64,000 nt of DNA from Dermatophagoides farinae. Lineage: Eukaryota; Arthropoda; Arachnida; Sarcoptiformes; Pyroglyphidae. Below are positions 1 to 64,000 of this stretch, in pieces. The translations under genes and the position numbers were made by a program. The notes under the pieces are model-generated. The model was not told where the DNA came from. It was given only the letters and a program-made list of their open reading frames with translations, and made no database searches. The first letter of the stretch is position 1. Each line of letters opens with the position of its first letter. The stretch spans positions 6,259,501 through 6,323,500 of the forward strand of contig NC_134680.1 of NCBI RefSeq assembly GCF_024713945.1. The letters run 5' to 3'.

Positions 1-2091
1 TTGTCACCGGTTTTTTATCACCAGTTTTAGTTATTGCTGCCGGTTTGCTTCCAGTTGTTGTTTTTGTGTTATTTGAAGATTTAGTAGCAGTTGTTAAACG
101 AGATGATACTGCTGGACGAGTGGTAGCCGTTGTTTTTGGTGCTAAAGTTTTTGTACCAGCAACAGTTTTGTTATTCGATGTTTTACCTGTTGTCGTTGTT
201 GTTGTTGTTGTTGATGGAGCAGCGGTTTTGATTGTTGCTTTTGATGGAACAGTACTTTTGACAGGAACAGTAACAGGAGCAACAGAAGCAGGTATAGTTT
301 CTGAAGTAACCACGACTGGAACTTGTTCCAAAACTTTTTCTGGAATTTCCTCTACTTTCGAAACAATTTCTTTCTTTTCATCAACTGCTAATGGTTCAAC
401 CAAAGGAAGCTGAACTTTATCTTCATTCAATACTGATAACGGAGCCACTGAATATTCATCCAAATTAGTCTCCACAAATTCAGGTACAGATCTTTTAACT
501 CGATTAACATCATCATTATTATCACTCATATCAATTACAGGTGATGATGATTCCGATATGAGCATTTTAGAATCTTCAATATCATTGACTATTTTATCGT
601 CTAATTTGCCAAATAAATCTCCATTAGGAATAGATTTGTCATCATTATTCAGATCAATAATACCATCACTGATGTTTTGGGAAACTGGTGCTTTAATCTC
701 ATCGGTATTTTGTAATGAAATTTTCGATAAGTTTTCAACAACAATATCATTCATTTTTTCTTCGTGGCTAGTAGTATTCATTGATTGTTGAATATCATAA
801 TCATCATTAGTAATAACAGTGGCAACAGCAGCAGCTTGAGCTTGCGGAAAATCGGAATCAATCAATTTTTCATCCAATTTAGGATCATTGTCCATTTCAA
901 ATAATTGTGATCCAATAGTTGTTGTTGTTGTTCTATTATCCAAAATAGATTCATGATACTGTTGTTGTTTAAAATCATTAAATTCTTGTTGTTGCTGTTG
1001 TGGTTCATTCAATCCAAAATCATTAGCATCATCATCACCTTCGATTGGATCGATAATTTTTGCTGGTAACTTTGAATCATCATTAATGTTATTTTCAAAC
1101 ATTAGGTCTGATTTTTCATCATTTGTAAATTGCTAGATTTAAAAAAAAATGAAAAATTCATTATTTATATTGGTTTTCATGCCAAACATACCTGTTCATT
1201 ATAATTATCCAGCTCTTGTTGTTGTGGTGGTGTTGGTGATGGTGGTTGATGATCATATAATAATCCAGATTCTAATTGTGAATTCATCAATAACATTGGT
1301 GTTATCAATGAACCAGGTAAATTTTCCATCGGTTTTGTATAATCTGTTTGAATCATCAAATCATTGGATTCATCATTGAATGAAATTTGATTGGCAAACA
1401 TAAAATCATTCATCATCACTGCACCGGTATCATTATTATTAGCAGAATCATTAATTGGTGAATTAATCAATGTTGGATCAGTAAACGTAGATAATGGAAC
1501 TTCATTTGAATCAATTGTAAAAGAATGATCATCCATATCCATAATATTGCTACCATCATTATTAATTGGATATATTGATGAAGTATCAATAATTGTTGTA
1601 TTTGCCGAACTATTTTCAAATGGATTAACACTCGATAGATTCGCTTGTTGTTGTTGTTCAATCGATTCAAATGATTCAAATGGATTATTTCTATTATTAT
1701 TCTCCATATTATTATAATCATTACTATCTGCTATTACATTGTTAACATTGAATGATTCTGATGATGATTGACAAATGAAATTCATTTCATCCATTTGTTG
1801 TTGTTGTTGTTGATGATTTTGTTGTTCATCATCATCATCATTAACAAGGAGTGGTGATGGTGGTGGTGGTGGTTGTTGTTGTTGTGGTTTACTAATACTA
1901 TTATTATCATCTTCATCATCATCATTATTATAATCAGGTAATAATGTTTTTTCCATTATTAATTCTTCTCTTTCAGCTTTGTTTTCGTATTTGTCATCAC
2001 CAATACAGATAATGTTATTTTCGTTGTTGATTTTTAGTTGTTGCTCATCAACAATAATCTCGTTACAATTACCGGCATCGATTGATGCCAT
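1..2091 (-). CDS. Acidic then Lys/Thr/Pro-rich protein, possible microtubule-associated protein (C-terminus off window)
   Basis: Two exons are visible on the minus strand: 2091..1192 and 1132..1, joined in phase 0 (donor CAG|gtatgt, acceptor aatctag|CAA); the frame runs off the left edge, so the C-terminus is missing. I start at the ATG at 2091 (MASIDAGN, good Kozak context); the frame extends upstream only to a GTG. The visible part is about 677 residues. The first half is Asn/Asp/Gln-rich and acidic with homopolymer runs. From about residue 540 the composition changes to Pro, Val, Thr, Ser and Lys (for example SKATIKTAAPSTTTT and SRLTTATKSSNNTK). An acidic N-terminus followed by a Lys/Pro/Thr-rich region resembles tau/MAP4-type microtubule-associated proteins, but no tubulin-binding repeat is in view, so the family is a guess. 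No signal peptide or membrane segment is seen. The PP2C gene lies upstream on the same strand. Confidence 0.6.
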
Positions 2092-3826
2092 GTTATTGTT
2101 TTCAGTTGTGGTTGTCGTTGTTGTAGCCGGCACGAAATCTATAATAAATCACCCAACGAATAGAGAGAGAAAAAAAGAAAATTAACAATTATGAGAGAAA
2201 GAAATGCAAAAAACTTGATTTGATTAGAACAGCAAAAAAAAAATTTCTTTTGAACAGAAAAAACAACGAACAATGACATACATTGATAATTTCTCTATAT
2301 ATTCATCAAAACCAAACCAAAATCTTTGAATTGGATGAATGATTTGATTTGAACTTTTGAAAATGAGCTGTCGTTTTTGTTTGCCTGTAGCGCTGATGTG
2401 TTTAGAAAAATGAAATTTTTTTCTTTTGATTTGCGACTTGAAACAAACAACATTCAAAAACAAATCAAAAATAAACTAAAAAATTTATTTATGATGAACT
2501 TGAATAATAAAATGTGATGCGTATATATTTTATAAGCGAAGAGCGCGTGAGCGCGCGCGCGTTTTTTTTCACAATTTTTGAATCAAAAATCAAGATGATG
2601 ATGATTATGATTGTATCAATTTCATAGCAGTCTAAAGATCATAAGATCACCAGGAGACAAGAAAAAAAACAGCATGAATATGCATTCACATACGATGACA
2701 GCCTCTCCCTATATAAATTCTCTATATAGATATTTACAAAAAAAAATCTGTTGATTCTTGAATAACAATCTTCAAGAAGATTCTACAAACACACACACAC
2801 ACACACACACACATAAGCCACTGCCACTATCTTTCTTTGGAATTTTTTTCTTTTTTGCAGGTAGGGTAATAAGGCGTCGAAAGATTATCACACCACACAC
2901 TACAAACACATTACCATAAAAAAAACACCAAAAAAACCAGAAACGATATAAATAAAATAATCAAAAAAAAAAAAAAACCAAAACAACACTAAAACACACA
3001 CGCCAGGCTAGACCATCAGGACAATCAACTTTACACACTGTGTATGTGTGTGTGTGTGTGTGTGTAGATCAAAAGCATTCATCCATCAATTTTTTGTTGT
3101 TCTGGTTTCCACCTCCTAATTTGGAGAAGGATTTTTTTTCAAAAAATAAAAATTTAATGGCTTTAAAAAAAACCAGAAACCTGAATCCACAACAACCAGA
3201 GCCACCACCAACACCACTACACTACATTAAACCAATCATCATCTTCATAATCATCATCATCATTCATTCATCCATCCATCAACAAATAAAATTTCAACAA
3301 GCAGCAACTGGATGGCATCTACTACTACTACTACTACTACTACTTGTGGATAGGAAACTTGATTTTTGAATTCAAAAAAAAAAATTACTTATTGTTATTG
3401 AAATATATATAATTCTCATCATCATCATTCACCATTACCCACATAGGATAGAGCAAGAGAAATGAAATGAAACGAAACGATTTAAATTATTATTATTATT
3501 ATTCACACACATACATATAAAACATTCAAGAAAATAAAACGATTCCGAAATAAACCCATCATCATCATCATGATCATCAAATGTCATCCATCACACATAA
3601 ACCATAAACATTTTTCTTCCATCTATCTATCTATCTGTCACAAACTCAAACAACAACAATCGTAATTAGGTTCTCTTTTCGTTTGTTTCTGGGATGTTGT
3701 TGTGGTTATTGTTGATGTTGATGAGAACACATTGTTAGATTCTTTTCTGTAATTTCTTTTTTTTTCTATGTACTATAATCATCTATATATACTCTACTGG
3801 TGAATAATAATTTAGTTTATATTCAT
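2092..3826. other. Intergenic region / probable UTRs between MAP-like gene and PP2C gene
   Basis: Holds the candidate promoter described separately, a (CA)n run at about 2789-2813, a (TG)n run at about 3043-3066, short CAT/ACT triplet runs (3310-3345) and many poly-A/T tracts. The longest open frame (3040-3369, plus) is built from these repeats and does not look coding. The part beyond about 3800 is probably the PP2C 3' UTR. Confidence 0.5.
2521..2562 (-). promoter_or_regulatory. Candidate core promoter: TATA box plus CpG-alternating block
   Basis: On the minus strand a block of alternating CG dinucleotides (2537-2561) is followed directly by TTATAAAATATATA (2535-2522), about 430 bp upstream of the ATG at 2091. 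A TATA box in this orientation fits a start site near 2490-2500 for the MAP-like gene. The GC block stands out in very AT-rich surroundings. The assignment is inferred from sequence and spacing only. Confidence 0.35.
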
Positions 3827-12236
<8,410 letters not shown>

Positions 12237-12861
12237 TATTACGTGTTTATTTTTCACAGTGTATGTAGAGTTGAGTTGATTATTTCAAAAATTCAAATGA
12301 CGATAATGATGGTGATAGTAGTGGTGGTGGGAAATGGAACAAATTTGAAATTCAAATATAGGCCTATTTTGTAAAATAAAATTATAGAATTGAATTGAAT
12401 GGAAAAAAAAGCAATCAGAAAAAAGACAATTTGGCCACTTACGTTTCGGGATAGTTCAATTTTCCAAAAATAAATTTTTGGCTGTCGTAGCAGCGTATAT
12501 TTGTTGATGATTGTTGTTTATCGTGATGTTCAATTGACCGATTGTTGTTTGATTACGGTGTTCAATTATTCTAATTCAAATTATTGACTGGATTGTCTGG
12601 ACAATTTTCTGTGGTATTGTTCCAAAAATATATCAGATTGATTGAAAAATACAACAACAACAACAACAAAAAACTGGTCACGGTTTCGGAACAATAAATA
12701 AAAAAAAAGATGGTCGTCAAACAGGCACTGGATGGCAAGATGCGTGTGTGTGTGTGTGTGAAAATCATAAATTTTGATACAATTATCGTTTATATAAAAA
12801 TAATAATAAAACTGGACCAATGACCAACAAAAAACAAATCAAGATGATATTTTTTCAGTCA

Positions 12862-12893
<32 letters not shown>

Positions 12894-14500
12894 AAAAATT
12901 TCAAAGCTTCAATGATTCTTGGTATTATATTCATGAAGAAGAGTTTTTCACAATTTGTTGGTTGTAATTATCATTAACATAAAATAGGAATTATTATAAT
13001 GATGACAAAATAGGCACTTGTTGATTATAGTGAAACAACAACAACAACAAAAAAATCAGTTGTAATTACATTCAATAAGGAAAAAAACAACAACAAAAAA
13101 AAAAAACGAAATCAGTGTGCAATCAACAGGTTGTTGCTGTTGTTGTTGTCAATTGATCGGAATAACAAAACGACATTTGTAGAAGAAAAAAAATCATCAT
13201 CAAGGCAATTATTATGCAAATTGAAAAAAAAAATTTTCAATTGATTTTTTTATGCGTTTCCACTCAAAACGAAAGAATATCGAAAATTCTGTAAAAGAAA
13301 AAAAGAATCGATATTTGATTGTTAATTATTGATCACGAATTATTATTAAAAAAATCATACCTGAAACAAAACAAATCTGATTGTGTTATAATATATTTAT
13401 CAAAAGGTAGAAAAAAAAATAAATTTGACAATGAGAAACATATAAAAATGTATTGTGACCATTAATCAACAATGATGATGGTGATGAGCAAATGAATGTT
13501 GTATATGTGTAATAAAAAAGGCACCAAATACAATGGAAAAAAACGTAGAAAATTTTTTTCGTGAGTTAAAAAAGGGCAAATGTTTCGTTGTTGTTGTTAT
13601 TTCATAAACAGGTGATGATTAGTCAAAAAAGAAAAAAAAAATTTAAAACACACACACATGTCTATTGTTTTCTTGTTCATCATTGATAAACATTTGATTG
13701 ATTTTGTTGAGTATTGATTTTTTTTTACTGTCATCGATTAATTCATTTATAGGGTGTGATAATTTGATGATGATGATGATGATGAGCATTTAAAGTTTGA
13801 TTGGTAAAACATCATTTTGGGTGCTTATATACACGATTCGAATGTTTGAATTCCATGAAAACACAGCCTGTTTTGCTGCTGTTGCCAATATCCAATTAAA
13901 CCCAAACAAACACTGTACGTGTATTAATTGACCATTTTATTGATCTATTGATTAATCGATTAGATTTTATCAATGATAAAAAAAAATTTGTTTATTTGTC
14001 TTGAAATGAAAATTTGGAAAAAAAATAAAAATAAAGAAAAAAAAAACAATAAATGTTTGGATCATTCATAGAGATAATGACATATTTGTATTCTACTTTA
14101 CTCAATTCTCGTTTTTAATCCATTATTCAATGAATTTTCATTTGATTTTAATTCCATTAAAATTATAAATGTTTAAATGAATTTAATTAGCAAAATTCAC
14201 TGAATTTTTTATTGAAACAATTATCAAAATGGAATTTTCAGCATTTTTGTTGTAACATTCTATATGACGGGCCAATCGAATTCATTCATGTGTGCGTGCT
14301 TGTGTGTGTGTGTTGAAGTTGTTGTTGGCAAAAGAAAAAAAAGCTTGCCACTGTCTTTTCCTTTTCCCTATGCGTGTTCACTGTGTGTGTGTGCGTTTGG
14401 TTTCTGTGTGAGTTTTACATGTGGTATGTTTTTTTTTCCAATTCTAAAAATTTTCATTTAAAAATTCCACTAATTTCATTGATTTTTTTTCCACTTACAG
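12237..14500. other. Divergent intergenic region between PP2C gene (-) and RPS27A gene (+)
   Basis: On the minus strand, CCGAAAC|gtaagt (donor near 12445) followed by an acceptor-like aaaatag near 12360 could be a 5' UTR intron of the PP2C gene. On the plus strand a clear acceptor (tttttccacttacag) ends at 14500, so RPS27A has a non-coding first exon somewhere upstream that I cannot place. The remainder is AT-rich with TG runs (12738-12758, 12861-12885) and CAA/GAT triplet runs. Confidence 0.45.
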
Positions 14501-14561
14501 ATTTACGAATCGAAAACTTTTTCATTGGATAATCGAATTCAGTCCAAAAAAAAAATCAATC

Positions 14562-15029
14562 ATGCATCTATTTGTCAAAGGCCTTTCAGGCACTTTGATT
14601 CTCAGTGCAAAACCAACGGACACTGTTGCCAGAATTAAATCCATTATCGAAATAAGTGAAGGTGTTGAAGCCATCAAACAACGATTAAGCTATGGTGGTC
14701 AACCACTGGAAGATTCTGAAACATTGGAATCATATGGAATTGAAAATGATTCAACAATTTTCTTTACATTAGGTTTGTTGGGTGGTGCTAAAAAACGTAA
14801 AAAGAAGAATTATACGACACCAAAAAAGAATAAACACAAGAAAAAGAAGGTCAAATTGGCCGTGTTGAAATTCTACAAAGTTGATGATAATGGTAAAATC
14901 ACTAGACTTCGTCGTGAATGTGAAAATAAAGAATGTGGTGCCGGCGTTTTTATGGCCAATCATGCTGATCGTCATTATTGTGGACGTTGTGGTCTTACAT
15001 TGGTCTACAATAAACCAGAAGATAAATGA
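14562..15029 (+). CDS. RPS27A: Ubiquitin-like/ribosomal protein eS31 (RPS27A) fusion with diverged Ubl
   Basis: Single coding exon, 155 residues, after a 5' UTR acceptor at 14500; ATG in AATCATG. Residues 1-75 are a ubiquitin fold ending in LLGG, followed by the basic eS31 part ([20 protein letters not shown]) and a C-terminal zinc ribbon with CENKEC and CGRCG cysteine pairs. Length and domain order match the RPS27A precursor, which is cleaved after Gly-Gly to release the small-subunit ribosomal protein. The ubiquitin half is not ubiquitin: K48 aligns to Gln, K63 to Asn, I44 to Ser, V70 to Thr, R72 to Gly and R74 to Leu, K11 falls in a one-residue gap, and only K6 and K27 remain. An AATAAA lies at 15123. 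The eS31 identity is secure; the role of the Ubl is unknown. Confidence 0.95.
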
Positions 15030-15122
15030 ACACATCATTTACCACAACACCACCACCATCGAAACGATTCATTTTTCTTTTCACATTCTTAATATAAAAC
15101 GGTTTTTCTATAAAAAAAATGA

Positions 15123-15128
15123 AATAAA
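15123..15128 (+). terminator. Poly(A) signal AATAAA of RPS27A
   Basis: AATAAA about 94 nt after the RPS27A stop; another AATAAA at about 15155-15160 is an alternative. Confidence 0.6.
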
Positions 15129-15164
15129 ATTCTGGATTTAAAAAAAAAAATGAAAATAAAATTT

Positions 15165-15170
15165 TTTATT
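15165..15170 (-). terminator. Poly(A) signal AATAAA of METTL1
   Basis: TTTATT on the plus strand gives AATAAA on the minus strand, 16 nt beyond the METTL1 stop, a very short 3' UTR. It lies close to the RPS27A poly(A) signals, so the two converging transcripts probably overlap at their 3' ends. Confidence 0.5.
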
Positions 15171-15186
15171 TTGGAAAAAAAATTTT

Positions 15187-21016
<5,830 letters not shown>

Positions 21017-23541
21017 ATGCAACGATCATCATCAAACAGTGTTAATCATCGGCAAACGACTTTACCATCATCATCATCATCAGTGCTTAATTCGTCGAAT
21101 CGTCGTAATTATAATAGATCTCATAATAATTTTAAATTTCATAATTTTGTTTTCAATGAAACAAATCAAAAATTTTGTCTAGAAGAACAGGATGGTAATA
21201 AAAAAATAACCGTATTACATTGGAAATCATCAACAGATGATGATCATAAACAACAACAGCAACAGCAACAATTAATGAATCATCAATCTATGAACATTCG
21301 ACAATGTGATTCAGATTCAAAATTGATTAAAAGTGAAAAATATAAATTTACACCATCCATACCATCGAATGTGGCCGTTGTTGTTGATGATGATGATGAT
21401 GAACAACAATCGACCATCGATAATCGAATCGATACAAATGCTGATGATGATGATGACGATGGTGATCGATCAAGATTTGCACTAAAATCATCGGCATCAT
21501 TTCCATTCACAAAAAATGTTGCCGAAACATCGCCAATGAATTTGGCTCAAACAGATAATCATCATGACAAACAACGACAAATAATAATCGACAAAAATCA
21601 ATCGAATCAAAAATATTCATCATTTCTACCTCATCTAGTCACTGGTGGTGAAAATAGTTCATTCATTTCAAGTGATTTCAATTCAATTTGTTCTTCAGGT
21701 TCGAATTATTCTTCATTTCATCTAAATTCATTACCATTACAATTATCATCATCATCATCTGGTAGTAATTATCGTTATGGTATGATACAAAATGATGATC
21801 TCCATAAATATTATCATCAATGCAATAGTGGTTCATCAATAGGTACAAGAACAACCACGACAACAACATCATCATCATCATGTTCGGCAAATATTAATTT
21901 TTCATTAGATAATCTTCGATTAAATGAAAATCGTACATTTCGTCATCGTAGAAAAAACAATGTTCGACGTAAAACAGCTCGTATTCCATCATTGAATCAT
22001 CGGCCAATTATTGTCGATGATGATAATAACGAAAATGAAGATGATGAAGATGATGACATTGATTCTGCAGTAGATTCTGACCATGATTCTGATGATTTCG
22101 ATGATGATGAGGATGATTTATTCTATCGAACATATCGAAGAAAAATTCAACAACGATTAGAAAGTATTATGGATGAACAACATCAACAAGCTCAACAACA
22201 ACAACAACAACCATTAGATTTATCATTGAAGAAATATGCAGAAGATATGGAAAATGATGATAATAATAATAATAACCTATTCTCAAAAGATCTCAATACA
22301 AGATGTGATAACAATAATGATGATGATGATAAGAGATATTCGAATTTGAATAAATCATCAATGAATTTTACAAGCCATGAACATCAGATACGTAAAGATG
22401 TATTAAGTCCATCGACATTAATATCATCAATCAAATGTTGCTCACCATCATCAATGGATAATAATAATAATCATTATCATTCATCATCATCGAATCCATT
22501 TGTGTTTAATCAACCATGTTCAATATCGACAACAACAACAACAACAACAACAACAGAAACAAGATTATTAGATAATTATCATACATCTATACCGTCAACA
22601 TCATTCTCATCATCATCTTGTCATGATCATCATCAATCGCCACGGTTTTGTCATACAAAATCCACCGATATATTTGATGCATTATTAGAGGAAGAGATAC
22701 AAAAATTTTTGCACAATTCAACCGGAACATCGACATCTACATCGATACCGATGATCAGAAAACAAACGAATGAATTTGATAGAAAAATTGAAGATAAATT
22801 AAAAAAATTACAACAAGAAATTATAGCTAATAATCAATTAATATCTGATAGTGATATTTATCAATTCATGTCCGATTCATTCAATGATAATGATCATTTA
22901 CGTATGCATTTTAAATTTGATTCAAATAAAAATTTAGAACCATATCTAGTGGATAGTGGTTATCGAACTATTGGAACACGTGGATCGTCATCATTACGAG
23001 AATTTTCATCACCATCACCATCATCATCATCATCATCATTGTTGAATACGCTTCCACGTAGTCGATTAAATCATCGAAATCAGATACGACGTCATCTGGA
23101 AGATGCATTTAAACAGAATGGTTTCCTTGTAAAGGTATATTTGTTTATTTTTAAAATGATTGGCAAATGAATGTAATTAAATAAATCTTTTTTTTTTAAT
23201 TTCATGTCACAATATTCATCATTTTGATCAATCACAAATGACAAAAGACAAAACAAGTAAGCGATGCCAATAATTCGGCAATGTTTTGTAAATTTCGTCA
23301 GTTACGAAAATATACACGTTATTATTTAAAATCATGGCATAATCATTTACCGGATGAAGTGAATAAACTATGGAAAGGATTTTTACCACCAAAATCTGAA
23401 CGGCCTACATTTTTATCCAATGATAATCAAACGACAACAACAACATCATCATCAATGGCTTCTATCATCGGTGATAATGATGATAATTTACAAAATATTC
23501 ATTCAACAATGGCCATAAATAGTAGTCATTTGATGGAATGA
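21017..23541 (+). CDS. Unrecognised 803-residue low-complexity protein with CtBP-type motif and conserved-looking C-terminus
   Basis: Two exons, 21017..23134 and 23248..23541, joined in phase 0 (GTAAAG|gtatat ... gacaaaag|ACAAAA). I start at ATG 21017 (aaccATGc); the frame extends upstream only from a TTG. Most of the protein is Ser/Asp/Asn/Gln-rich with homopolymer runs. Residues 399-405 are PLDLSLK, the classical binding motif for the corepressor CtBP. The last part has normal complexity: NQIRRHLEDAFKQNGFLVK, then FCKFRQLRKYTRYYLKSW and LWKGFLPPKSERP. This C-terminal block looks like a conserved domain, but I cannot name it. A nuclear, corepressor-linked role is inferred from PLDLS alone. 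No membrane segments or signal peptide. Poly(A) signal AATAAA at 23797. It could have upstream exons. Confidence 0.75.
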
Positions 23542-25070
23542 TGATAATCAATCAAATCACGGAAGAAGAATATTAAAAAAAAACACAATCTAGTCACGTC
23601 AGATTCTAATATTTATATATCATCACATGACACACATACAGATCGGTGTATGGAATTCGAATGTTTTTGTTTTTTGTTTTTTTTTACGAAATCAATCTGT
23701 GATGCATGTATGTGTGTGTGTGTGTGATTCGTTATCTGTTGTTTTTTGTTGTTGTTGTTGTTGATTTTTAATTTCGAAACAAATTTGTTGTAACTAAATA
23801 AATGAATGAAAAACTAAACTAAACCATAGTCAACTTGGTTACTGGTTTTATCATCATTTCCTTCCTTTTCTCCGTTCTTCCACCCTGTATGTGTGTGTGT
23901 GTGTGCTAATCCTTTGAAGTTTGTTTCCTGGTAAAAAAAATCCGTACCAGAACAAAAAAAAACTTTGCCTTGATTATTACGGTTTGTTATCGTTTAACCT
24001 AAATTTTTTTCTTTCACTCATCCCTTGTTTCTGGAATCTGTGGAAGCAAAAAAAAAGTGAAGAAAAGTTTTTCTGATCCATTAATAAATTGTTTTTTCCC
24101 AATTTTTTTTTCGGATGGCTCAAATGAATCTGATATATGACAACGGCGACGACGATGATGATGATGAAATGGTATTTATACGAATTTGAATTGATTTTTT
24201 TTTTATTCTCAATTTTTTTTCAATTCTCATTTTATTCGATTCAGTAAAATTACAAACAAAACGATGACGATTCTCTCCACAAGAGACCAAAAAAAAAACT
24301 ATTCATCATTCTGGAAGAAGAAAAAAAAGACACACATTTACCACTGATGAAAGATGATGGTGCTTCTTGAAAAAAAAAATCCTTTTTTATGGTGCATTTG
24401 TAATGAATTGAAAAAAGAAAAAAAAAATTTTGCAAGACAAATGAGACCCTAATAATCAAGGCAACTGACGTTTTAATAACCACCATTACAAGAATGGATT
24501 TGGAAAAGCGTGAAAAAAAATTTTTTTTTTTTGTCGAATCAATTGATCAAATTGTGTCCGCTCAAAAAGGGCACAAACGACAATGTAACGAACGATCCAT
24601 GTTTTTTTTTTTTTTTTTTTTGGTTCTGATGTAAACGAAACGAAACAGAACGAAGTGAACCAGAAATATAAAACTTTTTTTTTCTGACGCTAAATCCAAA
24701 ATCTTTGAATCGATCGACAGACAGACAGATCGATCGATATCTTTTTTACGAGAGAAAGAAGAAAAAAAAATGAAGAAAAATTCCCCAAACAACATAACAA
24801 TGCAAACCAAAATTCTTTATGACACGATTTTTTGTTGTTGTTGTCGTTGTTGAATAACGACAACAAAATTGTCAATCAGCAATTTGTGGCTACTTTTTTT
24901 TCAAGAGAAAATGCACCACGAAAATGTGACAAACAAACAAACAAACGACACTAACAAATGTGTCGTTATTTTTTAAATTCATAAAATTCAAATTTTAAAT
25001 TGAAATTCAAATTCGATCCATCCATTTATAGATTTTGTCAACCAAACCCAAAAATGTTGTATATTCATAG

Positions 25071-25101
<31 letters not shown>

Positions 25102-26013
25102 AACTACAAAAAAAAAATTCCGGAAACTTTCTGAATGCAAAAATGGAGACATAAAAAAAACCAGTCTGAATATTCAAAGCTTTGAAAAAAAAACGAAGAA
25201 AAGTTGAATATTTATTGTCATCATAATGTTTTTTTTTCTGTTGGTTCATTCTCGATTTCAATTCAATTCAATTCAATTCAATTCCAGAAAATGTAGTCGT
25301 CGTTGTCGTCGCCGTTGTTGTTGTTGTTGTTGTTGTAAATTGCAGCAAAAGCAGCTTTTTTTCCATTTCTTGAACATTGTCGAAGAATAAGAATATATAT
25401 CGTATTTCTGGAAACCAACCCCCCACCCCCACGATTCCAACGCCGTCGCTTTTCACCACCGAAAACAAATAGCCTTGTTAATGGTTGTGGCCAAAACAAA
25501 ATGAATGAAAAGAATGGAAAAAACACACGAAAACATCATTCCTAATGGAATTAATGGAACCGATTTTAGAATGGAAAGAAAAAAAAACGAAAAAGAAAGT
25601 TTACGAATCATCATGGTTTGTTTGTTGAAAAATAATAAAATCTGGTTCCACATGTATACAAAAGTATACATGTGGAATGAATGTGTGCTCATTTTTTTAA
25701 TTGACTCATTTTTTGTTTGTAAAAAAAAAGTTTAAAAATTTTCTTTCCTTTCATTTTGGCTCAATTAATTATTTTTCTTTCTGTTTTTGTTTTTGTTTTC
25801 TTCTATAGAATTCGATACTATCGATACTATTGATGTCCGGTTCATTTTTCAGAAATTTTTTTTTCTTCTCTTCATCATTATTTTTCAATATTTTTAAACA
25901 CACACACACACACACACAAAAATGGACAAACAAATACAAAAATGAAAAAGAAAAAAAAATTTGAAATTTATTGTCCATAAATCATCAAAATATTGTTAGT
26001 GCTGGGTGGTTTT
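23542..26013. other. Convergent intergenic region
   Basis: Between the 3' ends of the orphan gene (+) and the UNC-93-like gene (-). Holds poly(A) signals for both (23797-23802 plus; 25972-25967 minus), long A/T tracts, GTT/CAA triplet runs and a perfect hairpin listed separately. No credible coding exon seen. Confidence 0.5.
25646..25677. repeat. Perfect 14-bp inverted repeat with AAAA loop
   Basis: TTCCACATGTATAC (25646-25659), AAAA, then the exact reverse complement GTATACATGTGGAA (25664-25677). It is not made from a simple repeat. It lies about 290 bp beyond the UNC-93-like gene's poly(A) signal. Confidence 0.95.
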
Positions 26014-26196
26014 TCAATAACGACGTTGAACATTTTGTTCATTATTGAATTGTATCATTTCGACATTATCAATGATTTTTTGATTATGATCATTATTAGT
26101 ATTGGTCAATGTTGCTGCTGAATGTCCATCAAAATCACGGTCATCATCATCATTATCATTATTACGATCATCGCTATCATTGTTGGCCATCAATAG
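26014..26196 (-). other. In-frame 60-codon extension after TGA-CTA: candidate stop-codon readthrough
   Basis: Downstream of the UNC-93-like TGA the same frame continues for 60 sense codons (begins LLMANNDSDDRNNDN, ends NNEQNVQRRY) to a TGA at 26016..26014. The context TGA CTA is the best-known efficient readthrough context in animals. The poly(A) signal (minus AATAAA, 25972..25967) lies just beyond the second stop, so the extension is expected to be in the mRNA. The first third is Asp/Asn-rich; the rest has mixed composition. The peptide would be a soluble, polar cytoplasmic tail. Readthrough is inferred, not shown. Confidence 0.5.
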
Positions 26197-29100
26197 TCAT
26201 AATTGTGATGTGGAACCGGGTCCAAGAATTTTTTCAAATTTCAATAATCTTAATTCACATAATTGCATCGGTATTATGGCAATAATTAACATTAGAATCA
26301 ATGTAAAAAGTTTTATATAAAGACAAATAAATTCACTCATTGCAAATGCAATGGCATAGCCTAAATTATTCAATGAATATAATGTAAGAAATGCATATTT
26401 CCATTCATCAGAACAAAATGTTCGTAATACATTTGCTTCAATTGATTGATTGATCGGTTGATTGATTGATTGATTGATTGGCAAGATAAAAAGAGAAAAA
26501 TAGAAAGAAAGAGAAAAAAAATCAATAAATGACATCACATTTTGGAATAATAATAATAATGATAATGATAAAAACAAAAATATTCAATTAGCAATCAAGT
26601 TAATAAAAAAAATAATGATAAAATAAAGAGATCAAAAAGATACAATAAATCGATGATCATTATGATGATGATGATGATTGATGATGAACAATACAAGGCG
26701 GTATATCCAAATGTCCATTAGAACGGAATTGATTCGATTCTTTTTCACAATCATCATCATCACAATCAACCAAATGATGAGATATTGTTTTCAACATTAC
26801 CATTGATTGTTCATGTTCATTAAAAATAATATCGTTTTCATTAAAACAACAACAACAACAACAACAACTACCGTAATAACAAAAATGAATGAATAATTGT
26901 ATTAGAAAATTGTATGCTGACCATAACCATGATGAACAACAGTAGCAATCATTTTGTTGATAATGATTATTATTATTATTCGATTGATCCATGAATAATT
27001 TTGCCGCCAATGAATGTTGTTGATCATCAGAATCATGTTGATGATGTTGTTCCTGGAATTTTACATGAAATTTTCGCCGTTTATTATTATTGTCATCGTT
27101 GTTGTTGTTGTTGTTGTTATTGTTGCTATAATCATCCAAGTCGTTCTGGTTATTCTGTAATAAAAATTCAGGAAAATATTGCTGTATGGTTGAAATAGAT
27201 TTATCGAATGTTTTTGTTGTTGTTGTTGTTGTTGTTGATTTGAGGATTGATTTTAAAACCATTTGTTTACCACCATTTTCTTCGTTACGATGGTGATGGC
27301 CATTTTCAATATCAATTTTCGATACATTTTTATTATTGATTTCGTCATTCGAGCAAACATTCATTGTTTGTTTTTATATATATTCTTATGATTCAAAAGT
27401 AAGGAACAAAAAACCTTTCAATTTTTTTTTCTCTCTCTTTCCAAATTTCTTTAATCTGATATATATAGAACAGGAAGACGAAGAAGACGAAAATGTCAAA
27501 ACCACCACGAATGTATTACAATTGAAGATGAAAAAAAAAAATTTGGCCCAGAAACACCAAAAAAAAAAAAAAAAAAAACTTTTTGTGTTTGTGCTTGTGT
27601 TCGAAAGCCTAAAGGCTAGGTTTGGTGTTTGTCTTTGTTTGTGTGTGTATGTTATTTTTCTCTGTTAAAAAATCTTTTCAATATTTTGTACGTGTATGAA
27701 TGAATGTTAAACGTTCATCATCATTTCCGTTGGTTTCGAATGTAAATTTTTTTTTTCAATGTTCACTTCTGTTCTGTGTTCTGTGTGTGTGTATGTGACT
27801 CAACGTTATCTTTTTTTTCTTCTTCGTTTTCTACTTCAGCCATCAGTCAGTCAGTCAATTTCACTGCTATTTTCAAATGTTATCATTTAGCCATTATTAT
27901 TATTATTCAACAACAAACAATAACCAACAAAACATTCGAAATTGATGAATGAATGAATGAATGAATGGATGGATGATGATGACATTGAATCAATATTTGT
28001 TCAATGATTTTTTTTGTTCTTTCTTATGTGTGTTTGTTTATTTGCTATTGATTGAATTGCAACGATTCATTCATTTATTCATTCTCATATATATATCACA
28101 TATATACATTCTCTTCTAGATTTTTCTTCCTTTTTTTTCACACATGATTATAATCAAAATATATCGTATATACAAACGACGACGACGACGACGACGACAA
28201 CAACAACAAAATACAGAAAAAAAAGTGGAATATTGTTATTTTTTTTCCTGCCATGAATATAAGACAAACAAAAACACACACGGAGAGAGAGGTGACAAGA
28301 TACAACAACAACAACAACAATCTAATATATCTCAAAGTGTGAGAGATATTGCTAAACCAGCAAAAAAATAAATACAACAAGAATTCGAAAGTCATGTCAT
28401 GTTCCAGAAAGATAAAAAAAAATTTTTTTGGTGAAACAATACATTTATATATCGTTGTTGCTGTTGATTGACCATTTCTACTTTATTCATGTCGATTTGT
28501 TGCTGTTTTTGTTTTTGAGAAATTTTGAGAATAAATTGTGCACTTATCCAACAACATCATCATCATCTTCATCATCGAATACAAATATCAACCTAATTGA
28601 ATTTGATAAACATGGTGGAGAAAAAGTATTTTTTTTTTTTGAACTTTTCTCATTTTTTATCCCGTTTCTGATGAAATAAGACTTTACGTTTTTTTTTGAT
28701 CATCATCATTTCTTCGCCACATATTTCATTTCTGGATCGCTTGTCTTTGTTGTATTTATCTAATAAGTTCTTTGGGTTTTTTTTTCCGTTTTTCTTCTTT
28801 TTTTTAGCTTCTCATTCTTCATTCTTCATTCTTCTTATTATTATTTTTGGCTTGTTCGATGATTGAGCATCATTATAATCATCATCATCACGATGGAATC
28901 CATATGATGATGATTAAGTGCGATAAAACCAAACACGCTCGGCTTAGCTCCAGTAAAAAAAAATCATCTTTTTCTTTCTTTGTTTATGTTTGATGTTGTC
29001 ATCGTTGTTGGTGTTGTTGTTGTCGATGTGTTTGTCGATTTTGAGAATAAAGAATGAATAGATAAATGAATGAAAAAAAAGAATACCCATTTAGGGACCG

Positions 29101-32100
29101 ACATCCAGAATCTCGAATATATAACATTAATTTTAATTTAGCTCAATTTATGCTCTGAGAATATGAAGAATTTAAGGCCTTTCATCATGATGATGATGAT
29201 AGATTTTCGCAGAGATAAAACAAACAGCAGAATATTTTTGTATAAGAATATAACCGAAATGGGAAAAAAAATGAATAGAAAAGATAACAACGGTATATAC
29301 TTACTAAGTAATAATGTTTCCATAATAGCATTTGCTAATGAATATGTGATTGTAATTACATAATATAATGGTATATCATCATTTGGGCGCCATAAATATA
29401 ATATTGCCAATACGGATAATTGACAAATAGCACCAGCCAATAAAACTATTGGTCTTTGTATATGACGTATGAATTCATAAACAAGTAATGTTGCACCTAA
29501 ATGAACAAATCCACGTGTCAACATAATTGAACCAATAGCTTGTAAGCCTAAGGCACAGCTTACATAAAGCTATATATGATGACCAAAGGGAATAAAAGAA
29601 AAAAGAATCGAAAATGAAACAAACAAACAAAAAGACGAATTCTATAAATTCTTAGCCAATGCTTAAATATTCATACCTTATTATAATCGGCCATAAAGAA
29701 TCCTTGTTCGAAACCAATAAAAAATGCCATTGGCAATAATAGTCGTAGATGATTGTCACGAAATGTACGAAATATAACATTACGAATTGAACATGATGGA
29801 TAACTTCTATGTTCTAATGGAACTTGTTGTTGTTGTTGTTGATAATATTCCTGATGATTCAATAGAAAAATGATGGCCATTAAAATGAACAATGAAATAA
29901 TGATAAAAATTGTCACAAGAATTTTGATGAAATTCTGATCGAATGTAGGTGTTTGCTGTTGAAGATTATTGTATGATAATGATATATCACCGGATGATGA
30001 TGATGATGATGTTGATGGCCGGAAATCATGATAATGATGTGAAAAAATATAATAAAATGCTTGATCACAGTATTGTTGACGAAATAAATGGATACAAATT
30101 GGTTTTATCGATGATGATGATGATGATGACGTCCATGTTTCTATTAATAAGATAAAATAGATTAATTTATAAAGGTTACAGAATTGACAAAAAAAATTCA
30201 AGAATCGGAATCAAGAAATTATTCATTCACTTGATTGATTAAATTATGATTTTTTTTCTTTGGGTATAATCCACTTTATTGTATTTTTTTTAGATCACAT
30301 ACTAGAGGAGTGTGAAGCTTGTCGAAAATAAAAAACAATTACTTCAAATGGTGAGAACAAAAAAAGAGCGAAAAATAATTCTCGTTTTTATTCCAGAAAC
30401 CGATTGGATTATAATCATTATCATCATCATGATGAAGATGAGATCGGCATAAGAATTACAATTATCTATATCTTGAATATCATTATCATCTTTCGCTTCT
30501 TTTCTTGTTTCATTTCATTAGAAAGAATAATAAAAAAGAAGAAAATTGATTCTCTAAAACACACACATACACAGACACACACATACACAACTTGTGATGA
30601 TGATAAAGATGCATGAAGAATACTAAAATGAACGAATAATTTGAATTTTCATTTCATTTTGTTTTGTTTTTGCACAATCTAGTTGTGTGTGTGTGTGTGT
30701 GTTTCACCCACTTTATTCACTCACTCATTTTTTTTCTGTCTCTCCAGAGTCTCAAAACATAAAACACATATACCATGATTTTAGTTCAAATGACAATTGG
30801 GTGATGAAAAAAAAATGGATTCTTTCATTTCATTTACACACATAGACACAGAGGGAAATAGAAAATCACGGATGCTCTTTGTGCACACACACACACACAC
30901 ACAAATCAATTAATCTTATTATTATACAACGAAAAATAAAAATAAAAATTCTATCCAACTAATTTATCATTCAGCTCATTCAGTATCATTCATTCATTCA
31001 TTCATTCATTCATTCAAATAATTTGGAAATTTACTTTTTTCCTTTTCAAAATTCTTTCATTTCACTATCAATGTTTTTTTTTCTTCTGATTCTTGGATTG
31101 AATTCTCTTCTTTTTTTTCAAATAAAAAAAACCAAGAGAAAGAATGATGATGTGGAAAAAAATCAAGAATATATTGAGAATGAAAGAATTTCCTTTGGGA
31201 ATTTTCAATATATATTATTATTATCAATCTAAATAGAGACCGCCAACCTCGAGAATTCATTCAGTGCGCGTATTTTGGTTAATAATAATTTTTGGTGATT
31301 GAATTGAATTTTCTATCGTTTTTCTTTTTCAAATATTGAATTGGGTGTGTTATAAAATGTTGTTTCAAGAAAAAAAAATTGATGAAAAGAATATCAATTC
31401 AATTTCAATTGTGTGTGCGTATATTTGTGGCAAGAAATTGTTGATACTTACCATGATTATGATGAAATTTTGATCCATTGATATGATGAGATGATGATTT
31501 CGATGATGATGATGATGATGAATATGAAGCAAAAACAATAACATAGATTAAATGGCCAACAATAAGCGATGGACAGAATAATAATTGATGTAAAAGACGT
31601 TGATAACGTTCTTCTTGATAACGTTTAATTGTTTGTGTTAAATGTACTAGATTGGACATGAATTTTGAAATAAATTCCAATTGTGCAGCATAAAATGGAC
31701 CAATAAATATTGTGAACAAAATAATAGCCATTTGAAATAGAATGAAATTATGAAAATAATGTATAAAAATGAACAAAATAATCGCCACTGTTGATATTAT
31801 TAATGTACGTTTTGGACCAAAACGTTGTACAAATGCTTGAGCATAATAAACAGATAAAGCACTGAACATAAAACCAATGGCGAAACCAATATATGTCCAT
31901 TGTCCATATTGATAACGATCGATGGTTAGTAAATTCTGTAAAATGCCCAATATCATTGTTGATGTAAAACTTAATATAATAAGATTACGCATTAAACGTA
32001 ATTCAATACCAACGAAACCATCTTGATCAAATGGTTGTTGTTCATTTATTGTTGTTGAATTTTTCATCATCATCATTTTCATTTTCATTGTTGTTGCATC

Positions 32101-32367
32101 ATTCATTTGATGTTCATTAACATCAATTTCATTTTGGTTTGATATATAGGCTACATTCGTAGACGTCGTTGTCATCAATTGTTGTTGTTGTTGTTGTTGA
32201 TCATTATGGATGAATGTTGATGACGATGATTGTCCACCATTATCACGATGGTCAAGATTAACATCATCATCATTATTTAGATGATCGAATATACAATAAT
32301 CACATTGTGTCGTATGATGATGATGGTGACAATGGCAATGATGATGATGATGATTTAAACTAAGCAT
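26197..32367 (-). CDS. UNC-93-like major-facilitator-superfamily membrane protein
   Basis: Four exons, 32367..31452, 30140..29677, 29569..29305 and 26435..26197, with phases 1, 0 and 1 all consistent; 627 residues to the first stop. After a cytoplasmic tail of about 115 residues (His cluster HHHHHCHCHHHHH, then Gln and Met/Lys-rich stretches) come LRLMRNLIILSFTSTMILG, the family start, and GILQNLLTID. Several hydrophobic segments follow, with ADYNK|LYVSCALGLQAIGS and MLTRGFVHLGATLLVYEF as in UNC93A-type proteins. A Ser/Gln-rich loop sits mid-protein. UNC-93 family members are membrane regulators of potassium channels or trafficking chaperones; substrate transport is unproven. Intron 3 is about 2.9 kb and contains another ORF. 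The stop at 26199..26197 is TGA followed by CTA, and the frame stays open for 60 more codons. The family call is good; the orthologue is unclear. Confidence 0.88.
26660..27364 (-). CDS. Hypothetical 234-residue protein nested in UNC-93 intron
   Basis: Uninterrupted ORF from ATG 27364 (aaacaATGaat) to 26660, same strand as the host gene and entirely inside its third intron. Contains VLKSILKSTTTTTTT (residues about 36-50), IQQYFPEFLLQNNQNDLDDY, a basic KRRKFHVKFQEQ segment, a hydrophobic WLWSAYNFLIQLFIHFCYYG and then seven consecutive Cys, and an acidic/His C-terminus. The hydrophobic helix followed by a Cys run suggests membrane association or S-acylation (inference). SILK plus a KFHVKF-type RVxF-like motif is the pair seen in some protein phosphatase 1 binding proteins (inference). 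I do not recognise a family. It could be an alternative exon or a separate small gene; low-complexity stretches temper confidence. Confidence 0.5.
   Translation of the reverse strand: MNVCSNDEINNKNVSKIDIENGHHHRNEENGGKQMVLKSILKSTTTTTTTKTFDKSISTIQQYFPEFLLQNNQNDLDDYSNNNNNNNNNDDNNNKRRKFHVKFQEQHHQHDSDDQQHSLAAKLFMDQSNNNNNHYQQNDCYCCSSWLWSAYNFLIQLFIHFCYYGSCCCCCCCFNENDIIFNEHEQSMVMLKTISHHLVDCDDDDCEKESNQFRSNGHLDIPPCIVHHQSSSSS
30984..31016 (+). repeat. (CATT)n tandem repeat
   Basis: CATTCATTCATT tandem of about 30 bp within UNC-93 intron 1. Confidence 0.85.
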
Positions 32368-35300
32368 TTTTTCAGGCTACACAGGAATGAATTATATCGG
32401 AACTAAAAATAAAAAGAAAAACAAAAGTTCATCATCGAATCATTCATCATCGAATTTTAATATATCGATATTGAAAACCAAAAAAAAAAAAAAAAAATTC
32501 AATTTTCTAGCCTAAGGGATATGTTGAACACACACACACACATTGAATTATTCATTTGCATTCATTCATTTAGTCTAATAACAAGAAGAAATGAAAAAAA
32601 AATGAAAAACTTTGACGATGATTCAATTTTATTCATTCAATTGAATATTGAACAATGGGGCCATGATTGGCTTGAAATTGAATTCAATAAAGAGAAAAAA
32701 AATACCAGAATACGAGAATTTCTACCAAAAAAAATGAAAAAAAAAATTCTGTACAATTCAAAGTTTTGATTTTCTGATTATTCAGGATATTCACTGCAAT
32801 CAGAAGATCATTGTGATTCATCAGCCAACTTGGCTTCGCAATTACATACATCGTTAAAGAGATTATCTCTCTGCAATGAAAAAAAACGTAATTCTCTAAA
32901 TTCAATTTTTTTTTCTACCGAACATCAAACAAACTAAACTTTTATATTCTGGAACCAAGAAAAACAAGAATATTTTGCCCATTAGTGTTCTTTTTTTTTG
33001 CTGGATCTGGTTAGGTTTTGACAAAACAAATGATCATCATCATTTCGACGCCCACACGTACTCTATTGGTTTTGTTTTGTTTTTGTTTTCGATTGTTGAA
33101 ATAAAAACAATTATTACGTGTTAGAGAGGAGATTAGAGTTTAACCCCCGTTGGTTTTTTTTTTTGTATGTCAATTTGAGAATCAAGCAATTCAAACAGAA
33201 AACAAAAATTGACCTAGATATGTATGTATGTATGAAGATTACTGTGTTTGGTCTGCAGAACAAACAAACAAACAGAAAAACTACCCACAAATTTTACACA
33301 GTGCCACGGATAAATGAGATAATAGTAATTCCAAACAAGAGAGAGAGAGAAAGAAATGTCAAAAATTTTGTTTCATTGTTTCACTTTTCACATTCACAAT
33401 TCTCTCTCTCTCTCTCTCTCGGTGAGTGGTGGTGGTGGTGGTGTTGGTGGTTTTTTTTCTTCTGTTTGACACAATATGTCATCATCATTATATATTGTGT
33501 TTTTAATTATTAATCATCATAATAATAATATGAAAACAACTTATCAACAGTCAGTCATGTCAAAAAAACAAACAAACTAATATATTGTCACACACACACA
33601 CATAATGGGCGAAATGTTTATGTAATTCGATACACAGAGAAAATATGAAATTTTCGATTCACTTCATATTCAATAGTTTTTCATTCAATCCATTATCATC
33701 ATCATAATCATAATAGACAGACATTAACACTTTTATGTCTTACTCTACCATATATATCTGTGGGTGTTTAACACCACCATATCATCATTCAATTTAGATT
33801 GTTTACGTAAATATATAAATTATGTAATAATAATCATCATCATAATTTTAGTTAGATTAGATTGAAAATTGGATCAAACTTTGGTATCATTTCGTTTTGT
33901 TTTGTTCATTCATTTATATATTAAGTTCAAATGGACTGTCTGTGTAAATATTTTTCAATCATCATGATTAATAATACCTATCTCTATATAGTGAATAGAT
34001 CGATAATAGCAATCAATAGCATTGGATGATGATGACGATCAAATGGATGATATATTTTTCAACAAAATTTCTTTTTTCTAATCCATTTACTTTTTTTCTT
34101 CATTCACATAATCTTTTTTTTCATTTTCATGATGGTCAGTTGTTTTTTGTTGTCTGATTGAATTGAAGAATTCGAAGATGATGATGATGATGATGAAGAA
34201 AAGGAAGGATGAAATGGAAATGTAAATAAAAATCAGTTTTCAGTCGAAAACACGATTATTTCTTATATTCACGATATTCAAACTCAAATACACACACACG
34301 CGAAATGTGGCCAATCTATATGTGGGTGGATATAAATAAATGAAATTATAACTATTTGCCATCATCATCATCAACATAACACAATAAGGATGATAAATTT
34401 TGTTTGATGAAATAAAACATTTATAAATCGAAAAAAAAAGAAATTCTTACATAGTGAATAATCTATGCATTCATGCATGCGTTGTGTGTGTGTGTTCGAA
34501 TCGAAACAAAAAACGTTCGAATCGAATGCATAGTTCAAAATAATTCGAACGTTTCGAACATCTCCGGGTCATTTTTTTTCTCAGTATGCCCAAATCGGAT
34601 TAGAAAAGAAATTCTTTTTTTCCCGATTGTTGTTGTTGTTGTTGTTTATTTGCTCGGCATCAAGAATTTTGTTAATTTCATTGTTATGACACTTACATAT
34701 AATTTAATCGACGATTACGACGACAATGGTGATATATGGTGATTGGAAATTGAATTTACTTTCAATCAATTTAATTGACTAATCACGCGAATATTTTCTA
34801 TGTGTGTTTGATGGACATTTACACACACACAAATAAACACCCGAGAAAAACGAAAGATTGATTACAAATTACCAATCACCATTAATGGGATATAAGGAAT
34901 TTGGATCCAGAACCGATAATGAAAGAAAAACAAAATTAATCCAATGTCGATTGGTTGATTGGATCGATTGAACACACGAATGAATGGATCTAGCCGGGAA
35001 AGTGAAAATTTTTCTCCGAAATGTTTATCAAAATCGACAAATTCTATTCGAATCAAATTAAACGATAAAATCGATAAGTGAGTGAGAGCGAGAATCAATA
35101 AACAAATGACACTGTTTATAATTTCATTAATCACTTGTCATCATCATCACATAATAATAATAATAAAATAGATTAAAATTGTCACAACATAAAATAAAAA
35201 CAAATTGCAAAAACAAATTTTTTGTCTTCTTGAGACGTCCATTCTATCGAATGTCTGGATGGAAAATGACTGGCGCCAAAAAAAAAAAACACAAAACACA

Positions 35301-36912
35301 CTGACACTCACAAATACTGTGACATACACGCGAAGAAAAAATCCAGAATCCAAAAAATGGAACTGTATTCCCTTTTTTTTAGCAATGCTGCTACCTTTTT
35401 TTTTGATGAAAAGTTTGCTATTTTAACACAACACACGCGCATGTGTATCATTTTTTTTTTCAAAAAATTTTCAATTTTTTTTTGTTTCATTTCTTTTTCT
35501 GCAGGATGCAAAATAAAACAAAAAATCATCATAATCTGTTGAAACTGGAAATTTTTTTTTATTCAGCGATTGTTAACTGTATCTTTTTTTTCAGGTGCGT
35601 GACATCAAAATGTGTGTTTGCATTATTCATTTGCATTCTGTATACATCACGCAAGAATATTCCCGAGATTTGTTTGTTCACTTACTCTCTCACTCTCTGA
35701 GAATTGAATTAATCAATCTTTAATGATGATGATGGCCATCAACACCATGAAAAAAAAAATTTAAAAAATTAAATCCATCCTTGATCAAATCAACAACCTC
35801 GACATTGAATAAATTTTTTTTTCACACATCGTCATTGAATTCACTGCATTTCCTTGTTTTTTTTTTTTTTTTTTGCTGTCATTGATTTGATGACTAAGCC
35901 AAATTATTCGTTCTATCTAAACATCATCATCATAATCAATAAAATCAATAATTACCAATCATATACACAGTGTGTTCAACATGAATTTGTTTTTTGAAAA
36001 CAAAAAAAAATTACAAAAAGTAGCAACATATATGGCAACACACACACTGGATTCTATTCTATCATACCTCTAGCATGCACGATATATATGTATATATTGC
36101 ATTTTATCTTGTGATCCATTCAAGTGTTTATAATATAGTAGTATACTAATGTTTGTGGTAGTGGTATATGAATCCATTAAGCAAAAAAAAAAAAAAAACA
36201 AACACAAACACAACAAATACGCACATCTGGATCGATGGTGGTGATGATTTTTTTTTTTTTTTTTTTGATTTATCCATTCAAAAAGAAGAAAAATTATGGA
36301 AAAAAAAGTAAAATAACAACAAACAAAAACATCACTAACTAACAACAACAACAACAACAACAACGACGACGACAAAATAGCTACAGACAACAAAACTGCG
36401 CCTTATTTGTTATTAATTTTTTTTCTTTTAGTGAAAAACGAATTTGATATTGAAAACGAAAATCGAATCTTTTTTTTCGCATTCATTCATTCATTCATTC
36501 ATTTCGTTCATCGTTCATCTTTAATTTCTAAATTCAAAAAAAAGGTAAATTTCCACAAGATTCTTGTGTTATTAATTAATTAATTAATGTATTCATTCAT
36601 TTTTTTTGAATATTCTGGACAGGATTCTTCATTTTTTTTGTTTTTGTTTTTGTTTCATTTATTCTTTCTGATCTTCCAATACACACACACACATTCAATC
36701 AAACTGTGATCTGTTTCTAATCTTGGTCTAATCATAATTTTTTTTTATTGGATCATTCATTCATTCGTTCTCAAATTTCATCATCATCATCATGTGATTG
36801 TGATTCAAACAAAAACGAAATGACTCATTGTTGATTGGTCATCATCGATAAATCGTTTTTTTTTCTTGTTGTAAATTTCAAGTAATATTCGATTCAACGA
36901 AAAAAAAAAATT
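32368..36912. other. Divergent intergenic region between UNC-93-like (-) and ATG2 (+)
   Basis: About 4.5 kb without a recognised gene. Contains CA/TG and CT runs (for example 33400-33420), long poly-T tracts, and a palindrome-rich module (34463-34558) listed separately. A possible ATG2 5' UTR intron runs from AAAAAAAG|gtaaat near 36545 to a tttcaag acceptor near 36882. A minus-strand frame at 34862-35134 has fairly complex composition but no splice partners or recognisable family. Confidence 0.45.
34463..34558. repeat. TTCGAA cluster with flanking 10-bp inverted repeat
   Basis: CTATGCATTC (34463-34472) is exactly inverted at 34524-34533 (GAATGCATAG). TTCGAATCGAA occurs twice as a direct repeat (34495-34505, 34516-34526), and two more TTCGAA follow (34544, 34553). 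Function unknown; it could be a protein-binding array or a remnant of a small inverted-repeat element. Confidence 0.6.
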
Positions 36913-39900
36913 ATGGCTCTATTCAACATACCCTGGTTAACGGAATCGATCAAAAAATGTACAATCAAATATCTAATTGAACGTTATCTTGGCCATTTTT
37001 TATGTGAAGAATTAGATCTTTCACAATTGGATATAGAACTATTCAATGGTACAGCATCAATTGAAAGCATTCCATTAAATGTTCATACAATCAATACAGA
37101 AGTATCGCCATTTTTTCCATTAAAATTTTTAGAAGGTTTTGTTGAAAAAATTGAATTCACTGTACCATGGAGTGCATTATGGACAGATTCATGTTCCATA
37201 CAGTTGGATGGAATTCGTTTGAATTTTTGTAAATTACAAAATTTTAATGAACAACAACAGCAACAACAACAACAACAACAAATGGATAGAAATCAAACAT
37301 CGATATTATCGAAATCAATGATGGCATCAAGCATGGAAATGGCTGAAGAAATTCTACAACAAGAATCAGAAAAATATGAAGGTCTAGAGAAATTTGCACA
37401 GCTTATTAATTCAATAATACGTCGTGTAAAATTATCGGCTAAAAATACTGTAATAAAATTTCAATTTCCACAAAATTCTTCGCCAACCAATGTTGATGAA
37501 ATTGAATTTCGTATTGGCCATATAAATTGTGAAGAAGAAGAAATTACATTGGATAATAATAATGGCAGTGGTAAAGATAATGAACAAATAATCGGTAATA
37601 AAGAATTGGATAGTGGTAAAAATAGTCCTAATGGTGGTAATCTAATATTATCAGATGTGGTTACCAAATGTATTACAATGGAAGGAATTGAATTATTTAT
37701 CAATAATATTCTCATAACAAAATTATATGGAAAACATACATTTAAAATACGTTTTAATAATGATAATCATATCGATATGGATGCCTATTTTGGTTCATAT
37801 ATTTTTGCCATTTTAAATTCCAATCATTTACGAATATTGCAGCAATTTTTTCAAATAATCGACAATAATAATAATTCTGGTTCAGGTTCAACGACAACAG
37901 AACAACAATCAAAATCTTTAATCAATCAACCAAAAGAACGTTTAATGACCGCACAAGATTATCGTCGTATACAAGAATTATGGCATAATGAAAATATTCT
38001 ACCTATGAATAAGCAACGAATTAAAACACCAGAAATGATGATGATGATGGATCGATCAATGATTTCGTTTACCAATAATAATGGTGGACATACTTGGTCC
38101 ACAACAGCAACAAATAATCATCTTGATGATGAATTTAAATCATTTGATCATCGTGATCAAGATAGTGGTGGTGGTGGTGGTGGTGATGGAAAAAAAGATA
38201 AAAAACATTCAACAACAAATCCAATGGATCCAAATAATACATTGGTCACATGTAATATAAAAATTCCTGGCATAATGCTCTGTTTGATTAGTGCAAATGT
38301 AAATGACGAAAACAATGGCAATGGCGATGATGATAATATACCACAATTCAATGAAATGCCAATGATCGATAATTTACAAACATTTATTGGTATAAATTCA
38401 TTTTTAAATGATATGTTACAAGATTATAATCACATAAGATTATTGGCATCAAATCTTTGTGTAGAAATACGTGGTGATAATCATCTACAATTTAGTTGTA
38501 TAAATATTAGTTCATATGAATATCATAATGGTATATTGAATAATCTGTTTTGGGTACATGATAATAATAATCATCAACATAATGAATACGCAATACAGCC
38601 ATCAATCAAGCTGAAAAAGAATAAGAATATTATCGATATAATGTTGGCACCGACATCTATTCGTTTGGATCCAACAATTATTGAACGACATCCAAAATTA
38701 TTGGAATTATTTATCCCATTACCGACATCTTTGGATATAAATCAAAAGCCACCATCGATGCCTTCAAAATTAAAATCAACCACAGCAGCAGATGATGCCT
38801 TAATATTGAATATTGAATGTGAACAAATTGAATTGGAACTTTTTTTTCCAATACCAGATTTACGTACAGAACGTAATGATTATAGCACATTACATGATGA
38901 AGTGTTATTGATTACAATGAAAAATCTATCAACACGTATTGAACCGGATACAGGTGAATTATTGTGTAATGAAATCCAGATTGATATACGTATCGATAAT
39001 ACAAATGCAGATGATTATGATAATGATCAAGATGATGGTGAAGAAAATCAATATAAATTATTCTATTCAAAATCGGAAGAACGTAATATAAAATTACATT
39101 ATTCAACATTGATACCAATTGTTCAAATGATGGATCAATCATTTACAAATAATGTTGATGACCACAATGGTCAATCGAACAATAATAATTTAATTAATCA
39201 ATTAAATTCAATGCAAGAATCGATAAATTTTTTACAATCATCAGCAATTAATCATGATAATCAACGAAATGAACCATTTCAAATAAAACGTAATTTATTT
39301 AGTGATGATGAAAATTTCAATTCAGATGATAATGGCCACGAACGGATTATAACACCAGGTGATCGTGATCATTGTCAACATTATTTGGCCTATAATCGTG
39401 ATCGAACCCGTTTCTATACATATATCCATGTGCCATATGGTGAAATTTATTTTGATAATAAGAAAATTTTCGAATTAATTTATAATCGTTTCGCCAATGA
39501 TCTGATATTGTGGCGGCCATTTTTTCGTAAAAGAAAATTATCATCATCATTACCATCGGCAACAAATTATCAACATCCACCGCCAACATTATTATTGCCT
39601 ATGCTTAATGAAGAAGAAGACGATGAATATGGTGGTGATGATGATGATAAATGGAGCCACAATCAACAGCAGCAGCAGCAGCGGCAAAAACAACAACAGC
39701 AACAACGAAAACATTCAAATTCATCAGCAATATTTTATAGTTGTAAAAATATTCACGACGATGATTCTTTGTGTGATTCAACAATAAGTGATAATTCATA
39801 TCATTCAATAATGGAAACATCGTCTGATATGAAAAATCAATTATCATCATCATCCATGTCGTGTTCAAATGAATTTGTCATTGAATTTGAATTGGACACA

Positions 39901-42900
39901 CTTATTGCAACGTTTCAAACGAAATCTTCATCTTCTAATTCTTCTGGTTCAACGAAAGGAAAAAATAACATTTTTCTTCAAAATTTTTTACTCGGTATTG
40001 TTGGCAATGATGGTGGCGGTGGTTGTGGTGGTGGTCATTTGGAAAATGTAAATCCAAAAACTGTGATTTGTTTATGTAGTGAAAATCTGTCATATAAATA
40101 TAATGATCGGCCATTGTTGATCAATAATTCATTTATTGATTTAAATTCTGAACTGAATTTGGCTGTCGAAATACAACGTGAAACTGATTTGTTGAAAAAG
40201 ATAAAATTAACTGTACAATTGAAAAATTCATTACTACTTGGTCTGGAATTACCTGTATTTGAAGATTTATGGGAATTTATCAACGTCCATGATGATGATA
40301 TACTTGGTTACATTTGTCCACGTGTCATAATTGAATTACATGTTGATCTGATGAAAAGTGGTATTGTTTTCGATACGGTCAAAGATCGTACTACATTGAT
40401 TCATTTTCAAGATATTTATCTAACATCAATGGTAGTGGAAAACACTGAACAGACAATATTGAGATTTTTTATTGAAGAAGCATTATTATGTTTTAAACGT
40501 AATCAACAATATAATGATTATTTGAAAAATTTCATACCCATTATTGATACTGGTATAATTGATATAAATTTAAAAATATCAAAAAATGGCCATATTGAAT
40601 GGAAAGGATCAAATAATGAGATAAATCTAAAAGTTTGTTATGATTCATTGGCAGCATTATGTCAATTTTTACAATCATTTTCTGGCGCTACAAATAATAG
40701 TGGTAGTGGTACTGTGGTGGACAATTCATCGTCATTTGTTGATAAACAAAATCAAAATGATCAGCTGAATGAAAAACAATCATCATCATCAACAAAAAGT
40801 ACAACAAAAAATGGAAATTTATTAAATAGTAATGAATTATTGGCTGATGCATTGTCCGAATGTACCGTAAATGATGATGATGATAATGATGATTATTCGA
40901 AACAATCATCATCATCCAAACGTAAAGAGAAAAATTGTTATTGTCAAGCTAATTTGGATGATAATATGACCAATAACAACAAAATGGATGAATCAAATTT
41001 TCTTATACTTGGTGAAAATGATCTTGGATCTGGTATCAATACAAGTAAAGGACCAAGAATACGTATACTGGTCGATGAACCAATACCGGTAATTGAAAAT
41101 CATTTTACAATAACACATTTTAGTGGTATACCTGAAATGACTGCAACAACTATAGCTCGTTATCTATTGGATCGTATGTCATTAAGGATTTATCTTTATG
41201 CTGGAAAAGATTTTGATGATCCATCAATCGATCAAGATGATTGTAGTAGTGGTGGTGGTGGTGATAACAAGAATAAACGAATGAATGATCGTAATACGGA
41301 TGCAATAAGTCAAGTGAATCTATCGTTGAAAAATGAAAATATGAAAACATCACAAAGAGTTCGTTTTAAACAAAATTCTGTATTATGGGAAAATATTGAT
41401 TTAATTTCAACTACAAGCAGAATGACAACAATGTCGAATCCAGTTGATACACATTTTTCATTCAAATCAACTGGTGGTAGTAAACGTAAAACTGATACTT
41501 ATGTTGTTCTAGTGTTGAAACGAATTCGTATTCTATTCGATCAATTTGATAAACAAGAATCAATGTCATGGTTGTTTCGTTTTATGGTACAAGAATTGGA
41601 AATTATTGACAAAGTTAGTGTATCGAAAATTAATAAAATGCTTTATGAATATTATTCAGAATCGATGCCAAGAAGACAATATTCAAACATGTTTTCCATA
41701 CGAATGACTTGTTATCGAAATTTTCAAGATAAATTTGAAGAAGCTGACCTGACAGTGTCATTGAAACCATTGCGTGTGAATGTTGACCAGGATACATTGT
41801 TGTTTTTAATGGATTTTTTCTCAAAATTCAATGATACATTGACGGCTAAATTGAATGCAGCAGCCACCAATGCTGGTAGTAAAAAATCGGAAGAAGATGA
41901 TGAAAACAGCAGCACTAGCAGCAGTTCTTTGGCAACTATTCGAAAATTTGGTGGTAGTAAATCATCAGTGAATAGTGATGATCATCATCATCATTTACAT
42001 AATAAATCAAATCAAGATTACAATGACAATATTGATGAAGATGATAATGATGATGATGATGATGATGAAACAAAAAATCCACCGACATCATTTACAATCG
42101 ATCCATCACCATCATCATCATCAGAAACAAACAAAAATCATATGATGAATCCACAAGGAGATTTGCATTCAAATTCTTTATTTATTAAATCATTTACATT
42201 CTTACCAGATGTACCGATTCGTCTTGATTATCATGGCAAACATATCGATCTTAAACAGGTAAATTTAAATTATCAACAAAAATTAATCAATCATATGATT
42301 CTGTTTGTCTATTTCATAGGGAGCTTTACCTGGTATCGCTTTAGGCCTTGCACAATTGAACCAAAGTGAATTATATCTAAAAAAATTAACCAATAAACAT
42401 GGTCTACTTGGTATCGATAAAGTAATACAATATGCAATAGAAGAATGGGGACGTGATATTAAACGGAATCAATTGCCATCGATTCTAGGTGGTGTTGGCC
42501 CGATGCATTCATTTATTCAACTTTGTTAGTATATATAAAAATTTATTTACAATTTAGAATTTTAACATTTCAATTTTTTTTTTAAATAATTTATAATAGT
42601 TCAAGGAATTCGTGATCTATTCTGGATACCAATTGATCAATATCGTCGTGATCAACGGATTGTACGTGGTATACAACGTGGTGCATATGCATTTTCTGTG
42701 TCCACAGCAATGGCAACATTAGAATTGGCTAATCGTTTAGTGGTATTGATACAGAATACGGCACAATTTGCTCATAATGTTGTAACACCACCAACACCTG
42801 GAAGTGGTCATCATAATCGTCATCAATTAATACCGGCATCACAACCAAGAGATTTACGTGAAGGTTTTACAGTTGCATATGCCGTAATACGTGAAGGATT

Positions 42901-43120
42901 TCATCATACATTCAGAGGAATGACAAATACAAATTTAGTTGCCGATGATACTGTAACAGTAATCGGTGAAGTTGTTAGACAAATTCCATCCACTGTAGTA
43001 CGTCCAATTATTCATCTATCACAAGCAACATCCAGTGTATTAGTTGGTTTTCGTAATCAATTAACACCAGAAGCACGAAAAGATGATCAAGAAAAATGGA
43101 AAAATGTCAATGATTGGTGA
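36913..43120 (+). CDS. ATG2: Autophagy-related protein 2 (ATG2), lipid-transfer protein
   Basis: Three exons, 36913..42258, 42320..42524 and 42600..43120 (introns of 61 and 75 bp, phases 0 and 1), 2023 residues, within the normal ATG2 range. The N-terminus is the chorein domain (FNIPWLTESIKKCTIKYLIE, YLGHFLCEELDLSQL, GFVEKIEFTVPWSALWTDS). The C-terminus has the typical GALPGIALGLAQLNQSEL, IRDLFWIPIDQYRRD, VRGIQRGAYAFSVSTAMATL and REGFTVAYAVIREGFHHTF blocks. ATG2 is a rod-shaped bridge that moves phospholipids from the ER to the growing phagophore with ATG9 and WIPI proteins. Gln, Asp, Ser and Gly runs (for example Q at residues about 114-125) are inserted in presumed loops. Tandem stop TGA TGA. 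Convergent with PLK4, 165 bp apart. Confidence 0.97.
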
Positions 43121-43242
43121 TGATCAATTCATTTTTTTCTTTTGAGTAATATTATAATTGTGAATAATTTTTTTTCTAGTTATTTGACACATTTAATATT
43201 TTTTACACAAATGTTATCGATGAAAAAATGATGGAAATATCA

Positions 43243-43248
43243 AATAAA
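43243..43248 (+). terminator. Poly(A) signal AATAAA of ATG2
   Basis: AATAAA 122 nt after the ATG2 stop. Minus-strand AATAAA signals for PLK4 (43277..43272) sit within 40 bp, so the two convergent 3' ends nearly abut or overlap. Confidence 0.55.
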
Positions 43249-43285
43249 CATTTTATTATTTTCATTGAAAATTTATTGATTAATT

Positions 43286-45316
43286 TTATGAAATTTTTAA
43301 ACGTTCAATCACCTGTGGAAGTTGTGTTAATTTATCGACGATAAAATCGGGTAATTTATCATCTTTATGATATCTGTAAAATAATAATCGGTAATTGTTG
43401 ATGAATTGACAAAAAAAAACAGAATAAAAAAACTTACCGGTCAAGAATACCATCATGTAGATAAAAGATTCGATTATCACGATCCATACACAGATCGGAA
43501 CCATCATCGAAATTAACTTTAATCGAACCATTTGTGAACTGGAAAAAAATTTGAAAAAATCAAAAATTGAAAATTTTTTGTTGTTGTTGTTGTTGTTCAA
43601 TTACCTGAATTGCATGGCCAATTCCATTGACAGGAATGGAACGTAAAATTTTACTTGTTAAAAATGAATTATTTTCACTTAAACGTGATGATGATGTTTC
43701 AAATAATTTTGAATCAATACCAATGGTAATTGGAAACAAATCGATGCCAAGTTTTTTACTTTGAATTTCTAATGTTTGTTCCAATTTCATTGTGGTTGAA
43801 TATAATTCATATAATTTATTTACATTCTGTTTGAGATCATGATCCAATGATTTGGAAATTTCATCTAATTGATATGTAGAATTTTCATTCAAAATTCCAT
43901 CATAAACATTCACTTCGAAATGGCCATCATTCATCAATATGCATTTGTTGATGAATTTTTTACTATCACTATTATCGAATCGATTATTGGTCTTATTGAG
44001 CCAATCACCACAATTTATGATTATTTTACGTGTTTTTGATCGAACTAAATTTATAAATTTAGTAACATATAAAAAATGTTTCCAATATTTTTCTGGTAAT
44101 TCATAGAAATTGTATTCATGATGATGTTTTTTGAGATCCATTGATTGATGATGAGAAATGTCCACCAATAATCCATTATGGCAAACATTTATAGTTAAAT
44201 TATCGTTTCGAAAATGCATCATAACATTTCCATCACAATCGATTGACATTTGTAATGTATTTGTTTGTTTTTCTATTGGATGCAGACGTTTTGTATTGAT
44301 ACGGCCAGCAAGAAAAATATGTTGTTTTATCTGTTGGATTTGTAAACGTTTTTCTGGATCATGTTCCAATAGCCGTGTAATTAAATCGGCAGCCATTGGT
44401 GGAAATGAATCTAAAATCTATATATAAGATTCAATTATTACAAGAACATTCGAAAAAAAATCATGAAACTTACAATATCACCTTTAGGTGTATGGCCAGC
44501 AATACAAGCATAAATGATTGATCCTAAACTAAAAATATCACTTTTATATGAGATAAATTTTTGTTGATTCCATATTTCAGGCGATATGAAACCCGGTGTA
44601 CCACAGATTGTTGAAACAAATAATTCATCATCATCTTTCGTTGATGAACGATGACCATGGCGCATTTGTTTCTGATCAATGGCAAGTCCAAAATCGGCCA
44701 ATTTAATATGCACCAGGTTTGATTGTTCACTATGATGATGATAAGGTTGTGTAAGTAGAATATTATTTAGATTTATATCTCTATGAACAATAGAATTACG
44801 ATGAAGATAATCAAGTGCATCACAGATTTGTAGCAATAATGATGAAATCAATTCATATGGTAGAATTGGATAAATAGAATTTTGATGCTTTCTCTCAGAA
44901 ATCAATTTCGATAATGATCCACCATGACAGATTTCCATAATCAAATAAACGGCTTTTGAATCTTCCAATACGGTAAATAATTGCAATATGTTTGGATGAC
45001 ATAATCGTATGTGAATATAAACTTCACTTAGAATTTTATCCAAATTCATACGAGAATTTTGTTTCGAAATACATTTTATGGCACATTCTTGTCCGTTAGA
45101 TTTACAATATGAACGAAAAACTCGGCCAAACGATCCAGAACCAATCAAATCCAACAGGTTATAATCATCGATACATGAAGCCCATCGATGTTTGCCGCGA
45201 TCATCATCATCATCATCATCATCACCAGTGATTGTTGAACATTGGATTTTAGTCGTTGTCTCAGATTGATTTTTATAATTTTTTCGTAAATTCTCCACAA
45301 AACATTTAGAATCCAT
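43286..45316 (-). CDS. PLK4: Polo-like kinase 4 (PLK4/SAK), compact form
   Basis: Four exons, 45316..44474, 44417..43605, 43538..43438 and 43373..43286, phases 0, 0 and 2, giving 614 residues. The kinase domain spans about 51-316: G-loop IGSGSFGRVF, ATP lysine in CAIKCI (K81), HRDINLNNILL, DFG 208-210, CGTPGFISPEI. HRD followed by xNLNN rather than LKPEN resembles the PLK4 catalytic loop. The cryptic polo box follows (RLHPIEKQTN, LPEKYWKHFLYVTKFINLVRSK, KCILMNDGHFEVNVYDG, LFPITIGI), then polo box 3 (NGIGHAIQFTNGSIKVNFDDGSD). PLK4 licenses centriole duplication. Oddities: an Asp8 run at residues 32-39, and almost no linker between kinase and cryptic polo box, with no DSGxxT degron visible. Shorter than fly SAK (about 770) and human PLK4 (970). 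Head-to-head with eIF3d. Confidence 0.93.
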
Positions 45317-45608
45317 GTGTGAAAGAATTTCAAGAAAAAAAAAGTTGAAATTCTTGAAGAATTGAATTTTTCAATGAAAAAATTTTCTTGGCTCTATCCA
45401 TAGATGGCATGCAACAATGAGCGATGAGCATGCATCAATTGATGATGACAACAAAGCGATAGAGAGTGAAAAAAAGACGCCTCTACCGGCTTGTACGCGT
45501 GTTAAAAAAAAAAAATTTTTTTTGCTCACATTTTTTTCCAGATTAAAAATTCTTTGAATAAAATTAAACTTTTTTTAAAATCTTTTATCCATCATCATCA
45601 TCATCATC
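45317..45608. promoter_or_regulatory. Bidirectional promoter region, PLK4 / eIF3d
   Basis: Only 292 bp separate the two divergent start codons, so both promoters must lie here or inside the genes. Relatively GC-rich patch at about 45405-45500, flanked by A/T tracts and a CAT run directly before the eIF3d ATG. No clear TATA box. Confidence 0.5.
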
Positions 45609-47470
45609 ATGGAAACTCCGAAAAAACACTTAATTCTACCCGAATTACCTGTTAATGGCCATGGTTGGGGCCCAGTAGACAATCTAAAATTATTCAATGG
45701 AATGTCCTATCAATCATTTAATAAAAATGATCGTCTTGGTATGGTTGCCGATTGGACCGGTGATACTTATTCGGATAATCGTTTGTTAAGTAAGTTTTTT
45801 TTTCTCGTTATTTCTTATGTAATTGAATTTGTTAATTTTTTTCAATAAAAAAAAAATTATAGTGAAATATCAAGTTCAATATGGTGCCAATCAATATCGT
45901 AATATGATTGAAGATGAAGATTCATTTCAAGTGGTTGATCAAACTAAAAATCAACGTACACAACGTAGTAAAATTCGTATGGGACAAGTAAGTTTTACTA
46001 ATCATCTTATTTTTGTGCATTTAATTTTATTATTTTTTGCATATTGCTAATTGAATCAAATAGAATCTTCGTGGCCGTCATCAACGTAATAACCATAATG
46101 CATTTCGTCGTAATAATCGACAAAATACACGTGGAAAATATGGTAATAAATCGAATAGAAAATATGATAATAAAGGACAGAATTCGAAAAAACGTGAATC
46201 CTCGGTTAATGTACGGCCTGAATGGAAAATACTTGAAGAAATGGATTTTCCACGTTTATCAAAATTATCATTACCAAATATTGGTGATGGTCAAGAAATC
46301 TATACGGCAGGTTCAATGGAATATTATGATAAAAGTTATGATCGTATTAATTGTAAAGTGGAACGACCATTACAGCGTATTAATCGTATTTTCCATAAAG
46401 TAACCACCACTGATGATCCAATTATACGAAAATTATCAAAAATTGAAGGCAATGTTTATGCTACCGATGCAATTATTGCCACGTTGATGTGTGCTACACG
46501 TTCGGTGAATTCATGGGATATTGTTGTACAACGTTTTAAGGATAAATTATTTTTCGATAAACGTGATGATTCTGATTTTGATCTATTATCGGTGAATGAA
46601 AGTGCAGCCGAACCACCATATAATGATGATCCGAATAGCATTAATAATCCAAGAAATTTAGCATTGGAAGCAACATTTATCAATCATAATTTTTCGCAAC
46701 AAGTTTTGAAAAAGAATGGTGAAAAATATAATTTTGAAAATCCAAATCCATTTGTTGCTGAAGATGAAAATGTAGAAGTAGCATCCGTCGGTTATCGTTA
46801 CCGGAAATGGAATCTAGGTGAAGGTGTCAATCTGGTTGTACGTTGTGAACATGATGCCGTCACTCATGGATCAAATGATGAACTACAATTGATGAATATT
46901 AAAGCATTGAATGAATGGGATTCAAGAGTATGTGGTGGTGGTGGTGGTGATTTTGTTGCTTTAATTCTAATTTGCTTTGTTTTTTATTTTTTTTTTTAGA
47001 TTACCGGAGCTATTGATTGGCGACAAAAATTGGATGTTCAACGTGGTGCTGTATTGGCTAATGAATTGAAAAACAATGCATGTAAATTGGCCAAATGGAC
47101 TGTTCAATCATTGTTGGCTGGTTCACATCAAATTAAATTTGGTTATGTTTCACGTGTAAATTTTCGTGATTCCACTAAACATTCAATTCTTGGTACACAA
47201 CAATTTCGACCACGTGAATTTGCTGATCAAATTAATTTGAATTTAGACAATGCTTGGGGTATTCTACGTTGCATTATTGATACATGTCTAAAATTGGATG
47301 AAGGAAAATATTTAATCCTTAAAGATCCGAACAAACCAAATCTGATTATTTATTCAATTCCACCGGAAACATTTGAAACCGATGACGATGATGATGATGT
47401 TGGTGATGATGATGATGATGAAGAAGATAAATCCAATATTGTTGATGAAGTGGCCAAGGAAAAAAAATGA
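45609..47470 (+). CDS. EIF3D: Eukaryotic translation initiation factor 3 subunit D
   Basis: Four exons, 45609..45789, 45863..45987, 46064..46927 and 47000..47470, phases 1, 0 and 0, 546 residues, matching the family length. Recognisable blocks: [39 protein letters not shown], a basic Asn/Arg-rich segment, [90 protein letters not shown] and [13 protein letters not shown], then an Asp/Glu-rich tail. eIF3d is the eIF3 subunit that binds the mRNA cap in specialised initiation and contacts the 40S head. ATG follows a run of CAT repeats. Poly(A) signal AATAAA at about 47638. Convergent with the SLC35F5-like gene. Confidence 0.97.
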
Positions 47471-47835
47471 AAAAATGACCACTACTACTACTCGTGTGTG
47501 TGTGTTGTCATTAATCGGCACGAAAATTTTATCTCAAAAAAAAAATGGATTCAAAACAAAAATTATTGATTAATCAATCAATCAAATTTTTTTTTATTGT
47601 TCAGAAAAATCAAAATATTCATCATTACATATATATTAATAAATTGGAGAAAATTATCAAATTTTCTAAATTTTTTGAATCTAATATATTAAATATATGT
47701 GCTCGGCTTTTTTGACATTTTAAATCTTTTTTTTTCCAAATCAAACTTTTGTTGATATAGTTAGTAGAAAAATATCACAATAGCGCAACAAAGGAGTTTT
47801 TTTTTGAAATTGAAATAAATAAATTTTTTTTTTCA

Positions 47836-50308
47836 TTATATAAGAGCTGATGATGATGAAGCAGCATCAGCTTCTGCTGCTTCAATCAATGATTTTGTCT
47901 GTTCATTATGTTCATCATCATCATCATCATGACGATCATTATGATGATTATTTTGATCAGCAATTCGTTGTTTATTAAATTGATAATGACGTATGGAAGT
48001 TGATGTGGACGATGATGGTAATTGATGATTGTTTGAATGTTTGTTATGAGAATCACATGTATTCATTTCGATATTGTTTGTGGTGTCAATAATTTGGTCC
48101 ATTGTTGTTTCATTTTTAGTGGAGTGATTATTTTTACCGGAATGTTGTTGATGATGATGATGATTTGTATTTTTGTGATTCTTTTCATCATCACCATTAT
48201 CACTTTTTCTTATCTCATTCAATGATTCTTCCAATCGTATAGTACCTGTTGAACAATTGAATGTTTTTCTTGGTGATGAACCAATTGAATAAAGGCAACG
48301 TTCAAGTATTTCCAATATTGGATCCCAACGTTCATATTGTGAAATAAATATAACGATAATAAAACTAAAAAACATTGGTATTGTACCTAAAAAGAATACT
48401 CGTGGATATTCAATATTTTTATAGAATATATCGAAAAATACGGCCATCGGTATTGTGAATGATACGGATATTGTGCCCACTAAACTTGAGGTCATAAAAC
48501 TTCCACTAAAAAATGAAATTAAATTAAATTAGAAAAACAAAAAAAAATACAGCTGGCCAAACTTACAGAAGCCATAATAATTCCGATATAACTGTACCAC
48601 ATAGACCATTGACTAGAATCAAAATCCATTGATCTTGTGAAGGCCATTGAAATGTTTCAATATGTGTGAAATTTAATAACATTAAAAATGGTGACATGAA
48701 AATCATGCTGAACAATCCAATAAAACCTATTTGTTGAAAAAAACAGTTATCAGTCAATAAACCAATAAACAAAACAAAAACAAAATAATTACCAAAAAAC
48801 ATTGGAAAATTCAACATTGAATCATGTACTAGATTATAACGCATTAAAACAATATAAACCGAATAGAAAAATGCTCCACATAATGACCAGATACTACCTA
48901 ATGGTAGTATTGTTTCATTGTTGGCCATATTTAATTTGCCACTATTGTTGTTATGATTATTATTGATGGTGGCTAAATTATTGGCTTGAAATGGTTGATG
49001 TGATGATTGATGTGGATTAATCGGTTCAATATTAGAGATCATTGCAACACTTGAAATAGATAAAAGAACACATAATAACTTGGTCAATGATAATGAATCA
49101 GTAACTGAACCGGATGGAAATAAAATTCCTAATAATAATGTAAATAATGGTGTTGTGCTGGACAATACATTCACCAGACCAGCTTCACTATATTGAAGTC
49201 CCATATGGAAACTAAGATGAGCTGCAAACCAAATCCAAGTAAAATAAAATGCCAATATAGCTGTTTCACGTATAGTTAATTTATTGGTATGATCATGATG
49301 ATGATGATGATGATGATGACCATAATTAGATGATGACAAAGGTGAGGTTGATTGATTATTACCGGTTAATTCATTCGTATTTGAATGTAATCGTTGACGA
49401 TTACGTTGATATAAGACACGCATAAATGATGAATATGAAAGACGTGATAAGAATGCATCATCAGCATGTTTATCTGATAATTGTCGTACTTCAATCAGAT
49501 TGGAAAATCGTACTAATCTTTTTGATTTTAATTTTTCTTTCATTTTACTTTTTGAACGTTTCGATGATGATGATGTTTTCTTGATAAAATTAACATTTGA
49601 TGATGATGATATGTTTTTGTTTTTGTTGTTTTTAGTGGAATTATTTTTCGAATCACCAATTAATATAGCATTTGATGGATTATTATCAATAAAAACGTGG
49701 CCATCACCGGATACACTTTCATCATCTTCAGTTTCACTACTTTTTCCACTATGGTAAAGTAAAATTGAATGTTAAATGCAAAACAAAACAAAAAAAGAAA
49801 TTTACCTCAAAGAACTAGTATCACTACATCGTTTGATGGGAATCCAAACTGAATCACTGAGAAAATGTGAATTTGATGATTTCACTGATTCCATATCCTT
49901 CGACGAACTATTAATAGCCATACCATCGGAAATGTTTGAATTTTTCATTACATTTTCTGTCGTTCGATCATTATTATCATCAGAATCTTCATCATCATCA
50001 TCATCTTCTTCTTCTTCTTCATCTTCATCATCATCAAGTGTTAAATTCTGTTGATCCGAATCAGAAACAATGGAATAATAATCACCGGGATTAAGATGAT
50101 TTTTTTGTGTCCACCATGAATCGAAAAAAATGAAACCAAAAAGATATAACGAAAACATAACACCTTTTATATAGGCGGTAAAAAATGGTTTATTGAAATT
50201 TTTTTCATGATATAAATATTCGGTCATTTCCGAGCTTGCTACCCATAATGTATCCACCAAGAGTAGAATCAAGGAACCAAATAAAAAACGGCAGGAAACA
50301 ATTTTCAT
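47836..50308 (-). CDS. SLC35F5: SLC35F5-like solute carrier (EamA/DMT superfamily)
   Basis: Four exons, 50308..49806, 49748..48793, 48726..48567 and 48505..47836, phases 2, 1 and 2, 762 residues. Start at ATG 50308 (MKIVSCRFLFG); the frame extends upstream only from a TTG. Hydrophobic segments LFGSLILLLVDTLWVASSEM and GVMFSLYLFGFIFFDSWW are followed by an acidic loop (Asp/Glu run), a basic loop and an His8 stretch. The transporter core follows: WFAAHLSFHMGLQYSEAGLV, NVLSSTTPLFTLLLG, SLTKLLCVLLSISSVA, LCGAFFYSVYIVLMRY, GLCGTVISELLWLLGSFMTS, VGTISVSFTIPMAVFFD. The C-tail is long, His/Asn/Ser-rich and absent from vertebrate members. The family is a putative membrane transporter of unknown substrate; the F5 assignment rests on the WxAxLSxxxGLxxxxxxxVNxLSSTxxLFTL pattern. 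The extra loops lengthen it relative to human SLC35F5. Confidence 0.88.
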
Positions 50309-50652
50309 AATCGTCGTCGTAGTATTGTTTGTCAATCATAATTTCATCTAGCCATTATCAATTATGGATGATTATTGCCAGTATTTAAAAAAAACAGATG
50401 TTATAATGATCTATAGAACAACAAAATTCATTCAAGTTGTTTTCAAGGCAATGAGTGCAAAAAAAAACAAATGAATGAATTGGTAAATAAATTCTTTAAC
50501 AAATCGGTGACATCATCAACAAATATATTGTTCGACTAATCATACCTAACATGACCATCGATGTGAAAATAGTGGCGAATTCATACATTTCATCATGATC
50601 ATGTTTTGTTTTGATTTGATTTGATTTGAGTTTTGTTTTTTTTATTGCAAAA
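50309..50652. promoter_or_regulatory. Bidirectional promoter region, SLC35F5-like / ESS2
   Basis: 344 bp between divergent ATGs, AT-rich, no TATA box identified. A minus-strand TTAG|gtatga near 50545 could be the donor of a 5' UTR intron for the SLC35F5-like transcript. Confidence 0.4.
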
Positions 50653-52201
50653 ATGGATTCCAAAACAATTGTACCTTATAAAGATGATGATGATGATGAC
50701 AAATCGGTTGAACAAATCAATGATTTTAAACTTCAAATCATATCTAATTCATCGGATATAGATCATCAGACAAAAGTGAAAAAACGAAAAGTTTTAGATG
50801 AAGATGAATTTAGCCGAAAAATTGGTTCAATTATTGAACGAGATTTTTTTCCCGATTTAACAAAAACGCGACTAGAATTGGAACTACAAGATGCAATCAA
50901 AAATAATGATTTTGAAAAGATTTCACGATTAGTGAGAAAAAAAATTGAACAAAACAATGGTAAACAAAAAAATGCTAATATGACTGATACGCCAGCCAAT
51001 TTTTGTACGCCTGCATCCACATTGAATGATGATGAGATTCGTTTTCAAAAGTAAGTGAAACCAATGGATTATCGTCGAAATAAACTAATGTTATTTTTTT
51101 TACAGAATCGATCCTAGAGATCAAGAAGATGATGAAGAAACGTCCGACCAGATGAACAACGAAACAAATCTAAGTTTGAATAAATTTCTCAATAAATTTA
51201 CATCAGAAGATAGTGATTCATTTCAAAAATTACAAGATAAAGCGATTAAAAAACATTTGGAAAGATTGGAATTTCTAAATAGTGATTCACAGCTAAATAA
51301 TGAAATTGTCGAACAATCACTGGAATTACCATCAATTGATACACAACAGATGATTATGAATGCAAATCAATCGACAAAAGAATCACAATCAGTTGCAAAC
51401 AGATTAGTCACATGGAAACATTCGAATACAAATACTGTCATGTTCGATCCGGAAGGTGTCAAATTAACAAAAGATGAAATTGAACATTTCAAATCACGAC
51501 AAATTATCGTTCATGAAAATACACGTTTCAAAACAAATCCATTTCAAACGAATGTTAATTCACAACCAGTTAATAATACAAATCCATTGCAATCGGGAAA
51601 AATTGGTGTAGATGGAAAAGAAGTTAATGGGAACAAAACTCCAAGTGTAAATGGTTTTTCATTCGTTCCCAGTACACCTTGTTTACGACCAGAAAGTCTA
51701 GCCAATTCTCCATTGATGACTTGGGGAGCTATCGAAGCCACACCAATCAATTTAAAAGGTGATACAACCCCATTATTACATTCTGGTGGTGGATCACATT
51801 TTAAAATTCCTGAAATATCTGAAAAAGAATCTATCGGAAAAGAATTAGCCAATCGAATATTATTGAAAAAGAAAGCAGCAGCTCAAGAAAATCGTATGAA
51901 TAGTCCATTCGTGAAAGGTACATCGAACTTAGAACGATTAAATTCAATGTCACCAGCTGCACGATTATTAGCAACAAAAAAATTGGGTGTCCATAAAAAT
52001 GTTGACAATCGATTACAGGCCAGTTATTCACCATTAATGACGGCCGCAACAACACCAACACCAAGACGTTTAGTGACGCCATCACCATTGACATTATCAT
52101 CATCTGTCACACCAAAATCAGATTCAATAACGAAGGCTAATAGTAACAACGATAGTGATCAGAAAATGAATAAAAGACCTAAAGCATCACATTTTTTTTG
52201 A
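50653..52201 (+). CDS. ESS2: Splicing factor ESS2 homolog (DGCR14)
   Basis: Two exons, 50653..51050 and 51106..52201 (55-bp intron, AAAA|gtaagt ... ttacag, phase 2), 497 residues, similar to human ESS2. Start ATG 50653 (caaaaATGg), not the upstream TTG of the frame. Family blocks: VLDEDEFSRKIGSIIERDFFPDL, LSLNKFLNKFTSEDSDSFQKL, TVMFDPEGVKLT, RQIIVHENTRFKTNPF, FSFVPSTPCLRPESLANSPLM, TWGAIEATPINL, FKIPEISEKESIGKELANRI, LNSMSPAARLLATKKLG and LQASYSP. ESS2 is a nuclear protein of the late (C complex) spliceosome. It is only mildly affected by homopolymer insertion (Asp6 near the N-terminus). Confidence 0.95.
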
Positions 52202-53582
52202 TCATTTATATATTCAATGTGTAAATTCAAATGGAAAAAAATGAACTTTTTTTTTGTACATAATAAAATTACCATTTTTTTTTAACATAATTTATTTCCA
52301 AGAATAGTCATTGAAATTAATCTAATCGAATTGTTTTTTTTTTTGATGATGATGATGAAAAGCATTGAAATGATTCGATTTGAATCGACAATCGATGCTA
52401 AAAGTAAACAAAGTCCATCGATAATAGACCATTGAATGATAATTTGGGCACAGACATAAACCTTTTGAATACAACGAAAAATTCATTCATTCATTCATTC
52501 GACCAATGCTACCGTGTTCATTACATGTGTATGTGATGTTGAGTACATATGGTGTTTTTTTTTGTTGTTGTTTATACTGCTAAAAAAAATATACGAACAG
52601 TTTACGAGCATTTTTTTTTATATTGTGTTTCAATATCATCATGTGTATACACGGATGAAATGTCATTTTTGTTTGTTTGTTTGATTCGATTCAAGAAAAA
52701 AAAAAAAATTCCACTTATTACATCGTATCGTAAAAAAAATATATACGTCGTGTAATCGTCATCGTTGTGGCTATTAATCGTCGTTGTACTATTAAGTCAC
52801 AAAAAAATAAAAAAATAAATAAATTTTCTTTAAATTGATAAATTGACGATAAGATATAAAGTATTCCTTGATATTATCATCAAATTTTGTTGTCATTGAT
52901 AAGATGATCAAGAAATAGTGATGTATGATTATTCGTATGTGTATGATTTATTGCTTTTCTTTTAACTGTTTGTTTTTTTGTTGTTGTTGTTGTTACGAAC
53001 CGATCCAAACTGGCAAAATTATTATCAGCTATAGCTATTGATTTTAAATCGATGATTATTTCGTTGATTATTTCGGTATTTCAAATCTAATAGTACATAA
53101 TATTATCAATGAATTAACCACCACATATATTTATTTCTTTTTTTATCATGTTGAAATTTTCAAATCATGATCAAATCGTGATCGAAAAAAAAATCAATAC
53201 TTTTTTTCCCATTTTTCTTCCATTATATATGTGACGCATTTTTTTTTTGTTCATTGATCAATATTGATTGATTGACAACGACCACAATACATGCATGTAC
53301 ACTGGATTTCAATCATAATTTCAAAATGGAATCAACAGCCATAGCTTACCAGAGCCGAATTGTTAATCTGTGATCGAATCTAATTTTTTTTTTGAATTAA
53401 AGTTTCAACTGTAGCCCCCTGTGTAACATCATTTTCGAAAATTTTTCATTTCTATCATCTGATCATCACTTTTTTTCTCCAATAACACCAAGTAAGTTAT
53501 TTGATTTGTTTTTTTTTTTTTTTTGGTTGAATCTGTCAAATTAATTCACAATTCATTTTATATAGTTGTATAGTTGTACGAT
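52202..53582. other. Intergenic region upstream of SLC37-type gene
   Basis: About 1.4 kb. ESS2 poly(A) signal AATAAA near 52262. Poly-T tracts, a CATT run (about 52480-52500) and a GTT run (about 52979-52995). An acceptor-like ttttatatag directly upstream (about 53565) suggests the SLC37 ATG lies in exon 2 with a non-coding exon 1 in this region, perhaps ending at ACACCAA|gtaagt near 53490. No other gene seen. Confidence 0.45.
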
Positions 53583-55543
53583 ATGTTGCGAATTCCAATC
53601 GGAATTCATTGCTTTATTCATGAACGTTTTCGATCATTAAACATCTATAGATCTCTTGTACTATTATTAACATATCTAGCATATGCTAGTTATCATCTAA
53701 GTCGTCGTCCATTCAGTATTGTTAAAAGTGTTCTTACTTGTACAGACAATAATAATCATACATCGAATAATTGTGGTTGGCCACCATTCAATCAACATGA
53801 TTCTGAAACATTACTTGGATTATTGGATTCAGCATTTTTATTTGCTTATGCATTTGGAATGTTTTTCTCCGGTTTTCTTGCCGAACGTTGTAATTTACGA
53901 TATTTCCTAGCAATGGGAATGTTATTGAGTGGTTTACTCAACTATACAATCGGTTTAGCTTTTTATTATAATATACATTCATTATCATTTTTTATCATTT
54001 TTCAAATTCTTTCTGGTAAGTGTGTATTGATCATTTTCATTGAAATTGAATAATTACAAATTTTTTTTTTATAAATTCATGAAATTAGGCATACTTCAAA
54101 CAACTGGATGGCCAGCTGTTGTCACTTGTATTGGCCATTGGTTTAGTAAATCATCACGTGGTGTTCTTTTCGGTATTTGGAATTCACATACAAATGTTGG
54201 CAACATTCTTGGAGCAATTGTTGCTGGTGCTTTTGTTGATTATAATTGGGGACTAAGTTTTATGATACCCGGCCTGATTATTGGTTTAGCCGGATTTTTA
54301 ATCTTTTTATTTCTTGTTCCTCGTAAGTTGTTTTTTTTTCGTGGATCGATCATAATTAAAAAAAAAAAACATTCTACTCATCAGGCCCTGAAGATGTTGG
54401 AATTCCATCGGCTATAATACATGGACCATCATCAAATCATTTAATAATCAGCGATCAACAATATCCATCTGAATCGATATTTCAATCATCCGAAGATTCC
54501 GGTGTTTATGGTCATAATAATAATAGTGTTGGTAACAGTGACAGTCATAATCATCGACGAATTATTCGTAATAATGATATTGAATCCGTAAGTATTAAGA
54601 TCAGTTATTGATTGGAATGGGAAAAAAATTTTTCAATATTTTTAGTCACAGAATATGGAAGAGGATAGTCCATTACTTTGTTCATTGGATGATAGTGCCA
54701 TAAATGTTCATATACCGGAAAAGAATGCCATATCATTTTTTCAGGCATTAAAAATTCCTGTAAGTTTTTTTTTCATTGAATTTTAAATGAATCGGAAATA
54801 ATTATCATTCAATCATTAGGGTGTAATTGAATTTTCTATATGTCTATTTTTTGCCAAATTGGTTAGCTATACATTTCTATTTTGGTTACCATTTTATATT
54901 AATTATTCAAGTATGTTTTCACTATTTTTTGGATTAAAAATTTGTTATTATATTAATCATTTTTTTTAAAAAATTCAATCTAGTGCATAGTTCATCATCA
55001 AATTCAGCTTTTCTTTCCGCTTTTTTTGATCTTGGTGGTATTATTGGTGGTATTTTAGCCGGATTTATTGTCGATCGTTATGGTGCTAGTGCTATTACCT
55101 GTGTTGGAATGCTCAGTATGGCTATACCATCGGTATGTTTGTTTTAAATTTTTTTTTATAATCAAATCATTTTAATTCAAAATCATTTTGTCGTTTTGTA
55201 GCTATTATTATATTACAACTATGGTAATACATCAAACATGATGAACATTATATTGCAAATAATAACCGGCACATTTGTTAATGGACCATATGCATTGATA
55301 ACAACGGCCGTATCGGCTGAACTTGGTACAAAAGTTAAATCAAGTCAAGCATTGGCTACAGTTACTGCTATTATCGATGGTACCGGTTCAATGGGCGCTG
55401 CTATTGGACCATTATTAAGTGGACCATTAGCCCGAATAGGTTGGAGCTATGTATTCGTTATGGTCATCATATCCGATACGTTAGCATTATTATCATTGTT
55501 ACGAATTGCACGACAAGAATATTTACGTTTACGTGCAAATTAA
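53583..55543 (+). CDS. SLC37-family sugar-phosphate/phosphate exchanger
   Basis: Seven coding exons, 53583..54015, 54089..54322, 54385..54587, 54646..54759, 54820..54910, 54984..55132 and 55202..55543; phases 1, 1, 0, 0, 1, 0 are consistent; 521 residues. ATG 53583 (the open frame itself begins at a TTG). Major facilitator fold: YASYHLSRRPFSIVKSVL, LLDSAFLFAYAFGMFFSGFL, ERCNLRYFLAMGMLLSG, QTTGWPAVVTCIGHWF, GVLFGIWNSHTNVGNILG, VPRPEDVG before the central cytoplasmic loop, FFDLGGIIGGILAGFIVDRY and VNGPYALITTAVSAELGT. These are hallmarks of SLC37A1/A2-type glucose-6-phosphate/Pi antiporters of the ER membrane; I cannot decide between A1, A2 and A3. The central loop is His/Asn/Ser-rich. Confidence 0.94.
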
Positions 55544-55738
55544 TCAATCAATTAATCAATAGACGATAATAATTTTTTTCAAACTATCGATATATTTTGA
55601 ATATATTATATACTGTTTTATTATATATATTTTTTTTAATTCATTTAGAGAAAAAAAAACAAAAAAAAAATAATTTCATTCTTTCACTCCACATGCGTGA
55701 GATAATTGTACAGTATTTTTTAATTTTCTAATTTTTTC

Positions 55739-55766
<28 letters not shown>
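55739..55766 (+). repeat. (GT)n microsatellite
   Basis: 28-bp GT run in the 283-bp gap between the convergent SLC37-type and SPT6 genes. Confidence 0.95.
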
Positions 55767-55769
<3 letters not shown>

Positions 55770-55826
55770 AGTATGTATGGGTAAAAAAAAAGTCAAATAA
55801 GCATGAATATTATCGAAAAAAATAGA

Positions 55827-58800
55827 TCAATTCCATTCATCTACTAATGGTGTTTGATCACCACCTTTGATTATATTTGGTGTTGCAGTCGTATCTTCTT
55901 GCATTGGACTAATGGACATCTGTGATGATGCACCTGGTGTTGAATAGCCCGGTGTTCGTGGTTTATTCATCAATGGTATTATATTGTTTGATGATGGTGA
56001 AATCATCATTGATGATTGTTGTAATGACGTTGATGATGATGATGGTAATAGTGATGGTTGTAGTGGCGGTGGCATTGTTCGATTATTATGATGATGATTA
56101 TTACGATTCGAATGCCAATCCGTTGTTGATGGTTGTTTCAGAAGATCAGACCATTGATTACCACCACGTGAACCTGGACGATTATTTTGTACCGGTATTG
56201 TATTAGGTACTGGTGGAAGTGGTGGTGGTGGTGGCATCATGTTAGTTTGGCCGGCGGAATAAGGAAGACTACCACCAGCGGCTGCTGTAGCAGGAAACAC
56301 ATTATTTCTTTGAGCTACATTGAAATTACCACTGGCTGCTAATTGAACATTCGATGTGGGTGCAAAATTTCCATTAAATGATGATGTTTGTCCCGTCACT
56401 TGTGATAGTGTATTAAACAGATGATTGGGCATTGATTGGGCTGCCCGTTGTATAGCTTGTGGATTGATATTGGGTGTTGGAACAAATCCCGGTTTATTCG
56501 ATGATGATATATTACTACCGCTAACATATGGTGATGTTGTAGCTTGTGGTGTACGTTGTGAAATATATGGACTAGCATTAATAATTGGTGTTTGTGGTCC
56601 AGGTGTCCGAGTAAATGTTGAATGATCTTTATAATGATCTTTAAACCATTTAAACAATGTATTTATCGATTTAAACATATTATTACGATACTTAAATCCA
56701 TCCGGTGTAGCCGTTATAAATTCATGGAAAGCTTTTTGATTCGGTTGATAAGATAATAGAAATTTTCCAGGAAATTCTATTCAAAAAAAAAATTAAAATC
56801 AAATTAAATTTCATTTAATTAAGATACAAATGTTTACCTTTTGATGCAGATACAATATACGGTATACGTGATGGCGCCTTTTGTTTTTCTTCATTCAACA
56901 CTTTTTCAGCTGCATGACGATCACCATTAAGATCACGAAAGTATTTAAAATTTATCAAATCACGTGCAAAACCAGCCATCGGTTGTACATAACGGGCAAT
57001 GATTTCATCTAAATCTTCGAATGATTCATTATCAATGAATAGTTGTCGTCCCAATGAAAAGGCATTAGTTTTTCCTTCTTCACGGATGGAAATATTCTGA
57101 TGTATACCATCATGTACTTTCCATGACAATGTTAAATGATCATTGCCTTTCGATGATGGTCGTATGACAGCTTCACCTTGTGGTGATTCGGCCAGTATTT
57201 GTTCGGATTTTTTGAAATCAATATTATGAAACGATGGATGTACAATGATTCGTTTCATAAATGTTCTCTGTCGATTTTTACGTTTTTTACTATCCTCTTC
57301 TGATCGTATATCACGATCTTCAGAATCAAAATCATAGTAATTATCTTTGGCTGGTTTAAATCGATTATTTGCATCAATCAAATCAGATGTACGGCAAGTT
57401 AATTCGAGTGAAAACCTTTCGATTATCACTTTCAATATTCGACAATTGATTGTCATGCCCATTTTAACTCTTGTTTGTGGATCCGATACCTCTTTATCCG
57501 AAAGAAATTTCAACGGTATAATACCGGTAAGGCCATTGTCTAGTCGTGCACGAACACCAAATGCTTGTCCAGGACATTGATTCGTATCAAAATGATTCCA
57601 TACTTCACCCAATTCATTAAAATCGTCTTTTAGACAGAATGGACATTTCCAAAGTCCGGTTTCCATACGAATTGGCTGTGCTTGATCAACCTGTTCAGTT
57701 TTAGGTTTTCGTCGTACAATTCCTGCAACACGAACTTGCACTAATCGTCCAGTATGGAATGTAGTGAGATTTTCTCCAGTCAAAAGTTGAAATATTTCCT
57801 CATCATTTGGTGGTCGATACGGTTTCCGTTTATCCTGGTAACGATCAGTTAATTCCGTTCGAATGTCATACAATGTTTGTTTTTTAAGACCAAATTGTTG
57901 TCGATGAAGTTCTTTGGCGAATTCATCCAGATCCAAATCACGAAGTTTTTCCGGATTTTCAATAATCTCTTCCAATGCTTGTGCAGGATTATGATCATTA
58001 TCTTCGTCATAATCTAGTGCATCGACGGCCATTTTTCTAGCCCATTCATATGCTTCTGGATGAACACGTGTACTATCCAAAACTTCAATATAAGTATCGG
58101 TACCCGAATCGGCAAATGCATTTGTATCGATTTTGATGAAACCGGCACAATTGATGAAAACAATTTTACCAATGTTACAGTTCTGTATGAGTTGAGATCG
58201 ATTCTCCAGCAATTGTGTTTGCTGTTTTTTCAATGTTCGTAGTAGATATGCACCTTTACGTGGACCAAGACCACCGATAAACTGTATCAATGATGATGTA
58301 TAAGGATGTATTATACATTTGTTAATATCAACACCGACTTCGTTGACACGATTTACAAATTCTGCAAAAAGTGCATTGAGTAATGTTTCACGTGGTACAC
58401 TATCCTGAAGTGGATGTAACTTCAAGCAAAGAATTTCTTCATCAGCCGAACATAATTGAGCAAATTCCAGTAATGGATCTTGTAATCGCCGTGCTAATGA
58501 AATGGCTTGCCGCAGTTTCAATGGATAAGTAGGAAAATCAGCGTTCGCACGTTTAGTATTCATATAAACTATGGATAATTCAGAATCAACATATTCGATG
58601 GGTATGAGTGGAAAATGTTTAGTATCATGCAGATGGCGAATCATTTGAATAAGATCATCCATAACATCTTTTGTGACAATCGTATCGGTGCCCAATGCGA
58701 TTACATGTGGTTTTTTCGATACAATAAAACTGAGAATATGTAAATAGAAAAAAATGATCAGATTTGTTGTCATTTAAAATCACTACATACTTTTGAAGTT

Positions 58801-61690
58801 TTTCACGATCCTTGTAACTAAAGGAACCACCTTCGACACGTTTTAGCATAAAATGTTCAAGTTTTATGTAATCAGTGACTTCACCATCACCATCAATCAA
58901 TGCACAAAAGCTAGCTTCTTCGTTGTTTGGCACGTGTGCAAAACCCATTATTCGGATACCGTTACGTGTATCGAAATCATTATCATAACTTTCATCATGA
59001 TCCTTATCTTCCTGTATGAAAGCTGGAACATATGGACCAATGGCAAGATATGATGCTAATTTATCGGCACAATGCTAAAATTAAAAAAAATGCTATTAAT
59101 CTAATTCTAATCAGATCTATAAGATAAACCAACCTGTATGATTGTATGTTGTGCTTCAGACAAAATTTTCGTTGTCAATTCTTTGAGTAAAAATGGATAT
59201 AAAAAACGATTCAAAGCTATATCCAATGCTTTCGAACGTTGATCATTCCAATCTTGTACATTTTTACTGAATTCATCCTAAACAAAAAAATCCAAATATA
59301 TTACAAAATCATTGAATCCAAATCATTCATATACATACCCTCTGATAAAGATATTTAATCTCTTCTAAATACTGTGAAAATGCTTGTTTATTCGTTGCCA
59401 AATCATTCGCCATCATACTGGTTGATGCAGTGGACATTGACGATGAATGTTTTTGCGTATTATCATCCAACGTGATGATCATGTCAACAAGACCATCATT
59501 TTTAGCGGCATATAATTGAAGAAATTGATCACCAGCAAAACTTGAAATTGGCTTATTTCGTAGATATTTCAATGCATAACATGAATGTGATTCGTCAATT
59601 TCTTTTTTTCCTTTTTTCGTCGGTCTCACTGTGATCGTAGCACGTTCATAAAACATTTGCCGTACAGTTTTACGAACTAATGGATCACAGGACAATTGTT
59701 TGCCGACCATAAATGTGGCTGCTTGTAAAACTTTATCGGCCGTATCAAAACGTTTGCTAATATGTTCTTGTGCTGCTTCTAATGGATCCACTGGATGTTG
59801 TTCGATTTCATGTTTATGATAACCTTCGGATATATGTTCACCAAATTGTTCTGGTGTTAGGCCAAATCTGGATGCCATTCGTCCAGCACCGGAATCACGA
59901 CAAAATGAATACGAATCTTTTTTCATTGATAAACGCATAAAAGTCATACGTTCAGCAAGCATCAATTCTTCCACTTTTTCATCTTCATCACTCAATTCTT
60001 CAGTGGTTGCATTATTCATGTCATTATTTTCATTATTCACACTTTCACCATTTTCTGTATTACGTTGTTGTTGTTGTTGTTGTTGTTGACGTTCTTGGGC
60101 CCGTTGTAAACGTTTACGTTCACGTGCTGAACGTTTTTGTTGTAATAAAAACTTTTTCATATCAGTTAATTCATGACTATAATACAATTGAAATTGGATA
60201 TAACAATCATTAAATTCTTCAAATGATTGTATTGATTTTGCACGTTGCAAATCTTTATCGGTTATGCGACGAAAATCATCCGGTAATGGTTGATCGTCTT
60301 CAGTATTTTTCATCATCAATGATAATTGATAATCTTTCATATTTTCCAATAATTTCAATAGATTTCTTTTTCTTTCATTCAATTGACACCATTTTTCATC
60401 CCAATTGAATATGAGCCATAAATCATTGATGGATAAATCTGGTGCATAATATTCTTTACGATAATAGGCTAAAAACGGTATGCTCAGTTTTTCATTTCGA
60501 ATATATTTCAATACTTGTGATATGACATTGATTGTTGATCGTGGTTTTGCACCAGCCAATGGTTGTCGTATACCATGACTTTTATCCTGTTTCGTTATCG
60601 TTGGCATTTCATAAAGATTCCTATATATCCATTCAGATTCATCACGAATTTCATTCAATTCGGCTGCTGTAACTGGGAATGATCGTGTCTGAAAACGTTC
60701 CGGAGCATCTGTATTACGTATTTCATTATCAGCTTCAGTAAGATGGCTACGTTCTAATTCAGCCGGTTCATAGAGATCGAATATACTTTTTTTGGGCAAT
60801 CGTTGTCGTTTCTTTTTACCCGTTTCGCGAGCACGATCTTCAAGACCTTCTTCATCATAATCTTCTTCCATTTCTTCTTCATCGAATTCGGCATTATCAT
60901 CAAATACATCGAAATCAAAATCGACTCCGAATATATCCTGTGCTTGTTGCAATGCTTGATCATTGTAACCAACGCCACGTTTGGATCGTTGCTTCGCCAC
61001 AATCGGCTGATCATTATCATCGACAATAAAATTATCTTCATCCGATTCTGAATGTTCGGAATCTATGGGAGCAAATTGATCATCACTCGGTTCACGAATG
61101 CCTCGATTTTGTGCACGATTCAATTGTTGTTGATCTGCGTTGCCGAAACCATCATCATCATCGAATAATTCATTGGCTATAGCTTCACGTGCATTCAATG
61201 TATCACCACGATCCTCTTCATCATCTTCATCGTCATCTTCAAGTCGACGTACACGACGAAATTTTTTCTTTCGTTCAATTCGACGACCAAGATTTTCTTC
61301 AAGTAAATCATAATCATCATCTTCTAAATCCTCTTCCAGATCATCATCATCATGTGAACGTTTATGACCACGACCAATATCATCTTCGGAATCAACATCA
61401 TCATCATCTTCTTCTTCTTCGACATCATCATTGATCAAATCTTTCATTTCCCGTGCGATTATTTCATCTAATAATTCAAAGCAAATGATGATAAAATTAA
61501 TCAATTGAGAACAAAACGAAACCATGATGAACTTACCATCATCTTCTTCTTCTTCTTCTGAATCTTCATCCGAACCAACTCTTGTTTTTTTATGGGTTTT
61601 TAGTTTTTTATGACGACGAATATCTTCACGTACCTCTTCATCTTCACTACCTTCAGATGATACGGCTTCACGATCGAAAAAATCGGCCAT
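55827..61690 (-). CDS. SUPT6H: Transcription elongation factor SPT6
   Basis: Six exons, 61690..61537, 61467..59339, 59277..59134, 59074..58791, 58729..56838 and 56776..55827; phases 1, 0, 0, 2, 1 fit; 1850 residues, slightly longer than human SPT6. The N-terminal 300 or so residues are very acidic (MADFFDREAVSSEGSEDEEV; DDDD/EEEE runs). The helical/Tex-like core follows, then the YqgF-like region (MGFAHVPNNEEASFCALIDG, KKPHVIALGTDT), helix-hairpin-helix (FIGGLGPRKGAYLLRTL), S1 domain (about 1223-1353; LVQVRVAGIVRRK) and tandem SH2 (about 1395-1610) with phosphate-binding Arg in EAVIRPSSKGNDHLTL and ELPGKFLLSYQP-like EFPGKFLLSYQP. The Pro/Asn/Ser/Thr-rich tail carries TPGYSTPG. SPT6 is a histone chaperone travelling with phosphorylated RNA polymerase II. 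Convergent with the SLC37-type gene. Confidence 0.97.
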
Positions 61691-64000
61691 TTTTTTGGAA
61701 AAAATTGATGTTGATGATTATTATAGAATTTTTAACACAAACACACTTTGAATGTTTCGAACCCTGTAAAAGGGTGAAAAAGGCGAAAAAAAAACTAAAC
61801 TGTCCACACTATATACAGAAAGTTGGTTTGCAAGATTTACACAAAAATTTGGTTAAAACCAAAAAAAAAAAAATCTAGAATTGACACACACACACACACA
61901 AACACCTTGTGATGATGATTGAATTTAATGATGGCCGTTTACTGGTGTGCATTTTTTTTTTACCAATTTTTCCATTTTCTTTTTAAGAGATGAGCCAAAG
62001 AAAAATAATCACTCATTACCCGGATTAATCAAATTATAATCAAAAGATGGCGCTGAGGTTGCGGGTTTTTTTTTGCAATAAAAAAAATGTTCGAATTTTT
62101 TTTTTTGTTTTCTGTTTTTGAATTTTGAAAATTTTTTTATTGAATAAATCATTTCACATCCACGTCAAATTACATTGTCCGAAATTTTTCAATTTTCATG
62201 TTTTTCTTGTGTGAGTGTGTGTGTGGTTTGAGAAAGAGAGCGAGATAGAGAAATGTATCATGTTGAAACAAGTTTTCATTCAATTTCAAACAACAAAAAC
62301 ATGACCCTTTTTTCGGCTGTAATAAAAAAAAAGATTAAAGAAAATGAAAAAAAAAATTAATTGTAGTTATTAATAATACAAACGTTTATTATGACCTGAT
62401 CAATATACGAACGGAAAACAAAACGGTGATGATGATAATTACTAAGATAAAAAAAAGGGAGTATACCGAATTTCTTCATGTTTTCATTTCTCTTAACTCT
62501 TTTTTTCCCATCAGCTGCAACATTTTTTTTTCTATCATGGAAAATCTATGGAAAAAATGCGAAATGGAAAAAAAATTACAAAGGTGCGGCATAATCGTGT
62601 GTCATTTCGGAAATTTTTTTTTTTTTTTACCAAAAAAAAAAAATCAAATTGACCCGTTCAGATTTTAAACATTGGTAATACGTAATGGTAAGTTTATCAT
62701 ATGTTTTTTTTTCTCGAAAAGTGTTTTCAAGGAATTTGATCCATTCGGATATTTTTGTTTTTTACTAATTTTTAATTTTAAATTTTTTTTTTTTTTTTGA
62801 AAACAACAAGTAATCATATTAATCATCAACACTATCTATAGATTATGTTGATGATGATGATTAGGTTTTATTATCATTATTATAGTTGGACAGGTTTTTT
62901 TTCTTTGGTCAACAAACAAGTTGTATGGCTATTTGATGGAAAAAGTTTTATTATCGATTAGAGAGCCATAGATGTTGGTGGTGGTAAATATTTTTTTTTT
63001 CACTAATCTATTCACAAAAGTTGATTAATAAGTTTTTTTTCAGAAAAAAAATATTTTGCCAACTAGATGATCCTCACGATGAATCGAGATTTGTGAATTG
63101 AATTTTTTTCCATCATCATCATTATCATCATCATAAACGATAGATAACTACTATACTCGATAGTTTCGGGCATTGCAGTTTCGCTTGTTGGCCAAAAAGG
63201 ACATCAAGTTTTTTTTCCTATTCGAGCTTTTCCTGTTTCACTTGATCATCAATTTATGAACGAAAAAAACAAGAAAAAAAAAGAAAATGAAAACCTGAAT
63301 CAAATTGTAACTTTGGAATATTTGGAAAATTCAAATGAAGATAGATTTTTTGTTTTTTTTTTGTTTTGAAACTCTTAAGCCAGTTTTCAGGTTCGATGAC
63401 TATTTATTATTCTATTTACTAACCAACACTCAGAAAGGAACGTGGCAATTTTTTTTTCTCCCTTCTATCCTTGATTTTTTTTTACAAAGCTCATCATCAT
63501 CACAATTACCGTCGTCGTCATCATTATTATGATGACGATGATGATCGTTGATTATCAACAGCAATCATAGACACACACACACACATTATTCTCCAATTAC
63601 ACAACCAAATGATGAATCATTTTTTTCTCAATGAATTTGAATTGAATACCATCAAGCATGTTGAAAAAAAACCAGTTCATGGAAGCAATCAACCAACAAT
63701 AATTTATTTGCAAAGAATTTGCCGAAAAAAAACCAGAAACTTCAACCTTATTATATACATCCATAAAATTCATGTTTGGGATTATTAATATTATTAAATC
63801 ACACACATTGCCACTGCTACCACCATGCTAAATCAAAAACAAAAAAAAAAGTTTGAAACACGTTGATGCCACACACACATTACCGGCTTTTTTTTCTCTT
63901 TAAATACCGGGTGATTCAAAATTATAATCTCTTTGACGAGAAAAATGTTAATTCAAATGATTTACGAAACACCCTATATATATAAATATCTATACTATTA
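61691..64000. other. Intergenic region at right edge
   Basis: 2.3 kb upstream of SPT6. AT-rich with poly-A/T tracts, a CA run (about 61887-61902), a TG run (about 62213-62224), CAT triplets, and the inverted-repeat element at the end. No coding exon recognised; open frames of 60-100 codons here have random composition. Confidence 0.5.
63905..63980. mobile_element. Possible small inverted-repeat element (MITE-like fragment)
   Basis: Left end ATACCGGGTGATTCAAAATT (63905-63924) and right end, read on the minus strand, ATATAGGGTGTTTCGTAAAT share GGGTG-TTC spacing: an imperfect terminal inverted repeat about 75 bp apart, followed by a TA-rich stretch. CACCCTATATA-type termini are common in arthropod DNA elements. 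Weak evidence; the window ends 20 bp later. Confidence 0.3.

Follow-up and report, generated by a model that had tools for sequence, protein, structure and literature searches.

Codon content points to possible stop codon readthrough at the UGA-CUA stop of an UNC93-like gene in a dust mite

The window analysed here is a stretch of 64,000 nucleotides (G000:C4:6259501-6323500) from a dust mite genome of 62.4 Mb in 22 contigs. Its minus strand carries a gene of four exons (Table 1) with a spliced product of 627 amino acids and no internal stops. The product has nine hydrophobic segments by a simple threshold, and the Pfam profile PF05978 (UNC-93) aligns to residues 159-603 with an E value of 3.3e-4. 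The score of 20.4 bits is below the curated cut-off of 22.9 bits, and the gene is therefore referred to as “UNC93-like”; the MFS_1 profile also scores slightly below its own cut-off. Solved UNC93B1 (7c76) matches the mite protein with an E value of 2.2e-7, and the best stretch, residues 334-608, includes most of exon 4, making the reading frame of that exon secure. Judged by sequence, the mite protein is divergent from UNC93B1. An earlier note on this DNA had described an UNC-93-like gene with this fourth exon and frame, a description borne out by the join of the four exons without stops and by the UNC93B1 homology. The exon 4 acceptor is weak, scoring -6.6 with a generic matrix that was not trained on mites. 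Its pyrimidine tract is unusually distant, about 45-85 nt upstream, with a (CAAT)n-like repeat between (26520-26435, minus strand).

Two further open frames were observed on the minus strand of the window. Intron 3 contains an ATG-initiated ORF of 234 codons (27364-26663, the same strand as the gene) with Asn/Gln/Cys repeats. Its codon score is close to zero, at 0.016 per codon, and resembles that of exon 4. A Pfam search with this ORF gave nothing better than an E value of 0.67; the ORF could be a gene nested in the intron, or else an alternative first exon. At 9446-9892, a long (AGAGAG)n-type repeat opens an Arg-Glu-rich frame of 148 codons.

Table 1. Positions, within the window, of the UNC93-like gene and the features around its stop codons
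Feature	Position	Strand	Remarks
Exon 1, UNC93-like gene	31452..32367	-	start ATG at 32367; donor GTAAGT at 31451
Exon 2, UNC93-like gene	29677..30140	-	donor GTATGA at 29676
Exon 3, UNC93-like gene	29305..29569	-	donor GTAAGT at 29304, phase 1
Exon 4, UNC93-like gene	26197..26435	-	last two hydrophobic segments; ends with first stop TGA
First stop TGA, candidate readthrough codon	26197..26199	-	read from the sequence
CTA after first stop (UGA-CUA-U context)	26194..26196	-	read from the sequence
In-frame extension, 60 codons	26017..26196	-	acidic; coding-like codon content
CAGCAGCA 8-mer within the extension	26113..26120	-	overrepresented among readthrough candidates of flies and mosquitoes
Second in-frame stop TGA	26014..26016	-	read from the sequence
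AATAAA poly(A) signal	25967..25972	-	41 nt past second stop

Exon 4 ends with the codons GGT TCC ACA TCA CAA TTA TGA, followed by CTA TTG ATG GCC. The coordinates and frame of the 60 sense codons behind this stop, up to a second in-frame TGA, were confirmed. Between the first stop and the poly(A) signal, everything is open frame except the second stop and the 41 nt beyond it, in agreement with the claim that nearly the whole 3' UTR is an open extension with a poly(A) signal downstream. The extension would encode a peptide, LLMANNDSDD...NVQRRY, with a pI of 4.1, 14 Asp/Glu, 5 Lys/Arg and 13 Asn, and its description in the earlier note as a polar, partly acidic tail was thus accurate. The tail has no match in Pfam. 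Its only perfect match in the genome is itself, and the two other matches listed are weak (E 0.005 with 34% identity, and E 0.03 with 44%). Scans of viral contigs and of genome contigs for related sequences gave 30 and 20 stretches that fitted the search pattern, and none of these was confirmed as a relative. About 290 nt past the poly(A) signal, at 25646-25677, lies a palindrome with two 14-nt arms, TTCCACATGTATAC-AAAA-GTATACATGTGGAA; its Rfam matches (mir-299, U4) are weak and far under their cut-offs.

Reference DNA for evaluating the tail comprised 264 kb of the same genome, namely the window and 20 random 10-kb stretches. At least 60 open codons follow 549 of the 18,716 non-coding stops in this DNA (2.9%, about 1 in 34). 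Openness alone is therefore unremarkable, and a codon log-odds model was built, with ORFs of at least 250 codons as the coding set, the UNC93 gene left out, and, as the non-coding set, frames of 10-60 codons that are not near any ORF of 120 codons or more. Under this model the tail has a score of 0.496 bits per codon, a value that 96% of 291 coding windows do not exceed. The median is 0.253 for the coding windows and -0.253 for 768 non-coding frames of 50-75 codons, none of which reaches the tail. When 1156 non-coding frames of 45-80 codons are used for the comparison, a single frame equals it.

The first 20 or so codons of the tail are rich in GAT and AAT, a D/N-rich composition that lifts its score, and the caution raised about this start was a fair one. 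Yet the signal persists when GAT and AAT codons are removed, with the tail again reached by just 1 of the 1156 frames, and the same count is obtained from synonymous choice alone. The last 40 codons by themselves are reached by 2 of 1742 non-coding frames. Among 24 non-coding ORFs in which at least 25% of the codons are for Asp or Asn, none comes near the tail, the best scoring 0.253 as against 0.496. A model trained without the window gives the tail a score of 0.457, which is reached by one of the 549 open frames behind non-coding stops. This sole equal, L019 + 3419-3602, is flanked by two long ORFs of its own strand and may itself be an exon. At the tail, stops occur in all five of the other frames, two on the gene's strand and three antisense, and a single one of them has a score above zero (9.1 bits in total vs 29.8 for the tail); antisense coding across the tail is unlikely. 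Since the codon content of the tail is like that of the mite's coding DNA, the tail appears, on the codon content of a single genome, to be translated now or to have been translated until recently. Codon content cannot separate a living tail from one whose translation recently ceased.

The same 264 kb contain other stops with which the UNC93-like gene can be compared. Behind 37 confident stops (those that end ORFs of 100 codons or more), no coding excess was seen in frame 0 (-0.254 vs -0.239 and -0.251), in a sample far too small for this comparison. A looser list of 66 stops includes the end of the tail itself (26016), the intron 3 ORF and, in some of the L021 + rows, frames that are shadows of long ORFs on the opposite strand; the UNC93 stop is missing from it because the hydrophobic exon 4 scores low (0.028 per codon). 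Two of the 66 stops are followed by 60 or more open codons, and both end ORFs of fewer than 100 codons that may be inner exons. A script went through each of the 95 TGA-CTA sites in the 264 kb and singled out the 12 that precede the longest open frames. Three further sites among these 12 precede coding-like frames. L021 + 5662 and L021 + 7393 were discarded, being read as shadows of an opposing minus-strand ORF of 1807 codons. L031 + 8369 has a coding-like frame of 73 codons behind it and 21 open codons before it, and is probably an exon start. None of the 95 sites combined at least 60 open codons before the stop with a coding score above 5, the UNC93 site itself having 128 codons and a score of -1.7. 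On the contig that carries the window (C4), near 4.17 Mb, two genes of the Blo-t-5 family (L044 and L045) lie on opposite strands about 1 kb apart; residues 20-131 of the L044 ORF (112 residues) are identical to the allergen Der f 21, which marks the source of the DNA as Dermatophagoides farinae or something extremely close to it.

The context of the first stop has a counterpart in mammals. UGA CUA is the derived human consensus for high basal readthrough, and high readthrough was measured for CACNA2D4, with the context UGA CUA T (PMC4359377). MDH1 is also among the UGA-CUA readthrough genes (PMC12233894). In the mammalian genes of this kind (AQP4, LDHB, MDH1, CACNA2D4 and OPRK1/OPRL1), the stop and the next codon are identical to those of the mite gene. 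CACNA2D4 shares UGA-CUA-U with it, and LDHB resembles it in having no obvious 3' structure (PMC4359377). Important differences are that the LDHB extension is 18 nt, as opposed to a mite tail of 60 amino acids, that the mite has U at +7 whereas the highest mammalian readthrough goes with G at this position (PMC4359377), and that readthrough in the mite is proposed for another gene in another animal group. CTA directly follows 95 of the 15,762 TGAs in the 264 kb, counted in all frames on both strands (0.6%), and it makes up 168 of 18,849 coding codons (0.9%).

Evidence from arthropods is more mixed. Readthrough candidates of flies and mosquitoes are enriched in TGA and in a following C (PMC5100048). 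UGA-CUA had been described as an established readthrough context in flies and vertebrates; this holds for human cells (PMC4359377) and not for flies as far as the main text of PMC5100048 goes, from which “CTA” is absent. The Drosophila and Anopheles candidates of Jungreis and co-workers resemble the mite case in the TGA, the C next to it, the coding-like second ORF and the presence of CAGCAGCA within that ORF. They differ in that they come with PhyloCSF alignments and a conserved stop, whereas the mite case comes from one genome. The 8-mer carries little weight, since it was reported in 23% of readthrough candidates vs 8% of other transcripts, and over a longer region (PMC5100048); it occurs in 214 of 20,000 random 183-nt windows here. 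Abundant readthrough is apparently limited to Pancrustacea, and the single arachnid examined seemed to have considerably fewer such genes (PMC5100048), which lowers the prior for a mite. A search of the open-licence literature returned no report of stop codon or translational readthrough for Dermatophagoides, Ixodes or other chelicerates, and for UNC-93 in mites it returned unrelated papers.

The chief rival to readthrough is a recent nonsense mutation, a confounder that readthrough studies need to exclude (PMC5100048). A sense codon would have changed to TGA in this lineage or strain, leaving the former coding tail as a 3' UTR that has yet to decay. This history is unlikely, but it would fully account for the coding-like codons of the tail. 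It also draws support from the comparison with UNC93B1, where the alignment ends at residue 608 of the query and at residue 514 of the 597-residue solved chain. Beyond this point the mite protein has 19 residues without the tail and 80 with it (the 19, one decoded stop and 60), so that the long form would come close to the 83 residues of the solved chain, as if it were ancestral. However, the mutation would have had to land before CTA, a rare coding codon, by accident. Moreover, 14 of 540 possible substitutions create stops. If sites are neutral and indels are assumed to amount to 12% of substitutions, two thirds of them frame-breaking, the frame would still be open with probabilities of 0.38, 0.15 and 0.02 after 0.05, 0.1 and 0.2 substitutions per site, respectively. 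Given how fast this probability falls, the nonsense mutation would have to be young. A sequencing or assembly error that created the TGA within a normal long gene would take a single wrong base; it too would need to fall just before CTA, and is extremely improbable. A genome-wide DNA search, with 40 of 116 candidates scored, gave one full-length match, which is the locus itself, and 47 others that are short repeat matches of fewer than 100 bases. The matches listed thus give no indication that the locus has a second copy or is a collapsed one.

Other accounts concern how the tail might be reached, or whether it is coding at all. Alternative splicing could join exon 3 to an acceptor inside the tail, or a short intron could remove the TGA. 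Two acceptors (TTCAG/CAGCAG at 26117 and 26114) are compatible with the phase of exon 3 and, at -2.2 and -0.7 respectively, outscore the exon 4 acceptor under the generic matrix; in addition, 11 frame-preserving introns of at least 40 nt could span the TGA. However, splicing to 26117 or 26114 would remove the last two hydrophobic segments and give no account of the first 26-27 codons of the tail. None of the seven GT sites that precede the TGA in exon 4 scores better than -2.4, compared with 5.5, 3.5 and -0.3 for the gene's own donors (generic, non-mite matrix), and scoring of donors and acceptors across exon 4 and the tail found no good intron that skips the TGA. We regard splicing as improbable. 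A 3' UTR rich in GAT and AAT could hold such an open frame by chance, but this is quite improbable. Tracts of GAT/AAT are frequent in this DNA, and open frames at least as long as 60 codons follow 2.9% of non-coding stops; against this, only one frame in 549 is equally coding-like, no Asp+Asn-rich non-coding ORF comes near, and the maximum in frame 0 behind the 37 confident gene-end stops is 0.108. Finally, an ATG 6 nt past the TGA (TGA-CTA-TTG-ATG) could start a separate peptide of 58 codons, reached by reinitiation or from another transcript. The start codon is close behind the stop, and the intron 3 ORF hints at a further same-strand transcript, for example one starting in intron 3. However, this ATG has T at -3, a poor start context, reinitiation behind an ORF of 627 codons is rare in eukaryotes, and the match in frame to the UNC93 exon would be an accident, which together make a separate ORF very improbable.

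Because UGA-CUA is a high-readthrough context in human cells and the tail is coding-like, readthrough at the stop of the UNC93-like gene is the preferred and best explanation, with a likelihood that we place slightly above even. Of the earlier proposal of a candidate programmed readthrough, the gene, the frame, the TGA-CTA, the tail and its coding-like codons all stand; the ribosomal readthrough itself is what we infer from the stop context and the tail. On assumed rates, a rough estimate of the number of such genes expected per genome is far below 1 from chance, about 0.1 from recent nonsense mutation, and about 1 given a handful of true UGA-CUA readthrough genes. Under the readthrough model, the UNC93-like mRNA would carry a leaky UGA-CUA stop at which most ribosomes terminate, giving the 627-amino-acid protein. 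In a minority of ribosomes, a near-cognate tRNA would decode the UGA, adding one residue and the 60-amino-acid tail. The acidic, Asn/Asp-rich tail would sit at the C-terminus, past the last transmembrane segment, and would end at the second UGA. That readthrough would be confined to a minority of ribosomes, and what the tail would do, we infer, the latter by likeness to vertebrate UNC93B1.

The leak would be due to the stop context itself rather than to RNA structure. The 134 nt from the stop showed no stable structure, with an MFE of -19.2 vs a shuffle mean of -21.15 (z 0.63), and 149 of 200 shuffles were as stable or more so; structure-stimulated readthrough was rejected on this z value. Decoding of the UGA as selenocysteine was also rejected: an Rfam scan of 25500-26700 with E values up to 1 gave two weak matches, neither of them a SECIS, a scan that a divergent SECIS could escape. 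A six-frame search of the genome, in which 11 of 11 candidates were scored, found only one PF05978 gene above the cut-off, on contig C7 (L009-L011). This paralogue ends in TAA-TAA, with no extension, which counts against readthrough. A match on contig C1 (E 0.02, L017) was judged to be a chance one on reading its sequence.

A possible role for the tail is suggested by UNC93B1, the TLR chaperone whose sequence matches mite residues 334-608. In mice and human cells, the C-terminal tail of UNC93B1 is regulatory; it regulates TLR7 through syntenin-1, whose binding requires it, and nearly all mutations in it increased the response of at least one TLR (PMC11116816). A minor long-tailed form of the mite protein could act similarly. 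One difference is that the available part of PMC11116816 gives no hint that the vertebrate tail depends on readthrough. A further proposal, which is tentative and rather doubtful, is that the gene represents a conserved, regulated switch of chelicerates, in which a leaky UGA-CUA would allow an UNC93-type chaperone to be made in a short-tailed form and in a minor form whose acidic tail is about as long as that of UNC93B1, and termination would set the amount of the partner-regulating tail.

If the stop arose by a recent nonsense mutation, the locus is an example of ordinary gene-end turnover. The analysis also shows that, where relatives are lacking, readthrough candidates can be told apart from chance frames by codon content within a single genome. 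Readthrough in the UNC93-like gene would have added interest because the host is a chelicerate. The switch, if true, would extend functional readthrough to mites, which lie outside the clade in which it is considered common. A solid dust-mite case, in a protein whose vertebrate relative is regulated through its C-terminal tail, would show that chelicerates use readthrough and would supply a simple test gene.
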